Part shown: positions 1-64,000 of the stretch, piece after piece
How the letters are laid out: each line of letters begins with the position of its first letter
How positions within the stretch are numbered: the stretch's first letter is position 1
Assembly (NCBI GenBank): GCA_022769545.1
Contig: JALEJS010000024.1
Span: 124,001-188,000, forward strand
From: Blautia sp.
GTDB taxonomy: Bacteria; Bacillota; Clostridia; Lachnospirales; Lachnospiraceae
DNA length: 64,000 nucleotides
Direction: 5' to 3'
Made by a program: the position numbers and the translations under genes
The notes under the pieces: generated by a model
Database searches by the model: none
Seen by the model: only the letters and a program-made list of their open reading frames with translations
What the model was told of the DNA's origin: nothing

Positions 1-386
1 ATGGCACCCCAGATCGTTTCTCCGCCGCCGAGGACGCCCTTGAACAGCAGAAAAGCAACAATGAAACCGATCAGAATGGAGGCAGCGCCGCCAAGGAAAA
101 TTGCGGCCATACGACCTCCCAGCTTTGCAAGCTTCTTAATGTCACAGCGAAGCAGCATGACAAAAATCATTGCGTACAGCAGATTGTTTTTCAGTGCGGA
201 GTACGCAGCGGAGCATCCATCCGAATTGTACATTCCCATGGTACAGAACACCATATTCAGAACATAAATCCAGACCAGCGGCGGCACCCAGTTAAAAATT
301 TTCCAGTTTGTGTACTTTTCCAATGCAAGCAGAACCCCCGCAAGACACATCAGAAAAGCGATGTAAGTGAACCCGTTTGTTATCAT
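1..386 (-). CDS. DUF819 family membrane protein (partial, C-terminus outside window)
   Basis: The reverse strand reads in frame from an ATG at 386 to the window edge (128 codons, no stop). It starts MITNGFTYIAFLM and has several hydrophobic segments broken by short polar loops, so it is an integral membrane protein. The sequence resembles the N-terminal part of the DUF819 (YjcL-like) family, whose substrate is unknown. The start is supported by GAGAGG eight bases upstream. It diverges from a dipeptide epimerase; if the two are functionally linked, a role in peptide or muropeptide transport would be a reasonable inference. The family call rests on the N-terminal third only. Confidence 0.65.
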   Translation of the reverse strand, partial: MITNGFTYIAFLMCLAGVLLALEKYTNWKIFNWVPPLVWIYVLNMVFCTMGMYNSDGCSAAYSALKNNLLYAMIFVMLLRCDIKKLAKLGGRMAAIFLGGAASILIGFIVAFLLFKGVLGGGETIWGA

Positions 387-406
387 ATAGATTTCCTCTC
401 CCTTCC

Positions 407-445
407 GTCATTTTTGTTAACAATTTAAAGCTTTACAAAAATGAC
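407..445. promoter_or_regulatory. 11-bp inverted repeat between divergent DUF819 and epimerase genes
   Basis: GTCATTTTTGT at 407-417 is repeated as its exact reverse complement at 435-445, with a 17-bp spacer that itself contains AAAGCTTT. The right arm covers the -35 of the epimerase promoter. The layout suits a dimeric repressor or activator acting on both genes; the regulator is not in the window. Confidence 0.55.
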
Positions 446-460
446 TTTTCTAGATACAAT
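432..460 (+). promoter_or_regulatory. Sigma-A-type promoter of the dipeptide epimerase gene
   Basis: TTTACA at 432-437 and TACAAT at 455-460 are separated by 17 bp, placing transcription start about 45 bases before the ATG at 515. Confidence 0.6.
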
Positions 461-514
461 AGTAGCATATATAGTCAAAATATGCAAACATATTTGAAAT
501 GGAGGGGAAAATTT

Positions 515-1609
515 ATGAAAATTACCGATATTCGTCTTGGAATGATCTCCGTTCCGCTGAGAGTTCCATTTAAAACAGCGCTGCGTTCTGTCAACAGTGT
601 GGAAGATGTTGTGGTAGAGATCCATACAGACACCGGTGCCGTCGGATACGGAGAAGCTCCGCCTACCGGTGTCATTACCGGCGACACCACCGGAGCCATT
701 ATCGGAGCGATCAATGACCATATGAAAAAGACGCTAATCGGGAAAGACGTGGATGATTTCGAAGATCTCATGATTGCTCTTCAGAAATGTATTCTGAAAA
801 ACACCAGTGCAAAGGCAGCTGTGGATATGGCTCTGTGGGATCTCTACGGACAGCTCCACAACATACCTGTCTACAAGCTGATGGGCGGCGCCAGAAAATC
901 CATCATCACAGATATCACGATCAGTGTCAATGAGCCGGATGAAATGGCAAGAGATGCCGAAGATGCGATTCGGCGCGGATATGACTGCCTGAAAGTAAAG
1001 GTCGGAAAAGAGCCGGAAAAAGATATCGCACGCCTGTCTGCCATCCGGCAGATCGTACCGGCAGAGACTGCAATTCGTATCGATGCCAACCAGGGATGGA
1101 CACCGAAGGAAGCAGTCCGCATTCTGAATGGAATGCAGGAACGCGGACTGAATATTGAATTTGTCGAGCAGCCTGTTCCTGCCCATGATTTTGAGGGCCT
1201 GAAATACGTTACCGATCGCTCTTATGTTCCGGTCCTTGCAGATGAAAGTGTATTCTCCCCGGAAGATGCCATGAAAATCATGCAGATGCGTGCGGCAGAT
1301 CTTGTAAACATCAAGCTGATGAAGTGCGGCGGACTTTATAACGCATTGAAGATCGCCTCAGCGGCTGAAGTATACGGTGTGGAATGCATGATCGGATGCA
1401 TGCTGGAAGCGAAAATCAGCGTCAATGCAGCCGTTCATCTTGCCTGTGCAAAACAGATCATCACAAAAATCGATCTGGATGGTCCTGTTCTTTGCAGTGA
1501 AGACCCCATCCTTGGCGGTGCCGTGTTCCAGGAAAAACAGATTACCGTATCCGATGAGCCCGGCCTTGGCATCAGAGGAATTGAAGAAGGAAAAATCCGG
1601 TATCTTTAA
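515..1609 (+). CDS. Dipeptide epimerase (L-Ala-D/L-Glu epimerase-like, enolase superfamily)
   Basis: This 364-residue protein belongs to the muconate-lactonizing subgroup of the enolase superfamily, which epimerises the second residue of dipeptides such as L-Ala-D-Glu, mainly for murein peptide recycling. Visible catalytic and metal-binding elements in order are LKVKVGK (the KxK base pair), RIDANQ, FVEQPV, LADES and the second-base lysine in VNIKLMKCGG. Length is typical. I chose ATG 515 because GGAGGGGAAA precedes it at 501-510; an upstream in-frame extension lacks a ribosome site. It is a single-gene transcript, with its own promoter at 432-460 and a terminator at 1640-1680. The exact dipeptide specificity cannot be read from the sequence. 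Confidence 0.88.
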   Translation: MKITDIRLGMISVPLRVPFKTALRSVNSVEDVVVEIHTDTGAVGYGEAPPTGVITGDTTGAIIGAINDHMKKTLIGKDVDDFEDLMIALQKCILKNTSAKAAVDMALWDLYGQLHNIPVYKLMGGARKSIITDITISVNEPDEMARDAEDAIRRGYDCLKVKVGKEPEKDIARLSAIRQIVPAETAIRIDANQGWTPKEAVRILNGMQERGLNIEFVEQPVPAHDFEGLKYVTDRSYVPVLADESVFSPEDAMKIMQMRAADLVNIKLMKCGGLYNALKIASAAEVYGVECMIGCMLEAKISVNAAVHLACAKQIITKIDLDGPVLCSEDPILGGAVFQEKQITVSDEPGLGIRGIEEGKIRYL

Positions 1610-1639
1610 AGTGCTTCCTATGCAGCTGCAGTAATGCAG

Positions 1640-1680
1640 GACAGGGGTGTGTCCCGACAATGAACACGCCCCTGTCTTTT
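1640..1680 (+). terminator. Rho-independent terminator after the epimerase gene
   Basis: A 13-bp stem (1640-1652 with 1664-1676, one G-T pair) is followed by a T run from 1676. Confidence 0.75.
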
Positions 1681-1708
1681 TCTGCTTGTGAGCAGTATTC
1701 TATTTTGT

Positions 1709-3160
1709 TTATGACTCTTTATATGCGAGAATCGCTTTCAGGAATTCCCATGTTCTGGCAACAGAACTGATACTTGCCCGTTCTCTCGCCGTGTGAACAT
1801 CCAGAAGATCCGGGCCGATGGACACACAGTCCAGTCCGGGAACTTTTCCGGACAAAATCCCGCACTCCAGCCCTGCATGGATCGTCACCACCTTCATTTC
1901 TTTTCCAAACATCTCCCGATACAGCTTCAGACAGATATCCCTGAGCGCAGACTCCTTTGCATAAGGCCATGCCGGATAATCTCCGGAATACTCCACGTCT
2001 CCTCCAAGCCTTTCTGTCAGAAGCTGAACCTTCCGGCAGATATGCTCCTTTGCAGAAGGCACAGAGCTGCGAACCGAAATCCGAAGCTGTAGTTCCTGCT
2101 CCGTCAGTTCTGCCACTCCCAGATTCAGAGAAGTCTCTGTCAGTCCCGGCAGATCCTGACTCATAACCTGAACACCATCCGGAAGGATATTCAGAACATC
2201 AATGATTTTATGAAGAGATTCGGCATCTGTTCCCGTCTTTTCACAGATCTCACCCCGGCTGACCACAATCACGATATCCGGATCTGCAGTCCCGTATTCT
2301 GCTGCTGTCTCTTTTTCAAATTGCTCTGCCGCTTCCATGAGGGCCTGTTCTCTTCTGTGATCCAGGAGGATCTGAATCTGCACATCCTTTGCAATCACGT
2401 TTTCTTTCGAACCGCCCTGAAAAGCAGTCAGCACATAATCGGTTCGTTCCCTCAGAAGCAGCAGAAATCTTCCCATCAGAATATTTGCATTGGCTCTCCC
2501 CTGATCGATTTCCATACCGGAATGACCGCCCTTAAGACCCTTCAGAGATATGGTATATTCCATTCCCTGAGTCATCGAAAACGCAACCGGAATATGACAG
2601 CAGATCCTTCTTCCCCCGGAACATCCGGCAGTCAGAATCCCCTCATCTTCCGAATCCACATTGATCAGACGCCTGCCTCTGCACACGGACAGATCCAGCT
2701 GCGTCGCCCCGATCAGTCCGACCTCCTCCGATACGGTCAGAACAACCTCCAGCTCGGGATGAGGAATATCACGCGAGTCCAGAATTGCCAGCGCATAAGC
2801 TACTGCAATCCCGTCATCGCCCCCCAGAGTTGTTCCCTTCGCATATATATAATCTCCGTCAACCGCCAGCTCCAGAGGGTCCTTTTCCGGATCGGTCCGT
2901 GCATCCGTAGTTTTGTCTCCTACCATATCCAGATGTCCCTGGAGAATCACCGGCTCCTCCGCCTCATATCCAGGTGTCGCCGCTGCCCGGATCACGACAT
3001 TTCCGTATTCATCCTGCCGGCAGAAAAGGTCTCTTTCCTGCGCAAAAGCGACACAATAATCACTGATTTCCTTTTCATTGCCGGAAGTATGAGGGATCCT
3101 GCAGATTTCCTCAAAATAGTAAAAAACCTTTTCCGGCTGAAGTCCCTGTAATACACGCAT
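1709..3160 (-). CDS. pepD: Aminoacyl-histidine dipeptidase (M20 family, PepD-like)
   Basis: A cytosolic zinc metallopeptidase of 483 residues that hydrolyses unspecific dipeptides, including Xaa-His. The M20 metal site is visible as LQGHLDMV, GGDDGIAVAYALA and the catalytic pair TVSEEVGL; GGHSGMEID is the conserved start of the lid/dimerisation domain, and the last metal histidine lies in VTIHAGLECG. Length matches PepD (about 480-490). AAGGAG precedes the ATG at 3160. It lies 30 bp downstream of the FAD-dependent dehydrogenase gene and is probably co-transcribed with it. Confidence in the family is high; natural substrates are not determined. Confidence 0.9.
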   Translation of the reverse strand: MRVLQGLQPEKVFYYFEEICRIPHTSGNEKEISDYCVAFAQERDLFCRQDEYGNVVIRAAATPGYEAEEPVILQGHLDMVGDKTTDARTDPEKDPLELAVDGDYIYAKGTTLGGDDGIAVAYALAILDSRDIPHPELEVVLTVSEEVGLIGATQLDLSVCRGRRLINVDSEDEGILTAGCSGGRRICCHIPVAFSMTQGMEYTISLKGLKGGHSGMEIDQGRANANILMGRFLLLLRERTDYVLTAFQGGSKENVIAKDVQIQILLDHRREQALMEAAEQFEKETAAEYGTADPDIVIVVSRGEICEKTGTDAESLHKIIDVLNILPDGVQVMSQDLPGLTETSLNLGVAELTEQELQLRISVRSSVPSAKEHICRKVQLLTERLGGDVEYSGDYPAWPYAKESALRDICLKLYREMFGKEMKVVTIHAGLECGILSGKVPGLDCVSIGPDLLDVHTARERASISSVARTWEFLKAILAYKES

Positions 3161-3190
3161 ATACTCTGCTCCTTTTCCTGCGGTGTGTGT

Positions 3191-4564
3191 TTACGCTTCA
3201 GAAGCGATCTTCCGCGCAACATAGATTCCGCTTGCAGAAGCATGAGAAAGGGAATGTGTCACGCCGCTGCCGTCACCAATGACATACAGTCCTTTATATT
3301 TTGTCTCAAGATTCTCGTCAATATCCACTTCCATATTGTAGAATTTTACTTCCACCCCGTAAAGCAGCGTATCATCATTTGCTGTTCCGGGCGCAATTTT
3401 ATCCAGAGCATAGATCATCTCAATGATGCCGTCCAGAATCCGTTTCGGAAGGACCAGACTGAGATCGCCTGCCGTTGCCGCCAGTGTCGGACGTACCATG
3501 CCTTCGTCAATACGATTCTTCGTGCTCCGCCGTCCGCGTACCAGATCGCCGAAACGCTGCACGATCACACCGCCGCCAAGCATATTGGAAAGCCGGGCGA
3601 TGCTCTCACCGTAGCCGTTGCTGTCCTTAAACGGTTCCGAAAAATGTTTTGCAACAAGCAGTGCAAAGTTGGTGTTTTCCGTCTGCTTGTCCGGATCCTC
3701 ATAGCTGTGTCCGTTGACCGTTACAATGCCGTTTGTATTCTCATTTACTACAATTCCGTAGGGATTCATACAGAAAGTACGGACATTATCCTCAAATTTC
3801 TCCGTACGGTATACGATCTTGCTCTCGTACAGCTCATCGGTCAGATGAGAAAAGATCACTGCCGGAAGCTCTACACGCACACCGATATCCACACGATTGG
3901 ATTTTGTGGGAATTCCAAGCTCGGTGCATACCCGCTCCATCCATTTGCTGCCGCTTCTTCCAACCGAAACAATACATCTTGTACAGTCATCATATGTGTC
4001 TCCATGATACACACGGTAACCGTCCTCAATGATCTCCAGCGTATTCACCGGTGTCCGGAAGAAAAAGTCCACACGATCCTTCAGTTCCTGATACAGGTTT
4101 TCCAGAACCACATAATTGATATCGGTTCCCAGATGACGCACAGAGGCATCCAGAAGGCGAAGCTTATTCTGCATGCAGAGTTTTTTGAATTTTGTCTGAG
4201 CTGTAGAATAGGTTTTCGTATCCTGCCCGCCGTGAGACACATTGATCTGGTCTACGTACTGCATCAGATCGATTGCCTGTTTCTTTCCGATGTGTTCATA
4301 CAGCGTACCGCCGAAATCATTTGTGATATTATATTTTCCGTCAGAGAATGCTCCTGCACCGCCAAATCCGCTCATGATCGCACAGCACTTGCATTTGATA
4401 CAGCTTTTTACCTTTTCACCGTCAATGGGGCAATGCCGTTTTTCCAGAGGAAACCCTTCCTCAAACACCGCAATTTTGAGCTCCGGTTTCTTCTGCACAA
4501 GCTCATATGCGGAAAAGATTCCTCCCGGCCCCGCTCCGACGATGATAACATCATATTTCATCAT
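3191..4564 (-). CDS. FAD-dependent dehydrogenase (COG2509-like NAD(P)/FAD oxidoreductase)
   Basis: 457 residues. The N-terminus holds a dinucleotide fold with GAGPGG (residues 11-16) followed by an acidic residue at the end of strand two (AVFEEG). A cysteine-rich stretch CIKCKCC (about residues 55-61) and GFGGAGAFSDGKYN follow, which is characteristic of the COG2509 group of uncharacterised FAD-dependent dehydrogenases. The C-terminus has LYVIGDGSGVTHSLSHASASG, the FAD-closing motif. It is the first gene of an operon with pepD, driven from a consensus promoter at 4626-4655. Substrate is unknown; the family is often mis-annotated as a glutamate synthase or gene-fused dehydrogenase. Confidence 0.75.
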   Translation of the reverse strand: MMKYDVIIVGAGPGGIFSAYELVQKKPELKIAVFEEGFPLEKRHCPIDGEKVKSCIKCKCCAIMSGFGGAGAFSDGKYNITNDFGGTLYEHIGKKQAIDLMQYVDQINVSHGGQDTKTYSTAQTKFKKLCMQNKLRLLDASVRHLGTDINYVVLENLYQELKDRVDFFFRTPVNTLEIIEDGYRVYHGDTYDDCTRCIVSVGRSGSKWMERVCTELGIPTKSNRVDIGVRVELPAVIFSHLTDELYESKIVYRTEKFEDNVRTFCMNPYGIVVNENTNGIVTVNGHSYEDPDKQTENTNFALLVAKHFSEPFKDSNGYGESIARLSNMLGGGVIVQRFGDLVRGRRSTKNRIDEGMVRPTLAATAGDLSLVLPKRILDGIIEMIYALDKIAPGTANDDTLLYGVEVKFYNMEVDIDENLETKYKGLYVIGDGSGVTHSLSHASASGIYVARKIASEA

Positions 4565-4625
4565 TTATCATCTCCTTTTTTATTTATGTATTTTGTATTC
4601 AGTCTAACCTTTCCTGTCTTCTTTC

Positions 4626-4655
4626 ATTATACCTTTTTACAAAAAACACTGTCAA
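4626..4655 (-). promoter_or_regulatory. Sigma-A promoter of the FAD dehydrogenase-pepD operon
   Basis: On the minus strand TTGACA (4655-4650) and TATAAT (4631-4626) are perfect consensus hexamers with an 18-bp spacer. Confidence 0.8.
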
Positions 4656-4707
4656 GGACGGAATCGATCTGTACGGCTATTTCAGCATTTTTTTGTCAAA
4701 ATTTTTT

Positions 4708-5442
4708 CTATCGTCTCTGGAGACACAGCGGAAGCTCCAGATTATATTTTTCCAGAAGCTCCTGATCTGTGAGGATCTCTTCCGTTTTTCCATCCGCTAT
4801 GATCGTCCCGTTCGCCATAAGAATCGTTCTGCTGCAGGTATCCAGAATCAGATCCAGATCGTGCGATGCAATGATTTTCAGATGATCGAAGGAATTCAGA
4901 ATATGAATCAGATTTCTTCTGTTTTTCGGATCAAGAGCAACGGATGGCTCATCCATCAGAATAATATCCGGTGTCATCGATAAAATAGTGGCAATGGAAA
5001 CCAGTTTTTTCTCTCCTCCGGATAATTTATAAATCTGCCGTTCCTTCAGATGCTCTATCCCGGTGAGGCGAAGCGCCTGTTCCACCCGCCTGGCCACCTC
5101 GGGTTCCGACAGCCCATAGTTTCTCGGAGCAAATGCGACATCCTCGTACGCTGTATTCATGAACAGCTGGCTGTCCGAATCCTGAAAGACATATCCGATT
5201 CTGGAACGGATCTCCGCAAGTGTGTTCTTTTCCACCGGAATCTCCTCTACCCGTATCGAACCGGTAAAGTGAAGGTTTAAACCCACAAGCATTTTCAGCA
5301 GCGTAGATTTTCCCACACCATTTGCCCCGATCAGTCCGACAGAGTCTCCCTCTGCAGCATGAAAAGTAATATCCTTTAGAACCTTTTTTCCGGATTCATA
5401 CTCAAAAGCTAAATTTTCCACATCAATTCGTATATGACTCAT
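4708..5442 (-). CDS. cbiO: Cobalt/nickel ECF transporter ATP-binding protein
   Basis: 244-residue ABC ATPase of the energy-coupling-factor type, powering metal uptake with CbiQ and CbiMN. Walker A is GANGVGKST, the signature is KLSGGEKKL, Walker B is IILMDEPSVALD, and the switch histidine is in ASHDLDL. I placed the start at ATG 5442 because it overlaps the cbiQ stop as ATGA and has GGAGGGG upstream. It is the last gene of cbiMN-cbiQ-cbiO. Only one ATPase gene is present, so a homodimer is expected. No clear terminator hairpin is visible after the stop. Confidence 0.9.
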   Translation of the reverse strand: MSHIRIDVENLAFEYESGKKVLKDITFHAAEGDSVGLIGANGVGKSTLLKMLVGLNLHFTGSIRVEEIPVEKNTLAEIRSRIGYVFQDSDSQLFMNTAYEDVAFAPRNYGLSEPEVARRVEQALRLTGIEHLKERQIYKLSGGEKKLVSIATILSMTPDIILMDEPSVALDPKNRRNLIHILNSFDHLKIIASHDLDLILDTCSRTILMANGTIIADGKTEEILTDQELLEKYNLELPLCLQRR

Positions 5443-6251
5443 AAAAATGCCCCTCCAAACAGATTTCCAATTATCAAAATAACCGGATAACGGCGAAATA
5501 GTCCCAGAATGACAATCCACAGGAAAAGGTACAGAACATCCTTTTTTCCGAGACGGATCCGGTCCTGCAGATACCGGTAATCTCCCTGATATCCCCGCAG
5601 CAGCATACTTTCATATACTTCATTGGCCCGGTCGATACTGCGCAGAAGCAGCTGTCCGGCCAGAGATCCCCATGCCCTGAAATGGATTCCGTTCTGATGG
5701 GGTGCCCGCAGCATGTATGCCTGGGTGATACGGTCCGTTTCTTCCAGAAGGACCGTGACATAACGGTACATCAGCATAAACTGCGTGACAATCGCTTTCG
5801 GAATATGAAGCATACGGAACGCATAACAGAGTTTGTCAATGGAGGTGGTCGCGATCAGAAGATACGATGCCAGCACACTGAAAATTCCTTTCAGAATCAG
5901 TGTGATCATGGACAGAATGCCTGCGCTGACTCTGACGCCTGCCACAAGAATGTAATTTTTGTCAAAAAAGGGATTAAAGATACCAAGCAGACAAACCAGC
6001 GGCAGCACGATCCTCAGCCGCTTCAGGCTGTCAGTCACCGACAGATCCGCAAGCATAAAAACAGAAAGCGGATACACGATCATTCCGGCAGTTCCTGCCA
6101 CATCATATTTTTGAAAGGATACCAGCACTACAATATATCCGATGGTTAAAACAAGCTTAACCAGTGGATGAATCTGATTCACCCACTGGTCTCTTGCTGA
6201 TAACGTATCCATGCAGTGTATTTCATGAATTGCATTATTGATTTTACTCAT
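5439..6251 (-). CDS. cbiQ: ECF transporter transmembrane protein CbiQ
   Basis: 270 residues, the membrane coupling subunit of the metal ECF transporter. There are about five hydrophobic segments, and the conserved cytoplasmic region contains MLLRGYQGDYR (the A-R-G type coupling motif that docks onto the ATPase). It begins with ATG overlapping the cbiMN stop (ATGA) and ends overlapping cbiO (ATGA), so all three genes are translationally coupled. Early residues LSARDQWVNQIHPLVKL match the usual CbiQ N-terminal pattern preceding the first helix. Confidence 0.88.
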   Translation of the reverse strand: MSKINNAIHEIHCMDTLSARDQWVNQIHPLVKLVLTIGYIVVLVSFQKYDVAGTAGMIVYPLSVFMLADLSVTDSLKRLRIVLPLVCLLGIFNPFFDKNYILVAGVRVSAGILSMITLILKGIFSVLASYLLIATTSIDKLCYAFRMLHIPKAIVTQFMLMYRYVTVLLEETDRITQAYMLRAPHQNGIHFRAWGSLAGQLLLRSIDRANEVYESMLLRGYQGDYRYLQDRIRLGKKDVLYLFLWIVILGLFRRYPVILIIGNLFGGAFL

Positions 6252-7249
6252 ACCTGTTTTCTCTTTCTGAAATGTTTGAGCAGACTGCAGACCCCGACAC
6301 AGACGGCAACCACTACCACAGCACCGATTATCCCGGAAACTGCAGTGCCCATGACAGATTCAGAACCTTTGAACGCATAGTCCGGGAGGATGGATGTCGC
6401 CTCCTGGAGTGCCCCTGCAGCCTGATGAAGACTGCCTGCAGCACCTTCAATCTCTGTGGAACCGGTCAGCTTCTCGATGGACCATTCCAGGCCATCCGGA
6501 GAAGAGGATGCGAACAGAGACAGAACACCTCCGGTAAAAACTGCAGCTGCGGCAAGAATTGCCATCGTTTTCCGGAAAGAAAATTTTCCTTCTCCTGCCT
6601 CAGCCGAAGAGCTGCAGTACAACAGCTCCGGTCTGGCTTCATACACAAACAGAAGCACGGCTGCTGTGATCAGCCCCTCGACCAGACCAATTGCGAGGTG
6701 GATCGGCTGCATCGTTGCCACAAAGGCTCCAAACGGCAGATCGGTAATTCCGGATGCCAGTGTCTCCAGCGTCACACTGAACGCACCCATCTGAAGTGTC
6801 AGAACACAGCCAAGGACAGAAGCCGTAATAATCTTCCCCCTGGAAATACCTTTTCTCATCATCGGCTTCCAGATAAGCAGTGATCCGACGAAGCAGCCGT
6901 AAAATGCCATATTCCAGATATTGCATCCAAGAGCCAGAAGTCCCCCGTCCGCAAAAAGCAGTCCCTGTATGAGAAGAACTCCAATCATGGATAAAAAACC
7001 GGCATACGGCCCAAGAATTGCCGATAACAGCATTCCGCCGCACAGATGTCCGCTGGACCCTGTACCGGGAATGGTAAAATTAATCATCTGGGCAGCAAAA
7101 ACAAATGCCCCCATGATCCCCATAACCGGAATTTTTTTTGTGTCTGTATCCAACCGTATCTTTTTCACTGACCAGGCCGCCGCTGCTGCCGAGCATACAT
7201 ACATTGTGCCCGCCACCGCAGGTGCAACCAGCGCATCTGCCATATGCAT
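6248..7249 (-). CDS. cbiM: Fused CbiM-CbiN metal-binding S component (PDGLE domain)
   Basis: 333 residues. The start MHMADALVAPAV carries the Met1-His2 metal ligands that define CbiM/NikM, so ATG 7249, which has AAAAAAGGAGG upstream, is the true start. Six to seven hydrophobic segments form the CbiM core with the histidine motif GSSGHLCGGML. After about residue 240 there is an extra segment with SSPDGLEWS (PDGLE domain) and a final membrane helix followed by HFRKRKQV, corresponding to CbiN fused to the C-terminus. Cobalt is the likely ion because a cobalamin operon lies in the same window, but nickel cannot be excluded by sequence. Confidence 0.85.
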   Translation of the reverse strand: MHMADALVAPAVAGTMYVCSAAAAAWSVKKIRLDTDTKKIPVMGIMGAFVFAAQMINFTIPGTGSSGHLCGGMLLSAILGPYAGFLSMIGVLLIQGLLFADGGLLALGCNIWNMAFYGCFVGSLLIWKPMMRKGISRGKIITASVLGCVLTLQMGAFSVTLETLASGITDLPFGAFVATMQPIHLAIGLVEGLITAAVLLFVYEARPELLYCSSSAEAGEGKFSFRKTMAILAAAAVFTGGVLSLFASSSPDGLEWSIEKLTGSTEIEGAAGSLHQAAGALQEATSILPDYAFKGSESVMGTAVSGIIGAVVVVAVCVGVCSLLKHFRKRKQV

Positions 7250-7313
7250 TGCGTATCCTCCTTTTTTTGTTCTGTATTTCTGAATCACGATCCATGTGTT
7301 TTGTTATATATTT

Positions 7314-7341
7314 ATCATATCAGATTCTGCTCTGTGTACAA
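7314..7341 (-). promoter_or_regulatory. Promoter of the cbiMN-Q-O transporter operon
   Basis: Minus strand: TTGTAC (7341-7336), 16-bp spacer, TATGAT (7319-7314). It abuts a CCCC-TAT-GGGG palindrome on its upstream side. Confidence 0.65.
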
Positions 7342-7356
7342 GCCCCCATAGGGGAT
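7342..7356. promoter_or_regulatory. CsoR/RcnR-like palindrome at the cbiMN promoter
   Basis: Read on the minus strand the site is ATCCCCTATGGGGGC, directly upstream of the -35. G/C-run palindromes with an A/T core are typical operators of CsoR-family copper or nickel/cobalt sensors (CsoR, RcnR, InrS). The assignment is by resemblance only. Confidence 0.45.
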
Positions 7357-7409
7357 ATTTCCATACACAAATTTTCATGACCTTGGGTCCCTTGGCTCAA
7401 TAATAGAAA

Positions 7410-7437
7410 AAAGCGGCAGCACGGCTGTCGCTTTTTT
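7410..7437 (-). terminator. Bidirectional rho-independent terminator after miaB
   Basis: An 8-bp stem (7412-7419 with 7425-7432, one G-T pair) is flanked by A and T runs on both sides, so it works on either strand. It terminates miaB, which ends at 7445. Confidence 0.75.
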
Positions 7438-7444
7438 CATATAC

Positions 7445-8893
7445 TCACATTTCTACCATTTTCCCAAGATAATAGAATCCCTTACAGGTTTCCAGTCTCA
7501 CATTGACATATTTTCCCAGAAGTTCTTTGCTTCCCGGGAAATGAACCAGCAGATTATACTGAGTTCTTCCCGTAAAGATTCCTTTGTCCTTGCTCTCTGT
7601 CTCTACAAGTACCTCCTGAACCGTACCCTCAAACCTTGAGGAAGCGATCTTTCCTTTTTCCTGTACCAGTGCCAGCAGTCTCTGAAAACGCTCCTTTACG
7701 ACATCCTCCGGTACCTGATTTTCCATTCTGGCCGCAGGCGTTCCGCTGCGCTTCGAATAGATGAAGGTAAAAGCCGTGTCGAAATTCGCTTTATCCACCA
7801 CATCCAGCGTCTCCAGGAAATCTTCCTCCGTCTCTCCCGGAAATCCCACAATGATGTCCGTGGTCAGAGAAATGTCCGGAATGGCTTTACGAATCTTCTG
7901 TACCAGCTCCAGATACCGTTCCTTATCATACCGGCGATTCATGTCCTTCAAAATTCTGCTGCTTCCGGACTGCATGGGCAAATGCAGATGATGACAGACT
8001 TTTTTGCTTCTGGCCATATATTCGATGAGTTCATCGGAAAGATCCTTTGGATGTGACGTCATGAAACGGATCCGTCTCAGACCTTCCACCTGTTCCACCA
8101 TTTCCAGCAGCTTTGCAAAGGAAACCGGTGTTTCCAGTGTTTTTCCGTAGGAATTTACATTCTGTCCGAGAAGCATCACCTCCGTCACACCATCTGCAAC
8201 CAGCGCCTTTACCTCATCCACGATCGCCTGTGGCTCCCTGCTTCTCTCCCTTCCTCTCACATAGGGCACAATGCAGTAGCTGCAGAAATTGTTGCAGCCA
8301 AACATAATGTTTACCCCTGATTTGAAATCATAATTCCGCTCGGTGGGCAGTGCCTCCACGATTTTATCTGTTCCCTCCCAGATATCGATAATCTGTGTTT
8401 CCGAAGAAAGCATCTGGTAAAACAGCTCTGCATATTTGAAAATATTATGTGTTCCGAATACCAGATCCACAAAACGATAATCCTTCTGAATCCGGGCTAC
8501 CACGTGCTCCTCCTGCATCATACAGCCAAACAGGATGATTTTCATATCCGGGTTCTGTTTCTTCAGATTATTCAGATGGCCAAGACGGCCGTACACCTTG
8601 AGATTGGCATTTTCCCGTACCGTACAGGTATTGTAGATCACTATGTCCGCGTCCTCCGATTCCCGGCGCACGCATCCGATCTCATCCATGATGCCTGCGA
8701 TCACCTCCGACTGCTTTTCGTTCATCTGACATCCGAAGGTTGTCAGGCAGTAGGTAAATGCAGTTCCTCTCTTTTCTGCTCTTTGTCTCATTTCCTCCTG
8801 ACATTTCGCAATATAGTAATACTGCCTTTTGGTATCATCAGACGGAGCCTCTTTCCATGTATCTATTTTACTGAAATCCAATTCATTAAACAT
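7445..8893 (-). CDS. miaB: tRNA-2-methylthio-N6-dimethylallyladenosine synthase
   Basis: 482-residue radical SAM methylthiotransferase that adds the 2-methylthio group to isopentenyladenosine-37 of tRNAs. An N-terminal UPF0004 domain carries three cluster cysteines (TFGCQMNE, YNTCTVRENA, LFGCMMQE). The radical SAM motif is CNNFCSYC, followed by the DIIVGFPGETEEDF strand, and the C-terminus is a TRAM domain. ATG 8893 was chosen because GAGAGGGATATC precedes it; an eight-codon upstream extension has no ribosome site. It is a single-gene unit, with promoter candidate 8969-8997 and terminator 7410-7437. Confidence 0.93.
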   Translation of the reverse strand: MFNELDFSKIDTWKEAPSDDTKRQYYYIAKCQEEMRQRAEKRGTAFTYCLTTFGCQMNEKQSEVIAGIMDEIGCVRRESEDADIVIYNTCTVRENANLKVYGRLGHLNNLKKQNPDMKIILFGCMMQEEHVVARIQKDYRFVDLVFGTHNIFKYAELFYQMLSSETQIIDIWEGTDKIVEALPTERNYDFKSGVNIMFGCNNFCSYCIVPYVRGRERSREPQAIVDEVKALVADGVTEVMLLGQNVNSYGKTLETPVSFAKLLEMVEQVEGLRRIRFMTSHPKDLSDELIEYMARSKKVCHHLHLPMQSGSSRILKDMNRRYDKERYLELVQKIRKAIPDISLTTDIIVGFPGETEEDFLETLDVVDKANFDTAFTFIYSKRSGTPAARMENQVPEDVVKERFQRLLALVQEKGKIASSRFEGTVQEVLVETESKDKGIFTGRTQYNLLVHFPGSKELLGKYVNVRLETCKGFYYLGKMVEM

Positions 8894-8921
8894 GATATCC
8901 CTCTCTTTGAAACACAAAACA

Positions 8922-8949
8922 CAACCCCAGAAGAAACCTTTTGGGGCTG
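8922..8949 (-). terminator. Terminator-like hairpin between the surface operon and miaB
   Basis: Minus strand: an 8-bp stem (8949-8942 with 8929-8922, one G-T pair) and a 12-base loop, followed by TGTTTTGTGTTTC. It probably ends the thioester/TasA-like operon. A promoter candidate lies upstream of it, which would put it in the miaB leader instead. Confidence 0.5.
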
Positions 8950-8968
8950 GTTTTGTGATGATGGGTAT

Positions 8969-8997
8969 ATTCTAACTGATTTCCTCTGGTTTGTCCA
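8969..8997 (-). promoter_or_regulatory. Candidate miaB promoter
   Basis: Minus strand: TGGACA (8997-8992), 17-bp spacer, TAGAAT (8974-8969). No other good promoter is seen in the 164-bp gap upstream of miaB. Confidence 0.45.
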
Positions 8998-9057
8998 CAG
9001 GATTCTTTTCCGGCTGAGGACTGCAACTGTCGGAATGAGATCTGTACATAATCGGGA

Positions 9058-11712
9058 TTACCAGACAACCGGAATCCGGTTGGAGACATAAGATGTGTGG
9101 GAGTAACGGTCATTTCTTTGCTTCTGGTTCACAAAAAGCACCTCCGTCTGTGGGGTCTGCGCACTGAGTACTGTCCGGGCAACCGCCACCTCCTCCGGTT
9201 TGAGACCGTAAGCCGGTGTATTCAGACGGGTGACCGTAACATTGCCGGAAACCCCTACAAGATCAGACAGGTAATAACGCAGTGTGGGAAGCTCTCTGAT
9301 CTGATAGCTGCCATATACCACATTGTAAAATTTCCTGCTCACATATGCATAACCGTCTGCATCCACCTGCAGCTGATCCGGATGGAACCGAATACTTCCG
9401 CAGTATTCATGCGGAAGACCTGCCTCATCGCTTCCGGAGACAGAAAACTGAAACACAGGATATCCATGGGCCCAGACAATCTCTTCTGCCCTGATTTTCT
9501 TAGTAATGACGACGGTTCCGGTTCCCGGCAGCTTTCGTCGGTTTGTCACCCGAAAGGAAAATGTCTGCGGATTTTTTGTCAGCTGAATTTCCCGGCTCCA
9601 TTCTCCCTCATAACCATCCGGATTTTTCGTCTCCCGGATCAGAAATTTCCCCTTATTCTTTTCGCTGTACTGTATGGTTCCGGATTCATAACGCCCCGTC
9701 GTCTGATTGTAGCTGAGCCTGTCTCCGGTGGTCTGATAGGCTGCAGATGAGGCAGACCACTCATACAGAACAAATTCTGCTCCTGTAAGGGAATCGCCTG
9801 TTGTTTCGTCCGCTTTTTCTATGGAAATACTCCCCTTCAATACAGGTGTATCCTTTACGGTGAGCGAAGCCTCTGTTTTCGAGGAATCTGTCACATTTGC
9901 CCGGACCGTCACAGAATGGGAGGTACTGTCCTTTAAATAGCTTTCCGGACTTGTGGTTTCCTTCACATAATATTTTCCGGGAATCAGTGCCGAAAACCGT
10001 ATCTGCCCGCTGGAATTGGTTGTACCTGACAGAACCTTGGTGTCTTTTTTATAAACCAGTACATTTCCGGAATAGAGATCCTCCGCAGCATACAGTCCGT
10101 AAACGGCATCTGCAACCCCGCCTGACGTTCTCGAGTCTTTCTTCGTCAGAAGCAATGTCCCCTGTGGCTGTGATTCCAATGTCAGACGCAGTGTCCCCTG
10201 CGTTCCCTGATATGCATATGCTCCGTAATCCTGATACGCAGTACTGTTGAACTGTTCGCTGGTATCCACAAGAAGAAAAGAAACCGGCTTGAGCAGCATG
10301 GAAAACGTAAACGTCCTGGAAGAAATCATTGATTTCGGAAAAACAAATCTCATTCTTCCGCCGGCTTTCAGATTTACAGTGCCGGAGTCCGGACCGACCC
10401 GGGGATCTGATTCTCCCCGTTCTTTATAATCATCTGCGCTGGTCCAGTACAGAAGCTGCCATTGATCGGAAGACTTCCGGGTGACCGAAATCCCGTTGGA
10501 GGCAGCAGAGCTGTCGGAAACTGCAATCAGACGGGAAATATAATATCCATTTTGAAAGGTATCCTTCAGATACGTGGCAGAAGCGGCACGTTTGGAATGA
10601 AGCACCAGGTAAGAATTGAGTGAGGTACCGGTTACCGTCTCATTTGCTTTGTTCGGGGTGGTGAGCTTTGTATTATTGTGAGACGGAACCGGCATGGACT
10701 GTATCTTTGTCAGGAACCGGTTAATACCCACATGCTCCAGTTCTGCAGCCGTGGCACCTCCCACATCGGAAGAATACGTTTTCGACAGTGCCACATGCGT
10801 GAACACAAACCGGTTCTGCCACTTTGTCCAGTCAATATGAGAGCAGGAAGGATCATAGGTGCTGCAGATATCTCCCGGTCCTCCGTAGCCGTAATAGAGT
10901 ATCTTCCGCAGTGTCGTGCTGGACAGTGCTTTCACTGCTTCGCTCTCAATGACGCCGTCTCCAATGCTTCCCTTCATGGCATTCAGGCAATAGATCGGAG
11001 CCTTTCGGCTGACGCCTTCCGAATCCACATATGTAATCAGCCGGTAGACGGTTGCCATCCTTGTGGAATTTCCGCCGATATAATCATTGGCCGCTGTCCA
11101 GACCTCATCACAGTAGATTCGGGTTCCGTTTTTTATGTAATAATAATCCGGTTCCAGCGCCGCAGCCATCACCTCACTGCTCATGGTTTCCACAAGAATA
11201 TCCGCATCCTGTGTCACCGGCGGTTCCGCCACAGAAACCAGTCCGATCACATTTCCCTCCTCAATTTCCTGAATCAGTTCTTCCGAAGCCTCATCTGCTG
11301 CGGTCAGATGCTCTGCCTGACTTTCATCGAGGAAAAACATGGTTTCCGGTTCTTCCGTTTCCGGCTCTGCTTCCGGGTCAGTCTCTGATGCAGCCGGATC
11401 CTCCTGTGCTGTAATCTCTGCCTCGGGAAATTCTGCTGTCGGTTCCATTTCCGGAAGGTTTTCTTCCAACTCCGTTTCCGGCTTCCCCTCCGGAACATCA
11501 TCAGCTGAAGGTTCGGGATCTGCTTCTTCTGCTTCCGTCGTTTCCGGCAATCTGTCTGCTTCCGTTTCCGGCAGCTCCTCATACATTGCTTCGAAGTCCA
11601 TCGCCCCCTCCTGCACAGGTTCATCCCCATCAGTATGTTCGCCAGACACTTCCGCCAAAGACTGAAACAGCAGTGAGCTCAAAACCAACGTCATGATCAG
11701 TAATTTCTTCAC
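9058..11712 (-). CDS. Secreted thioester/SpaA-domain surface adhesin
   Basis: 884 residues. A signal peptide (1-21) is followed by an acidic E/P/T/D-rich stretch to about 185, then a thioester-type (TQXA/TED) domain at about 190-340 with the candidate thioester cysteine in PIYCLNAMKG (Cys242). The motif that usually supplies the partner glutamine reads FTHVALS (304-310), with His306 at the expected site. Two SpaA/Cna-B prealbumin-like domains follow (about 516-605 and 625-722; TKKD, KETTSP, IRETKNPDGY), then a last beta domain (about 731-865). No C-terminal LPXTG, membrane helix or basic tail is present. The start is GTG 11712, overlapping the upstream stop (GTGA). It is the last gene of a four-gene surface operon. 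Confidence 0.75.
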   Translation of the reverse strand: MKKLLIMTLVLSSLLFQSLAEVSGEHTDGDEPVQEGAMDFEAMYEELPETEADRLPETTEAEEADPEPSADDVPEGKPETELEENLPEMEPTAEFPEAEITAQEDPAASETDPEAEPETEEPETMFFLDESQAEHLTAADEASEELIQEIEEGNVIGLVSVAEPPVTQDADILVETMSSEVMAAALEPDYYYIKNGTRIYCDEVWTAANDYIGGNSTRMATVYRLITYVDSEGVSRKAPIYCLNAMKGSIGDGVIESEAVKALSSTTLRKILYYGYGGPGDICSTYDPSCSHIDWTKWQNRFVFTHVALSKTYSSDVGGATAAELEHVGINRFLTKIQSMPVPSHNNTKLTTPNKANETVTGTSLNSYLVLHSKRAASATYLKDTFQNGYYISRLIAVSDSSAASNGISVTRKSSDQWQLLYWTSADDYKERGESDPRVGPDSGTVNLKAGGRMRFVFPKSMISSRTFTFSMLLKPVSFLLVDTSEQFNSTAYQDYGAYAYQGTQGTLRLTLESQPQGTLLLTKKDSRTSGGVADAVYGLYAAEDLYSGNVLVYKKDTKVLSGTTNSSGQIRFSALIPGKYYVKETTSPESYLKDSTSHSVTVRANVTDSSKTEASLTVKDTPVLKGSISIEKADETTGDSLTGAEFVLYEWSASSAAYQTTGDRLSYNQTTGRYESGTIQYSEKNKGKFLIRETKNPDGYEGEWSREIQLTKNPQTFSFRVTNRRKLPGTGTVVITKKIRAEEIVWAHGYPVFQFSVSGSDEAGLPHEYCGSIRFHPDQLQVDADGYAYVSRKFYNVVYGSYQIRELPTLRYYLSDLVGVSGNVTVTRLNTPAYGLKPEEVAVARTVLSAQTPQTEVLFVNQKQRNDRYSHTSYVSNRIPVVW

Positions 11713-12917
11713 GACTTATCCACTCCCTTTCTTTTTAAAATCCAGATCAGATATGCCAGTATTGCCGATGCAACCAGTATTTTGATCCAGAGAGTCACAG
11801 CAGAAGAATCCTCTGTCTTCGCATTCTTCGCACGGGATGTATTATGATCTGCTTTTTTCTCATGCGCCGCTGCAGTTACAGCTGTTTCCACCGTCTCCTT
11901 TTCCTGGCGAAACGCGGAAAAAATCCATTTTACTGCCGTCTTTCGAAGCGCATAGGAATTGTCAAACGAATTTGGCACACAGACCTTAAAATCCAGCGTT
12001 CCCTTTCCCCCGGCCGGAAGCTGAGCAAGAAGGATTCCCTTTTTCAGCGAATCCGCACGCAGATTTCCTGCATAAACGGTCTGCGAATTATAATTGATCT
12101 GCAGGGAGATTTCATCCAGCAGCGCCTGCTCTTCTTCCTTCAGATCCGGAATATCTGTCTGAAAATAGAGTCTGACCGGATCATTGCTGTTGTTGTACAC
12201 TTTTGCGGAATCAAACAATTCATCTCCCGGCATGGCATTATGAAAATTGCGGAAGAAATCTCCCGGCAGAGTGAGAAGCTTCATCGCCTGCTCATTGATC
12301 TCTACCATCAGTTTCATATTTTCTCTCTGAATGGTCGTGTTCCCGTTTTCTTCGTGAACACAGCTCTGTATTTCTTCCTCATACCACGGAGAATCGGTTG
12401 AAAAGGCCGGCTGGAAATTTGCTTCCTGAATCGCCTCCGCAATAATCTCCAGTGAAAGCTCCTGGCCGGCATGTTCCGATCCCCATTCCTTCGGATACCG
12501 GATTCCCCGGAACAGATCCACATGCTCCTCCTTTTCCAGCGGCAGCGTGTAATACAGATACTCTCCCCGCCGGACCCAGGAATCCTGGAGTCCCTGAAGC
12601 AGCTCATAAGAAAGTCCCTCCAGATCCGGTCTGGAATTTTTAAAAATCAGACGGACTCTTATCCAGCATCTTTGTGCATAATTTGTGATTCTGGGAATTT
12701 TGGATACCTCATCCCCTGGCAGTACCTCACCGGAACCGCAATACGGAACTTCCTTTCCGTCTTTGATCTCGTATTCCCGGATTCCGATGCGGATATCTCC
12801 CAGCTCTATTTCATTCTGGATACTTCCCTTTCGATATGCGATTCCATATACCGATGTTGCACAGAAGAAAATCGAAAGAATGATCAGAAGCAGCATACCT
12901 GTATTTTTTTCTTTCAA
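11709..12917 (-). CDS. Membrane-tethered TasA/CalY-like surface protein
   Basis: 402 residues if the TTG at 12917 is used; that codon has GAGGGGAG seven bases upstream, whereas the upstream in-frame ATG at 12956 lies inside the preceding gene with no ribosome site. It has an N-terminal hydrophobic signal/anchor, then a region resembling CalY/TasA proteins (NEIELGDIRIGI, VLPGDEVSKIPRITN, CWIRVRLIF). A second half of similar rhythm follows (AMPGDELFDSAKVYNNSNDPVRLYF written in parts: AMPGDELF, VYNNSNDPVRLYF). The C-terminus is AKTEDSS, a hydrophobic helix and KRKGVDKS, like a degenerate sorting signal. It sits between two SipW-type genes and the adhesin and could anchor them. No family name is certain. 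Confidence 0.6.
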   Translation of the reverse strand: MKEKNTGMLLLIILSIFFCATSVYGIAYRKGSIQNEIELGDIRIGIREYEIKDGKEVPYCGSGEVLPGDEVSKIPRITNYAQRCWIRVRLIFKNSRPDLEGLSYELLQGLQDSWVRRGEYLYYTLPLEKEEHVDLFRGIRYPKEWGSEHAGQELSLEIIAEAIQEANFQPAFSTDSPWYEEEIQSCVHEENGNTTIQRENMKLMVEINEQAMKLLTLPGDFFRNFHNAMPGDELFDSAKVYNNSNDPVRLYFQTDIPDLKEEEQALLDEISLQINYNSQTVYAGNLRADSLKKGILLAQLPAGGKGTLDFKVCVPNSFDNSYALRKTAVKWIFSAFRQEKETVETAVTAAAHEKKADHNTSRAKNAKTEDSSAVTLWIKILVASAILAYLIWILKRKGVDKS

Positions 12918-12931
12918 TGAATCACTCCCCT

Positions 12932-13483
12932 CTACATAGAAGCAGATGATCCGCAAATCGTTTCCCAGGCAGCCTGGTAATCCTCAAAGCCTTCTGCCTG
13001 AACCGATTCCTCGTATACATCCAGATCCAGATACTCGATCTGTTCCTGATAGGTCGGTTCGGCAGCATCCTTCAGAAGCTGTATCCGCCTAAACAGAGGA
13101 GTTGTGGCATCTCCCGGCATCAGAATATTTTTATAATAATAAAATCCGTCGCCGGAGGAATATACCCAGTTTACCTGATCCATATCCAGAAGCTTTACTG
13201 CCCTCGCAATATCATCATTTGAATACAGAATACGGGCTCTTACATAACAGGGAACGTTTCCCTCGGAGGCGTTGTTTACGATTTGTACTTTTTTTGTATA
13301 TATGGGATTTTTGATAAGAGGTGTGGGCGAGACAGGAGGAAACTCTTCTGAGATTTCCGTGTGCTGATAACCTGCCCGGAGGACATTCACAGTGCCATCC
13401 TGATCAGTCAGATATGCCTGTGTTCCATGAATGAGAAGAAAGGATACGGTTGCTGCAGACAGAATCCGGACCGTCTTTTTCAT
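12932..13483 (-). CDS. SipW-type signal peptide protein, TasA/CalY-like (second paralogue)
   Basis: 183 residues. The N-terminus MKKTVRILSAATVSFLLIHG ends in TQAYLTDQD, the hallmark of secreted proteins processed by the SipW-type signal peptidase (TasA, CalY/camelysin). The mature part shows the usual order: a short strand after the signal, a proline-rich loop, KKVQIVNN, CYVRARI, a Y/F-rich stretch YYKNILMPGD, then LFRRIQL. GGGGAAAG and an ATGA overlap with the preceding gene support ATG 13483. It is likely a fibre or coat subunit exported to the surface. No SipW peptidase gene is in the window. Confidence 0.7.
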   Translation of the reverse strand: MKKTVRILSAATVSFLLIHGTQAYLTDQDGTVNVLRAGYQHTEISEEFPPVSPTPLIKNPIYTKKVQIVNNASEGNVPCYVRARILYSNDDIARAVKLLDMDQVNWVYSSGDGFYYYKNILMPGDATTPLFRRIQLLKDAAEPTYQEQIEYLDLDVYEESVQAEGFEDYQAAWETICGSSASM

Positions 13484-14115
13484 GAACTGCTTTCCCCGGT
13501 ACTGTTCTGCCGGATGTATTTCTGATATGCTTCCTGAACCTGTGTGTCGATGGCTGCATCGGCAGACGCCGTATGGTTTGTCTGAATGGCATAGGCATTC
13601 ACAGGAATATCAAAAGAGGTATTATCGATTTGTCCCTCTATGACATTTGCAAAAGTAACGGTATCAAACAATGTCTGCGTTGTCTCCCCGGGCTTTAATA
13701 CCTTCTGATATGCATAGACATAAGTGGCAGATGTGTCGTTTTTATTCTGCTCCAGCAGTTTCCACTGGTCATTGATCTGATAAGAAAACAGTTCCGTAGC
13801 CGCAGATTCATTTCTGGTACCGTCTGCTGCAGCTGTAATCACATCTCTGACAGGAATCGTCACTTCCAGATAAACATAAGCATCATTGGAACCGGAATTT
13901 ACGATCTGAGGATCCTTCTGTATTTCATCCAGAGGAACCATTTCTGTGTGGTCATCCGGATTCCAGGATGGCTCCTGAAGATCAATGGATACTTTTCCGA
14001 CCGTAAATTCATTCACAACCGAATCACGATCCGTCAAATATGCAGATGTACCGCCAATGATCAGTACTCCGGCGGCAACCACTGCAGGAATTATTTTTCG
14101 ATAGTTTTTATTCAT
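13480..14115 (-). CDS. SipW-type signal peptide protein, TasA/CalY-like (first paralogue)
   Basis: 211 residues. MNKNYRKIIPAVVAAGVLII followed by GGTSAYLTDRD is a clear SipW-dependent signal. The mature chain has the CalY/TasA layout: NEFTVGKVSIDLQEP, then KDPQIVNSGSNDAYVYLEVTI (in pieces: PQIVNSG, AYVYLEV), VYAYQKVLKPGETTQTLFD and a C-terminal NVIEGQ strand and tail. These proteins form amyloid-like or donor-strand matrix fibres in Bacillus, so a matrix or fimbria-like role is inferred. The ATG is unusually far (about 25 bases) from its best Shine-Dalgarno, GGAG, with a palindrome in between, and is directly preceded by a small ORF ending two bases upstream. Confidence 0.72.
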   Translation of the reverse strand: MNKNYRKIIPAVVAAGVLIIGGTSAYLTDRDSVVNEFTVGKVSIDLQEPSWNPDDHTEMVPLDEIQKDPQIVNSGSNDAYVYLEVTIPVRDVITAAADGTRNESAATELFSYQINDQWKLLEQNKNDTSATYVYAYQKVLKPGETTQTLFDTVTFANVIEGQIDNTSFDIPVNAYAIQTNHTASADAAIDTQVQEAYQKYIRQNSTGESSS

Positions 14116-14117
14116 AA

Positions 14118-14279
14118 TTATGCTGCATGCCAGGCATGCGCTCCTTTCTTTTTTGTTAACAATAAAAACAATTGGGTATTACTCACCGCTTCATTTATAG
14201 AAGCGGAAGTCTTCTTCGACTGAGAAAGAATCCTCCGTACTTCTTTCGGCGGCGGACGAATAAAAAATGGATATCTCAT
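14118..14279 (-). CDS. Possible small leader ORF (53 aa) ahead of the surface operon
   Basis: ATG 14279 has AAGGAG five bases upstream and reads 53 codons to a TAA two bases before the first TasA-like start. The peptide begins MRYPFFIRPPPKEVRRIL, is basic, has no membrane segment and matches no family I recognise. It lies downstream of a strong promoter and upstream of the coupled operon, so it may be a translated leader that couples or regulates the next gene, or a small regulator. It could also be a chance frame, although the ribosome site is the best in this transcript. Confidence 0.4.
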   Translation of the reverse strand: MRYPFFIRPPPKEVRRILSQSKKTSASINEAVSNTQLFLLLTKKKGAHAWHAA

Positions 14280-14360
14280 GAAATCTCCTTCATGTGAGAG
14301 AATCGTGCAGAAATGCACAGGAACATCAGAGTTGCTGAATAAGATTTGTTATGTAAGGAT

Positions 14361-14389
14361 ATTATATCCGGACAGAATCATAGAATCAA
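14361..14389 (-). promoter_or_regulatory. Promoter of the TasA-like/thioester surface operon
   Basis: Minus strand: TTGATT (14389-14384), 17-bp spacer, TATAAT (14366-14361). The predicted transcript has about 75 bases before the small ORF and about 240 before the first TasA-like gene. The leader contains GTGCA-TTTC-TGCAC and, within the small ORF, a 7-bp stem (14206-14200 with 14192-14186). Confidence 0.75.
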
Positions 14390-14432
14390 GGAAAAGCGTT
14401 CGACAAACAAAGACAAAATAAAAGAAAACAAC

Positions 14433-14460
14433 AAAAAAGGAAGCGGCATCTGTCACTTCC
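14433..14460 (-). terminator. Rho-independent terminator after the 786-aa surface protein
   Basis: Minus strand: GGAAGTG (14460-14454) pairs with CGCTTCC (14445-14439), followed by TTTTTT (14438-14433). It separates this gene from the surface operon promoter. Confidence 0.75.
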
Positions 14461-14485
14461 TTTTCGTATTGCTTTCTTCTTTTTG

Positions 14486-16846
14486 TCAGTCTTTTTTCCG
14501 TTTTCTTACAAGAGTGTATCCTCCTGCCAGCACAGATGCCGACAAAAGCATCAACAAGGTTCCAAGCGGCGTCTCATCTGCGGTTCTGGCTCCATTCGAT
14601 TTTGTGGTTCCTGTCGAAGAACCGGAACCGGAATGGTTGGAAGCATCTGCCCCATTTGTTCCGCCTTCATCCCCGCCTTCCGGATCTGTGCCGGAACCGC
14701 CCAGATCACCGTAATCCTGGGCATCATAGCCGTTCTCTCCGAGATCATCATCCGGAACAGGCGTGCCGGACAGCTTCGCATAGAATTTCTCCGGATCCAG
14801 CTCCGCCGACCGGAAGGATACCGCCACGCGGTCCTTATAACCCTGACGCTGCCAGCTGCCGTTTGTATAGACATATTTCCGGAACCAGATATACATCGTA
14901 TAATCCTGTGCATGCAGAATTCCCTTGGAATTTCCGATTTCAAATTCTTTGGAATCCGCCTCATCCTGTGCGGAAAAATCATTGTCATTCGGCGTATAAT
15001 TGGGATTCGTCGCAAAGGTGAACGGACACCATTTCACATCCCCCTCCTGCGGACTGCTGTTGCCGGTACCTGCGCCAGTCACTGTGAACCGGTACATATA
15101 ATACGGATAAAATTCCAGTTCTCCGTCCAGACCTTCCACACTGCATTCGGTCACCTTAACCGCAGGACGGACCGGAACCGGTGTCGCAGTCGGTCCCTTC
15201 GTCGGTGTCGGTGTCGCAGTGGGGCGTCCTGCTGAAGCGGCACTGAGGTCCACATAGCTGTTTACAACGCCATAATTCTCATCCTCTGCCTGTAAAAACA
15301 GTACGTATTTTCGGTTCGGGCTGAGATTCTTCAGTGAAATACTGAATGTCTTTCCTGCGGAAACATCCATGGAACGAGCCGAATCCGATTTGAAATCGCT
15401 GTTGCGAAGCTGGATTTCCGTTCGCGACTCCTTATATTCCTTTACAAGATAACGGCATACACCATCTGCATTACTGTTAAAGATAAACGACGTAGACACA
15501 CTGTCCGGTGTACCATTCCACTTCAGAACCGCACTTCCATTAGAACCGGTTCCAAGAAGCTTCGGCGGAGTTGTGAGATATCCCTTTTTATCCAGTCCGT
15601 ACTCCAGCGGATCATCGTAGATCAGCTGACGTGTTCCGTTGGTTTCAATACTCTTTGAAAGATTTACCTTGCCGGAGGCAGCCTTGATCACCTGCGTTCC
15701 GGCTTTATATTTGTATACCGTAAAGCCGACATTGGAATTGGTCAGTGTGGAACTGATTTCCAGATAGCCTCCCGTCTTACAGTTGATAAATATATTTTCC
15801 AGTTCATTGATCTTGCTGGCTGCAATATCGCTGAAATTTTTTGTCACAAGACCGTTGTTCTTTACTTCCACCGTTCCGCCAAGCACAACCTTGCCATAGC
15901 TTCCGATTCCGCCCCCGCGGTATTTCTTATCCTTCAGATGATATACGCGGTTTCCGGAAATAGTTCCTCCATTCAGCACAACAACACCGGTTTCCGAATT
16001 ATAGATTCCTGCTCCGTGAAAGCTTGAAAAATTATTTTTCAGAGCCACACCGGAATTCATGGTAAAGGTACCGTCATCAATATGTACAATCGATCCGTCA
16101 TACACATTATAATCCTTGGTACCATATTTTCCATATACCGTCAGACTCATGTCTTTCTCAACATCAAACTCCAGAGAGCCGCCAATCAGCTGAAACATGT
16201 CACCTGCTGAGCTCTGACTCCTCATAAGGTCCAGACTCTCCGTGGAAACAAGTTTCACATATTTATCGTTTACGACGATCGTATTTGAGATCAGCATGTA
16301 ATAGCGATCTGAGTTTGAATATTGTTTCCCCTTCAGATAGATCACCTGGGGTTTTTCTTTTGTTCCTGTCGATTCATCGATGGCTTTCTGCAGCTCTTTC
16401 GCCGTAGTGACCACCGTCTTTTCAATCTCGTCATCCAGCGGAACTTCGGTATCCTCCTCACCGGTCAGAAACTGTTCACTGATATCAGAAATAACATTTT
16501 CCTGCGGTGCATCAGCCATATTTTCATCTTCCGGTGTCTGCTCATCCGAATCCATGGAGTTTGCATCCTGATCGGAAGTCTCCGTCGGCTGCGGTGTCAC
16601 AGACGGTTCCGTTTCTGAATTTCCGTCATCCTCCGGTACATCAGAAGGAGTCTCAGAATCCACCGGTTCTGTATCTATCATATCTTCCTCTGTTTCTGCT
16701 GCCAGAATCTCTCCCAGAGACGAATCTTCCTCTGTCACGGAAGAACCGGCGGCCACCGGATCACTCTGTGCCGCAGCAGTCACCGGAACGGATGCGAAAG
16801 ATACCGCACCGGTGAGCAGAAGTGCCAAAAGCTGTTTCTGTTTCAT
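14486..16846 (-). CDS. Large cell-surface protein with beta-helix-like region and degenerate sorting signal
   Basis: 786 residues. A signal peptide MKQKQLLALLLTGAVSFASV is followed by an acidic S/T/E/D/P-rich stretch (to about 140). Next comes a region of short glycine/asparagine-rich repeats (GSIVHIDDGTFTMNSG, GAGIYNSETGVVVLNGGTIS, GGGIGSYGKVVLGGTV), typical of a right-handed beta-helix or pectate-lyase-like fold. A fibronectin-like stretch, a TPTPTKGPTATPVP linker and one further beta domain follow. The C-terminus GARTADETP, a hydrophobic helix and VRKRKKD looks like a divergent wall-sorting signal lacking LPXTG. ATG 16846 was chosen for AGGAGG upstream. Function is probably adhesion or glycan binding; no known family is assigned. 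Confidence 0.65.
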   Translation of the reverse strand: MKQKQLLALLLTGAVSFASVPVTAAAQSDPVAAGSSVTEEDSSLGEILAAETEEDMIDTEPVDSETPSDVPEDDGNSETEPSVTPQPTETSDQDANSMDSDEQTPEDENMADAPQENVISDISEQFLTGEEDTEVPLDDEIEKTVVTTAKELQKAIDESTGTKEKPQVIYLKGKQYSNSDRYYMLISNTIVVNDKYVKLVSTESLDLMRSQSSAGDMFQLIGGSLEFDVEKDMSLTVYGKYGTKDYNVYDGSIVHIDDGTFTMNSGVALKNNFSSFHGAGIYNSETGVVVLNGGTISGNRVYHLKDKKYRGGGIGSYGKVVLGGTVEVKNNGLVTKNFSDIAASKINELENIFINCKTGGYLEISSTLTNSNVGFTVYKYKAGTQVIKAASGKVNLSKSIETNGTRQLIYDDPLEYGLDKKGYLTTPPKLLGTGSNGSAVLKWNGTPDSVSTSFIFNSNADGVCRYLVKEYKESRTEIQLRNSDFKSDSARSMDVSAGKTFSISLKNLSPNRKYVLFLQAEDENYGVVNSYVDLSAASAGRPTATPTPTKGPTATPVPVRPAVKVTECSVEGLDGELEFYPYYMYRFTVTGAGTGNSSPQEGDVKWCPFTFATNPNYTPNDNDFSAQDEADSKEFEIGNSKGILHAQDYTMYIWFRKYVYTNGSWQRQGYKDRVAVSFRSAELDPEKFYAKLSGTPVPDDDLGENGYDAQDYGDLGGSGTDPEGGDEGGTNGADASNHSGSGSSTGTTKSNGARTADETPLGTLLMLLSASVLAGGYTLVRKRKKD

Positions 16847-16936
16847 TTCATTTTCCTCCTGCATTTTCTGCATACATATTGATGTTGGGATCATTTATAA
16901 CAGATCTTATTCCCATTCTCTGATGCTCGTTTCCCT

Positions 16937-17488
16937 TTATCTTTTATATATCTTTCTTTCTGTCACAAGATAATCCGGGAAAATATCGGTAGGCTCTGTC
17001 GGAACCTCATCCACCAGCTGAAAATCAAACGCAAGAGCGACTTTACAGATGCCGGTGTGCGCTTCCAGATAGCGGTCATAAAATCCGCCGCCGTATCCTA
17101 CACGTTCCAGCTTCCCGGTAAAGGCAACACCTGGCATGATCATCAGTGCATTTTCCCATGTTACCGCCTCACCCTCCTGAGGCTCCGGTATTCCATAATA
17201 TCCGGGCTGCAAAGGTGAGAAGTCATCAATTCGGAAAAACCGCATTTCTTTTCCGAAAACCTTCGGAACTGCCACCTGTTTTCCCAGCTTCCAGGCTTCT
17301 TCGATAATATATCTCGTAACCACCTCGTGATTGTAATCCACATAGGCCAGAATCTGATCATGTTCCCGAAATGCAGCAAGCTGAAGCACCTGTTTCGTGA
17401 TTTTCCGGCTCATCTCATCAATCTGACGGTCTGAATGCTCCGCCCGAAGAGAAAATATTTTTTTTCTAATGGCTTTTTTTGTTTCCAT
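16937..17488 (-). CDS. fthC: 5-formyltetrahydrofolate cyclo-ligase
   Basis: 183 residues, the family's usual length. The enzyme converts 5-formyl-THF to 5,10-methenyl-THF with ATP. The N-terminal KKAIRKKIFSLRAEH basic helix, the substrate loop YVDYNHEVVT and the signature PGVAFTGKLERVGYGGGFYDRYL (seen as PGVAF and GYGGGFYDRYL) are present. GGGAGAAAAAT precedes ATG 17488, which lies within the 3' end of the DUF896 gene, so the two are coupled. Also called mthfs or ygfA. Confidence 0.9.
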   Translation of the reverse strand: METKKAIRKKIFSLRAEHSDRQIDEMSRKITKQVLQLAAFREHDQILAYVDYNHEVVTRYIIEEAWKLGKQVAVPKVFGKEMRFFRIDDFSPLQPGYYGIPEPQEGEAVTWENALMIMPGVAFTGKLERVGYGGGFYDRYLEAHTGICKVALAFDFQLVDEVPTEPTDIFPDYLVTERKIYKR

Positions 17489-17687
17489 ATTTTTCTCCCA
17501 GATTCACTATACTTCCATCCGGCTCCTGAATATCAATGCTGTCCAGCTGGCTGCGAAGGTTCATGCGGATATTCGCGATATATTCCTTTCGAAGAGCAGC
17601 CTGCTCCGCCTTTTCCGCCTTGGTAAGACCGGTGGTTTTGGACTTGCGGGCCAGCACATTTATTCTGTCAATCTTTGATAAATCCAT
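17466..17687 (-). CDS. DUF896 family protein (YnzC-like)
   Basis: 73 residues, small, highly charged and helical. It begins MDLSKIDRINVLARKSKTTG and continues LTKAEKAEQAALRKEYIANIR, the DUF896 (UPF0291) signature seen in B. subtilis YnzC; the start of the family forms a two-helix hairpin. Role unknown, with SOS-related expression reported for some relatives. GAGGAGG sits directly upstream. It overlaps fthC by 23 bp and follows proB by 11 bp. Confidence 0.88.
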   Translation of the reverse strand: MDLSKIDRINVLARKSKTTGLTKAEKAEQAALRKEYIANIRMNLRSQLDSIDIQEPDGSIVNLGEKYGNKKSH

Positions 17688-17698
17688 AAATTCCTCCT

Positions 17699-18553
17699 CT
17701 ATAACAGTTGATCGATATAATCGATCAGTCGGAACTCTTCTTCCTTATGTCCCTGAAAAAGTGTTCCACATTGTTTGCCTTCCACAATTTTATGGATGAT
17801 GTGGAAATCCTTTCCGTTGGCAATCACCATATCACACCCGGCAGCCGTAGCGATTCTGGCAGCCGTCAGCTTTGTGATCATACCTCCTGTACCGACATTG
17901 CTGCTGGAGGATTTTGCCATATTCAGGAGACGCTCGTCCAGCGTCTCAACCGTATCAATAAACTTCGCATCCGGATTTTTATTTGGGTCGTCTGTAAACA
18001 GTCCGTCAATATCCGACAGAAGAATCAGAAGATCTGCACCGATCAGAGCCGACACCACGGCTGACAGGGTGTCATTGTCTCCGAATTTCTCCAGCGATTC
18101 AATTTCATAAGTGGAAATGGAGTCATTCTCATTTACAATGGGAATCACACCCAGTCCAAGCAGCTGATTGTATGTATTCAGTGCATTCCTGCGGTTTACC
18201 TTGTTCACTATCGTGTTTTTTGTCATCAGAATCTGTCCGGCAGTCTGATTGTACTCCGAAAAGAGCTTCTGATAGATCATCATCAGCTTTGCCTGTCCCA
18301 CAGACGCACAGGCCTGCTGCTTTTCCAGTTCCTTTGGCTTTCCCCGCATTCCCAGCGCCGCGGCGCCAACTGCAATGGCGCCGGAAGAAACCAGCACAAT
18401 GTCTTTTCCCTGATTATGAAGGTCGCTGAGTTCTCTGGCAAGTACTTCCAGCTTTCGCAGGTTCAGACGCCCTGTTTCCATATGTGTCAGAGACGAGGAA
18501 CCAATTTTAATTACAATCCTTTTCTTATCTTTCAATCGTTCACGGTAATTCAT
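17699..18553 (-). CDS. proB: Glutamate 5-kinase (short form, no PUA domain)
   Basis: 284 residues of amino-acid-kinase fold. The enzyme phosphorylates glutamate, the first step of proline synthesis. Motifs: VIKIGSSSLT (ATP site), VSSGAIAVGAAALG, PIVNENDSIS, FGDNDTLSA, LLSDIDGLF and GTGGMITKL. Many ProB proteins have a C-terminal PUA domain and about 365-375 residues; this one stops shortly after the kinase domain. The partner proA (gamma-glutamyl phosphate reductase) is not adjacent. GGAG lies seven bases before ATG 18553. A weak promoter-like pair is seen upstream, in 18580-18610. Confidence 0.88.
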   Translation of the reverse strand: MNYRERLKDKKRIVIKIGSSSLTHMETGRLNLRKLEVLARELSDLHNQGKDIVLVSSGAIAVGAAALGMRGKPKELEKQQACASVGQAKLMMIYQKLFSEYNQTAGQILMTKNTIVNKVNRRNALNTYNQLLGLGVIPIVNENDSISTYEIESLEKFGDNDTLSAVVSALIGADLLILLSDIDGLFTDDPNKNPDAKFIDTVETLDERLLNMAKSSSSNVGTGGMITKLTAARIATAAGCDMVIANGKDFHIIHKIVEGKQCGTLFQGHKEEEFRLIDYIDQLL

Positions 18554-18690
18554 TTGTTTGCTCCAATATGCATATATCTAAAATATATTACACCATTTTT
18601 TCGTTCCCGTCCATGTTTTTTATCAGAAACACAAAATTTTCATAGTTTGCTGCTCCGGTTCTCCCCTGCGCAATGCCGCCGGCTTTGGAG

Positions 18691-19032
18691 TCAGCTGGAA
18701 TAATTTTCCATAAAACTGTACAGCGTCATGACACCTCTGATCCGATAGCCGCGGCGTATCTTTTCTCTCAATTTCTCCGGCAGAGATTCTGTACGGATTT
18801 TCGTCTTTTCAAAAATACGTCCCGTGGAGGTATCGTACACCATCAGAAAACCGCCTCTGTCTGCAATCAGAAACTCTTTCTGCGTTTCCGTGGACATTTT
18901 CGCATATACGGTATCCACAGAAGTAACGATTTCTTTTTCTTCCTCCTCTCTCACCTTTCCGGGAGAAAGCTCTGACAGGATCAGAAGGCCTGAAATAATA
19001 AAAATGCCGGTAAAAAAGAAAAATTTTCGCAT
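18691..19032 (-). CDS. Membrane-anchored protein with BofC C-terminal-like domain
   Basis: 113 residues. An N-terminal hydrophobic helix (about 4-22) is followed by a charged linker and a small domain with FLIADRGGFLMVYDTSTGRI, SLPEKLREKIRRG and the end LYSFMENYSS. This order resembles the C-terminal domain of BofC, an intercompartmental regulator of SigK processing in spore formers. It is much shorter than full BofC and lies between ybeY and proB. It could instead be a general envelope protein of unknown role. AAAAAAGGAG precedes ATG 19032. Confidence 0.5.
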   Translation of the reverse strand: MRKFFFFTGIFIISGLLILSELSPGKVREEEEKEIVTSVDTVYAKMSTETQKEFLIADRGGFLMVYDTSTGRIFEKTKIRTESLPEKLREKIRRGYRIRGVMTLYSFMENYSS

Positions 19033-19129
19033 AAAACCGCTCCTTTTTTCTTTATTATCGGCATTCCTTTATTTATTATAACAAAACCGCAATGGTAATT
19101 CCACCCATTGCCGCGCAGCTCTGCCGCCG

Positions 19130-19624
19130 CTACCGCGTAATTCCCAGCGCATCCAGAGCCTCCGACTGTTTTTTTTCCATGACCGCAGCCTCCTCCGGTG
19201 TCATGTGATCATAGCCCAGAAGATGCAGCATACTGTGTGCAATCAGAAAAGAAAATTCTCTCTGAATACTGTGTCCGTATTCCTCCGCCTGGGCATACAC
19301 CTTTTCCACCGATATCATGATATCTCCCAGCAGGAGTTCCCCGGTATCCAGGTCAAAAAAGCTCTGATCCTCCTGAACGATCCGGAAATCAGAAGGCGTT
19401 TCAAACGGAATCATGGGAAAAGACAGCACATCCGTGGCAGAGGAAATTCCGCGGAATTCCTCGTTTACTCTTTTGATTTCATCGTTATCAGTCAGTACAA
19501 GATTTACCTGTACCTCATAAGGACAGCCTTCTGTGTCCAGAACCCGGTCCGCCACCTGGTTGGCCAGGGAGGCATAATCCAGCTCCAGCTGCTGTTCTGC
19601 TTCGTATTCAATCGCAAATGTCAT
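19130..19624 (-). CDS. ybeY: Endoribonuclease YbeY (rRNA maturation)
   Basis: 164 residues. The zinc motif AHSMLHLLGYDH (H-x3-H-x5-H) near the C-terminus defines YbeY, a single-strand endoribonuclease needed for 16S rRNA 3'-end maturation and ribosome quality control. The central RGISSATDVLSFPM strand is also typical. Its ATG overlaps the phoH stop (ATGA), preserving the common phoH-ybeY pairing. A 7-bp hairpin with a T-rich tail (minus strand, about 19115-19080) may end the transcript. Confidence 0.93.
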   Translation of the reverse strand: MTFAIEYEAEQQLELDYASLANQVADRVLDTEGCPYEVQVNLVLTDNDEIKRVNEEFRGISSATDVLSFPMIPFETPSDFRIVQEDQSFFDLDTGELLLGDIMISVEKVYAQAEEYGHSIQREFSFLIAHSMLHLLGYDHMTPEEAAVMEKKQSEALDALGITR

Positions 19625-20634
19625 CTCCGGTTCCTTTCTGCCGAACCCCGTCTGGAGCTTTTTTCCGGCTTCTGTTTCTTCTCATAATCGTCATAGGCCT
19701 GTACGATCTGCTGCACCAGCGGATGACGCACCACATCCTTGCTGGTCAGCCTGCAAAAACCGATGTCCTCTATGTTTTTCAGCACCTTCATGGCAACATC
19801 CAGACCGGACACTGCATCCTTCGGCAAATCCTTCTGGGAAGCATCTCCGGTTACGATCACCTTCGATCCAAACCCGATTCGGGTAAGAAACATTTTCATC
19901 TGTGCCGGCGTCGTGTTCTGTGCCTCATCCAGAATGATATAGGCGTTGTCCAGCGTTCTTCCTCTCATGTATGCCAGCGGTGCCACCTCGATCAGTCCGC
20001 GTTCCATATTTTTCGCAAAGCTGTCTGCTCCCATGATCTGATAAAGTGCATCATACAAAGGTCTGAGATAAGGATCCACCTTGCTCTGAAGATCCCCCGG
20101 AAGAAAACCGAGCTTTTCGCCGGCTTCTATGGCCGGACGGGTCAGGATAATCCGGCTGACTTCTTCATTCCGAAAGGCCGTCACTGCCATGGCCATGGCC
20201 AGATATGTTTTTCCGGTACCTGCAGGACCGACGCCGAATACGATCATTTTTTTACGGATCTGATCCACATATTCTCTTTGACCCAGCGTTTTTGGCTTAA
20301 TGGGCCGTCCCTGGATCGTATTACAGATCACTTCCTTATCCATTTCCGTCATCATCTGTTCTTTTTCTTCCATTGTCAGCGCAAGCGCATAGGTTACGTT
20401 CTGTCTGGCAATCGTATTCCCACGAAGCGCCAGTCTCACAAGCTCCTCCAGAAGTTTTTTCGCCTGTTCCGCTTTGTGAGCTGTTCCGAGAATTTTCAGC
20501 TGTCCGTCTCTGGATATCAGAGATACATTCAGCGTCCGCTCAATTAATTTCAGATTTTCATCAAACTGTCCAAATACATTTGCCTGCTGGCTGGCCGGTA
20601 CATCAACGTGTAACTCTGTGATACCGTTCGTCAT
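19621..20634 (-). CDS. phoH: PhoH family ATPase
   Basis: 337 residues. An N-terminal KH-like segment (LKLIERTLNVSLISRDGQL) precedes a RecA-like ATPase with Walker A GPAGTGKTYLAMA, the TRPAIEAGEKLGFLPGD segment (in parts: TRPAIEAGE, LGFLPGD), Walker B AYIILDEAQNTT and the sensor TGDASQKDLP. PhoH partners YbeY in RNA metabolism. I used ATG 20634, with AAGGA ten bases upstream; a longer in-frame extension would run into yqfD. It lies 23 bp after yqfD in the conserved yqfC-yqfD-phoH-ybeY order. Confidence 0.9.
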   Translation of the reverse strand: MTNGITELHVDVPASQQANVFGQFDENLKLIERTLNVSLISRDGQLKILGTAHKAEQAKKLLEELVRLALRGNTIARQNVTYALALTMEEKEQMMTEMDKEVICNTIQGRPIKPKTLGQREYVDQIRKKMIVFGVGPAGTGKTYLAMAMAVTAFRNEEVSRIILTRPAIEAGEKLGFLPGDLQSKVDPYLRPLYDALYQIMGADSFAKNMERGLIEVAPLAYMRGRTLDNAYIILDEAQNTTPAQMKMFLTRIGFGSKVIVTGDASQKDLPKDAVSGLDVAMKVLKNIEDIGFCRLTSKDVVRHPLVQQIVQAYDDYEKKQKPEKSSRRGSAERNRR

Positions 20635-20657
20635 TCCACATAATTCCTTTCTGTTTC

Positions 20658-21857
20658 TTACTCCTCCACGGAGACGGCTGCCTCTTTCTGAGCTTTTTCC
20701 GTCACCGTCAGACTTCCTCTGCTGATGCATGCAGTATCTGTAAACTCTATTTTAACATTATTTTCTGATATTTGAACCCCTTTTTCCATCAATTTTTGTT
20801 CATATTTCCTCAGCTGTGCCATCACCTTTTCCTTTGCCTCTTTTTGGCTGTACTCTTTTTCTTCCACCCTGCAGTGATAGATTCTTGCTTTTCTGATCCA
20901 CATCGGCGCATACAGACTTTCTGTAATGCGGGGCTGTATTTCCCAGGAGACAGAAAAATCATCCGCTTCAGGTGTTTGATCCAGATCCAGAATCCAGTTC
21001 CAGAGTCTCACAGAGACAACCCGCTCATGAGTATCCTCGATCGTCTTCACAGAATATTGATAAGGAAGCTCATAATAATAGGACCTGGCATACCGGATCC
21101 ATATATCTGCATCTGCATGGACCAGCTCCGTGCGGATTACCTCCTGGCTGTCGTCCCGCAGTTCGAGCTTTCCCGAGACAAGGATATCTCCTTTTGAACA
21201 ATGATCACCCTCCGCCACAAGAGGAACCCCGCTTCTGGTAATGATTTTTTCTATGATTCCGCTCCTGTCCGCGACAAGATCACATGCTCCCTGTTCCTCC
21301 TGATCGGAAACTGCTTTCTGCAGCAGTCCCTCCTTCACTGTGACCTCCAGTCTGGAACCATGGATTTTCACAGAAACCCATGTGATATCCGGGAAATCTG
21401 CGCGGACCTGTTCTGCCACCTGGAAACAGTTGATTTTATTCTTCCGTATTCCTTCGTACAGACCGTTCTGCTTCAGCCATTCCCGTACCATCGGTGTACT
21501 GTTTCTTTGATTTCCCTGAATATGTATCGTCCAGATTCGGGAAGACAGCAGATACAGTATTCCGGCTGCCGCCAGCGTCCCAATAAAAAAAGCCTTTCTT
21601 TTTCTGTTTTTTAACAAAAAGAACGGCATTCCCTGTTTTTTCCGGATCTGAATATGAACACCTGTTTTTTTTCGAATCTGACGCAGCTTCCGAAAATCTC
21701 TGCTGCAGATCCTGCACCGGATCTCACTGCACGAAATACGAATGACATCCTTCATTTCGATTCCGTGATTTGCGCATAAAGCCAGAAAACGTACCAGTTC
21801 CTCACCCGTAACAGAAATCACTGCCGTTCCGCGTATATACTCCTCCAGAGGTCCCAT
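20658..21857 (-). CDS. yqfD: Sporulation protein YqfD
   Basis: 399 residues, matching B. subtilis YqfD, a sigma-E-controlled mother-cell membrane protein that acts early in engulfment. It has an N-terminal cytoplasmic domain (ISVTGEELVRFLALC), one transmembrane helix (about 88-106, KAFFIGTLAAAGILYLLSS) and a large extracytoplasmic part with FQVAEQVRADFPDITWVSV. It follows yqfC by a few bases and is transcribed from the sigma-E-type promoter at 22164-22192. The family call is firm; the mechanism of the protein is not known. Confidence 0.9.
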   Translation of the reverse strand: MGPLEEYIRGTAVISVTGEELVRFLALCANHGIEMKDVIRISCSEIRCRICSRDFRKLRQIRKKTGVHIQIRKKQGMPFFLLKNRKRKAFFIGTLAAAGILYLLSSRIWTIHIQGNQRNSTPMVREWLKQNGLYEGIRKNKINCFQVAEQVRADFPDITWVSVKIHGSRLEVTVKEGLLQKAVSDQEEQGACDLVADRSGIIEKIITRSGVPLVAEGDHCSKGDILVSGKLELRDDSQEVIRTELVHADADIWIRYARSYYYELPYQYSVKTIEDTHERVVSVRLWNWILDLDQTPEADDFSVSWEIQPRITESLYAPMWIRKARIYHCRVEEKEYSQKEAKEKVMAQLRKYEQKLMEKGVQISENNVKIEFTDTACISRGSLTVTEKAQKEAAVSVEE

Positions 21858-21861
21858 CCGC

Positions 21862-22140
21862 TCACCTTCCCTCTATGATGATTCTGCAGATTGTTCCTGA
21901 AATCCGCATTTCCTCCGATGTATATACCGGTATGTGAAGTCCCTCTCCACAGACCGTCAGCCGCCCTTTTTTCAGCCGTATCCCGATTTCCTGTTCATTC
22001 AGAGTCAGCAGACTTTTATAATTTTCAATCACCACCTCCCTGCCTCCTTTCAGCAGAACCATGGAATCTGAGTAAGCCAGATCACAGGGAAGCTGTATAT
22101 CATTTACCAGCCGTTCTTTCCATTCACCAATTTTCAACAT
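21862..22140 (-). CDS. yqfC: Sporulation protein YqfC (YabP family)
   Basis: 92 residues, beta-rich. MLKIGEWKERLVNDIQLPCD then VVIENYKSLLTLNEQEI is the YabP/YqfC signature. In B. subtilis it belongs to the sigma-E regulon with yqfD. Its Shine-Dalgarno (GGAG, 7 bases before ATG) is part of the 3' arm of the terminator of the preceding operon, and the U tract of that terminator runs up to the ATG. Confidence 0.88.
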   Translation of the reverse strand: MLKIGEWKERLVNDIQLPCDLAYSDSMVLLKGGREVVIENYKSLLTLNEQEIGIRLKKGRLTVCGEGLHIPVYTSEEMRISGTICRIIIEGR

Positions 22141-22178
22141 AAAAAAACTCCGGCTTTTCCATCAGTGTATGCCGAAGT
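22141..22178 (-). terminator. Terminator of the rlmH/dus/DUF2284 group, nested with yqfC start signals
   Basis: Minus strand: ACTTCGGC (22178-22171) pairs with GCCGGAGT (22154-22147, one G-T pair), then TTTTTTT. The 16-base loop holds the -10 of the yqfC promoter and the descending arm holds the yqfC Shine-Dalgarno. Confidence 0.7.
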
Positions 22179-22192
22179 TTTTCGTATTATTC
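22164..22192 (-). promoter_or_regulatory. Sigma-E-type sporulation promoter of yqfC-yqfD
   Basis: Minus strand: GAATAAT (22192-22186), 14-bp spacer, CATACACT (22171-22164). This fits the B. subtilis sigma-E consensus (KMATATT, 14 bp, CATACAHT) with one mismatch in the -35 and none in the -10. Confidence 0.7.
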
Positions 22193-22193
22193 C

Positions 22194-22748
22194 TCATGCT
22201 CCGTAACAGATCATGGAAAACCATAAAATGGTATTTCCGCCCAGACTGTATTCCATCTGCTGGCGCTCCACGATTTCCTGTACCACCACTCCGTGGCTTT
22301 CCAGGCAGGGATGCATATATTCCGGATGTCTGCACGGTTTCTTCTGCGGATAGGTACATTCCGGACAGATATCACAGGACTCTGTGGAAAGAATATAAAT
22401 CTCAAAGCCTTCCTGCTCCAGAAAGTGTCCCACATCCGTGGTCAGCTTTTCATGTGCCCTTCTGGTCTTCAGCATTTCCTCCATATCCATGATATCACTC
22501 ACCTCGGCCACGCTGGAGAAGAAAAGCGCATGCCCGTATCTGTGAATTCGCTCCTCACATTCCGGAAGTGTCCCGACTGCCGGCGGACATGCCCATGTCG
22601 AACCGTACCGCTCACACTCCTGCATACAGATCGTCCGAACTCTCTCTTCTGTATAAATTTCAGAGGTATCAAGAATACGATATTCATACACCGGAAACTG
22701 AGAAATAAATGCATCCAGCCTGTCTGTATCCAATATCCTGTCACTCAT
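22194..22748 (-). CDS. DUF2284 family cysteine-rich metal-binding protein
   Basis: 184 residues. Cysteine motifs in order are CMQECERYGSTWACPP, then CDICPECTYPQKKPCRHP and CLESHG, the pattern of DUF2284 proteins (predicted metal or Fe-S binding, function unknown). ATG 22748, overlapping the dus 3' end by eight bases, has GGAGG at six bases; the preceding ATG at 22751 is an alternative. It closes the dus operon and is followed by a terminator. Confidence 0.82.
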   Translation of the reverse strand: MSDRILDTDRLDAFISQFPVYEYRILDTSEIYTEERVRTICMQECERYGSTWACPPAVGTLPECEERIHRYGHALFFSSVAEVSDIMDMEEMLKTRRAHEKLTTDVGHFLEQEGFEIYILSTESCDICPECTYPQKKPCRHPEYMHPCLESHGVVVQEIVERQQMEYSLGGNTILWFSMICYGA

Positions 22749-23727
22749 CATTGCCCTCCGATTCTGCCCCGGAATTTCCGCCACCCGGTGCCACAAGTTC
22801 CTGTTCTTCAAAAAGCCGGTTCACCACGGCCTGATATTCCGAAATACTTCCCGCCTTTTTCATCTTCTTTACATATTTGTCCGGATTTGAGAACTGTCTG
22901 CCCATATAAGACCACAATTCCTTCATGCGAAACAGGACATTTCTGTCTCCGGACAGAATCCGGACATATCCATCCAGAATTTCATCATGAAAAGCCCGAA
23001 GCTGTCTCTTTGTTCCGCTCTTTTCCTCATAGATCTCATTCAAAAGAAACGGCGAGGTGATCACACCTCTTCCGAACATCACTGCATCCATTCCCGGATG
23101 CTGCTTCGTTACACGGAAATAATCCTGCGGCGTGAAAACATCGCCGTTATAGCACAGCGAACAGTCAAGGCGGTCTGCCGCCTGATCAAAACATTGATAC
23201 CTTGGAGTAAATTTATAATAATCCTTCAGAATCCTTGGATGAATGATCAGCTCATAAACAGGAAATGCCTCATAGATATCCAGTAGGTATTCCCAGTCCT
23301 CCTCATAATGGGTTCCCACCCGTGTCTTTATGGATATCTTCATATCCAGAGAGGAATAGATCCGGTCAAGAAACCGGCGAAGCTTTTCCGGTTCCCCCAG
23401 AAATCCGGCTCCTTTTCCTTTTGCCGTAACGGTCCCGGACGGACAGCCCAGATTCAGATTCACTTCCTCATGGCCATATTCCTTTTGAAATATCCGTGCT
23501 GTCTGGATAAAATCCTCCGCATTGTTGGCCAGAATCTGCGGAATCACCTTCAACCCCGGGCTGTGCAAAGGATCCACTTCCAATATTTCTTTCCTGCTCA
23601 GCCGTTTTCCCGGCTTGGCTGAGATAAACGGCGTGAAATATTTGTCCATCGGATAAAAATATTTATGGTATGCATTTCTGTAAATGTGATTGGTGATTCC
23701 TTCCAGCGGTGCCAGATAATTTTTCAT
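22741..23727 (-). CDS. dus: tRNA-dihydrouridine synthase
   Basis: 328 residues. A flavoenzyme reducing uridines in tRNA D-loops. The start YLAPLEGITNHIYRN is the conserved FMN loop, LNLGCPSGTVTAKGKGAGFL (in parts: LNLGCPSG, GKGAGFL) contains the catalytic cysteine, and IKTRVG and VMFGRG are phosphate-binding segments. The sub-type (DusA/B/C-like) is not clear. GAGGG precedes ATG 23727; it follows rlmH by 12 bp and overlaps the DUF2284 gene. Confidence 0.88.
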   Translation of the reverse strand: MKNYLAPLEGITNHIYRNAYHKYFYPMDKYFTPFISAKPGKRLSRKEILEVDPLHSPGLKVIPQILANNAEDFIQTARIFQKEYGHEEVNLNLGCPSGTVTAKGKGAGFLGEPEKLRRFLDRIYSSLDMKISIKTRVGTHYEEDWEYLLDIYEAFPVYELIIHPRILKDYYKFTPRYQCFDQAADRLDCSLCYNGDVFTPQDYFRVTKQHPGMDAVMFGRGVITSPFLLNEIYEEKSGTKRQLRAFHDEILDGYVRILSGDRNVLFRMKELWSYMGRQFSNPDKYVKKMKKAGSISEYQAVVNRLFEEQELVAPGGGNSGAESEGNDE

Positions 23728-23739
23728 GAAAATGCCCTC

Positions 23740-24219
23740 TCATTTGTGATATGGTTCTTTTTTCATAATCCGATAGCTTCTGTAAATCTGCTCCAGAAGA
23801 ATCATCTGCATCAGCTGATGCGGAAAGGTCATCCTGGAAAAACTGAGCTTTTCGTCTGCCCGGTCCAGAACCTCCCGGGAAAGTCCAAGAGATCCGCCGA
23901 TCACAAAGGTCACACAGCTCCTTCCATGAATTCCCAGCATCTCCAGCTTTCTGGAAAGCCCCACAGAATCCGGCATGTCACCCTCTATGGCCAGAGCGAT
24001 CACATAATCCTGTTCCCGGATGTGCTTCAGAAGACGCTGCCCCTCTGTCATTTTTATCTGCGTGTTCACAGCCTCGCAGGCATGATCCGGAGTCTTCTCA
24101 TCTGCCACCTGAACAAACGTCAGCTTACAGTAGCGCTGAAGTCTTTTGGTGTATTCCGCAATGCCATCATTCAGATACTTTTCTTTGATCTTTCCAACTG
24201 ACAAAATCCTTATTTCCAT
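23740..24219 (-). CDS. rlmH: 23S rRNA (pseudouridine-1915-N3)-methyltransferase
   Basis: 159 residues, the exact family length. SPOUT methyltransferase modifying helix 69 of 23S rRNA. Motifs: VGKIKEKYLNDGIAEYTKRL at the N-terminus, FVIGGSLGLS (the SAM knot) and SFSRMTFPHQLMQMILLEQI at the C-terminus. It lies 12 bp after ftsK and has GAGGG upstream. Confidence 0.94.
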   Translation of the reverse strand: MEIRILSVGKIKEKYLNDGIAEYTKRLQRYCKLTFVQVADEKTPDHACEAVNTQIKMTEGQRLLKHIREQDYVIALAIEGDMPDSVGLSRKLEMLGIHGRSCVTFVIGGSLGLSREVLDRADEKLSFSRMTFPHQLMQMILLEQIYRSYRIMKKEPYHK

Positions 24220-24231
24220 CGTTCCCTCTGC

Positions 24232-26856
24232 CTATGCATACTCTTCCAGATACGCTTCAAATTCTTCCATGGTCATGAGAACCTTTCGGGGTTTTGTTCC
24301 CTCCTCCGGTCCTACCACCCCCGCTTCACAAAGCTGATCCATGATTCTGGCGGCACGGTTAAATCCGATTTTGAACATTCTCTGCAGCATACCGATCGAA
24401 GCCTTGTCCTTTTCAATGATAAATTTCCCGGCTTCCATAAAATAGTCATCCCGGTCGCTTCCGGAACTTCCGACGCCGGCCAGAGAAACCGTGTTCACCT
24501 GCTGTTCGATCTGCGCATTATACTCCACCCCGGGATTTTTATTGGCCAGGAAATCCACAACGGCACTGACTTCCTCATCTGACACAAATGCTCCCTGCAG
24601 CCGGGCAGGCTTCTGATATCCATATGGATAAAACAGCATATCGCCCTTTCCCAGAAGCTTCTCCGCGCCATTCATATCCAGAATGGTGCGGGAATCCACA
24701 CCGGATGTCACCGCAAAGGCGATCCTGGAAGGCATATTTGCCTTGATCAGACCGGTAATGACATTGACCGACGGTCTCTGCGTGGCAATGACAAGATGGA
24801 TTCCGGCTGCACGTGCCAGCTGTGACAGACGCACGATGGAATCTTCCACCTCGCCGGGCGCAACCATCATAAGATCCGCAAGCTCATCCACAATGATCAC
24901 GATCTGCGGCATTTTTTCCGGTGGTGTCTCACCCTCCGGCACCCGCATATTTTCCACCTTTTTATTGTATTCATTCAGACTTCTCACATTGTATTCGGCA
25001 AAGGTATTGTATCGGCTGGTCATCTCGGAAACCGCCCAGTTCAGCGCTCCGGCTGCCTTTTTCGGATCTGTCACCACCGGTATGAACAGATGGGGGATTC
25101 CGTTATACACACTGAGTTCCACCACCTTCGGATCGATCATGATCAGTTTGACCTCATCCGGTTTCGCCTTATAGAGAATACTGATGATCAGCGTGTTGAT
25201 ACAGACCGATTTACCCGATCCGGTGGCACCTGCAATGAGCAGATGGGGCATTTTTGCAATGTCCGTCACTACCGGCCGGCCGGCGATATCCATTCCTGCC
25301 GCAAATGCGATCCGGGATTTTGCATTCCGGAATTCCTCGGACTGAAGAAGATCCCGGAGCATGACCACACTGTTTTCTTTGTTGGGAACCTCGATTCCCA
25401 CGGCGGCTTTTCCCGGAATGGGAGCCTCGATACGGATATCCGACGCTGCCAGATTCAGTTTGATATCATCTGCAAGACCGACAATTTTGCTGACCTTCAC
25501 CCCCAGCTCCGGCTGAAGCTCATATCGGGTGACCGTGGGACCGCAGCTCACATTGGTCACCGTCGCATTGACTCCAAACGTATGAAGAATTTCCTGAAGC
25601 TTCATGGCTGTCTGCTTCAGATGAGCATCCGAATCCCCCTGAGCCTTTCCGCTTCCTTTTTTTAAAAGCTTCAGCGGAGGAAATTTATATTCCGGCTTTG
25701 GAGCCGTCTCTTTCTCATGTATTTCCCGACGGATATTCTGTATGCCCTTTTCGATTTCTTCCGGAGAAGATTTCGGATTTTTTGCCGGCTGTCTTTTCGG
25801 CAGCTCTGTCGGCTCCAGAGGCATGTCCTCGATCTCAAATTCTTCTTCCGCATTGTCCTCTTCCGGAAAATCCCGGACAGGTTCTGACCGGTGAATCTCA
25901 AATTCCAGCTGTCCCTGGTTCGTCGGTCTCGAGGAGATGACAATTTCATCCTCTCCCTCTTCCTCTTCTGTCATTCTTACCGAAGGCAGCGGATCCCTGC
26001 GCTCCGGCTCAGGCGACTCTTCCACAGGCATCTTGGGGAGGTATGCATCCGCTTTTTCCGGCCTGTCCGGGATCAGTTTTGTGCCTTCCAGAAAAGCAGG
26101 TTTCGCCGGTGTTACAGTCTCTGTCTCTTCCGGATCATCCTCTTCCTCTGCCTGTGCGATGGCCTCCTCCAGCCGTTTCACGCGCTCTGCCCGTTTTTTT
26201 GCACGGCTCTGCTGTTTTTTCTGCGAGCGAAGTTCCTTTTTCAGATCACGCTCCGGCTGTCCCTCCATGTATCTCTCATGGCCGCCCTTTGCCGCGGAGC
26301 AGAAGAAGTCCCATATCTTTCCAAGGAAACCGAAAAAAGATCTCTGGGTGATGAGAATCAAACTGATCATCAGAACCAGAATGATAATAATGTATCCTCC
26401 CACAATGCCAAAAGCAGACGTCGCAGAAATGCAGACGGCACCCCCGATCACACCGCCTCCCGTCCGGTAATCCGAACACAGGGCATAGTAATCCGAAAGC
26501 GTGGTGCTGCGCATATACCCTTCCGTCAGCAGCTGGATCAGCCCGCACAGGAAGACAAAAAACAACAATGCTGCCACGATTTTCTTATATGCGATGGGAT
26601 TGGATTTGTTCGACAGAACAAATGCAGATCCGACAAAAAGAAATACAGGAAAAACGTAAGCCAGAAGGCCCATCACACCAAACAGAAAGCTGCTGATGGT
26701 ATTTCCGACGATTCCTCCCATTCCGAAGGCACTGACCAGAAGAATCACCGATGCGGCCAGAATGATCAGCAGAATGATTTCTGTCTGAAAACCGCCCGAT
26801 GTCTGCTTCTGTGCAGCTTTTCCTCTTCCTTTCTTTTTATTATTTGATGCAGCCAT
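24232..26856 (-). CDS. ftsK: FtsK/SpoIIIE DNA translocase
   Basis: 874 residues. About four transmembrane helices lie in the first 180 residues, followed by a long charged E/P/K-rich linker to about 390, then the motor: Walker A AGATGSGKSVCIN, Walker B VIIVDELADLMM, and the ATQRPSVNVITGLIKANMPSR region (in parts: ATQRPSVNVITG). The C-terminal winged-helix gamma domain (about 800-874, ASIGMLQRMFKIGFNRAARI) recognises oriented sequences. It pumps DNA into the forespore or clears chromosomes at division. Sequence alone does not separate SpoIIIE from FtsK. Confidence 0.92.
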   Translation of the reverse strand: MAASNNKKKGRGKAAQKQTSGGFQTEIILLIILAASVILLVSAFGMGGIVGNTISSFLFGVMGLLAYVFPVFLFVGSAFVLSNKSNPIAYKKIVAALLFFVFLCGLIQLLTEGYMRSTTLSDYYALCSDYRTGGGVIGGAVCISATSAFGIVGGYIIIILVLMISLILITQRSFFGFLGKIWDFFCSAAKGGHERYMEGQPERDLKKELRSQKKQQSRAKKRAERVKRLEEAIAQAEEEDDPEETETVTPAKPAFLEGTKLIPDRPEKADAYLPKMPVEESPEPERRDPLPSVRMTEEEEGEDEIVISSRPTNQGQLEFEIHRSEPVRDFPEEDNAEEEFEIEDMPLEPTELPKRQPAKNPKSSPEEIEKGIQNIRREIHEKETAPKPEYKFPPLKLLKKGSGKAQGDSDAHLKQTAMKLQEILHTFGVNATVTNVSCGPTVTRYELQPELGVKVSKIVGLADDIKLNLAASDIRIEAPIPGKAAVGIEVPNKENSVVMLRDLLQSEEFRNAKSRIAFAAGMDIAGRPVVTDIAKMPHLLIAGATGSGKSVCINTLIISILYKAKPDEVKLIMIDPKVVELSVYNGIPHLFIPVVTDPKKAAGALNWAVSEMTSRYNTFAEYNVRSLNEYNKKVENMRVPEGETPPEKMPQIVIIVDELADLMMVAPGEVEDSIVRLSQLARAAGIHLVIATQRPSVNVITGLIKANMPSRIAFAVTSGVDSRTILDMNGAEKLLGKGDMLFYPYGYQKPARLQGAFVSDEEVSAVVDFLANKNPGVEYNAQIEQQVNTVSLAGVGSSGSDRDDYFMEAGKFIIEKDKASIGMLQRMFKIGFNRAARIMDQLCEAGVVGPEEGTKPRKVLMTMEEFEAYLEEYA

Positions 26857-26931
26857 ATCATTCCCCTCTCTGTCAAATTACTGTAAACGTCCTGTCGTAT
26901 GACGTGCGCATAAGCCTGCGGAAAGATTCGT

Positions 26932-27807
26932 TCAGATCATGCTTCCCGAGAGCGCAAATGCCCCGATGATAAAACAATAGATGGCAAAATAACGCATTTT
27001 TGTATTCTGAAGAAGCTTCAGCAGGAAACGGATGGTAAAATACCCGGTCACCCCAGCCACAAGCATTCCCAGAAAATATGTAAATCCCAGTCCCACAGTC
27101 ATCTGTGCGTGACGAAAGCCCGGTACCTCAGCAAAAAAAGCACCGATCACAGCCGGAACACTCATGATATAGGAATATTTTATCGCAAACCGCCTGTCCA
27201 TCCCGCAGAGCGCACCGGTACAGATGGTGAGGCCACAGCGTGACAATCCCGGAAATGCACTGATTCCCTGCGCAATTCCCATCCACACAGCATCACCGTA
27301 AAAAGTGTCTCTTGGCATTTTCGAACCGCCCGCGTGGCTGATATCTGTAACCAGAAGAAAGATTCCCGTGATCAGGAAAAAGATTCCCGGAAGCAGGGAG
27401 GATACCGCCGCCAGTGCAGCAAGCCGTCTCACAGATGCCCCCAGCAGCGCTGTCGGAACAAACGAAATCAGAATCAGGACTGCAAATCTGCGGTAAGTAC
27501 CCATCACAATTTTTCTGTATGCCACATTGGAATTTCCTTTTCTTCCCTGCAGCAGTACTTTCAGATTAAAATATATATCCCGGATCATTCCGGCATATTC
27601 CGCCAGAATCCTCAGAAAGTCTTTTCTGAAATACAGAATGACGGCAACTGCCGTTCCCAGATGAAGCATCGCTTCCATGAGAAGCCCGCCCACCTGCTCC
27701 ATCTCAAAAACAGATTTTAATACCGTCACATGGCCGAAGCTGCTGACCGGAAGAAATTCAAATATTCCCTGTATGATCCCACAAATGATCACATATAATA
27801 CTGTCAT
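26932..27807 (-). CDS. uppP: Undecaprenyl-diphosphate phosphatase (BacA/UppP)
   Basis: 291 residues with seven to eight hydrophobic helices. It recycles undecaprenyl pyrophosphate to the monophosphate lipid carrier of wall synthesis. The first active-site motif is QGIFEFLPVSSFGH and the second PGLSRCGLT. The family usually reads SSxGH with a small residue and PGxSRSxxT, so the second serine is replaced by cysteine here. It is a single-gene transcript from the promoter at 27862-27890. Confidence 0.87.
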   Translation of the reverse strand: MTVLYVIICGIIQGIFEFLPVSSFGHVTVLKSVFEMEQVGGLLMEAMLHLGTAVAVILYFRKDFLRILAEYAGMIRDIYFNLKVLLQGRKGNSNVAYRKIVMGTYRRFAVLILISFVPTALLGASVRRLAALAAVSSLLPGIFFLITGIFLLVTDISHAGGSKMPRDTFYGDAVWMGIAQGISAFPGLSRCGLTICTGALCGMDRRFAIKYSYIMSVPAVIGAFFAEVPGFRHAQMTVGLGFTYFLGMLVAGVTGYFTIRFLLKLLQNTKMRYFAIYCFIIGAFALSGSMI

Positions 27808-27861
27808 ATCCTTACCCTTTTCTGTATATACTCAACCAATAAAATTCAACGCGATTTTTGT

Positions 27862-27890
27862 ATTATAGCATATCTGATGAAAAGTTACAA
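27862..27890 (-). promoter_or_regulatory. uppP promoter
   Basis: Minus strand: TTGTAA (27890-27885), 17-bp spacer, TGC-TATAAT (-10 at 27867-27862) with an extended -10 TG. Confidence 0.75.
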
Positions 27891-27909
27891 CACGCAACGA
27901 TTTTTCGAT

Positions 27910-27947
27910 AAAAGAACCCCTGCCGGCTGCGGCAGGGGAGTCTTTTG
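27910..27947 (-). terminator. Terminator of the nfnA-nfnB operon
   Basis: A 9-bp G/C stem (27917-27925 with 27930-27938, tetraloop) is flanked by AAAAGA and TCTTTT, so it can act on either strand. It lies just after the nfnB stop. Confidence 0.8.
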
Positions 27948-27965
27948 TATCAGATCAATTATAAA

Positions 27966-29357
27966 TTATTTCTGGGAAAGATATTCATGAATACCTTTTG
28001 CACCGGCTTTTCCTGCGCCCATAGCCAGAATAACCGTCGCTGCACCGGTCACGGCATCACCGCCTGCAAATACGGCAGCCTTGGAGGTCTGTCCGTTCTC
28101 CTCGGATGCAACAATACATTTTCTGCGGTTGGTTTCCAGTCCCTTTGTGGTGGAAGAAATCAGCGGGTTGGGAGAAGTACCAAGTGACATGATCACAGTA
28201 TCGCACGCAATCTCATATTCGGAGCCGTCAATCTCTACCGGACGTCTTCTTCCGGATGCATCCGGCTCGCCCAGTTCCATCTTCACAACCTTCATGCCTT
28301 TTACCCATCCGTTTTCATCAACGGTGATTTCCTTCGGGTTTGTGAGAAGATCAAAGATAATGCCTTCCTCTTTTGCATGATGAACTTCCTCTGCACGTGC
28401 CGGAAGCTCTGCTTCACTGCGTCGGTAAACAATATGTACTTCTGCACCGAGACGAAGAGCCGTTCTTGCAGCATCCATTGCAACGTTTCCGCCGCCCACT
28501 ACGCAGACTTTCTTGCCTGCTGCGATCGGAGTGTCATAAGAATCATCAAATGCCTTCATCAGGTTGCTTCTTGTCAGATACTCATTGGCAGAGAATACAC
28601 CGTTTGCAGTCTCACCCGGAATGCCCATAAACATTGGAAGACCTGCACCGGAGCCGATAAATACAGCCTCAAATTTCTCATCCTCGATCAGCTGATCGAT
28701 GGTTGTGGATTTTCCGATTACTACGTTTGTTTCGAACTTCACGCCCAGCTCTTTTACTTTTTCGATTTCTTTTTTAACAACCTTCTGCTTGGGCAGACGG
28801 AATTCCGGAATTCCGTAAACAAGCACACCGCCAAGCTCATGAAGAGCCTCAAATACTGTCACATCATATCCAAGCTTAGCCAGATCACCTGCACAGGTAA
28901 GTCCGGAAGGACCGGAACCGATCACAGCTACCTTATGGCCGTTCATGCTCTCTGCCTTAGCCGGTTTGATGTCGTTTTCCAGTGCGTAATCTGCAACAAA
29001 ACGTTCCAGTTTACCAATGGAAACAGCCTCACCTTTGATTCCGCGGATACATTTGCTCTCACACTGGGATTCCTGGGGACATACACGTCCGCAGATTGCC
29101 GGAAGCGCAGAAGACTCACCGATTACCTTGTAAGCCTCTTCCATCTTTCCTTCTTTGATCTGTGCGATGAATCCCGGAATATTGATGTTTACCGGACATC
29201 CCTGGATACATTTCGCATTCTTGCATCCCAGGCAGCGGCTGGCTTCGTCCATTGCCTCTTCTTTATTATAGCCATAGCATACTTCTTCAAAATTTGTTGC
29301 TCTCACTTTTGGATCCTGTTCTCTGACAGGGATTCTCTTTAATACATCTACTGCCAT
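27966..29357 (-). CDS. nfnB: NfnB: NADH-dependent ferredoxin:NADP+ oxidoreductase subunit B
   Basis: 463 residues, resembling the small chain of glutamate synthase. Two [4Fe-4S] sites are visible (CLGCKNAKCIQGCP and CGRVCPQESQCESKC), then FAD-binding VIGSGPSGLTCAG, a second NADPH-type fold VVGGGNVAMDAARTA and the FAD end AGGDAVTGAATVI. Paired with NfnA it catalyses flavin-based bifurcation: NADPH reduces ferredoxin and NAD+. It starts at an ATG sharing one base with the nfnA stop (TAATG). Annotation as gltD or sudA is common, but no large glutamate synthase subunit is present. Confidence 0.88.
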   Translation of the reverse strand: MAVDVLKRIPVREQDPKVRATNFEEVCYGYNKEEAMDEASRCLGCKNAKCIQGCPVNINIPGFIAQIKEGKMEEAYKVIGESSALPAICGRVCPQESQCESKCIRGIKGEAVSIGKLERFVADYALENDIKPAKAESMNGHKVAVIGSGPSGLTCAGDLAKLGYDVTVFEALHELGGVLVYGIPEFRLPKQKVVKKEIEKVKELGVKFETNVVIGKSTTIDQLIEDEKFEAVFIGSGAGLPMFMGIPGETANGVFSANEYLTRSNLMKAFDDSYDTPIAAGKKVCVVGGGNVAMDAARTALRLGAEVHIVYRRSEAELPARAEEVHHAKEEGIIFDLLTNPKEITVDENGWVKGMKVVKMELGEPDASGRRRPVEIDGSEYEIACDTVIMSLGTSPNPLISSTTKGLETNRRKCIVASEENGQTSKAAVFAGGDAVTGAATVILAMGAGKAGAKGIHEYLSQK

Positions 29358-30244
29358 TATTTGTCACCTCCGCAATTGCCGCATCCGCCGTGATGGGTAT
29401 CACCCTCCTGAAGTTTCAGCATAGCGCGTCCTTCTGCTGTCTTATACATCTGCTGTCTCTTCATGGCGTTATCAAAATCTACCAGATGTCCGTCAAATTC
29501 CGGTCCGTCCACACAAGCAAATTTGATCTCATCGCCAACGATCAGACGGCATGCACCACACATACCGGTACCGTCCACCATGATCGGATTCATGCTGACG
29601 ATTGTGGGAATGCCCAGTTTCTTAGTGAGAAGACATACAAATTTCATCATGATCATCGGTCCGATTGCAATACATACATCATATTTATTTCCTTTTTCAA
29701 CCAGCTCCTCGATCATCGTCGTAACCATACCCGCATGACCATATGTACCGTCATCCGTACAAGGATAGTAATTTCCGGAAACAGCTTCCATTTCCTTTTC
29801 CAGGATCAGAAGATCCTTGGTCTTGGAGCCGATGATTACATCTGCACCGATACCGTGCTCATGAAGCCATTTCACCTGCGGATATACAGGAGCAGCACCG
29901 ACACCGCCGCCCACAAACAGAATTTTCTTGTTCTTCAGCGTATCCAGATCTTCATTTACAAACTCGGAAGGACATCCGAGAGGACCGGTAAAGTCACGGA
30001 AGGAATCTCCCGCCTTCAGCTGCGTAAATTTTGTGGTGGAAGCTCCGATTGGCTGGAACACAATCGTAACCACGCCTGCTTCTCTGTCATAATCACAGAT
30101 GGTAAGCGGGATTCTTTCGCCCTTTTCATCCAGCTTTACGATAACAAACTGACCTGGCTGGCAATGCTTTGCAACGCGGGGTGCTTCCACATCCATAAGA
30201 TAAATATTGGCAGCCAGTTTTTCCGCTTTTAATACCTTATACAT
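29357..30244 (-). CDS. nfnA: NfnA: NADH-dependent ferredoxin:NADP+ oxidoreductase subunit A
   Basis: 295 residues with an FAD/NAD-binding reductase fold like the dihydroorotate dehydrogenase electron-transfer subunit. RIPLTICDYD binds FAD, FVGGGVGAAPVYPQ binds NAD, and DGTGMCGACRLIVGDEIKFACVDGPEFD (cysteines in GMCGACR and FACVDG) holds a [2Fe-2S] cluster. It is the first gene of nfnA-nfnB. GGAG is at ten bases from ATG 30244. Its leader contains overlapping inverted repeats at 30274-30308. Confidence 0.88.
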   Translation of the reverse strand: MYKVLKAEKLAANIYLMDVEAPRVAKHCQPGQFVIVKLDEKGERIPLTICDYDREAGVVTIVFQPIGASTTKFTQLKAGDSFRDFTGPLGCPSEFVNEDLDTLKNKKILFVGGGVGAAPVYPQVKWLHEHGIGADVIIGSKTKDLLILEKEMEAVSGNYYPCTDDGTYGHAGMVTTMIEELVEKGNKYDVCIAIGPMIMMKFVCLLTKKLGIPTIVSMNPIMVDGTGMCGACRLIVGDEIKFACVDGPEFDGHLVDFDNAMKRQQMYKTAEGRAMLKLQEGDTHHGGCGNCGGDK

Positions 30245-30273
30245 CTCAATCTTCTCCTACTATTTGTACTTTC

Positions 30274-30308
30274 GATAATGCACCCGCCGACGCAGATGCA
30301 TTATCTGC
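30274..30308 (-). promoter_or_regulatory. Overlapping inverted repeats in the nfnA leader
   Basis: A perfect 9-bp repeat GATAATGCA/TGCATTATC (30274-30282 and 30297-30305) overlaps a 6-bp repeat GCAGAT/ATCTGC (30292-30297 and 30303-30308). The two RNA hairpins cannot form together. A weak promoter candidate (TTGATT, 17 bp, TATCAT, minus strand near 30325-30355) lies upstream. Confidence 0.4.
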
Positions 30309-30368
30309 ATAATTATACTTCTATATCATGATATCACTCCGGACGCAAATAATCAATATCTCAATCTC

Positions 30369-30400
30369 CGGATATAAAAAAAATCACTCCCGAATGAATT
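30369..30400 (-). terminator. Possible terminator overlapping the tepA stop
   Basis: The last codons fold as TCATT-CGGG-AGTGA and are followed by eight T on the minus strand. The stem is short (5 bp). Confidence 0.35.
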
Positions 30401-31115
30401 CCCCGATCATGGAATAAAGTTTTTTCATCGCCTGGGAAATACCGCCGATCTCATCAATAATCCCCTCTTTTACCGCCTGTTCTCCTTCCAGCATGGTCCC
30501 CACATCTTTTACAAGCTGTGAGGTATCCAGCATCAGTTCCTCCAGCCTTTTCTGTGAGATCCGGGAATGGGAAGAGATAAAGCCGGTAATGCGGTCCTGA
30601 ATTTTTTCCATGTTCCGGTACGTCTGTGCAATTCCGATAAACATTCCGTTGGAACGGACCGGATGAATCACCATGGTCGCGCTCGGAACGATAAAGGAAT
30701 AGTCTGCGGATACCGCCATGGGAACACCGATGGAGTGCCCTCCTCCCAGGACAAGCGACACCGTAGGTTTGCTGAGAGAAGCAATCATTTCTGCAATGGC
30801 CAGTCCGGCCTCCACATCTCCGCCTACCGTGTTCAGAATGACCAGAAGTCCGTCCACCTCACTGTCATCTTCAATCATTGCCAGTTTCGGAAGCACATGC
30901 TCGTATTTTGTTGTTTTGGACTGAGACGGCGCATTCTCATGTCCCTCCACCTCACCGATGATCGTCAGAAGCTCGATCCGTTTTCTGACGGCATTGCGGT
31001 CCAGTGTGATCTGTCCCTCCTCACGGATCCGGTCCGACTCCTTTTCCTGTATTTCCAGGTCAAAGCTCTTTTTCTCTCCTGATCCCTTTTTTCCGTCTTC
31101 TCTGTTTTCCGACAT
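30384..31115 (-). CDS. tepA: ClpP-fold serine peptidase TepA-like
   Basis: 243 residues. The ClpP/crotonase-like core reads VDGLLVILNTVGGDVEAGLAIAEMI (in parts: LLVILNTVGGDVEAG), then SLVLGGGHSIGVPMAVSADY with the candidate nucleophile serine in GHSIG, and TMVIHPVRSNG. This matches the TepA/YmfB family near spoIIIE in spore formers, linked to translocation and small-peptide processing. A charged N-terminus of about 50 residues precedes the domain. ATG 31115 fits the GGAGG spacing (7 bases) better than ATG 31121. The Shine-Dalgarno is buried in an 11-bp inverted repeat. Confidence 0.78.
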   Translation of the reverse strand: MSENREDGKKGSGEKKSFDLEIQEKESDRIREEGQITLDRNAVRKRIELLTIIGEVEGHENAPSQSKTTKYEHVLPKLAMIEDDSEVDGLLVILNTVGGDVEAGLAIAEMIASLSKPTVSLVLGGGHSIGVPMAVSADYSFIVPSATMVIHPVRSNGMFIGIAQTYRNMEKIQDRITGFISSHSRISQKRLEELMLDTSQLVKDVGTMLEGEQAVKEGIIDEIGGISQAMKKLYSMIGEFIRE

Positions 31116-31119
31116 AAAC

Positions 31120-31147
31120 ATACCTCCAGAATATTCTCTGGAGGTAT
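31120..31147 (-). promoter_or_regulatory. Hairpin sequestering the tepA ribosome binding site
   Basis: ATACCTCCAGA (31120-31130) and TCTGGAGGTAT (31137-31147) are perfect complements with a 6-base loop. On the minus-strand transcript the downstream arm contains the GGAGG of tepA. A second perfect palindrome ATTATGCGCATAAT follows at 31146-31159. Confidence 0.5.
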
Positions 31148-31184
31148 TATGCGCATAATTATCATATTTATCCTGTCATCGGTA

Positions 31185-33128
31185 TCATTCACCGAGAAAC
31201 TGTGCAAAATCCACCTCGGACGGAAGTCTGAGATCTCCTCTCGGACTGACAGAAACCGTTCCCACCTTCACACCGTCCGGCATGCAGTTCCGTTTAAACT
31301 GCTGACGGAAGAAACGTGTGTAGAATACCTTCTGCCATTTCCGGATTTCCTCATCGCTGAACTTATATTCTTCACTTTGTTTCACCGCACATCTGCAAAG
31401 CTCATAGATTTCCTCCGGCGGCATACCGAAACGCAGACTGTAGTACAGAAAGAAATCGTGAAGCACATAGGAACCGATCGTATCCTCGGTAATCTGAGCG
31501 ATCGTTCCGTCTTCGTTCGGCGGCAGAAGCTCCGGACTTACCGGAGTATCGATCACATCCTCAATCACCGCAGCCAGTGCCGGATAACCATTTTCCGCCA
31601 GATGATGTCCGATCTCGTCCACCAGGGTGCGGACCAGCGTTTTGGGAATGCTGGTATTTACCGCATACATACTCATATGATCTCCGTTGTAGGTACACCA
31701 TCCCAGCGCCAGTTCCGAAAGATCTCCCGTTCCGACCACAAATCCCCCTACTTTGTTAGAGACATCCATGAGAATCTGTGTGCGTTCACGGGCCTGACTG
31801 TTTTCATAAGTGGCATCCCGGACTTCCTCGTCATGACCGATATCCCGGAAATGCTGTCTCACGGAATCGGAAATGGGAATGGTTCTGCAGTCACAGCCCA
31901 GCACTTTCATCATTTCAAGAGAATTGTTTTTTGTACGGCTGGTGGTACCGAAACCGGGCATGGTGATGCCGATGACCGTATCCGAAGGCAGGCCTGCCTT
32001 TCTGGCCGCCTGAGACGCTACCAGAAGTGCCAGTGTGGAATCCAGCCCGCCGGAAACACCCACGATCACATGCCGGCTGTGTGTCACCTCGATCCTCCTC
32101 TGAAGACCTGCGACCTGCATCTGAAAGATTTCCATGCATCTCTGACGCTTATTCGTCGACGGAACAAACGGAGTGATAGACACTTTTCCGCAGAACTCTT
32201 CTTTGTTCAGGAAGACCTTCCGGCAGAGGATGGTCTGGTATTTTACAGCATCAAAGTTTCTCCTGCAGTCCGCAAAGGATTTGTTTGCAATCCGGTCATG
32301 CCTGATCTTGGAGAGACTGAAATCACGGATCAGTACCTCCTGTGTGAACGGCTTCGTCTCACCCAGAAGCTTTCCGTTTTCATACATCAGATTATGTCCG
32401 CCAAAGACCAGATCCGATGTGGATTCCATTCTTCCGGCAGAGACATAGATGTAACCGCACAGACAGCTGGATGACGTGCTGCCGATCAGGGTTCTGCGGT
32501 ACTGTTCCTTCCCGATTACCTCGTTGGAAGCAGAGAGATTTAAAATAATCTCCGCACCGTGAACCGCCAGAAGCCGTCCCGGTGAAACAGGTGCCCATCC
32601 GTCCTCACAGACCTCCATTCCGATCTTCACCGATTCTCCCGGCGTGCCAAGCTCTATGATCAGATTGCTGCCAAACCATGTGCGGTCTTCTCCGTTCCAT
32701 AAAATCTGCTGCGCTTCACAGGGACCTGCAGAAAACCATCGTTTTTCATAAAACTCTCCGTAATTCGGAATGTACATTTTCGGAACAATAGCCACAACGG
32801 ATCCATTATGAAGCAGCGCGGCACAATTCAGCAGCTCACTGTCTTTCTCAAAAGGAAGGCCAACCACAAGCGCAGCCCCCTCTTCTTTGTACGCCGCTGT
32901 CATTTCGGCAAGTTTTTTCAGATACTCTCTGGATTTATCCAGAAGAAGTCTGTTGGCAAACAGATCTGCGCAGGTGTAGCCTGTCATGGACAGCTCCGGC
33001 GTCACGATCAGATCCGCCTGATATGCATTTTCTCTATATATTTTTTCGATTTCCCTGCAGTTTGCTTCCACATTCCCGATATGGACGTCCGGAGAATACA
33101 CCGCAGCTCTGAATAAATTCCGCATCAT
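31185..33128 (-). CDS. nadE: Glutamine-dependent NAD+ synthetase
   Basis: 647 residues. The N-terminal nitrilase-type glutaminase domain (about 1-300) has LIVTPELSMTGYTCADLF (Glu of the catalytic triad), the lysine region VPKMYIPNYGEFYEKRWF (in parts: VPKMYIPNYGE) and the cysteine in IGMEVCEDGWAP. The C-terminal synthetase has the ATP-pyrophosphatase loop GVSGGLDSTLALLV, then GTGDLSELALGW. It amidates nicotinate adenine dinucleotide using glutamine ammonia. ATG 33128 or 33125 are both possible, close to GGTGA. It follows yebC by 21 bp. Confidence 0.93.
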   Translation of the reverse strand: MMRNLFRAAVYSPDVHIGNVEANCREIEKIYRENAYQADLIVTPELSMTGYTCADLFANRLLLDKSREYLKKLAEMTAAYKEEGAALVVGLPFEKDSELLNCAALLHNGSVVAIVPKMYIPNYGEFYEKRWFSAGPCEAQQILWNGEDRTWFGSNLIIELGTPGESVKIGMEVCEDGWAPVSPGRLLAVHGAEIILNLSASNEVIGKEQYRRTLIGSTSSSCLCGYIYVSAGRMESTSDLVFGGHNLMYENGKLLGETKPFTQEVLIRDFSLSKIRHDRIANKSFADCRRNFDAVKYQTILCRKVFLNKEEFCGKVSITPFVPSTNKRQRCMEIFQMQVAGLQRRIEVTHSRHVIVGVSGGLDSTLALLVASQAARKAGLPSDTVIGITMPGFGTTSRTKNNSLEMMKVLGCDCRTIPISDSVRQHFRDIGHDEEVRDATYENSQARERTQILMDVSNKVGGFVVGTGDLSELALGWCTYNGDHMSMYAVNTSIPKTLVRTLVDEIGHHLAENGYPALAAVIEDVIDTPVSPELLPPNEDGTIAQITEDTIGSYVLHDFFLYYSLRFGMPPEEIYELCRCAVKQSEEYKFSDEEIRKWQKVFYTRFFRQQFKRNCMPDGVKVGTVSVSPRGDLRLPSEVDFAQFLGE

Positions 33129-33149
33129 TTCACCATTATCCCAGTATTT

Positions 33150-33878
33150 TTATTCGTCCCAGTTGTGCCATACATCCGTAACATCATCATCGTCATCCAG
33201 AAGATCCAGCGTTTTCTGAAGATCCTTGATGGCTTTCTCATCGGTAAGCTCCACATATGTCTGCGGAATCATCGCAACCTGTGCCTCGATCAGCGGCACA
33301 CCGGCTGCTTCCAGAGCCTCTCTGACTGCACTGAAATCATCCGGTGCGGTCAGGACCTCAAAGCTGTCCTCTTCCTCATTGAAATCCTCTGCACCTGCAT
33401 CCAGAGCCACCATCATCAGCTCATCCGCATCCATTTCGCATTCTTCCTTGTCGATGATGATCTGTCCCTTCTGATCAAACATAAAGGAGACACAGCCCTG
33501 TGTACCGATGCTTCCGTTTCCCTTCGTGAAAGCATTCCGTACATTTCCTGCCGTACGGTTTTTGTTGTCTGTAAGTGTCTCAACGATGATTGCAACACCG
33601 TTCGGTCCATAGCCTTCGTAAACAGCTCTTTCATAGCTGTCTGCAGAATCTGCTCCGGCTGCCTTTTTAATACCACGGTCGATCGTGTCATTTGGCATAT
33701 TGTTGGCCTTTGCCTTCGCAATGACATCACGAAGCTTGCTGTTATTGTTGGGATCCGGGCCTCCGGCTTTTACTGCCATGACGATCTCACGTCCGATGAC
33801 GGTAAAAATCTTACCTTTTTTTGCATCATTTTTCTCTTTTTTGTGCTTTATGTTCGCAAATTTTGAATGTCCTGACAT
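33150..33878 (-). CDS. yebC: YebC/PmpR family transcription/translation regulator
   Basis: 242 residues. The N-terminus [20 protein letters not shown] and the central [21 protein letters not shown] (in parts: [20 protein letters not shown]) are family signatures. The C-terminus is very acidic, ending [15 protein letters not shown]. Members bind DNA and are also reported to help ribosomes through difficult sequences. GGAGAGG lies upstream of ATG 33878. Confidence 0.93.
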
Positions 33879-33947
33879 GTTTTTTTCCTCTCCTTTTATA
33901 CACTTTCATTGGTTTCTTATGCAGCCGTTCCTGCCTGAGCTAAGCAG

Positions 33948-35258
33948 TTACGGTTCATTCTTTATTTTTTCGGCTCTCACTCTTCCGATCGTCTTGTTTC
34001 CAAGAGATACGATTCGGAAGCGATAGCCGTTTGCAGCAATTTCCCTGTCCAGATCCTTCTCTGTGGGGACATGCCCAAGCAGTGACGTCAGATACCCGTT
34101 CAGCGTCTCAAACTCCACGTCTCCGAAATCCAGAGCCAGTTCTTCCTCCACATCTTCCAGACTGGCAAGTCCGTCGATCACCACACTGTTGTCTACCTGT
34201 GTGCGTATGGTCATTTCATCATCGTCATATTCATCCTGAATATCACCCACGATCTCTTCCAGGATATCTTCCATGGTGACGATTCCGCTGGTCTGTCCGT
34301 ACTCATCCACAACAATTGCCATATGCAGCTTTTTCCCCTGCATAGAATGAAACAAATCCCCGATTCCTCTTGTCTCCGGAATCAGCGATGCTGTTCGGAT
34401 CAGGCCCGGAAGCTCCTTCAGCGGCTTGAATCTTGCCCATGAATTTTTGGTCAGAAATTTCAGCGCATCCTTGTAATTGACAATTCCAACGATATTGTCG
34501 AGACTGTCCGCATAGACCGGATAGCGGGAAATCCCCTCCTCCAGCATGATGTCCACCATCTCCTGAAGCAGTACTTCCTGATCAAAGGCGATCACATTTT
34601 TCCGGTGCGTCATCACATCATGAGCATTTGTCTCATTAAAAGAAATGATGTTCTGAATCATTTCTGCCTCGTTTTCTTCGATGACCCCCTGTTCGTGTGC
34701 CTCACCTACCATGTAAATGATTTCCTCTTCCGTCATGGCATCCTCTGCCTGCTCCATACTGATGCCAAACAGACATGCCGCCAGCTTGGCGATCCAGGTT
34801 ATCACAATGGTAACCGGATAAAGCACGGTGACAACTGCAGAAACAATGCCCAGATAGCGGTAGGCATATTTTTCCGGCTGAAATCCTCCGATCCGGCGAA
34901 ACGTGAGAATTCCAAGGGATGCAAACAGAATCGCACCCAGTGCCATCACAAGCACAAGAGCAGGCAAATACAATATGTAATCACCCAGTACGTTCGTAGC
35001 CCACGGAACAATGATCAGTCCAAACCACATTCCGGCAGCGGTCACGATCAGAGGGATCACATTGACATACTGAAACGGTTTGTTCAGCAATTTCAGAAGT
35101 CGAACGGACTTTTTGTCTCCTCCAAGTGCCTTTTTCTCCACATCCGCTTCATTCAGATTTTGCGCCGCGGCTGCAAATCCATAGAAAATACCATTCAGCC
35201 ACAGCAGCAGGAACAGAATCAAGAAGCCCCATAGGGGCATATGACTGCCGTCTTCCAT
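33948..35258 (-). CDS. CorC/HlyC-type CNNM transporter with CBS domains
   Basis: 436 residues. An N-terminal DUF21 membrane domain (four hydrophobic helices within 1-170) is followed by two CBS domains (DVMTHRKNVIAFDQ, GISRYPVYADSLDNIVGIV, then LHMAIVVDEYGQTSGIVTMEDILEEIVGDI in parts) and a CorC_HlyC domain at the C-terminus ending NKTIGRVRAEKI. Relatives export magnesium or cobalt. The membrane domain is shorter and less conserved than usual. It follows mazF by about 60 bp. Confidence 0.82.
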   Translation of the reverse strand: MEDGSHMPLWGFLILFLLLWLNGIFYGFAAAAQNLNEADVEKKALGGDKKSVRLLKLLNKPFQYVNVIPLIVTAAGMWFGLIIVPWATNVLGDYILYLPALVLVMALGAILFASLGILTFRRIGGFQPEKYAYRYLGIVSAVVTVLYPVTIVITWIAKLAACLFGISMEQAEDAMTEEEIIYMVGEAHEQGVIEENEAEMIQNIISFNETNAHDVMTHRKNVIAFDQEVLLQEMVDIMLEEGISRYPVYADSLDNIVGIVNYKDALKFLTKNSWARFKPLKELPGLIRTASLIPETRGIGDLFHSMQGKKLHMAIVVDEYGQTSGIVTMEDILEEIVGDIQDEYDDDEMTIRTQVDNSVVIDGLASLEDVEEELALDFGDVEFETLNGYLTSLLGHVPTEKDLDREIAANGYRFRIVSLGNKTIGRVRAEKIKNEP

Positions 35259-35317
35259 ATAATTCTATCAACTCTCCTTTGTAAAAACAGCATAGTTACT
35301 GGAAAAATATATCACTT

Positions 35318-35665
35318 TTAGAAAGATAATTCAAGGCTTATTTCCAGTGCATGATTCACACGGGCCAGCATTGCATGATCCAGATGGCAGATTTTATCTT
35401 TCAGTCTTCTTTTGTCGATCGTTCGAAGTTGTTCCAGCAAAATCACAGAATCCTTCTCAATGCCATACACATTGGAATCAATCTCAATGTGCGTGGGCAG
35501 CTTCGCCTTGTTCATTTTGGATGTGATGGCAGCACAGATCACCGTTGGGCTGTGCTTGTTTCCCACATCATTCTGAATGATCAGCACCGGCCGGATTCCC
35601 CCCTGTTCACTGCCGACCACCGGTCTTAAATCCGCGTAAAAAATATCCCCTCTTCTGATTACCAC
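35318..35665 (-). CDS. mazF: MazF/PemK-family mRNA interferase (orphan)
   Basis: 115 residues starting at GTG 35665, giving [13 protein letters not shown], which matches the family start and length; GGAG is nine bases upstream. A longer ATG at 35731 adds 22 residues without a ribosome site. The fold is visible in [21 protein letters not shown] (in parts: [16 protein letters not shown]), [18 protein letters not shown] and [13 protein letters not shown]. It cleaves mRNA at a short sequence. As in B. subtilis it follows alr, but the antitoxin gene normally placed between them is missing. Confidence 0.88.
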
Positions 35666-35783
35666 ATAATCACACTCCGATTCAATACGATTTTCATCGC
35701 GTTTTAGGATAAGTATTTCCACTTTTTTCATGTGTATGCATGTGGTATTTTAAATTGACATGACAGCTTATTTTTCAGGTGAA

Positions 35784-36950
35784 TCAGTCAAAAAAATTTA
35801 TTTCTTCCACTTCTCTATTGTCCCGGACATAGACTCTGGGCACTCTCTTTGTAATGTCACAGACAAACTCATACGGAAAACGCCCGGACAGTGCTCCCAG
35901 CATCTCCACGGTAATTTCCTCATCACCGTCTTTTCCAAGCAGTGTTGCCGGATCCCCGGCACGGACACCTTCGATATGGGAGACATCCACCATGAACTGA
36001 TCCATACAGACTCTTCCCAGAACAGGTGCCTTCTGCCCGCGGATCAGTACCCATCCTTTATTGGAAAGAAGCCGCGGATAGCCGTCCGCATATCCCACCG
36101 GAATGGTAGCGACCGTAGTTTCTTTCTCAGTAACATAGGTCCCTCCATAGCTGACCGGAACACCGGCCGCCACGTTTTTCACATAGCTGACATGGCTGAT
36201 CAGCTCCATGGCCGGTTTGAGACGTACAATGTCCTTCTCCACCTCATCCGAAGGATAGATACCGTAAATCGTGATTCCGGCACGGACCACATTCAGATTT
36301 GCTTCCGGAATCCGAATGATTCCCGCACTGTTGGAACAGTGACAAATGGGGATTTCCACGCCCGCGTCCCGAAGCATCCCGGCAAATTTCAGATAACGTT
36401 CCAGCTGAACCATCGCCGGAGACCGGTCCGTCTCATCGGCTCTTGCAAAGTGTGTAAACATCCCCTCAATATAAAGATTTTCCAGCTGCGCAATCTTCTG
36501 AATCTGTGCGGCACTTTTCTCCGTATCGGAAAACCCGATCCGGGTCATGCCGGTATCCAGTGCAATATGTATCTTTGCCTGTCTGTTCTGACGACTGCCG
36601 GCCTGTGCATATTTTTGCGCCATCTCATAATCTGTAACTGCAATCCGCACATCTTCCTTTACCAGATCGTCAAAATACTCCTCGAAAACAATTCCAAGAA
36701 TCAGGATCGGCTTTGTGATTCCTGCCTTTCGCAGCTGAAGTGCCTCCTGCGCCGTCGCCGTCGCAAAGCCCCAGATATAGTCATAATCATGGATCAGTCT
36801 GGCAATCGGAACCGCTCCGTGACCATATCCGTCTGCCTTGATCACCGCGATCATTTTCGTATCTTCCCGGATATTCCGGTGCATCTGCTCAAAATTTTCT
36901 GCTATGGCATCCAGTGAAATCCGTGCCTTTATTCGTTTATATTCTTTCAT
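35784..36950 (-). CDS. alr: Alanine racemase
   Basis: 388 residues, PLP-dependent, making D-alanine for peptidoglycan. The PLP lysine is in AVIKADGYGHGAVP (about residue 38), the barrel has HIALDTGMTRIGF, and the catalytic tyrosine region reads VSYGGTYVT with GRVCMDQFMVDVSH in the C-terminal domain. I chose ATG 36950 since MKEYKRIKARISLDAI aligns with family starts; an upstream extension overlaps nnrD. It lies 25 bp after nnrDE. Confidence 0.93.
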   Translation of the reverse strand: MKEYKRIKARISLDAIAENFEQMHRNIREDTKMIAVIKADGYGHGAVPIARLIHDYDYIWGFATATAQEALQLRKAGITKPILILGIVFEEYFDDLVKEDVRIAVTDYEMAQKYAQAGSRQNRQAKIHIALDTGMTRIGFSDTEKSAAQIQKIAQLENLYIEGMFTHFARADETDRSPAMVQLERYLKFAGMLRDAGVEIPICHCSNSAGIIRIPEANLNVVRAGITIYGIYPSDEVEKDIVRLKPAMELISHVSYVKNVAAGVPVSYGGTYVTEKETTVATIPVGYADGYPRLLSNKGWVLIRGQKAPVLGRVCMDQFMVDVSHIEGVRAGDPATLLGKDGDEEITVEMLGALSGRFPYEFVCDITKRVPRVYVRDNREVEEINFFD

Positions 36951-36975
36951 AATAACTCTTTTTCTCCCATTTGTA

Positions 36976-38463
36976 TCACCGCAGCGCTTCCCGCACTGCA
37001 TCAATGATGTCTTCTGCCTTTATACAGCGCATATCGGAATGTGCGCTGGCCAGATCTCCGGCTCTGCCGTGCAGCGTCACACCAAGTGCCGCCTGCTTTA
37101 CCAAAGATCTTTCCTCATCCCGGAACATTCCATAGACACCTGCCAGAATTCCCGCAAGCACATCCCCGCTTCCGGCAGTCGCCATACCTGCATTCCCGGT
37201 TCCGCTCAGATATACCGTTTTTCCGTCGGTTACTGCCGTCACCGCATCCTTCAGGACACAGACCGTATGGGACTCTGCGGCAAATGCAGCTGCCGTTCCG
37301 GCCAGATCTTCCCGGATATCTGAAATCTTCTTTCCGGTCAGTCGTGACATCTCACCGGGATGTGGTGTGACGGTCACGTGCGGTCCCAGATACTGTCTCC
37401 AGGAAAGATTCTGTGCCAGAAGATTCAGTCCGTCCGCATCCAGAATCAACTGACGTTTCTCCTGACTGGCGCGCTTCAGAACATTTAATATGCGCTCCTG
37501 TGCCTGTGCATCCTTTCCGATTCCGGGGCCGGCCACAATTCTGTCACACCACGCAAAAATCCGCTCATACTCCTCCTCGGAAAACGAACAGCTGACCATG
37601 GCCTCCGGCAGCAGGATCTGCAGCGGAATCCGGTTTTCCGGAACCGTATGAATCATCACCATTCCGGCTCCGGCACGAAATGCCGCCGCCGCACACAGAT
37701 AGGCCGCTCCGCACATGCCTTCCGATCCTGCTTCTACGAGAACCTTCCCGAAGGTTCCTTTATTTCCTTCCGGTATCCTCTGCGGAAGCATTCCGAGATC
37801 CTGCGACTCTGTCAGATAACAGTCTGCGGTATCCTTCGTGTCTGAGATGCCAATATCAGCCGTCACAATCTCTCCTGCATATTTCCTTCCCGGATACAGA
37901 CAGAGTCCTTTTTTCAGATACGCGAATGTAACGGTAAGATCTGCCTGAAATGCAGTTCCCTGAACGCTTCCGTCATCCCCGCTGATCCCGGACGGAATAT
38001 CCACTGCGATCTTTCTGCAGGATGCCTGGTTCATGTTACCGATTGTCTCTGCACAGCTGCCTTCAATTTTCCGCTTCAGCCCTATGCCGAATATGGCATC
38101 TACTATAGTAGTATATTCATCCCACCGGGGCATATTCGTCAGAGGAACCTGATATCGCAGTGCAATCTCATATTGCCTCCGGGTTTCTTCGGTCATTTTC
38201 AGAGGATTTCCCGCAAGAAACACCTCCACATCCCATCCTTCGAGAAACAGAATTCTCGCGATGGCAAGACCGTCGCCTCCGTTGTTTCCGCTTCCGCAGA
38301 CCACAAGAATTTTCTCCGGAAGGAATTTTTGCATCCTCCCTCTCATCTGCTCCACAGTCTGAAGTGCTGCCCGTTCCATCAGTACACAGGAAGGGATTCC
38401 ATAATATTCCATTGTCTGTCTGTCCAGATCTTTCATCTGCCCGCAGTCAAATACTTTTTTCAC
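36976..38463 (-). CDS. nnrDE: Bifunctional NAD(P)H-hydrate epimerase / ADP-dependent dehydratase
   Basis: 495 residues. The N-terminal epimerase half (1-210) has MERAAL, VCGSGNNGGDGLAIARIL and AVDIPSGISGDDG. The C-terminal ribokinase-like dehydratase has LDADGLNLLA, VTPHPGEMSRLTG and AGSGDVLAGILAGVY. Together they repair NADH and NADPH hydrates. I prefer GTG 38463 (AAAGG eight bases upstream); an ATG at 38532 would add 23 residues with a poor ribosome site. It lies directly downstream of rex. Confidence 0.9.
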   Translation of the reverse strand: MKKVFDCGQMKDLDRQTMEYYGIPSCVLMERAALQTVEQMRGRMQKFLPEKILVVCGSGNNGGDGLAIARILFLEGWDVEVFLAGNPLKMTEETRRQYEIALRYQVPLTNMPRWDEYTTIVDAIFGIGLKRKIEGSCAETIGNMNQASCRKIAVDIPSGISGDDGSVQGTAFQADLTVTFAYLKKGLCLYPGRKYAGEIVTADIGISDTKDTADCYLTESQDLGMLPQRIPEGNKGTFGKVLVEAGSEGMCGAAYLCAAAAFRAGAGMVMIHTVPENRIPLQILLPEAMVSCSFSEEEYERIFAWCDRIVAGPGIGKDAQAQERILNVLKRASQEKRQLILDADGLNLLAQNLSWRQYLGPHVTVTPHPGEMSRLTGKKISDIREDLAGTAAAFAAESHTVCVLKDAVTAVTDGKTVYLSGTGNAGMATAGSGDVLAGILAGVYGMFRDEERSLVKQAALGVTLHGRAGDLASAHSDMRCIKAEDIIDAVREALR

Positions 38464-38549
38464 TTCTGTCGCCTTTCCTTTATCGCCTGAGATAAAAAAC
38501 TGCTGCAACAGCTCATTTGTAATGAAAGCCATGCAACAGCTCTGTTGGT

Positions 38550-39194
38550 CTATTTATCATGTTCCTGGCGATACTGTCTGATATTGTAGGAAAGTGCCAT
38601 CAGACTTTCCGAAAGATGCACATTTTCCACGATGACGTCCTCCGGCGTATCCAGATCAATATGCGCGAAGTTCCAGATTGCCTTGATTCCGTTTTCCACC
38701 AGTATGTTTGCCATTTCCTTCGCCTTATTCTTCGGGAGTGTCAGAATGGCAATGTCAACCTGCGTTTCCTTCAGGAAAAAAGGCAGATCACTGAGCATCT
38801 GTATCTCAATGCCCCTCACAGCCATTCCTTCCAGAACCGGATTGATATCAAAAATGCCAACCAGTTTAAATCCCCTCTTTTCAAAATCGGAGTAGTTGGC
38901 CAGTGCCTGTCCCAGATTTCCTGCGCCGAGAATGATCATGGGGTGCACGGTATCCAGTCCGAGAATTTTTCCGATCTCTTTATATAAATATTTTACATTA
39001 TAGCCATAGCCCTGCTGCCCGAATCCCCCGAAATTATTCAGGTCCTGCCGAATCTGCGAAGCTGTAACATGCATTTTTTTGCTGAGGTCATTGGATGAGA
39101 TTCTCTCTACATGCTCCTCCAGCAATTCTCCAAGATATCTGTAATACCTTGGAAGTCGTTTAATTACTGCTTTTGAGATATCTTTGGTTTCCAC
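38550..39194 (-). CDS. rex: Redox-sensing transcriptional repressor Rex
   Basis: 214 residues. An N-terminal winged helix (KRLPRYYRYLGELLEEHVER in parts: RLPRYYRYL, then TASQIRQDLNNFGGFG) and a Rossmann domain with ILGAGNLGQALANY binding NADH/NAD+. It represses fermentation and NADH-consuming genes at low NADH. AAGGAGGGGAATTT is upstream of ATG 39194. The promoter is perfect consensus and overlaps a 24-bp near-palindrome, suggesting autoregulation. Confidence 0.95.
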   Translation of the reverse strand: METKDISKAVIKRLPRYYRYLGELLEEHVERISSNDLSKKMHVTASQIRQDLNNFGGFGQQGYGYNVKYLYKEIGKILGLDTVHPMIILGAGNLGQALANYSDFEKRGFKLVGIFDINPVLEGMAVRGIEIQMLSDLPFFLKETQVDIAILTLPKNKAKEMANILVENGIKAIWNFAHIDLDTPEDVIVENVHLSESLMALSYNIRQYRQEHDK

Positions 39195-39221
39195 AAATTC
39201 CCCTCCTTACCTATCTATATA

Positions 39222-39250
39222 ATTATAACGAATTGATATTTTAATGTCAA
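39222..39250 (-). promoter_or_regulatory. Consensus sigma-A promoter of rex
   Basis: Minus strand: TTGACA (39250-39245), 17-bp spacer, TATAAT (39227-39222), perfect in both hexamers and spacing. Confidence 0.85.
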
Positions 39251-39253
39251 TTC
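39230..39253. promoter_or_regulatory. 24-bp near-palindrome between rex and the ABC-F gene
   Basis: Ten of twelve base pairs match around a centre between 39241 and 39242; its inner 18 bases begin TTG and end CAA, as Rex sites do. It covers the -35 and spacer of the rex promoter. Confidence 0.6.
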
Positions 39254-39294
39254 ATCTGATTGCAGATATTGTTTTTTTCAGAAAAAAATTACTA

Positions 39295-39323
39295 TTTAAA
39301 AAAAATCAGTTTTTCGATATAAT
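39295..39323 (+). promoter_or_regulatory. Promoter of the ABC-F gene
   Basis: TTTAAA (39295-39300), 17-bp spacer, TATAAT (39318-39323). The -35 is weak. Confidence 0.5.
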
Positions 39324-39354
39324 AAGCACAATGGCACAAAACGGAGGACTGAAA

Positions 39355-41262
39355 ATGATTTTATCCTGTCAGAATATATCGAAATCTTTTGGTGAAAATG
39401 TGATTATGAAAAATGCCTCCTTCCACATTGAGGAAAGAGAAAAGGCTGCCCTGATCGGAAATAACGGGGCCGGCAAGACAACGCTTCTCAAAATCATCAT
39501 GAAGGAGCTTTCTGCCGACGAGGGTTCCGTCATTCTCGCCAAAGACAAAACCATCGGCTATCTTGCCCAGTATCAGGACATTCACGGGCATCACAGCATA
39601 TACGAAGAGCTTCTCACCACCAGACAGCACATCATCGACATGGAAAACCGGATGCGTTCTCTGGAAAAAGAAATGAAACACGCTTCCGGTGAAGCACTGG
39701 AAGCACTGATGAACCATTATACCAAAATCAGCCATCAGTTTGAGATGGAAAACGGCTACGCTTACAAAAGTGAGATTGTCGGCGTACTGAAGGGTCTGGG
39801 ATTTTCGGAAGAGGATTTCGACAAGCCCATCGAGACCCTTTCCGGCGGACAGAAAACCCGAGTTGCCCTGGGCAAGCTCCTGATCGGCGCACCGGATATC
39901 CTGCTTTTGGATGAGCCTACCAACCATCTGGACATGTCCAGCATCTCCTGGCTGGAAACATACCTGCTGAATTATCCCGGAGCGGTCTTTATCGTTTCCC
40001 ACGACCGGTACTTTCTTGATAAAATCGTAACAAAAATCATCGAGATCGAACAGGCATCTGTGCAGACCTTCACCGGGAATTATTCCGCGTATGCTCTGAA
40101 AAAAGCACAGCTGCGGGATGCCCGGTACAAGGCCTACCTGAATCAGCAGCGGGATATCCGTCATCAGGAGGCTGTCATTGCAAAGCTTCGCTCTTTTAAC
40201 CGTGAGAAATCCATCAAACGAGCGGAAAGCCGCGAGAAAATGCTGAACCGGATCCAGCGTGTGGAAAAGCCTGCGGAAGTCCAGAATAAGATGCGCATCT
40301 GCCTTGAACCGCGGTATGTCAGCGGAAATGATGTTCTGAGCGTGGAAGCGCTTGGGAAATCCTTCCCGGGACAGACGCTTTTTCAGAATATCTCCTTTGA
40401 AATTCACCGGGGAGAACGGGTTGCACTTATCGGAGACAACGGTACCGGAAAAACAACCATGCTGAAAATCCTCAACGGACTTCTCGAAGCAGACACCGGA
40501 AGCTTCACGCTTGGCTCAAAAGTACAGATTGGCTACTATGACCAGGAACACCATGTACTCCACATGGAGAAGACCATTTTTCAGGAAATTTCAGATACCT
40601 ATCCCACGCTTACGGAAACTCAGATCCGGAATATGCTGGCTGCCTTCCTCTTTACAGGCGATGACGTATTCAAACAGATCTCTTCCCTCTCCGGCGGAGA
40701 GCGCGGCCGTGTTTCCCTGGCAAAACTGATGCTTTCCGAAGCGAACTTTCTGATACTGGATGAGCCGACCAACCATCTGGATATTGCTTCCAAGGAGATT
40801 CTGGAGGAAGCACTGATCAGCTATACCGGAACCGTATTCTATGTATCTCATGACCGGTACTTTATCAATCAGACCGCAACCCGGATTCTGGACCTCACCA
40901 ACCAGACGATTGTCAATTACATCGGGGACTACGATTATTACCTGGAAAAACGGGATGAACTGACACAGATATACGCCCCGGCCGCCGGCAAAGCCGTCCA
41001 GGCGGAAACGCCTTCCGAGAGCAAGCTGTCCTGGCAGCAGCAGAAGGAGGAACAGGCACGTCAGAGAAAACGTGAAAACGAACTGAAACGGGTGGAGGCC
41101 CGCATTGAAGAGCTGGAAAAAAGAGACCGGGAAATTGATGAGACGCTGGTTTTGCCGGATGTGTGCACCAATGTTGCCAAGTGTACGGAGCTGAGCCGGG
41201 AAAAGGCCTCTGTCACAGAAGAACTAGAAAACCTGTACATAAAATGGGAGGAGCTTGCATAA
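39355..41262 (+). CDS. ABC-F family ATPase (ribosome-associated)
   Basis: 635 residues with two ABC domains and no membrane segment. First: GNNGAGKTT, LSGGQKTR, LLLDEPTNHLD. Second: GDNGTGKTT, LSGGERGR, LILDEPTNHLD. The charged inter-domain linker (about 240-310, rich in R/K/E) contacts tRNA in family members, and the C-terminus is a coiled coil (KRENELKRVEARIEELEKR). It resembles YdiF/Uup-type translation factors; an antibiotic-protection role is possible but not shown. ATG 39355 follows GGAGGACTGAAA. It is the only plus-strand gene between 1609 and 44298. Confidence 0.88.
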   Translation: MILSCQNISKSFGENVIMKNASFHIEEREKAALIGNNGAGKTTLLKIIMKELSADEGSVILAKDKTIGYLAQYQDIHGHHSIYEELLTTRQHIIDMENRMRSLEKEMKHASGEALEALMNHYTKISHQFEMENGYAYKSEIVGVLKGLGFSEEDFDKPIETLSGGQKTRVALGKLLIGAPDILLLDEPTNHLDMSSISWLETYLLNYPGAVFIVSHDRYFLDKIVTKIIEIEQASVQTFTGNYSAYALKKAQLRDARYKAYLNQQRDIRHQEAVIAKLRSFNREKSIKRAESREKMLNRIQRVEKPAEVQNKMRICLEPRYVSGNDVLSVEALGKSFPGQTLFQNISFEIHRGERVALIGDNGTGKTTMLKILNGLLEADTGSFTLGSKVQIGYYDQEHHVLHMEKTIFQEISDTYPTLTETQIRNMLAAFLFTGDDVFKQISSLSGGERGRVSLAKLMLSEANFLILDEPTNHLDIASKEILEEALISYTGTVFYVSHDRYFINQTATRILDLTNQTIVNYIGDYDYYLEKRDELTQIYAPAAGKAVQAETPSESKLSWQQQKEEQARQRKRENELKRVEARIEELEKRDREIDETLVLPDVCTNVAKCTELSREKASVTEELENLYIKWEELA

Positions 41263-41272
41263 AGCTCCTCCT
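41246..41272. terminator. 10-bp hairpin across the ABC-F stop codon
   Basis: GGAGGAGCTT (41247-41256) pairs perfectly with AAGCTCCTCC (41262-41271) around a 5-base loop containing part of the stop. No T run follows, so termination is not certain; it may protect 3' ends of the two converging transcripts. Confidence 0.4.
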
Positions 41273-41293
41273 GCATTGATCATCTGTATTCTC

Positions 41294-42076
41294 TTATTCC
41301 GTCTCAATCATCTTCTGCAGTTCATCATAAACCCCGGGGGCGGCTGCGAGAATGGACGAATTTTTAATCCATTCCGGCTCGTTATGACTCCAGTCGGTGA
41401 TCACACCGCCGGCTTCCTTCAGAATCACCGCTGCCGCTGCGTAATCCCAGGGCTTTAAATTCCATTCCAGAAACGCATCCTGACGTCCGCAGGCAACGTA
41501 GCAGATGTCCAGTGCTGCCGAACCGGTTCTGCGAAAATCTGCCGTTTTCAGGAAAATCTTCTCAAACAGTGCAAACAGCCGGTGTGCCTGTCCTTTATCA
41601 TACGGATTGGATCCGAAGGATACCAGTGCATCCGGAAGAGCTACGTCCGAAGAGACGGAAACCGGCATGTCATTCAGATAGGCACCGCATCCCGTGCCAG
41701 CCCAGAACGTTTCTTCGGTAAAGGGATTATACACAACCCCAAACGTCACCGTTCCTTCTTCGTACAGAGCAAGCGAAACCGCACTGAGCTGATAATGGTG
41801 AATCAGATTGGTCGTTCCGTCAATGGGATCCAGAATCCAGTACCGGCTGCTCTTCTTCTGTTCCTGTCCGTCCTTCTCCTCCGCAATCATGGAAATCTGC
41901 GGAAATCTTTTTCTCAGCTCTGTCTTCAGATAATCCTGCACCGCAAAATCCACATTCGTCACATAATCTGCAGCACCTTTTACAGTCACTTCGGCTTTTG
42001 CCAGTTCCCGTTCAATCAGAGATCTGGTCCCCTGCACAAGTGCTGTCACTTCCATCATCTGTTCCCAGTCAAGCAT
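41294..42076 (-). CDS. suhB: Inositol monophosphatase family protein
   Basis: 260 residues. The metal-binding motifs are IAEEKDG, WILDPIDGTTNLIHHY and, near the end, LKPWDYAAAAVIL. These lithium-sensitive phosphatases act on inositol-1-phosphate, NADP(H), PAP or similar substrates; the substrate here is not known. ATG 42076 has GGAGG at eight bases; the upstream in-frame stretch is not supported. It lies 85 bp downstream of the radical SAM gene on the same strand. Confidence 0.87.
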   Translation of the reverse strand: MLDWEQMMEVTALVQGTRSLIERELAKAEVTVKGAADYVTNVDFAVQDYLKTELRKRFPQISMIAEEKDGQEQKKSSRYWILDPIDGTTNLIHHYQLSAVSLALYEEGTVTFGVVYNPFTEETFWAGTGCGAYLNDMPVSVSSDVALPDALVSFGSNPYDKGQAHRLFALFEKIFLKTADFRRTGSAALDICYVACGRQDAFLEWNLKPWDYAAAAVILKEAGGVITDWSHNEPEWIKNSSILAAAPGVYDELQKMIETE

Positions 42077-42161
42077 CTCAATTCCTCCGAAATATATTCC
42101 TATTACTCTGAAAGAACAGCGTACATAAAGACAGGACATTCGCATCTGCAGATATTCCTGT

Positions 42162-42764
42162 TTAGTCAGAATACACCCGTACTCTCAGCGGAACCCCTAT
42201 GGACTCTGACAGTTTTCTGCATTTTTCCACATTTTCCTGACCGATGATATCCACCACAGAAAAGCGGACATCCTCCAGATACTTCCTGCAGTCTTTCGCA
42301 AACTGAAGCATGGCATCAAAGGACTTTTCCCCATATGCAGGGCGAACCACCTCCGTATAGGATTTTGCGTCCGGCATATTCAGGCTGATGGATATACTGT
42401 CCACTGCCTGACAGATTTCCTCTGCCGTGGAGCGGCCATGAATCAGATCACTTAATCCGTTGGTATTCAGACGAATCCGGAACGGATAATGTTCTCTCAG
42501 GTAACTGCAAACCGCAAGCATTTTCTCCAGCTCCATGGTCGGTTCTCCGTAACCGCAGAACACGACTTCCTGACAGCCGGAAAAATCAAAGGCACGGACG
42601 GCATTCAGGATTTCTTCCAGAGAAGGCTCCTTCTCAAACCAGAGTGTATCTGCCTCCCCCACTGCATCTGCATTGTTCCGGATACAGAAGGTACATCTGC
42701 AGGGACATTTGTTTGTGATATTAAAATAGACCTGATGATTATATCGATATATGATATCTGCCAT
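42162..42764 (-). CDS. Small radical SAM protein (TIGR04100-like)
   Basis: 200 residues. The cluster motif is KCPCRCTFC (C-x3-C-x2-C) at about 20-27, followed by VVFCGYGEPTMELE (the GGE-like SAM loop), RLNTNG and SISLNMP. It resembles pyruvate-formate-lyase activase-type proteins that are paired with a TIGR04002 membrane protein, as here. No substrate or peptide target is visible in the window. ATG 42764 was chosen for GGGAGG seven bases upstream. It follows the S-component gene by 28 bp and may depend on the same transcript from the pdxK promoter. Confidence 0.75.
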   Translation of the reverse strand: MADIIYRYNHQVYFNITNKCPCRCTFCIRNNADAVGEADTLWFEKEPSLEEILNAVRAFDFSGCQEVVFCGYGEPTMELEKMLAVCSYLREHYPFRIRLNTNGLSDLIHGRSTAEEICQAVDSISISLNMPDAKSYTEVVRPAYGEKSFDAMLQFAKDCRKYLEDVRFSVVDIIGQENVEKCRKLSESIGVPLRVRVYSD

Positions 42765-42792
42765 ATTGATTCCTCCCATGATTATACCGATT

Positions 42793-43338
42793 TCAAATAT
42801 CTTTTGCAATATTTTGTTTAAAGCCGATTTTGTCCAGTGCCGTTCCGATAATCAGAAAGACAATGGCACTTCCGCCGGACTGAACAACGCTTCCGCTGAT
42901 GGAGGTCAGGAAAGAAACGGTAAAGCCGAACATAATTCCTTCCGCAATAAAATATCCGGTTCCGGAAATCACAAATGCAACGACCAGTGCGATCACATTT
43001 CTTCTGTTCACCAGCTTCTTCCCTTTGGATGTAAAGGGCAGACAGATCAGCATCTTGATAATGATGGTTGCCGGAGCCCATACCGGAGAGGTGAGCAGGT
43101 CTGCCAGTCCCCCTCCGATGGCACCTGCCGCACATGCATAAGGCATGGGAAGCGTCGCTGCTGCCAGATAGATCAGCGCATCACCAAGGTGTACATAACC
43201 TCCGTTCGCTCCTACCGGAATATGAAAAATATAAGCGGTCATCAGTGTGATCAGTGCCGCAAAAACGGCTGAAACTGCAATCCTTCTGGTTGTCACCGCA
43301 TTCTGTACTCCAATTTGTTCTCTGACCATTGATTTCAT
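42793..43338 (-). CDS. ECF S-component-like membrane protein (TIGR04002-like)
   Basis: 181 residues, five to six hydrophobic helices. TRRIAVSAVFAALITLMTAY is followed by VGANGGYVHLGDALIYLAAA and PMPYACAAGAIGGGLADLL, the pattern of ECF vitamin-binding S components (ThiW/PdxU-like). The ATG overlaps the pyridoxal-kinase-like stop (ATGA), so the two are coupled, which suggests a B6 vitamer as substrate. No ECF ATPase or T gene is adjacent; a shared housekeeping module would be needed. Confidence 0.72.
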   Translation of the reverse strand: MKSMVREQIGVQNAVTTRRIAVSAVFAALITLMTAYIFHIPVGANGGYVHLGDALIYLAAATLPMPYACAAGAIGGGLADLLTSPVWAPATIIIKMLICLPFTSKGKKLVNRRNVIALVVAFVISGTGYFIAEGIMFGFTVSFLTSISGSVVQSGGSAIVFLIIGTALDKIGFKQNIAKDI

Positions 43339-44195
43339 TGAAAATCCCTCCCTAAATGATATAAATATTTTTCAAAACAGACCCCGTCATTCCGGTCTGT
43401 CTTTTCCTCTGCTGCCTCCCGGATTGCCGGTCCGAGAAATCGCACCGCTGCTTTCACACAGAAAACAGGATCAAAGCCCTTCACCATGCCGGCTGCAAGA
43501 ACCGAAGCAAACAGATCCCCGGTTCCGGAATAGCTTCCGCCAAAACGATCCGAAAAGACCCATTCGGAACCGGAAGATGTCTGTATCAGATTTCCCACTT
43601 TCCCGTCCGCTGTCACACCTGTAATCACCACTGTGGGAATCTCATACTGCCGGATGAGCGTCTCTGCCGTCTCCTGTGCAATCCGGATCAGGTCCTGTCC
43701 GGAATCCTCCGGAAGTCTGCCGAGCCATTTTTCCATGTGTTCCCTGCCTCCGGCAAGAAGCATGGCTTCCGTCAGATTCGGCGTAATGATATGTGCCCGT
43801 CTGACCAGCCGTTTCATCCGGGCAAGGAAAGCATCGGTATAAATCCCGTATATTTTTCCACTGTCTCCCATAACCGGATCCACCAGTATCATTGTCTGTT
43901 CTTTTGCAAAATCCGTAAGGAAGTGCTCCACGACATCGATCTGATGCTGATTTCCCATGAATCCGGTATATATTCCATCCGGACGGAATCCTCTTTTTTT
44001 CCATTCCGCAGCATACGCACTCATCTTATCGGTAAAGTCATCGTAAAAATAGGATTCATACCCTGTCTGGTTGCTCAGAACAGCGGTGGGAAACGGACAG
44101 CACTGCACGCCAATGGCGGAAATCACCGGCAGTGCCGCGGTAAGAGAACACTTTCCCATTCCGGACAGGTCATTGATTACTGCAATTTTTTTCAA
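43335..44195 (-). CDS. pdxY: Pyridoxal/pyridoxine kinase-like protein
   Basis: 286 residues, ribokinase-like PfkB fold of the PdxK/PdxY type. It begins IAVINDLSGMGKCSLTAALP and has GIYTGFMGN, ILVDPVMGDSGKIYG, IITPNLTEAMLLAG and the anion-hole region FGGSYSGTGDLFASVLAAG. It is predicted to phosphorylate B6 vitamers. The gene is divergent from a MocR-type regulator and translationally coupled to an S component, supporting a B6 salvage role. GGAG lies upstream of ATG 44195. Confidence 0.82.
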   Translation of the reverse strand: MKKIAVINDLSGMGKCSLTAALPVISAIGVQCCPFPTAVLSNQTGYESYFYDDFTDKMSAYAAEWKKRGFRPDGIYTGFMGNQHQIDVVEHFLTDFAKEQTMILVDPVMGDSGKIYGIYTDAFLARMKRLVRRAHIITPNLTEAMLLAGGREHMEKWLGRLPEDSGQDLIRIAQETAETLIRQYEIPTVVITGVTADGKVGNLIQTSSGSEWVFSDRFGGSYSGTGDLFASVLAAGMVKGFDPVFCVKAAVRFLGPAIREAAEEKTDRNDGVCFEKYLYHLGRDFQ

Positions 44196-44297
44196 TTTTC
44201 ATTCTCCTGTCTTGTCTTTTCCTCTGTTTTGATATAGAATAGCACCAGATTGTACATCACAAAATATCCAATTTATATAATTTTTGAGGGGACAGTT

Positions 44298-45623
44298 ATG
44301 ATATCCGCATTCATTTCTGAGAAAAATCAAAAGCATCTGTATCTGAAAGTATATGATTTTTATAAAAACCAGATTCTGAATTCCCGGATCCCGGCCGGAT
44401 CCAAAATGCCTTCCCTTCGCAAATGTGCCGAAGAACTGAAGCTGAGCCGTACCACCATTGAGAGCGCATATCTTCAGCTTGCAGCCGACGGATATATCAT
44501 TTCCAAAGCACAGAGCGGCTACTTTGTCACGGATATTGCCAGTCGTCAGCACATACATCCGGTATCCTCCGGACCTTCCCGGCCGACACAATACCGCTAT
44601 GATTTCGCCTCTACCGGCGTGGACCGTTCGAGCTTTCGTTTTGATCTGTGGCAGCGTTACATAAAAAGTGCCCTGCGGCAGGATGAGCGGATGCTGTCCT
44701 ACGGAGAGCCACAGGGCGAATATGATTTTCGCGAAACGCTTGCAGAATATGTCCGTGTACAGAGAAATATCCTGTGCAGCGCAGAAGATATCGTAATCGG
44801 TGCAGGCGTCCAGAATCTTCTGCAGCTCCTCTGTCCGCTTCTGAAGGACCGGCATACCGTATCCTTTCCCAACGCTTCGTTTCTTCATGGATGTACGGTC
44901 TTTCAGGATTATGGGTTCCAGACAGCCTTCCGTGACAAAAACTGTGACATCATCTATGTTTCTCCTGCACATATGACAAAATGGGGAGATGTCATGCCGG
45001 TTTCCAGACGGATGGAGCTGGTCCGGCATGCTTCCGATCACCAGAAGCTGATCCTGGAGGACGACTTTGAAAATGAATTTGTCTATCTGCAGAAACCAAC
45101 TCCATCTCTTTTCGGACTCTCCGGCGGAGAGAATGTGGTATATATCGGTTCTTTTTCCAGACTGCTTCTGCCTTCCATCCGTATCAGCTTTATGATTCTT
45201 CCTCCGTTTCTTCTGGAACGATACCGGGAAAAAGCATCCTTTTATAATCAGACTGCTTCCAAGGCAGAACAGATTGCTCTGTGTCAGTTTATCCGGGACG
45301 GCCATCTCGCCGCACAGACCCGAAAACTGAGGCGGCTGTATTCTCAGAAACAGAAAGCGCTGATCCGAACGGTAAAAGACACCTTCCGAAATATGGCTTC
45401 CGTAAAATACGGAGAATCCGGAACCAGCATTGCCGTCACCTTCTCCTGTTCCTGCCCGGAAGAAGAGTTCACAAAAAAAATGCAGGCACAGGGCCTGCAT
45501 CTGAAAATTCTGGAATCCGCAAAGGACCAGATCACGGTTCTTCTCTCCTGCTCCTCCATGCCCGCTTCCGATTTCGAACCGGCATGCAGACAGATCCGGG
45601 AGGTACTGGAACGGCTCAGATAA
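44298..45623 (+). CDS. MocR/PdxR-type regulator with degenerate aminotransferase domain
   Basis: 441 residues. An N-terminal GntR winged helix (about 18-85: KMPSLRKCAEELKLSRTTIE, AYLQLAADGYI) is fused to a fold-type I aminotransferase domain (LSYGEPQGEYDFRETLAEY, VIGAGVQNLLQLL, LILEDDFENEF). The segment that normally holds the PLP lysine (SFSK) reads GSFSRLLLPSIR, with Arg at the lysine position. The divergent gene is a pyridoxal-kinase-like enzyme, as expected for PdxR. ATG 44298 has GAGGGG upstream. Loss of the lysine would prevent a Schiff base, so it may sense B6 differently. Confidence 0.82.
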   Translation: MISAFISEKNQKHLYLKVYDFYKNQILNSRIPAGSKMPSLRKCAEELKLSRTTIESAYLQLAADGYIISKAQSGYFVTDIASRQHIHPVSSGPSRPTQYRYDFASTGVDRSSFRFDLWQRYIKSALRQDERMLSYGEPQGEYDFRETLAEYVRVQRNILCSAEDIVIGAGVQNLLQLLCPLLKDRHTVSFPNASFLHGCTVFQDYGFQTAFRDKNCDIIYVSPAHMTKWGDVMPVSRRMELVRHASDHQKLILEDDFENEFVYLQKPTPSLFGLSGGENVVYIGSFSRLLLPSIRISFMILPPFLLERYREKASFYNQTASKAEQIALCQFIRDGHLAAQTRKLRRLYSQKQKALIRTVKDTFRNMASVKYGESGTSIAVTFSCSCPEEEFTKKMQAQGLHLKILESAKDQITVLLSCSSMPASDFEPACRQIREVLERLR

Positions 45624-45645
45624 GACAAAGAGGACTTCACGCTTC

Positions 45646-46287
45646 CTAATCCCGGCGATTGTCCAGCATATAGAGAAGGGCATTGCAGATACATGCTGCA
45701 ATGTTGCTTCCCCCTTTTCTTCCCCTGGCTACAATATAGGGGACTTCTGTTTCCATGATCAGTTCCTTGGACTGCACCACATTGACAAAGCCTACCGGAA
45801 CACCGATGATCAGTGCCGGCGAAATCTTATTTTCCCGGATCAGCTCATAGAGGCGGACCAGCGCCGTCGGTGCATTTCCCACGGCAAAAATCAACTGTTT
45901 ATCCATGGCTGCAGCCTTATCCATGCTCGCACAGGCTCTGGTGGATCCGCTTTTTCTGGCAGCTTCTGCCACATCCTCATCTGACATGAAGCAGTAAACC
46001 TCTCCTCCGAATCTTGCCAGCGCCTTTTTATTGATTCCTGCCTTTGCCATCTGCGTGTCTGTCACGATGCACGCTCCGCCGCGCAGAGCATCCAGTGCTT
46101 TGTCAATCACGTTTTCGGAAAAACAGAGATTTCTGGCGTAGTCAAAGTCCGCACTGGTATGAATGCAGCGTTTTACCACCGGCTCTGTCCCGGGAATCAG
46201 AGGCGTATCGCCAAGCTCCTGTGTGATGATCTCAAAGCTTCTGGCTTCAATCTCCATGGGTTTCACATTATCCAGTTCCACTTTCAT
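45646..46287 (-). CDS. cbiC: Cobalt-precorrin-8 methylmutase
   Basis: 213 residues. It moves the C11 methyl to C12, forming cobyrinate. Motifs: IEARSFEII, KRCIHTSADFDYA (the catalytic His), GACIVTDTQMAKAGI and IGVPVGFVNVVQSKE. It is the last gene of the cobalamin operon, two bases after cbiP, and meets the MocR gene tail to tail with no clear terminator in the 22-bp gap. Confidence 0.93.
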   Translation of the reverse strand: MKVELDNVKPMEIEARSFEIITQELGDTPLIPGTEPVVKRCIHTSADFDYARNLCFSENVIDKALDALRGGACIVTDTQMAKAGINKKALARFGGEVYCFMSDEDVAEAARKSGSTRACASMDKAAAMDKQLIFAVGNAPTALVRLYELIRENKISPALIIGVPVGFVNVVQSKELIMETEVPYIVARGRKGGSNIAACICNALLYMLDNRRD

Positions 46288-46288
46288 T

Positions 46289-47797
46289 TTATATTCCTTC
46301 TTTCATAATTCGATAAATTGCATCCATATCCAGATGTTTTCTCAGTTCAGACGCGAGAATGTCATACTGTGATTCCTTGAATGCAGCAAAATCCACACCG
46401 GAAAGCTGCGATACATCAATCCCCTTTTTCTTTCCGATCACTTTCATCAGTGCCAGTGCCGATTCTTCCATGTCGAAAATACCATGGACATATGTACCAA
46501 AAACATTTTCTCTGCAGATTCCGTCTGTCTTATCCATTCCGGACACCACATCATGAATCTTCATAGCAGACTCCGCCTGCCCTTTTACAGTTGTTTCTCC
46601 CATATGAATTTCATATCCGGTAAAGCAGGTTCCGCCAAAAGGCTCCCAGACACCCGGAAGAGGACAAAAATGACCTTCCACCTGAGTTCTCGTCTTATCT
46701 GCTGCAAATATCGTATCCATCGGCAAAAGTCCAAGACCTGCCATGCTTCCGCCGGCTTCCACACCATCCGGATCCTCCAGTATATCGCCCAGCATCTGAT
46801 ATCCGCCGCAGATGCCGAAAATCAGTGTTCCCTTTGCCGCTTCTTTTTTGATCATCGCCTCAAGACCGCATTCCCGGAGCCATTTCAGATCATCCATCGT
46901 GTTTTTTGTTCCGGGCAGGATGATCAGATCCGGAGATTTCAGTTCCGAAACATTTTTCACATACCGAAGGGATACTCCCGGAATACTCTCCAGCGGATTA
47001 AAATCCGTAAAATTGGAAATCCGGGGCAGACGGATCACTGCAATATCGATCATTCCTACTTCCGCCGTTCTCTCAAAGCGGTCCGACAGACTGTCTTCAT
47101 CCTCCACCTGGATATCCAGATACGGGGCAACCCCGACCACCGGAATCCCGCTTCTTTCCTCCAGCATACGGATTCCCGGGTCAAGAATTGTCTTATCCCC
47201 GCGGAATTTATTGATGATCAGCCCCTTCACCATACGCCGTTCATCCTCTTCCAGAAGATCCACCGTGCCGATCAGCTGGGCAAACACGCCTCCCCGGTCA
47301 ATGTCTCCCACCAGCAGAACCGGAGCCTTTGCCATTTTTGCCATTCCCATATTTACGATATCATCTGTTTTCAGATTGATTTCCGCCGGACTTCCGGCAC
47401 CTTCGATGACAATGATATCGTTTTTTTCGGAAAGCGTCTCATATGCCTTCATGATATCCGGAATCAGCTGTTTCTTAAACCGGAAATAATCCCGGGCACT
47501 CATGGTTCCCAGCACCTTTCCGCCGACAATCACCTGCGATCCAATATCGTTGGTCGGCTTGAGAAGTATGGGATTCATCAGCACCGACGGTTCCACTCCG
47601 GCCGCCTCTGCCTGCATCACCTGTGCCCTTCCCATTTCCAGCCCTTCTTTTGTGATAAAAGAATTCAGAGCCATATTCTGAGATTTAAAAGGTACCACAC
47701 GGTATCCATCCTGTTTGAAAATTCTGCAAAGTCCCGCTGCCAGAAGACTTTTTCCGGCGTTGGACATTGTTCCCTGTACCATAATCGCTTTTGCCAT
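46289..47797 (-). CDS. cbiP: Cobyric acid synthase
   Basis: 502 residues. An N-terminal dethiobiotin-synthetase-like ATPase ([20 protein letters not shown]) and a C-terminal glutamine amidotransferase ([11 protein letters not shown], Cys nucleophile; HGIFD). It amidates the b, d, e and g side chains. ATG 47797 is preferred over GTG 47800 because GGAG lies eight bases upstream; it overlaps the end of cobD closely. Also known as cobQ. Confidence 0.92.
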
Positions 47798-47801
47798 CAC
47801 T

Positions 47802-48851
47802 TCAGCTCCGTATCTTTAATATTTCCTGAAATACTTCCGTCAGTTTTCGATTCTCCTCGTGGGTGCGCACTGCAATCCGATACCATCCCTCCTGCAGTCC
47901 TGCATAATTGCCGCAGCTGCGGATCAGGATTCCGCGCTCACAGCATTTTTTGTCAAATCCCTCCGGTGCCCGAAAAAACAGATAATTTGCCTGCGACGGA
48001 AGAACCTTCAGTCCCATCTCCTCCAGGCTCTTCGTCAGATATTTTCTTTCTTCAAATACGATTCTTCTTCCCTGACGGACATATTCTGTCTCCGAAAGTG
48101 CCGCAATTCCGGCCGCCTGTGCCGGAACAGAGATATTCCACGGCTGTACCTGGCGATCCATTTTTTCCAGAAGCGCCCTGTTTCCGGTGATTCCATAGCC
48201 AAGACGAAGCCCTGCCATGGCATAGCGCTTCGTAAATGCCTTCAGAAGGAACAGGTTTTCGAAAGATTCAAGATATGATTTTAAGGTATGAGCCTGTGGA
48301 TCCTCCACAAAATCCAGGAAGCACTCGTCCACCACCAGAAAAATACCACGTTTCCTGCACAGCTGCAGAATCTCTTTCAAAAGCTCACAGGGAATCAGAA
48401 TCCCTGTGGGATTATTCGGGTTGCACAGAAACACCATATCCAGGTCATCCGTCAGCTCCTTTAAAAATCCACGGTCCAGCACAAATCCGCGGTCTTCTGA
48501 CAGTTCATAATGGCGTACCTGGCAGTTCACACTGTCCAGCGCCTGTTCATATTCCGCAAACGTGGGCACCGCCAGCAGGGCCTTTTTCGGCATACAGGCT
48601 CTGCAGACGGAAAAAATCAGTTCGGCTGCTCCGTTTCCGCAGATAATCTCATCGGCAGAGCACTGCTCGTAATCTGCAATGGCTTTCTTCAGAGGAAGAT
48701 ATCCCACCTGAGGATAACAGTCCAGACAATTCAGGCTGTCCTGCACGGCTTTCCTGACACCCTCCGGCGTGCCCAGAGGATTGCAGTTCGCCGAAAAGTC
48801 CACGCAGTTCCTGTGGTCATAGATATTTCCTCCATGTACATGTTTCATCAT
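47802..48851 (-). CDS. cobD: Threonine-phosphate decarboxylase-like aminotransferase
   Basis: 349 residues, fold-type I PLP enzyme related to His[17 protein letters not shown] is the CobD-type start, with [24 protein letters not shown] and the PLP lysine in [19 protein letters not shown] (in parts: [12 protein letters not shown]). It supplies aminopropanol phosphate for the nucleotide loop. GGAG is six bases before ATG 48851. It is placed between cbiB and cbiP, which favours CobD over HisC. Confidence 0.87.
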
Positions 48852-48863
48852 ATCAAACTCCTG

Positions 48864-49847
48864 TTAAAGAAAAATTGCTGTTCCCAGGCAGAAAAAGACT
48901 GCCCGCAGCGCGGCAAACAAAATCAGTCCGCAGACCGCCGTTGCATACAGAAGCCGGTTTGCCAGCCGGATGTCCTCCGGACAGACCGGTCTCGATGGAT
49001 CTCCGATCGTCGGCTTTTCATACAGCTTGCCGAAATAATATGCATTGCCGGCCAGCTGAACACCCAGTGCTCCGGCCATGGCGGCTTCCGTCTGTGCCGA
49101 ATTGGGGCTGGCGTGATTGTGCCTGTCCCGTCTGTAAATTCTGAAAGCATTTGCGGTATCCAGCTTTACAAACACAGAAGAAAAGGCCATCAGAAGCCCT
49201 GCGATTCTGGACGGAATATAATTTACCGCATCATCCAGCTTCGCCGCAGCACGTCCAAAATAAAGATATTTCTCATTTTTATAGCCAAGCATGGAATCCA
49301 TCGTATTGATTCCCTTGTAGAGGAACATCAGGGGCGCTCCTCCCAGCGCCATGTAAAACATAGGTGCAATGATTCCATCCGAAGAATTTTCCGCAATCGT
49401 CTCCACCGCAGCCTTTGTCACGCCTTCCTCCGTCAGCTGCTGCGTATCCCGTCCAACAATCATGGAGACGGCACATCTGGCTTCTTCCATCGTGCCGTTC
49501 ACCAGACGGTCGTACACCTTCATACTTTCTATTTTCAGAGACTTCGTGGCAAGCAGCTGAAAACACCAGAACGTTTCCAGAAGAAAGCCTGCAGCCGGAA
49601 GGACATGCCAGAGCGCACAAAGTGCCAATAACGGGATGCCAAAGCAGAACAGGCATACCAGAAAAACCTCCAGGCATCCTGCCGCCAGCTCTCCCCCTGG
49701 TCTTTTCGGAAAGATCTTACGAAGCCCTTTTTCCAGGAAGGCAATCAATTTTCCCACCGCACAGACCGGATGATACAGCCATCCGGGATCTCCGATCCAT
49801 AAATCCAGCACAAATCCTGCAATCAGTGCCAGTCCTGTATACGCCAT
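48864..49847 (-). CDS. cbiB: Adenosylcobinamide-phosphate synthase
   Basis: 327 residues, membrane enzyme attaching aminopropanol (phosphate) to cobyric acid. Start AYTGLALIAGFVLDLWIGDP followed by HPVCAVGKLI is typical; later ETIAENSSDGIIAPMFYMALGG and HNHASPNSAQTEAAMAGALG are family signatures. ATG 49847 begins one base after the cbiA stop and has GAGG upstream. Longer in-frame extensions overlap cbiA and are rejected. Often called cobD in other nomenclatures. Confidence 0.9.
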   Translation of the reverse strand: MAYTGLALIAGFVLDLWIGDPGWLYHPVCAVGKLIAFLEKGLRKIFPKRPGGELAAGCLEVFLVCLFCFGIPLLALCALWHVLPAAGFLLETFWCFQLLATKSLKIESMKVYDRLVNGTMEEARCAVSMIVGRDTQQLTEEGVTKAAVETIAENSSDGIIAPMFYMALGGAPLMFLYKGINTMDSMLGYKNEKYLYFGRAAAKLDDAVNYIPSRIAGLLMAFSSVFVKLDTANAFRIYRRDRHNHASPNSAQTEAAMAGALGVQLAGNAYYFGKLYEKPTIGDPSRPVCPEDIRLANRLLYATAVCGLILFAALRAVFFCLGTAIFL

Positions 49848-49848
49848 A

Positions 49849-51237
49849 TCACACCTCTTTCTTCTTTCTTCTGTTATGGTATGTAAGACAGGACTCCAGG
49901 AACTGTCTCGCAACAGATGGCTTTCCGTAATAATAAAGATGCGGAAAACCGGCAAACAGTGTATCGGTGCGGTGCATGCATGCCCATCCTCGGCTGCCAG
50001 ACGGCTTTGCGGCATACAGGTCTGTCCCGCAGTTCTCCGATTCAAAATAATGAAATTCGTGTGCCGGTGCCTGGTCATATGCCCCGCATTTTTCATCCTT
50101 CAGATGAATATATCCAAATCGCTTCAAAGATCCGGTCCGATAAACCTTTCCCGGAATCACGCCGGCCATCCTGCGAAAGACACCATCCATATCCTCCATC
50201 TCCTCATGGAGATACATAAACCCTCCGCATTCCGCCATACACGGCATTCCCGCCTGAATCCGTCCGCGGACCGACTCCCGCATCGTTTCATTTTTTTCCA
50301 GTGCGGCTCCATTCAGTTCCGGATAGCCCCCGTAAAGAAGCAGTCCGTCCAGTTCTTCCGGAAGTGTCCGGTCCCGGACAGGAGAAAAGGGAATGAGCTG
50401 TGCTCCCATCTCCCTTAGCAGATCCAGATTATCCGCATAGAAAAAACAGAACGCTTCATCGTCTGCAATCCCGATCCGAAGCGGCCGGGGAAGCCGGTAA
50501 GTAAAATCTTTGGAAATCCGGGAAAGCTCCGGAATCTCCTTCAGTTCCCCGGCCTCTTCTGCAAGCTGCAGCAGTCCTTCCATATCCAGCGTCTTTTCCA
50601 GAATCTCTGCCAGACGGTTCAGCCGTTCCTGCAGAGCGGGAATCTCCTCCGGCAGTACCAGGCCAAGATGCCTGCTCTCGATCACACAATCCTCCACCTT
50701 TGGAACATATCCCAGAACCCGTACTCCGAGCTCATCCTCCACCAGCTTTTTCATTCTGGGATACAGCATGGGCGACATCTGATTAAATATCACTGCACGG
50801 ATCTGGCTGTCACTTCGATATTCCAGAAATCCACGGATATATGCCGCAAGAGAAACACTCATTCCCCTGCTGTTCACGATCAGAACTGCCGGTGTCCCGG
50901 TAATCCTTGCCAGATCATAGGCACTTGCCTGCGTCGTTGTTCCGGCCACTCCGTCATAGTACCCCATTACCCCTTCCAGAACAGCAATCTCACATTCTGC
51001 CGCATTTTTCTGAAGCAGATATCGGGTAATCTCTTCACCGGAAAAAAACGTATCCAGATTTCTCGAGGCCGTTCCGATCACTTTCGAATGGAACATGGGA
51101 TCAATATAATCCGGTCCGCACTTGAAAGAAGCCACCTTTTTGTTCCGATTCACAAGCGCCTGCAGAATTCCGCACGTAATCAGCGTCTTCCCGCTCCCGC
51201 TGGAGCCTGCGCCGATCAGAATTCTTGGAATCTTCAT
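49849..51237 (-). CDS. cbiA: Cobyrinate a,c-diamide synthase
   Basis: 462 residues. The N-terminal ATPase has LIGAGSSGSGKTLITCGIL and the C-terminal class I amidotransferase has MAECGGFMYLHEEM with the nucleophilic cysteine and a late histidine in HEFHYFES. It amidates side chains a and c. The ATG overlaps the preceding fusion gene (ATGA) and GGAG lies ten bases upstream. Confidence 0.92.
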   Translation of the reverse strand: MKIPRILIGAGSSGSGKTLITCGILQALVNRNKKVASFKCGPDYIDPMFHSKVIGTASRNLDTFFSGEEITRYLLQKNAAECEIAVLEGVMGYYDGVAGTTTQASAYDLARITGTPAVLIVNSRGMSVSLAAYIRGFLEYRSDSQIRAVIFNQMSPMLYPRMKKLVEDELGVRVLGYVPKVEDCVIESRHLGLVLPEEIPALQERLNRLAEILEKTLDMEGLLQLAEEAGELKEIPELSRISKDFTYRLPRPLRIGIADDEAFCFFYADNLDLLREMGAQLIPFSPVRDRTLPEELDGLLLYGGYPELNGAALEKNETMRESVRGRIQAGMPCMAECGGFMYLHEEMEDMDGVFRRMAGVIPGKVYRTGSLKRFGYIHLKDEKCGAYDQAPAHEFHYFESENCGTDLYAAKPSGSRGWACMHRTDTLFAGFPHLYYYGKPSVARQFLESCLTYHNRRKKKEV

Positions 51238-53213
51238 ATCTTTTGAACTCCTTCATTCAGTGTAATAATATAAATGGGATTTTCGCCCATCATCATGTGA
51301 TAATCCGCAATGCTTTTGGAACGGGACACGCAAAGCTGAACAATTTCCGATGTCTCCATGTTCCGTTCACGGATCAGCTGCAGCGCTTCTGCGGCTGTCT
51401 CTAACGTAATACAGTTGATCACGATTTTCACCTGCGGATTTTTTTTCAGCAGAAGATTTACAATAGCTTTCAGATTTCCGGATGAACCGCCGATAAATGC
51501 GTGTGTCGGAACCGGCAGATCCTCCATCGCCTCCGGAGCGGTCCCGGATACAATCTCCAGATTATCCACGGCGAACCGGATCCTGTTTTTCTGCAGAAGT
51601 TCCAGGGCATCCGTCTTCTTTTCGATGGCATATACCCGGCCCTTCCACGCACGCAGCGCCATTTCCACAGAAACCGATCCTGTTCCGGCTCCCACATCAT
51701 AACAAATGGAATCTTCCTTTAATTCCAGCTTTGCCAGAGATACCGTACGGACCTCCTCCTTTGTCATGGGCGCCTTTCCGCGAATAAATGCACTGTCCCT
51801 GATTCCGTGTACCGCGTTCTGCGTGGCCGCAGTCTCATTGACCGCACACACTACACAGAGGGCGTCTCCCTGATATCCCACAAGCTGCGCCGCACTGGCA
51901 GAAAAGATGTTTTCCTCCGGATAGGAAAGATTCTCTCCCACATACAGCCGCACGTGGCCCATTTCATACTGACAGAGTTTTTCTGCCAGCCTTCCGATTC
52001 CGTCCGTGGTTCCCATGATGGAAAATACCTTCGGATGGCAGCGGATACAGGAGATCAGATTACAGTCCCTTCCGTGGGCACTCACGATCTGTGCGTCATC
52101 CCAGGAAAGCCCGATTTTCGCCATAAAATAAACAACTGATGAGATCCCGCATACCATCCGCAGATCACAGTTCTGTGCAAGAAGCTCTGTCAGCTTTCTG
52201 GCCCCGCTGTAAAATCCCACATCACCGGATAAGACCACCGCTATTTTCTCACTGTCTGCATTCTGATCGATCAGCCGACCAATTTCCTCACTGCGATATT
52301 CATATTCCACTCTGTGATGTGCAAGCTTCACAGAATCCACGATTCGTTTTGCCCCGATCAGAAGACTGCTCTGCTCCAGAACCGCTTCCCCTTCTTTTGT
52401 GAGCGTCTCTCTAGCACCCATTCCGATTCCCAGCAGCGTCACCTGCGGACGCACAGCAAACCCGAAGCGTTCCGCCAGAAGCTTCTTTCCTTCCCGCAGG
52501 GAAAGCCCCGTTTCCCTGGACGGACGTCCGATCACCACGGTGACAGCCCCCACATTTCTGGCTGCCTGCAGCTTTTCCTCAAAGCCGCCTGCCTTTCCGG
52601 AATTTTTAGTAACCAGATAACGACAGTCATACTGCCGCAGCATTACTTCATTCAGTTCAGTGGAAAAAGGACCCTGCATTCCGATCAGATGCCGTCCCTC
52701 CAGCCCCATTTCCCGGCAGGTTTCCAGAACCGAAGGAAGTGAAAGAACCCTGGCATACAGACGCTCCTGATAATTTTTCAGACGTTTGAATCTGGCCAGT
52801 TCCTTGCTTCCTGTGGTAAGGAAAATGTTTCCTTCCGTGTGTTCCAGCCAGGAAACCGCTTCCTCCACATCCGCCACATACACTTCGGAGTCTGTCAGGG
52901 TTCCTTCTGCCCGCAGGATCCGGAGATATTCCGTTCCGGTGTTTTCACATGCTCGGCGAATGTTTTCCGTCACATCGGCAGCATAAGGATGCGTGGCATC
53001 CAGCACAAGCTCCGGCTGATGCGCTCCGAAAAACGCTTCCATCTGCACCTGATCCATGCGCTGTGCCTTCACCTCGAGATATTCGTTTTTCTCCAGGGAA
53101 CGGCTTCCGTATTCCGTCGCCACACAGGCACAGACTGCAACCTTGCCCAGCGAAAGAAACCGGCTGATTTCATATCCTTCCGTAGTCCCTGCAAACACGA
53201 TCACTTTATACAT
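51234..53213 (-). CDS. cbiJET: Triple fusion CbiJ-CbiE-CbiT (precorrin-6A reductase / C5,C15-methyltransferase-decarboxylase)
   Basis: 659 residues joining three enzymes that act in sequence. Residues 1-255: CbiJ/CobK reductase (VIVFAGTTEGYEISRFL, LVLDATHPYAADVTEN). Residues 258-455: CbiE C5-methyltransferase (VTLLGIGMGARETLT, VVLSGDVGFYSGA). Residues 470-659: CbiT, C15-methylation with C12 decarboxylation (GKAPMTKEEVRTVSLAKL, DVGAGTGSVSVEMAL, FIGGSSGNLKAIV). CbiE-CbiT fusions (CobL) are common; the added reductase is unusual. It overlaps cbiH by eight bases and cbiA by four. Confidence 0.88.
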   Translation of the reverse strand: MYKVIVFAGTTEGYEISRFLSLGKVAVCACVATEYGSRSLEKNEYLEVKAQRMDQVQMEAFFGAHQPELVLDATHPYAADVTENIRRACENTGTEYLRILRAEGTLTDSEVYVADVEEAVSWLEHTEGNIFLTTGSKELARFKRLKNYQERLYARVLSLPSVLETCREMGLEGRHLIGMQGPFSTELNEVMLRQYDCRYLVTKNSGKAGGFEEKLQAARNVGAVTVVIGRPSRETGLSLREGKKLLAERFGFAVRPQVTLLGIGMGARETLTKEGEAVLEQSSLLIGAKRIVDSVKLAHHRVEYEYRSEEIGRLIDQNADSEKIAVVLSGDVGFYSGARKLTELLAQNCDLRMVCGISSVVYFMAKIGLSWDDAQIVSAHGRDCNLISCIRCHPKVFSIMGTTDGIGRLAEKLCQYEMGHVRLYVGENLSYPEENIFSASAAQLVGYQGDALCVVCAVNETAATQNAVHGIRDSAFIRGKAPMTKEEVRTVSLAKLELKEDSICYDVGAGTGSVSVEMALRAWKGRVYAIEKKTDALELLQKNRIRFAVDNLEIVSGTAPEAMEDLPVPTHAFIGGSSGNLKAIVNLLLKKNPQVKIVINCITLETAAEALQLIRERNMETSEIVQLCVSRSKSIADYHMMMGENPIYIITLNEGVQKI

Positions 53214-53937
53214 TTCGATATCCTCTGGGAGTCACCATTTTTCCCCCGATATTTCTGGTCTGAGAATTTCCGATAAACACCGTTGTAAACATATCCACCT
53301 GCGTGTCCGAAAGCTCACGCAGTGTCATAACCCGGGATTCTTCTCCTTCACGGGCAATCTGACTGACAATTCCGCATACCGTATCCGGCGATTTGTATGT
53401 CATGAGAAGTTCACATGCCCGCTTCAGATAATCATGACGCTTTTTGCTGGAAGGATTGTAAAGGCAGACAACAAAATCTGCCTGAGCTGCTCCCAGAAGT
53501 CTTGCCTCAATTTTTTCCCATGGTGTCAGAAGATCACTCAGAGAAATCAGACAGAAATCATGAATCAATGGAGCACCAAGCACTGCCGCACCGCCGGTAG
53601 CCGCCGTAACCCCGGGAATGATTTCCAGCTCTGTCTGCGGATAGCCAACGCCTACCTCGTACATCAGTCCTGCCATCCCGTACACACCGGCATCCCCGCT
53701 GCAGATCATGGACACCGTCTGTCCCTTCTGCGCTTCCTCAAAGGCAAGCACACAGCGGTCCACCTCTTTTTTCATCGGAGTCGTCATAAATGTTTTATCT
53801 GAAAAATGATCTTTTACCAGATCCACATACACCGTATATCCAATGATCACATCGCTGTCCCGCAAAGCCTGAATGGCTTTTCCTGTCATCTGATCATAGG
53901 CACCGGGACCAATGCCCACCACATATATTTTATTCAA
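53206..53937 (-). CDS. cbiH: Cobalt-precorrin-3 C17-methyltransferase
   Basis: 243 residues, SAM-dependent ring-contraction methyltransferase. YVVGIGPGAYDQMTGKAIQAL, VSMICSGDAGVYGMAGLMYE and GVTAATGGAAVLGAPLIHDF are the family blocks. Its start is a TTG at 53937, with GGAGG eight bases upstream; it overlaps the cbiG end by eight bases. The product is also called CobJ in the aerobic pathway. Confidence 0.92.
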   Translation of the reverse strand: MNKIYVVGIGPGAYDQMTGKAIQALRDSDVIIGYTVYVDLVKDHFSDKTFMTTPMKKEVDRCVLAFEEAQKGQTVSMICSGDAGVYGMAGLMYEVGVGYPQTELEIIPGVTAATGGAAVLGAPLIHDFCLISLSDLLTPWEKIEARLLGAAQADFVVCLYNPSSKKRHDYLKRACELLMTYKSPDTVCGIVSQIAREGEESRVMTLRELSDTQVDMFTTVFIGNSQTRNIGGKMVTPRGYRNV

Positions 53938-55000
53938 AATGAATCCTCCATTCCTTTAACGCCAGCGCAGTCGTCACACCCTCTGCACCCGTTTTTTTCT
54001 TTATGATCCTTCCGTAAGAACTGCCCAGAACGGCACTTCTCTCACAGACATTGTCCACACCGGTAATCTTTTTTACAAATTCCGATTCCGCAAAATCACC
54101 GGGAGTCTCTCTTAGCTGCTCCGGTGAATACGTCTCAAAGGGAATGTTTTTTTCCCTGGCAAAAGCCAGTATTCCCTCTTCCTCCTTTTTCAGATCCACG
54201 CTGCAGACCATCCCCAGTGCTTCCTGACAGATTCCGCCTTCGGCCAGGCACCGGTCTGCTGCCTGTCTGATCTCGTCCGCCGCCTTTCCTTTCCGGCATC
54301 CCATCCCCAGAACGACTGCACCGGGGACAATCGGACAGGTCTTTGCAAACGGGCGGCACTCTCTGTGAACCGTAACCGCAATCCCGATCTGCGGACATTC
54401 CTTCCGGTCCTGTCCGGACACCGGGATTCCCTCTGCGTCACAGAGGATCAGCCCTTCCGGAAGCCGGCCCTCCACAGCAAATTCACTGAAAAAGCCCACC
54501 GGCTCGCCGGCCAGAAGAGCCGCCGAAATCTCCTTTGCCGCCTTCAGATCCGGAACATCACATCCGTTTTCCTTTGCAAATACATCTACGGCAAACTGGC
54601 AGTGAAGATCCGTGGCCGTGGTTATCACCGCCTGCGCACCGAGAATCTCAGCCACCTGCTCCGCAAGAGAATTTGCCCCGCCCAGATGCCCGGCCAGGAG
54701 TGAGATGGCATATTTTCCGCATTCGTCCACCACCAGCACCGCCGGATCCGTCTTTTTGCTGACAATACATGGGGCGATCGACCGGACTGCAATTCCGCAG
54801 GCCCCCACAAAGATCAGGGCATCTTCCTTCTCAAAATGTTCGGCTGTCCACTCTCTGACCGAAACGGATAACGAAGGCTCCAGATATTTGCTTTTCCGAT
54901 ACAGACGAACCTGATATCCGCAAAGCGCAAGCCCTTCGTTCAGCCGAACCGCCGTGTTTTCTCCGGTCAGACTGAAGCAAATCACCGCAATTCTCATCAT
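53930..55000 (-). CDS. cbiG: Cobalt-precorrin-5A hydrolase
   Basis: 356 residues. It opens the ring-A acetate delta-lactone. The N-terminal half has ALIFVGACGIAVRSIAP and the central VVDECGKYAISLLAGHLGGAN (in parts: LLAGHLGGANSLA), and the C-terminal domain has GMGCRKGKAADEI and a final SYGRIIKKKTGAEGVTTALA (in parts). ATG 55000 (or 54997) follows GAGG by nine bases. It lies between cbiF and cbiH. Confidence 0.9.
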   Translation of the reverse strand: MMRIAVICFSLTGENTAVRLNEGLALCGYQVRLYRKSKYLEPSLSVSVREWTAEHFEKEDALIFVGACGIAVRSIAPCIVSKKTDPAVLVVDECGKYAISLLAGHLGGANSLAEQVAEILGAQAVITTATDLHCQFAVDVFAKENGCDVPDLKAAKEISAALLAGEPVGFFSEFAVEGRLPEGLILCDAEGIPVSGQDRKECPQIGIAVTVHRECRPFAKTCPIVPGAVVLGMGCRKGKAADEIRQAADRCLAEGGICQEALGMVCSVDLKKEEEGILAFAREKNIPFETYSPEQLRETPGDFAESEFVKKITGVDNVCERSAVLGSSYGRIIKKKTGAEGVTTALALKEWRIHFE

Positions 55001-55011
55001 ACAGCACCGCC

Positions 55012-55785
55012 TCAACTGTTTTCCTTTGTTTCAGATGCTTTCCGGAATTCGGTCGTAAACGCAGGATCATACAGTCTGGAACGATCATATCCGGATGCAC
55101 CGACCACGTCACCGATAATCATCAGCGCTGTCTTTGTGATATCGTTTTCCTTCGCGGTCTGTGCCAGTGTCCCGACGGTACAGATAAATTTCTTTTCATC
55201 GTCCCAGGTTGCCTTATAGACGATGGCTGCCGGAGTATCCTCACGATATCCTCCCTCGATCAGACGGCGGCTGAGTTCTTCCAGCATACCGGTACTCAGA
55301 AAGATTACCATCGTTGCCTGATGTGCCGCAAAGGACTGGATGCTCTCCAGCGGCGGCACAGGCGTACGCCCTTCCATTCTGGTTATGATCACACTCTGGG
55401 AAATGTCCGGCAGTGTATATTCCAGATTTAATGCACTTGCCGCTCCGCAGAATGCACTCACACCAGGACAGTAATCATAGGCGATTCCTTTCTCATCCAG
55501 GATATCCATCTGCTCCCGGATCGCGCCATAAATACAGGGATCCCCTGTATGAAGCCGGACGGTCGTTTTTCCTGCGGCCTCCGCCTTTTCCATCACCGAA
55601 ATCACTTCCTCAAGGGTCATCCTCGCACTGTTGTGAATGGTGCAGATATCCTTGGTGTATTCCAGAAGTGCCGGATTCACAAGCGATCCTGCGTAAATCA
55701 CCACATCTGCATCCTCGAGAAGTTTTTTTCCCCGCACCGTGATCAGGTCAGCTGCTCCGCTGCCTGCACCAACAAAATGAATCAT
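55012..55785 (-). CDS. cbiF: Cobalt-precorrin-4 C11-methyltransferase
   Basis: 257 residues, SAM-dependent methyltransferase fold. Blocks: FVGAGSGAADLITVRGKKLL, VIYAGSLVNPALLE, RLHTGDPCIYGAIREQMD and PGVSAFCGAASALNLEYTLP (product-binding region). AAGGAG precedes ATG 55785. Also called CobM. Confidence 0.93.
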   Translation of the reverse strand: MIHFVGAGSGAADLITVRGKKLLEDADVVIYAGSLVNPALLEYTKDICTIHNSARMTLEEVISVMEKAEAAGKTTVRLHTGDPCIYGAIREQMDILDEKGIAYDYCPGVSAFCGAASALNLEYTLPDISQSVIITRMEGRTPVPPLESIQSFAAHQATMVIFLSTGMLEELSRRLIEGGYREDTPAAIVYKATWDDEKKFICTVGTLAQTAKENDITKTALMIIGDVVGASGYDRSRLYDPAFTTEFRKASETKENS

Positions 55786-55798
55786 CTTCTTCTGCTCC

Positions 55799-56971
55799 TT
55801 ATGATTTTCTTAATTCCTGTTCCTGCCTTCGGATTCTTCCGGCCAGATCTTCCGCTGCCTGTGTCTCTCCCAGATAGCCGCAGACATTGGAAAAAATCAC
55901 TGCCCCCAGCTGAATCTGTTCATAAGACCTGTGGTCCAGATAATACTGGATCCGCTTTGTGATCTCACCCATCGTACGCTCCAGAAGGCCATACCGTACC
56001 AGGATATCCAGGGCCTCGTCCGTTGTTCCGGCCTCCAGAATCTCCTTTGCACACTCCAGGGTACCGCCGCTTCGGATCGCATTGGATGCGATCACTTCCA
56101 TTCTCCCGTCCGCGCTGTGAGAATGGGTATTCATGATACCGGCAGCAACCTTTACAAATTTTCCGATATGAGACACAAACAGAATTCCCTTCACTCCCAT
56201 ATCAACTGCCATATCTATGGTTTCTCCCACATAGTTGCTGCATTTGATATTTCGCTCAAAGGGAAGCTCCATGTGCTCTTTTAAATACTGCGCGCCGTAA
56301 TTTCCCGGCGTAATCAGCAGATATTCTTCACCCTGCGCCAAATGCTGCTGCATCTCTACCCGAATGCTTTCAATCAGCGCTTTTTCACTCATAGGCTCCA
56401 CAATTCCGGTCGTACCCAGAATGGAGATTCCGTCCACAATTCCCAGACGGGGATTGAAAGTTTTTTTTGCAATTTCTGCCCCGTCCGGAACAGAGATCAC
56501 AATTTCCAGACCTCCCTCATAATCAAAGAGAGCGGCTGCATCTTCCGCTTCCTTCAAAATCATTCTCCTGGGTACCGGATTAATCGCTGCTTCACCTGGT
56601 TTCTGAGACAGTCCGAGTCTGGTTACCCGTCCCACACCGACTCCGCCGTCCAGCAAAATTCCCGGCTGACTGCGTCGCGTTGCTTTTGCATACACAAGAA
56701 TTCCGTCGGTGGTATCCGGGTCATCTCCCGCATCCTTTCGAACCGCGCAGGAAACCGAATGATCCGTTTCCTGAATGTCCTCCAGCAGGACACAGATCTC
56801 GATTCCTTTCGGTGTCATCAGCTTCACTTCATCCATTCTGTCGTGTCCCAGAAGCATCATGACAGCACCTTTGCATGCCGCAGCCGCGCAGGATCCGGTC
56901 GTATAACCAAAGCGCATTTTTTTTCGGCCGCGAATCACATAGTAATCCTCCAGCCCGTTTTTGTGCTCCAT
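55799..56971 (-). CDS. cbiD: Cobalt-precorrin-5B C1-methyltransferase
   Basis: 390 residues. RFGYTTGSCAAAACKGAVMM is the diagnostic N-terminus, followed by ITPGNYGAQYLKE, ILFVSHIGKFVKVAAGIMNTHSHSADGRME (in parts: HIGKFVKVAAGI, MNTHSHSADGR). It is specific to the anaerobic (early cobalt) pathway. It is the first gene of the cobalamin operon. ATG 56971 is used; a TTG at 56974 is the alternative closer to GGAGG. Confidence 0.92.
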   Translation of the reverse strand: MEHKNGLEDYYVIRGRKKMRFGYTTGSCAAAACKGAVMMLLGHDRMDEVKLMTPKGIEICVLLEDIQETDHSVSCAVRKDAGDDPDTTDGILVYAKATRRSQPGILLDGGVGVGRVTRLGLSQKPGEAAINPVPRRMILKEAEDAAALFDYEGGLEIVISVPDGAEIAKKTFNPRLGIVDGISILGTTGIVEPMSEKALIESIRVEMQQHLAQGEEYLLITPGNYGAQYLKEHMELPFERNIKCSNYVGETIDMAVDMGVKGILFVSHIGKFVKVAAGIMNTHSHSADGRMEVIASNAIRSGGTLECAKEILEAGTTDEALDILVRYGLLERTMGEITKRIQYYLDHRSYEQIQLGAVIFSNVCGYLGETQAAEDLAGRIRRQEQELRKS

Positions 56972-57009
56972 CAAATACGCTTCCTCCTTTTCATCTCATT
57001 ACCCTAAGG

Positions 57010-57042
57010 ATTATAGCACGAAATTCCGTTTCATGATATACT
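57010..57042. promoter_or_regulatory. Divergent extended -10 promoters of cbiD and the pseudouridine synthase gene, with central inverted repeat
   Basis: Minus strand: TGC-TATAAT (-10 at 57015-57010). Plus strand: TGA-TATACT (-10 at 57037-57042). Between them CACGAAA-TTCCG-TTTCATG (57017-57035) is an inverted repeat with six of seven pairs. No good -35 hexamer is seen for either side. Confidence 0.55.
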
Positions 57043-57071
57043 ATCTTATATTAATTTTAAAGGATAAAAAA

Positions 57072-57977
57072 ATGAATCGTACGATAGAATTTATCATCGA
57101 GCCGGAACAGGAAAATATGACGATTGTGAATTTTCTCCGCCGGAAAGGACTGTCCCGCAATATACTGGTCAGAATGAAAGAACTTCCCGGCTCCATCCTG
57201 CAAAACGGACACAGAGCATATGGACGAACCGTTCTGAAGAAGGGCGATCTGCTTACCGTCCACATCCCGGAGACGGAACCATCTGATAAAATTGTTCCGG
57301 TAAAAATGGATCTGGACATCTGCTATGAGGACGAGGATCTTCTGATCGTAAATAAGGCTGCCGCAATGCCGGTGCACCCTTCGATCGGCCATTACGAAAA
57401 CACATTGTCAAACGGAATTATGTATTATTATCAGCAGAAAGGACAGCCATTTGTATTTCGCTGCATCAATCGTCTGGACCGTGACACAACCGGTCTTTTG
57501 ATTCTGGCCAAAAATCCATACAGTGCAGCCGTCCTGAATCAGCAGATGGTCCGCCGGCAGATTCACCGTACGTATCTGGCCGTCGTGTCCGGCAGACTTC
57601 CCAAAAGCGGAACCATCCGTGCTCCGATCCGGCGCCGTCCCGATTCCACCATTGAGCGGGAGGTCGATTATGAATCCGGCGAAGAAGCAGTCACACATTT
57701 TAGATGTCTCGCATTCCGGGACGGCTATTCTCTCGCACAGCTTTGCCTGGAAACGGGACGCACCCATCAGATCCGCGTCCACATGAAACACATCGGACAT
57801 CCCCTTCCGGGTGATTTTCTCTACAACCAGGATTACCGCTGTTTTTCCAGACAGCCTCTGCATTCCTGGAAGCTGGAATTTGAACATCCCTGCACCGGTA
57901 TCCCGATGCATTTTACCGCTCCGGTTCCGGAGGATATCTGCAGAGTGTTTCCGGATGCTGTTTCATTTTGTCCATAA
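57072..57977 (+). CDS. RluA-family pseudouridine synthase
   Basis: 301 residues. An S4-like N-terminus (IVNFLRRKGLSRNILVRMK) precedes the catalytic domain with RCINRLDRDTTGLLILAKN containing the active Asp, and ETGRTHQIRVHMKHIGHPL. It modifies uridines in rRNA or tRNA; the RluA/C/D sub-type cannot be fixed. ATG 57072 follows AAAGGATAAAAAA; longer in-frame extension enters the cbiD promoter and is unlikely. Confidence 0.9.
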   Translation: MNRTIEFIIEPEQENMTIVNFLRRKGLSRNILVRMKELPGSILQNGHRAYGRTVLKKGDLLTVHIPETEPSDKIVPVKMDLDICYEDEDLLIVNKAAAMPVHPSIGHYENTLSNGIMYYYQQKGQPFVFRCINRLDRDTTGLLILAKNPYSAAVLNQQMVRRQIHRTYLAVVSGRLPKSGTIRAPIRRRPDSTIEREVDYESGEEAVTHFRCLAFRDGYSLAQLCLETGRTHQIRVHMKHIGHPLPGDFLYNQDYRCFSRQPLHSWKLEFEHPCTGIPMHFTAPVPEDICRVFPDAVSFCP

Positions 57978-57992
57978 ACATGCCGTCACGCA

Positions 57993-58035
57993 AAAGAAAG
58001 GGCACCACCGATTTTTCGGCAGATGCCCTTTCTTT
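57993..58035. terminator. Bidirectional terminator between the RluA-like gene and coaX
   Basis: A perfect 12-bp stem (57993-58004 with 58024-58035) has A-rich and T-rich flanks on both strands, serving both converging genes. Confidence 0.8.
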
Positions 58036-58040
58036 GTCGC

Positions 58041-58805
58041 TTATTTATTTTTGTTGTATATGATCATCAGACCTTTTAACAGCAGATCCTCATCCAGGAT
58101 CACTTCGCGTTTGCAGTGTGGCACAATTTTTTTGGCAAGACCGCCGGTGGCAATCACGGTTGTCTTCTGTCCCAGTTCTTCCTCAATACGCTCCACGATT
58201 CCGTCAATGGCAGCCGCATTGCTGTACAGTACACCGCTCTTCATACATTCGATGGTGTTTTTTCCGATCAGTCGTTTCGGTGCTTCGATACTGATGCCGC
58301 TCAGCTGTGATGCCCGTGCAGTCAGTGCATCCAGAGAGATCCGCACACCCGGAAGAATCATTCCACCGATGTAATGATGCTTTTCGTCCACGACAGAAAA
58401 GGTTGTTGCGGTTCCCATGTCCACGATGATCTGCGGAAGAGGATACAGCGCAATCCCGGCTACCGCATTGGCAACAAGATCTGCACCCAGCTGTGCCGGA
58501 TGATCCATCATAATATTCAGTCCGGTCTTTATCCCCGGTCCGAGAACCATAACTTCTTTTTTCAGAATTTTCTCTGCCGCAAGCTTTGCAATATTGGTAA
58601 TCTGCGGAACAACAGAGGAAATGATTCCCCCCTCAATTTCCGATCCTTTGATATGGTAAATATCCAGAATCGTCTTGATGTCCACCGCATATTCCAGCTC
58701 CGTCTTTGTGCGTACAGTGGAAATCCGTTCAATAAAACAGGTCTTCTCCTGATCAATACATCCAACTACAATGTTGGTATTTCCTATGTCGATCGCCAGA
58801 ATCAT
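58041..58805 (-). CDS. coaX: Type III pantothenate kinase
   Basis: 254 residues of acetate/sugar kinase fold. ILAIDIGNTNIVVGCI is the phosphate loop, with SSVVPQIT, LGADLVANAVAG, IIVDMGTATTFSVVDE and PGVRISLDALTARASQL. First committed step of CoA synthesis. It is last in coaBC-panT-coaX, so synthesis and pantothenate uptake are encoded together. Confidence 0.94.
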   Translation of the reverse strand: MILAIDIGNTNIVVGCIDQEKTCFIERISTVRTKTELEYAVDIKTILDIYHIKGSEIEGGIISSVVPQITNIAKLAAEKILKKEVMVLGPGIKTGLNIMMDHPAQLGADLVANAVAGIALYPLPQIIVDMGTATTFSVVDEKHHYIGGMILPGVRISLDALTARASQLSGISIEAPKRLIGKNTIECMKSGVLYSNAAAIDGIVERIEEELGQKTTVIATGGLAKKIVPHCKREVILDEDLLLKGLMIIYNKNK

Positions 58806-58839
58806 AATATGCTCCTCTTTTTTAATGATAAAAATACTG

Positions 58840-59442
58840 TCACTGGACAGAAATCATTTTCGCCTTAAAAAGTGCGGTTCCTACTGCTGCGGAAATAATG
58901 GTCGAAGCAAGCATTTCCACCACTGCATTCACGCCCACAAATGTGCAGATGAATACGAGAACATTTTTCCCTCCCATCAGCTCCTGCATGTAGGATGTAT
59001 TGCCAAACAAAACAACCAGCGCAGTCATAAAGAACAGTGTGTTCAGAAACGCAGAAAAGAATCCGGTCACGGCACAGGCCATGTAGGTATTATGCTTATG
59101 CAATGCACGGAAGATGTATCCCAGCAGAAATCCGTCCAGAAGTCTCGGCACAAATCTCTGAATAAATGCCAGAATCGGATTGATTCCTACAAGTATAGCT
59201 CCCATTCCGCTCGGAACACCGATTCCGAAGCACTGCAGAAAGCTCAGCAGGCCGAAAATTGCTCCGGCAATCGCACCCCCCACCGGTCCGAGCGCAATCG
59301 CACAGATCGCCATCGGGATCACATTCAGTGAGATGACCAGCGGCCCGATGGGAATACTTCCAATGGGTGTAAATGCAAATATGATCAGCACAGCTGTCAT
59401 AAGAGCCAGAATCGTCAGTTGCTTTGTTTTTGTTGTTGTCAT
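58840..59442 (-). CDS. panT: ECF transporter S component, probably pantothenate (PanT-like)
   Basis: 200 residues with six hydrophobic helices. The start TTTKTKQLTILALMTAVLII and GPVGGAIAGAIFGLLSFLQ are S-component-like; IPIGPLVISLNVIPMAI is typical of PanT. Substrate is inferred from its position between coaBC and coaX. ATG 59442 has AAGGAGG upstream. Confidence 0.78.
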   Translation of the reverse strand: MTTTKTKQLTILALMTAVLIIFAFTPIGSIPIGPLVISLNVIPMAICAIALGPVGGAIAGAIFGLLSFLQCFGIGVPSGMGAILVGINPILAFIQRFVPRLLDGFLLGYIFRALHKHNTYMACAVTGFFSAFLNTLFFMTALVVLFGNTSYMQELMGGKNVLVFICTFVGVNAVVEMLASTIISAAVGTALFKAKMISVQ

Positions 59443-59525
59443 AGTTCGTTCCTCCTTGTTATCGTTCTCTTTCGAGATACAATACGGTGCTGGATTGTGG
59501 GATGACAGTTTTCCCACATCCTGTG

Positions 59526-60737
59526 TTAACAGTTACCTGATTTCCGTTTTTTTGTTTCGGAAATAATTTTATCCAGGATTTTTGCGGATACATCCTCCTT
59601 TGTCATCATGGGGAGTGATATTTCCTCATCCTGTGTAATCAGAGTAATCACATTGGTGTCTCCCTGGAATCCGGCGCCTTCTACCTTAACATTATTCGCC
59701 GCAATCATATCCAGGTTTTTCTTCACCAGCTTTCCTCTGGAATTACCGATCATATTCTCTGTTTCCATGGAAAAGCCGCACAGGAACTGTCCTTCCCGCT
59801 TATGGGCTCCGAGATATCCCAGGATATCGTCGGTACGCTCCAATTCGATGGACATCTGCGCATCACTTTTTTTCACTTTTTCATCATATATTTTTTTCGG
59901 ACGGTAGTCTGCCACAGCCGCCGCCTTAATGATAATATCCTGGCTGTCACTTTCTGCCAGAACGGCTTCATACATATCCCGGGCAGTGACAACCGGAATC
60001 ATTTTTACAAACGCCGGCGGCTTCAAAGCCGTTCTTCCGCTGACAAGCGTCACCTGTGCACCTCTGTATGCCGCAATTTTTGCCAGTGCATATCCCATTT
60101 TCCCGGAGGAATGATTGGTGATATAACGCACCGGATCAATAGACTCCTGTGTGGGGCCTGCCGTAATCAGGATTTTCTTTCCGGAAAGATCCTTCTCATA
60201 CAGGGCTGCGATAATATATTCCAGAAGATCCTCCGGCTCCGGCATTTTTCCGGCTCCGGTATCTCCGCAGGCAAGGTATCCGCTTGCCGGTGTGATTACC
60301 TGATATCCGTATTTTTGCAGACTTGCAAGATTATCCTGTACCACTGCGTTTTCATACATAGCCGTATTCATGGCAGGAGAAAGGATTTTGCTGCAGGTAC
60401 ATGCCATGGCGGTGGTCGTCAGCATATCATCTGCGATTCCGTGTGCCAGCTTGCCGATCACATTGGCACTGCAGGGTGCAATCATAAATACATCCGCCTT
60501 TTTGGCAAGAGCCACATGCTCCACCTGGAACTGGAAATTCCGGTCAAACGTATCAATCAGGCATTTATTTCCGGTCAACGTCTCGAAGGTAATCGGATGA
60601 ATGAAATTCACAGCATTTTTCGTCATGATCACATGAACATCTGCATGTTTTTTTACCAGCATACTCGCCAGTGAAGCCGTTTTGTAGGCAGCGATACTGC
60701 CGGACACACCTAAGACAACTGTTTTTCCTTTCAACAT
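59526..60737 (-). CDS. coaBC: Bifunctional phosphopantothenoylcysteine synthetase/decarboxylase
   Basis: 403 residues. The flavin decarboxylase CoaC half (1-185) has LGVSGSIAAYKTASLAS, APCSANVIGKLAHGIADDML (in parts) and SPAMNTAMYEN with the PASG cysteine region YLACGDTGAGKMPEP. The CoaB synthetase half has ITAGPTQESIDPVRYITNHSSGKMGYALA (in parts: TAGPTQESIDPVR, NHSSGKMGYAL) and the KK-containing clamp. GGAGG lies upstream of ATG 60737. Confidence 0.94.
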   Translation of the reverse strand: MLKGKTVVLGVSGSIAAYKTASLASMLVKKHADVHVIMTKNAVNFIHPITFETLTGNKCLIDTFDRNFQFQVEHVALAKKADVFMIAPCSANVIGKLAHGIADDMLTTTAMACTCSKILSPAMNTAMYENAVVQDNLASLQKYGYQVITPASGYLACGDTGAGKMPEPEDLLEYIIAALYEKDLSGKKILITAGPTQESIDPVRYITNHSSGKMGYALAKIAAYRGAQVTLVSGRTALKPPAFVKMIPVVTARDMYEAVLAESDSQDIIIKAAAVADYRPKKIYDEKVKKSDAQMSIELERTDDILGYLGAHKREGQFLCGFSMETENMIGNSRGKLVKKNLDMIAANNVKVEGAGFQGDTNVITLITQDEEISLPMMTKEDVSAKILDKIISETKKRKSGNC

Positions 60738-60760
60738 CAGTCATTTCCTCCTTCCGGCTT

Positions 60761-60790
60761 ATTATAGTGCATCACTCTGTTAAAATGCAA
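60761..60790 (-). promoter_or_regulatory. Promoter of the coaBC-panT-coaX operon
   Basis: Minus strand: TTGCAT (60790-60785), 18-bp spacer, TATAAT (60766-60761). The -35 lies in the left arm of a 9-bp inverted repeat (60782-60790 with 60806-60814). Confidence 0.65.
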
Positions 60791-60843
60791 CGGATTTTTC
60801 ATTGTTTGCATTTTTGTACATCTTCCGGATCCCCAAACCGTGT

Positions 60844-60860
60844 GGTATCATAATGATACC
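60844..60860. promoter_or_regulatory. Perfect 17-bp palindrome upstream of mnmM
   Basis: GGTATCATAATGATACC is symmetric around 60852, lies 39 bp before the mnmM start, and contains a CATAAT -10-like hexamer. It resembles a dimeric repressor site. Confidence 0.5.
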
Positions 60861-60898
60861 GAAACAAAAGTCATCAACCGTAATAAAAGGAGGTTCCT

Positions 60899-61462
60899 AT
60901 GAAAAATATACAGATCACACAATGGCTGACTGAATTTATGAAACAGCAGGTCCGGCCGGGAGATCTCTGCATCGATGCAACAATGGGAAACGGAAACGAT
61001 ACCCTGACGCTGTCCTCTCTTTGCATGGAAACCGGACAGGTACTTGCTTTTGATATCCAGGAACAGGCATTGTCCCGGACCAGACAGCTTCTGGAGGAAA
61101 AATCTCCTTTCCGGAATTACCGTCTGATTCTGGATTCCCATGAACATCTGGAGCTATACGCACAGCCGGAAACCGTATCCTGCATCGTTTTCAATTTCGG
61201 GTATCTGCCAGGCTCTGATCACCGGCTGTCCACACAGACAGAAAGCAGCCTGACCGCTCTTGGTGCGGCGCTTCGCCTTCTGAAAAGAGAAGGTCTCCTC
61301 TGCCTCTGTCTCTACAGCGGAAAAGACACCGGATTTGAGGAAAGAGAAGCCATTCTCCGATGGCTGAAAGGGCTGGATCCCCGGCAGTATCTGGTCATCT
61401 GCTGCGAATATTATAATCGGGCCAATCATCCGCCTCTTCCGGTACTTGTTATTAAGTTATAG
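60899..61462 (+). CDS. mnmM: tRNA wobble-uridine methyltransferase MnmM (YtqB-like)
   Basis: 187 residues, class I SAM methyltransferase. DLCIDATMGNGNDTLTLSSL is the SAM loop typical of YtqB/MnmM, with VLAFDIQEQAL and FNFGYLPGSDH. MnmM completes 5-methylaminomethyl-2-thiouridine at the wobble base in Gram-positives. AAAGGAGG precedes ATG 60899 or the adjacent codon. The call is by family resemblance. Confidence 0.83.
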   Translation: MKNIQITQWLTEFMKQQVRPGDLCIDATMGNGNDTLTLSSLCMETGQVLAFDIQEQALSRTRQLLEEKSPFRNYRLILDSHEHLELYAQPETVSCIVFNFGYLPGSDHRLSTQTESSLTALGAALRLLKREGLLCLCLYSGKDTGFEEREAILRWLKGLDPRQYLVICCEYYNRANHPPLPVLVIKL

Positions 61463-61492
61463 ATGAGCCAAAGGACAAATGGGCACAAAATA

Positions 61493-61514
61493 CGCGGCGG
61501 ATCACTCCGCCGCG
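61493..61514. terminator. 9-bp G/C hairpin between mnmM and the cyclophilin gene
   Basis: CGCGGCGGA (61493-61501) pairs perfectly with TCCGCCGCG (61506-61514). On the minus strand it is followed by TATTTTG; on the plus strand no T run follows. Confidence 0.5.
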
Positions 61515-61529
61515 CACAACCCCCCTGTA

Positions 61530-62294
61530 TCAGTCGATCATCCAGATTTTCTCAATCACCGGCTGTTCTTCTTTAGGAATTGTTCCATTGTCGTCTGTGG
61601 GGGCAGAATCACCGCAGATCGCATCTACGATCTCCATTCCCTCTGTCACATGGCCAAATGCCGCATAGTCCCCATCCAGAAATGGCGTATCTGCCTGCAT
61701 AATGAAGAACTGCGAGCTGGCACTGTCCGGATCCGAAGTTCTCGCCATGGAAATGGTTCCCCGTGTATGGGAAATATCATTTTCAATTCCGTTATTTGCA
61801 AATTCACCTTTGATAGTCTCTTCCGATCCGCCGGTTCCGTCTCCATTCGGATCACCGCCCTGCATCATATATTTTTCTATGATCCGGTGGAAGGTCAGAC
61901 CGTCATAAAAATGCTCCTGTACAAGCTTCACAAAATTTGTCACCGTAATGGGAGCCGTATCTGCATCCAGTTCCAGCTCAATCGTTCCATAATCCACGAT
62001 CCGCATCATTGCATGATGGGTGCCGGTAAGCTGCTCAGATACGTCCAGAACCACTTCCTGAGAATCTCCCTCTTCATTCACAAGGTTTCCGTCCCCGTCA
62101 ATAAAGTAATCCTCTGCCCCCTCATCCTGGGATGCCATCACTTCCGGATCCACCTCAAGAGACTCTGCTTCCTCACCGGTTTCCGCAGTCTGTGCAGCGA
62201 TATCCTCTTTCTCATTCCGGGCAGTTCCGCATCCGGTCGCAAGGACTACTGCCAGAGCAAACACACAGGCAATACCTGTCCATTTATATTTCAT
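61530..62294 (-). CDS. Cyclophilin-type peptidyl-prolyl isomerase lipoprotein
   Basis: 254 residues. A lipoprotein signal ends VLATGC (Cys22), followed by an acidic linker to about 85. The cyclophilin domain shows FYDGLTFHRIIEKYMMQGGDPNGDGTGG (in parts: LTFHRII, MQGGDPNGDGTGG), SSQFFIMQADTPFLDG and AFGHVTEGMEIVDAI. It assists folding of exported proteins on the outer face of the membrane. It follows trpS by 23 bp; GGAGG precedes ATG 62294. Confidence 0.9.
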   Translation of the reverse strand: MKYKWTGIACVFALAVVLATGCGTARNEKEDIAAQTAETGEEAESLEVDPEVMASQDEGAEDYFIDGDGNLVNEEGDSQEVVLDVSEQLTGTHHAMMRIVDYGTIELELDADTAPITVTNFVKLVQEHFYDGLTFHRIIEKYMMQGGDPNGDGTGGSEETIKGEFANNGIENDISHTRGTISMARTSDPDSASSQFFIMQADTPFLDGDYAAFGHVTEGMEIVDAICGDSAPTDDNGTIPKEEQPVIEKIWMID

Positions 62295-62317
62295 ATTTTT
62301 CCTCCATTTTTCAAGAA

Positions 62318-63322
62318 TTAGCGGATCCGGTCCGGGAACCCGGCCTTGCGCTGTACTTTGCGAAGCGTCTTCGTTGCATAATAATTTGCTTTTTCCGCAT
62401 TCTCCTTTATCACAGCGTCAATATAAGCCTTGTCCTTTGAGAGCCGCTCAAATTCATCCTGGAGAGGCTTCAGTACACCAACCACGGCTTCTCCCACTGC
62501 CAGCTTAAACTCTCCATATCCTTTGCCGTCAAATTCAGCCACCGTCTGATCCGGCGTATTACCGGTACATGCACTGTAAATATCGATCAGATTTTTCAGA
62601 CCCGGCTGCTGATCTGTATAGCGGATGCATGCCTCGGAATCCGTTACCGCACGTTTGCATTTGCGCATAATGGTATCCGGATCATCCATAAGATAAATGC
62701 TTCCGTTGGGGTTTTCATCGGATTTTGACATTTTCTTTGACGGATCCTGAAGACTCATGATCTTCGCACCCACCTTACCGATATATGCCTCCGGAACCGT
62801 AAAGACATCTCCGTAAATATTGTTGAACCGCTCCGCCAGATTGCGCGTCAGTTCCAGATGCTGCATCTGATCCACGCCAACCGGAACCACATCTGCCTGA
62901 TACAGAAGAATATCCGCCGCCATCAGCACCGGATAGGTAAACAGACCGGCATTGATGTTGTCTGCATGCTTCGCAGATTTGTCTTTGAACTGTGTCATGC
63001 GGTTCAGCTCTCCCATGTAGGTAAAGCAGTTCAGAATCCATGCCAGCTCTGCATGGCCGGATACATGGGACTGATAATAAATGCAGTTCTTCTTCGGATC
63101 CAGACCTGCTGCAATATAAAGAGTCAGCAGATTTCTTGCACGCTTACGCAGTGTGGCAGGATCCTGACGTACGGTGATGGAATGCATATCCACCACACTG
63201 TAAAAACATTCATACTCATCACTTAATGTTACCCAGTTTTTCAAAGCACCCAGATAATTCCCCAGAGTCAGGTTTCCGGTTGCCTGCATTCCGCTGAATA
63301 AGACTTTCTTTCCATCTATCAT
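62318..63322 (-). CDS. trpS: Tryptophan--tRNA ligase
   Basis: 334 residues, class I synthetase. The HIGH-like motif is TGNLTLGNYLGAL and the KMSKS motif is KKMSKSDENP; DMHSITV and VLMAADILLYQADVVPVGVDQ are conserved. I used ATG 63322, giving MIDGKKVLFSGMQATG, because GGAGG is eight bases upstream. The 60-base leader is too short for a T box. Confidence 0.94.
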   Translation of the reverse strand: MIDGKKVLFSGMQATGNLTLGNYLGALKNWVTLSDEYECFYSVVDMHSITVRQDPATLRKRARNLLTLYIAAGLDPKKNCIYYQSHVSGHAELAWILNCFTYMGELNRMTQFKDKSAKHADNINAGLFTYPVLMAADILLYQADVVPVGVDQMQHLELTRNLAERFNNIYGDVFTVPEAYIGKVGAKIMSLQDPSKKMSKSDENPNGSIYLMDDPDTIMRKCKRAVTDSEACIRYTDQQPGLKNLIDIYSACTGNTPDQTVAEFDGKGYGEFKLAVGEAVVGVLKPLQDEFERLSKDKAYIDAVIKENAEKANYYATKTLRKVQRKAGFPDRIR

Positions 63323-63383
63323 GATTAAATCCTCCAATCTCAAATCCCGATCAAACATTCCTTTTGCATCAGAGACTGTCCTC

Positions 63384-63412
63384 AGTTTACCACTGTGTTT
63401 TTATAAAGTCAA
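63384..63412 (-). promoter_or_regulatory. Promoter of trpS and the cyclophilin gene
   Basis: Minus strand: TTGACT (63412-63407), 17-bp spacer, TAAACT (63389-63384). Confidence 0.65.
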
Positions 63413-63463
63413 TTCCAGAATTACAGCCGCCAGGTACATTCCTTTCTATTCCACAGGACTGTC

Positions 63464-63492
63464 TTGCGCAGTCTTCCGAACTCTGCTAGAAT
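63464..63492 (+). promoter_or_regulatory. luxS promoter
   Basis: TTGCGC (63464-63469), 17-bp spacer, TGC-TAGAAT (-10 at 63487-63492) with extended TG. Confidence 0.6.
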
Positions 63493-63565
63493 AAAAACAC
63501 GGCAGATCGTTTCTGTAAGAATACGAATCAGCTGCATACCATATTTCAGAAAGCGAGTGAACACC

Positions 63566-64000
63566 ATGAAAAAAATAACCAGTTTCACCATAGACCATTT
63601 AAAGCTCCAGCCAGGCATCTATGTCTCCCGCAAAGATCCGGTGGGAGATCAGATTGTAACGACTTTTGACATCCGGATGACCTCCCCCAATGAGGAACCG
63701 GTCATGAACACTGCAGAACTGCATACCATTGAACACCTTGCTGCCACATACCTTCGCAATCATAAGGAATTCGGCCCGAAAATGCTCTACTGGGGGCCCA
63801 TGGGATGCCGTACCGGAAATTATCTTCTGCTAATCGGCGATTACGAGTCAAGGGATATCCTGCCGTTAATGATTGAAACCTTCGAGTTTATCCGGGATTT
63901 CGAAGGCGAGATTCCGGGGGCATCCGCAAAAGACTGTGGAAATTATCTGGATATGAATCCCGGCATGGCAAAGTATCTTGCCGCAAGATACCTGGATCAG
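63566..64000 (+). CDS. luxS: S-ribosylhomocysteine lyase (partial, 3' end outside window)
   Basis: 145 codons reading to the window edge. The zinc and active-site motif is LHTIEHLAATYLRN (H-x-x-E-H), with GPMGCRTGNYLLL carrying the catalytic cysteine and FDIRMTSPNEEPVMNTAELH (in parts). It cleaves S-ribosylhomocysteine to homocysteine and the AI-2 precursor. The ribosome site is weak (GAGTGA eight bases before ATG 63566). Only the last residues of the protein are missing. Confidence 0.92.
   Translation, partial: MKKITSFTIDHLKLQPGIYVSRKDPVGDQIVTTFDIRMTSPNEEPVMNTAELHTIEHLAATYLRNHKEFGPKMLYWGPMGCRTGNYLLLIGDYESRDILPLMIETFEFIRDFEGEIPGASAKDCGNYLDMNPGMAKYLAARYLDQ

Follow-up and report, generated by a model that had tools for sequence, protein, structure and literature searches.

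TasA fibres form biofilm matrix. To our knowledge, the way in which these fibres are attached to the cell, and any adhesins that they might carry, are not settled. Among the closest described systems, TasA/TapA/SipW of Bacillus subtilis and TasA/CalY/CapP of B. cereus have in common with the locus analyzed here the SipW-type signals, the relatives of PF12389 and an expected N-terminal donor strand. The large protein of our locus, D, would resemble TapA of B. subtilis in being an initiator with a donor strand and without an acceptor; TapA gives its N-terminus, whereas D would give its C-terminus and bears adhesin domains. The base proposed here is of the sortase type, while the B. cereus system is called sortase-independent in the part of the source consulted (PMC13082335). 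The sipW-bsaABCRSD operon of C. perfringens shares with our set SipW, a polymer subunit of the BsaA family, further secreted proteins and an adjoining srtB, but it contains a two-component system, and BsaB, BsaC and BsaD are known to us by their description as putative secreted proteins (PMC7395162, sections consulted). According to the same sections, deletion of srtB in C. perfringens left the pellicle and the BsaA polymers unchanged (PMC7395162), which counts against the model proposed below. Sortase-assembled pili (Spa type, with GBS104-type tips) are similar in the heads of their tips (TED, VWA, GBS104-like Ig and SpaA/Cna-B), in their wall-anchored base and in the logic of tip, shaft and base; in contrast, the shaft subunits here have no sorting signal, the window has no sortase and the tip has no LPXTG. 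Chaperone-usher pili and archaeal threads share the donor-strand principle with subunits from another family, and no chaperone or usher was seen by eye beside the operon genes. For archaeal threads, Saci_0405 is described as a cap protein without an acceptor site in the excerpt consulted (PMC9715654). Neither a TasA system of Lachnospiraceae nor a sortase-anchored one was described in the literature searched, which was consulted in part and had most subscription journals and preprints outside it.

A pilus model for the operon

We propose, with a probability of about 0.58, that the operon encodes a TasA-type donor-strand pilus in which D is a tip that donates a strand, A and B are subunits that both donate and accept, and C is a wall-anchored base that accepts. 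The initial annotation had outlined a dedicated export line of fibre subunits, an anchor and a tip adhesin; the gene set and the signals agree with this outline, and the donor-strand-like tail of D adds evidence for the tip. The features on which the model builds (gene set, profile homology, signals, tail motif and distribution of the donor motif) were read in the sequences. SipW, here encoded elsewhere, would cleave A and B, and C in many relatives, and its cut would fall just before the N-terminal strand YLTDxDxxxNxFTVG. A fibre would form as each shaft subunit places its N-terminal strand in the open sandwich of the following subunit. D, a TED and SpaA/Cna-B adhesin without a recognisable acceptor domain or anchor, would mimic a donor strand with its last ~15 residues and occupy with them the groove of the first A subunit; this insertion would start and cap the fibre and make D its tip. 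With this predicted polarity C would end the chain: its second domain would accept a strand and, as a separate protein, has none to offer. A sortase, probably of class B, would link C to the wall through its KTGD-type signal.

We see an even chance that the operon represents a class of Gram-positive pilus for which the literature searched gave no description and which would be present in many families of Clostridia, with a sortase-free TasA-like shaft held by donor strands, adhesin tips (TED, VWA or GBS104-type heads) with a C-terminal donor mimic and an acceptor-only base fixed by a class B sortase. If the model is true, the TasA-like subunits of common gut Clostridia are the building blocks of genuine pili whose tip and base are defined, adhesin heads known from sortase pili have found a new use with a donor strand in place of the LPXTG end, and a simple sequence rule can be used to find tips, shafts and bases. 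The model also suggests possible roles for BsaB, BsaC and BsaD, encoded in the biofilm operon of C. perfringens.

Operon layout and conservation of the gene set

The window is the whole stretch of 64,000 nucleotides that was analyzed, which corresponds to positions 124001-188000 of contig C37. Genes A, B, C and D, read as ORFs in the window, are all intact and form a single operon (Table 1). A and B share 4 bases, as do C and D, and B and C are separated by 14 bases (12931-12918), so the coordinates bear out the tight joining of the four genes described in the initial annotation. The SipW-type signals AYLTD[RQ]D that it assigned to two of the proteins are likewise read in A and B. Its end coordinate for the operon, 14279, marks the first base of a 53-aa ORF (14279-14118), which has its best match among the fetched loci at E 0.086 (L102). 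This ORF was considered as a remnant of SipW and ruled out by profile (best SipW E 0.042 at 2 bits). The promoter-like site is weak evidence because the region contains 8 such sites, as many as expected from shuffles (7.9).

Table 1. Positions of genes and other features of the operon in the window
Feature	Position	Strand	Details
53-aa ORF	14118..14279	minus	good ribosome site; immediately 5' of A
Promoter-like site TTGATT-17-TATAAT	14361..14389	minus	10/12 matches
Gene A	14115-13480	minus	211 aa; signal GGTSAYLTDRD
A, predicted mature N-terminal donor strand YLTDRDSVVNEFTVG	13996..14040	minus	alignment; presumed cleavage after Ala25
Gene B	13483-12932	minus	183 aa; signal GTQAYLTDQD
B, predicted N-terminal donor strand YLTDQDGTVNVLRAG	13370..13414	minus	motif in 26/30 of the family
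Gene C	12917-11709	minus	402 aa from TTG; longest ORF 415 aa
C, sorting-like signal AKTED + membrane segment + KRKG	11712..11822	minus	relatives: VKTGD and like
Gene D	11712-9058	minus	884 aa; GTG start
D, TED_2 domain	10687..10995	minus	Cys241; His replaces thioester Gln
D, two SpaA-type repeats	9538..10158	minus	profile
D, conserved C-terminal Cna-B-like domain	9121..9522	minus	conservation, model
D, C-terminal tail QRNDRYSHTSYVSNRIPVVW	9061..9120	minus	proposed donor strand: Y870, N878, I880, V882

A strong relative of C is present in 39 of the 64 genomes of the genus. The search with C yielded 32 untruncated loci; 28 of them carry SipW with all four genes, 30 have SipW, 29 have D beside the subunits and 4 have a sortase. 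Conservation beyond a single strain, on which the initial annotation had made its reading depend, extends across several genera: the set occurs in Blautia (complete, for example, in the culturable commensal B. schinkii), Fusicatenibacter, Lacrimispora, Mediterraneibacter and others. The usual order is SipW-A-B-C-D; some loci deviate from it, L115 and L121 with A-C-B-D-SipW. The same annotation had reported that SipW was absent and that no sortase was nearby, and none of the genome's matches to SipW-profile or sortase models falls inside the window; SipW nevertheless belongs to the set, and its absence is a local exception of the window. An orphan SipW is located at 38.4 kb of C37, ~94 kb away. 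The genome has three sortase matches, two on contig C50 and one on C12, and the latter is of class B (TIGR03064, 173.4 bits over 153.75). In L106, L107, L111 and L114 a sortase lies directly 3' of D; when three of these four loci were scanned with the class B sortase profile, L107 was over the cut-off, L111 just under it and L114 lower.

Subunits A and B and the putative base C

The A protein of the window matches PF12389 with 30.4 bits (cut-off 22.5) and TIGR04088, the profile of the SipW-type signal, with 36.6 (cut-off 19). TIGR04090, the BsaA profile, gives 42.6 bits for A and 39.8 bits for B, both under the cut-off of 60, and A is therefore regarded as a BsaA relative and not filed as BsaA. 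B also matches TIGR04088 below the cut-off; neither B nor C of the window matches PF12389, and C finds no Pfam family at E<1 and weak, sub-threshold models alone in NCBIfam. The kinship of B and C was established with family profiles. At E<0.01, PF12389 matches 27/27 A, 3/30 B and 22/44 C family members, TIGR04090 matches 27/27, 30/30 and 19/44, and the signal profile TIGR04088 matches 27/27, 12/30 and 17/44, respectively. Comparison of the family profiles of A, B and C domain 1 with hhalign gave 6e-24, 1e-19 and 7e-28. These profiles place A, B and C domain 1 in one superfamily, related to TasA/BsaA; A is likely the major, TasA/BsaA-like fibre subunit with a SipW-type signal, and B would be a second, diverged SipW-type subunit. 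The N-terminal donor motif is found in 27/27 A and 26/30 B, and inspection by eye showed no C-terminal membrane segment on either. A PDB sequence search with the A, B and C profiles returned neither TasA nor another convincing structure.

Protein C is composed of a degenerate SipW-type signal (by eye), a TasA-like domain 1 (residues ~28-190), a second beta domain (~200-340) and a C-terminal sorting-like signal. Its predicted structure has two beta domains (pLDDT 80), and the 50 Foldseek matches listed for this model include no TasA and consist of generic beta sandwiches with TM ~0.15, too low to interpret, so the fold link rests on the sequence profiles. The initial annotation had placed membrane segments at both ends of this third protein; the C-terminal one is rather part of a sorting-like signal, which in relatives looks like a KTGD-type sortase (cell-wall sorting) signal. 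A loose sorting pattern is present at the C end of 43 of the 44 family members, the window protein included, and the curated srtB_target model matches 1 of the 44. The possibility that C is a mere membrane protein was set aside because its relatives carry the sorting pattern. The domains of C occur as separate proteins in other families of Clostridia. Outside the C family, the second domain is found as a stand-alone protein of 218-338 aa (n=15) with a P-x-TG-type end in 13/15 (by eye), and its gene adjoins TasA-like genes and nearly always SipW too. The N-terminal donor motif is found in 0/15 of these stand-alone base proteins and in only 26/44 of the fused C proteins.

Protein D and its C-terminal tail

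D matches TED_2 with 50.4 bits (cut-off 27), the sole such match of the whole genome, and SpaA with 98.3 (cut-off 23.1); it has an ordinary signal peptide (by eye) and no C-terminal anchor. Its initial description as an 884-residue thioester/SpaA protein holds for both domains, but the Cys-Gln pair reads Cys-His. The position of the thioester Gln was located not by structure but by TQxA[IV][WS], which we take to be the canonical motif, and it reads TH in all 16 D proteins with this TED among the 36 scanned. The C-terminal part of D is still matched in D genes whose N-terminal part no longer matches. In the predicted structure the Cna-B domain is confident and the tail lies outside it, unpacked, with pLDDT going from 78 to 63; His872 and Asn878 of the tail are invariant across the 36 proteins.

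The tail motif [FYWL]x7Nx[FYILVM] (distance 8) is found in 35/36 Lachnospiraceae tails, which are homologous and therefore nearly one observation, in 10/12 distant adhesins and in 18/314 controls. Its spacing is the same as in the N-termini of A (27/27), and its -8 and +2 residues fall 10 apart, like F29 and F39 of the TasA donor strand in the part of the source consulted (PMC9674648). At other C-termini the motif is found in 0/27 A, 3/30 B, 1/44 C and 0/15 stand-alone base proteins, and the N-terminal donor motif is found in 0/35 D. We consider it unlikely, though it is the best of the alternatives, that the operon produces a TasA/BsaA-like matrix without a defined tip, in which A (and B) would form free fibres, C would tether some of them and D would be secreted and bound to the matrix by other contacts. 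BsaA of C. perfringens, the closest studied relative, is mainly extracellular and forms polymers independently of BsaB, BsaC and SrtB (PMC7395162, sections consulted), and A matches the BsaA profile family, though under the cut-off; against a tipless matrix, D adjoins the subunits in 29/32 loci, the D proteins have in common a conserved domain and tail at the C-terminus, the spacing of the tail motif is that of the subunits and the sorting pattern of C is kept in 43/44.

Distant Clostridia also speak for the donor-strand tip: their D-type proteins carry unrelated VWA and GBS104-like tip-pilin heads over a similar tail. Of 20 large proteins, 12 were taken as distant adhesins by eye, with their tails already seen; L193, L194 (twice), L196, L197, L202, L204 and L206 were left out as not adhesin-like or cut, and L193, which seems to fit the motif, stayed among the controls. 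Distances 8 and 9 each occur in 10/12 of these adhesins, compared with ~1.3 in shuffles. In L191, L192 and L201 a WF...NxF tail sits beside local AWF...NxF subunits and matches nearly the whole donor strand, and L245 and L246 are similar by eye. A stricter motif with two hydrophobic residues (-9 and -8) is found in 9/12 distant tails and 0/35 Lachnospiraceae tails. Profile scans gave suggestive results. The window D tail matches the A-type profile weakly (rank 60 of 878 positions) and a mixed profile at rank 15 of 878, the median rank with the latter being 4 of ~1000 over 36 proteins. Above the 99% control level we found 15/35 Lachnospiraceae and 4/12 distant tails with the mixed profile, and 2/35 and 6/12 with the A profile. 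Against shuffles, the A profile (p<0.05) favoured reversed Lachnospiraceae tails (22/36) over forward ones (3/36), possibly an effect of the Cna-B strand before the tail, which gives N-x-F-T when read backwards, and the mixed profile favoured forward tails (21/36, compared with 10/36 reversed). Because reversed tails beat forward ones with the A profile, we relied on the spacing motif and the distant loci instead.

In a fresh rule-based sample of the phylum, in which most candidates were non-adhesins, the motif was found in 3/19 candidates and 7/132 controls, a difference that is not significant. Eight of these candidates were compared with Pfam; five have a VWA, GBS104 or DUF7601 match (DUF7601 below the cut-off in both cases) and, as a post hoc observation, all five hold the motif, in the last 30 residues in three and 46-52 residues from the end in L245 and L246, the control rate over the last 60 residues being 57/501. 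L256 and L257 are without the motif, and L269, a protease, has none in its last 30 residues. It is improbable that the likeness of the D tail to the N-terminal strands is a convergent product of chance between two short beta strands that both contain N and hydrophobic residues: the success of the reversed tails, the looseness of the motif (18/314 controls) and the fresh sample speak for chance, and the recurrence of distances 8 and 9 under different heads and the near-whole strand matches in L191, L192 and L201, with L245 and L246 alike by eye, speak against it. More improbable still is another sorting or processing signal (recognised by an unknown transpeptidase, or binding the wall), which would suit a C-terminal, conserved, unpacked segment with an invariant His and an invariant Asn six residues later, but the tail, in contrast to known sorting signals, has no membrane segment after it, and the distant tails of L191, L192 and L201 resemble their local subunits. 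Separately, the motif also fits L209 by eye, a locus included in no count.

Gene set, surroundings and conservation of the operon

In the 2.96-Mb draft genome the window occupies C37:124001-188000. The compact operon of four genes described in the initial annotation (A and B for putative SipW-type fibre subunits, C for a putative base and D for an adhesin) is borne out by our reading of the sequence, in which the genes are as described and all four frames are open. With a terminator-like site behind the upstream gene and a promoter-like site next, a 53-aa ORF and A-D probably form a single transcription unit. This ORF, perhaps a leader peptide, had no clear relative among the fetched loci. The upstream gene encodes an 802-aa surface protein with a variant sorting-like end, ARTADETP, a membrane segment and RKRKKD; some Blautia have a relative of it in the same place before the operon (5/32 untruncated loci), with KTADE, KTGDD, RTGDS or RTADD ends in several cases, and it is possibly served by the same sortase as the operon.

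Features at the upstream end of the operon, in window coordinates
Feature	Position	Strand	Remarks
Terminator-like site	14465-14434		after the upstream gene; scan, weak evidence
Promoter-like site	14389-14361		before the 53-aa ORF; scan, weak evidence
53-aa ORF	14118-14279	-	strong ribosome site; directly before A
Upstream gene	14486-16894	-	802-aa surface protein

A protein search with C at E<=0.001 matched 37/299 genomes of the family sample and 44/64 of the genus (39/64 at E<1e-60), of which the weak matches may be other subunits. The C profile matched 38/391 genomes of the class sample, many by one domain only, and the stand-alone base profile matched 51/398 of the phylum sample, though many of these matches are weak and some fall in broken frames. 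The named loci found with C are mostly from Blautia or gut bacteria. There are 50 named loci, with the window's own record outside this set; 47 hold C at >200 bits and 32 of them are untruncated, with at least 3 kb before and at least 4.5 kb after C. Within 7 kb of C and on the same strand, these 32 hold SipW in 30 cases, A in 31, B in 30 and D in 29; a sortase is present in 4 and the upstream P0005-like gene in 5. The gene set is therefore conserved beyond a single strain, the test that had been set for it, with SipW, A, B and D all near C in 28/32; the incomplete loci are L117 (no SipW), L118 (no D), L127 (no B or D) and L128 (none). The absence of SipW and of a nearby sortase, both remarked on in the initial annotation, holds for the window. 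The frequency of SipW near C makes the window an exception, and a sortase joins the operon in a few relatives' loci, the four counted above. One Lacrimispora genome has two whole SipW-A-B-C-D operons (L106 on contig 42 and L111 on contig 43), each with a sortase gene after it.

In the window's genome a single match exceeded the SipW-profile cut-off (TIGR02228, 87.9 bits, at C37:38.4 kb), of the Ser-His type by eye, and a class B sortase is encoded on contig C12. Three degenerate-looking features come together in the window, namely the absence of SipW from the operon, the signal site of C, which is GIAYRKGSIQNEIELG, a degenerate SipW-like form, and the variant AKTED at the sorting-like signal of C; judged from these, the window's copy may work less well than those of its relatives, although its four frames are open.

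Subunits A and B and the two-domain protein C

A exceeds the PF12389 (camelysin/TasA) cut-off and matches the SipW-signal model TIGR04088; each of the 27 aligned A proteins does so at E<0.01, and 16/27 also match the TasA model NF046066. In the B family TIGR04090 was matched by 30/30 members and PF12389 by 3/30. Profile-profile comparison joined A to B (6e-24), and the first domain of C (C1) to both A (1e-19) and B (7e-28). PF12389 is found in 22/44 members of the C family and TIGR04090 in 19/44; the window's C matched neither in the profile scan, and Foldseek with the C model returned no TasA among the 50 matches listed.

C has an N-terminal membrane segment at residues 5-27 of the structure model, and in many relatives this segment ends in a SipW-like site (TIGR04088 in 17/44). 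The C-termini of the relatives carry [VIP]KTGD, KTAD or a similar motif followed by a membrane segment and a basic tail, and a loose sorting pattern fits 43/44, the window's C among them. The C homologues of L053, L055 and L059 (domain 1 alone detected in the last) lack a sorting signal and end, by eye, in glycine-tryptophan-rich repeats, which we take to resemble wall-binding repeats and which are perhaps an alternative anchor.

Domains and tail of D

Beyond a signal peptide and an acidic stretch, D holds TED_2, two SpaA repeats and a C-terminal Cna-B-like domain followed by a 20-residue tail; it has no anchor. A structure search with a model covering the last 273 residues of D, a SpaA repeat included, matched Cna-B-type pilins and adhesins, among them the B. 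anthracis TIE protein, a streptococcal ancillary pilin and SpaA of L. rhamnosus (for these, E 7e-9 to 6e-8 and TM 0.30-0.35 on the query). Of the thioester adhesin initially annotated, the TED and its Cys stand and the thioester Gln does not: it is replaced by His, with Cys kept, in 16/16 D proteins with the window's type of TED (window 10687-10995; L081-L112). Covalent binding via a thioester is thus not expected from the sequence, and TED-type adhesin is the fitting name; the domain would be an inactive thioester or one of different Cys-His chemistry. In the D of L113, also from Lachnospiraceae, the TED keeps the usual TQAAIW.

The head-domain scan covered the distant adhesins other than those of L189, L198 and L200 and the second L190 protein. 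It found VWA in L187, L188, L192, L201, L203, L205, L245, L246 and L261, a GBS104-like tip-pilin domain in L192, L201, L245 and L246, and other surface domains in L191 and in one of the two L190 proteins. With these and the TED heads of Lachnospiraceae, heads known from sortase-pilus tips are, as judged by sequence, borne by proteins ending in, or near, the strand motif described below. The TasA-type loci L257 (9555-13454) and L259, from one genome, have a large secreted protein with RCC1 repeats (from the L257 scan) and no VWA or TED; the L257 tail reads SWDEAANKFG, with a shorter spacing.

The tail consensus of 36 D proteins, the window's included, is about FxNxKxxYDxYSH[TN]DVVxNxIPV, with His872 and Asn878 invariant in all. 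AlphaFold2 modelled the last 273 residues confidently (mean pLDDT 92); in this model the last strand ends at residue 864, and the tail lies outside the fold with falling confidence. Being conserved yet unpacked, it suggests a binding partner. Registered on Asn, it has an aromatic residue at -8 and a hydrophobic one at +2, the spacing also found in 27/27 N-termini of A. TasA donor residues are reported as F29, I32 and F39 (PMC9674648), and in the mapping we propose the 10-residue step from F29 to F39 would correspond to the step from -8 to +2.

This spacing occurs in the last 30 residues of 35/36 D proteins, 10/12 distant adhesins and 18/314 controls (the remaining proteins of these loci with 300 aa or more), the expectation from composition shuffles being about 3/36 and 1.3/12. 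Distances 8 and 9 are prominent in the distant adhesins, as in the subunits; distances 3, 6, 11 and 13 are also frequent in the Lachnospiraceae tails because those tails are homologous. A stricter motif, hydrophobic at both -9 and -8, was found in 0/35 Lachnospiraceae tails, 9/12 distant tails and 9/501 controls. The tails of L191 (GWFYDDDRKDNHFTV), L201 (KWFYDEDEVINRFNV) and L192 (GWFHDNDEKNNKFKV) match nearly the whole strand, scoring 13-17 against 7.2 for the highest control, and the subunits of these loci read AWF...NxF; the match in the L246 tail region is SWFRDETETDNFF, then TV. Scored against shuffles, the Lachnospiraceae tails reached p<0.05 with the A profile in 22/36 cases reversed versus 3/36 forward, and with the mixed profile in 10/36 versus 21/36, while in the 12 distant tails forward was ahead of reversed with both (6 versus 2 and 4 versus 2); these tail statistics are weakened by the homology of the tails, the choice by eye and the unfavourable reversed-tail control. 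In a fresh rule-based sample the motif was not significant.

A proposed donor-strand chain and split forms of C

According to PMC9674648 and PMC10151520, the N-terminal strand of a B. subtilis subunit completes the next subunit; before extending that strand a subunit presumably has to be complemented itself, and the chain is started by TapA, which needs no completion, through its TasA-like N-terminus. Assigning roles by the same donor-strand logic, D would be donor only, A and B both donor and acceptor, and the second domain of C (C2) a wall-anchored acceptor only, giving the chain order D-A...A-(C1)-C2-wall, tip first. Sortase pili and chaperone-usher pili are generally known to assemble tip first, as the proposed chain would. 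The fibres, grooves, tail insertion and sortase action of the A-D system are all proposed from sequence. In C. perfringens, loss of srtB is described (PMC7395162) as leaving the pellicle and BsaA polymers without visible change.

In loci from outside the family, C1 and C2 are found as separate genes. The C1-like subunits of these loci have a SipW-type signal, and the stand-alone C2 proteins (218-338 aa) have an ordinary-looking signal peptide. By eye, 13/15 of the latter have a P-x-TG-type end (LPSTG, LPKTG, PPKTGD, IPKTGD, VPRTG and others), those of L188 and L189 having none. The N-terminal donor motif was found in 0/15, a count that leaves out the fused form L196. The 14 loci of these proteins all hold A- or B-like genes, SipW is present in every one except L188, and most have a large secreted protein (543-1523 aa; 12 counted). 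A single open frame at L200:6896-8779 joins a C-like protein, which has a sorting-like VPQTGD, to a following A-like subunit that has a signal of its own; it would be either a base-shaft fusion or a polyprotein gene.
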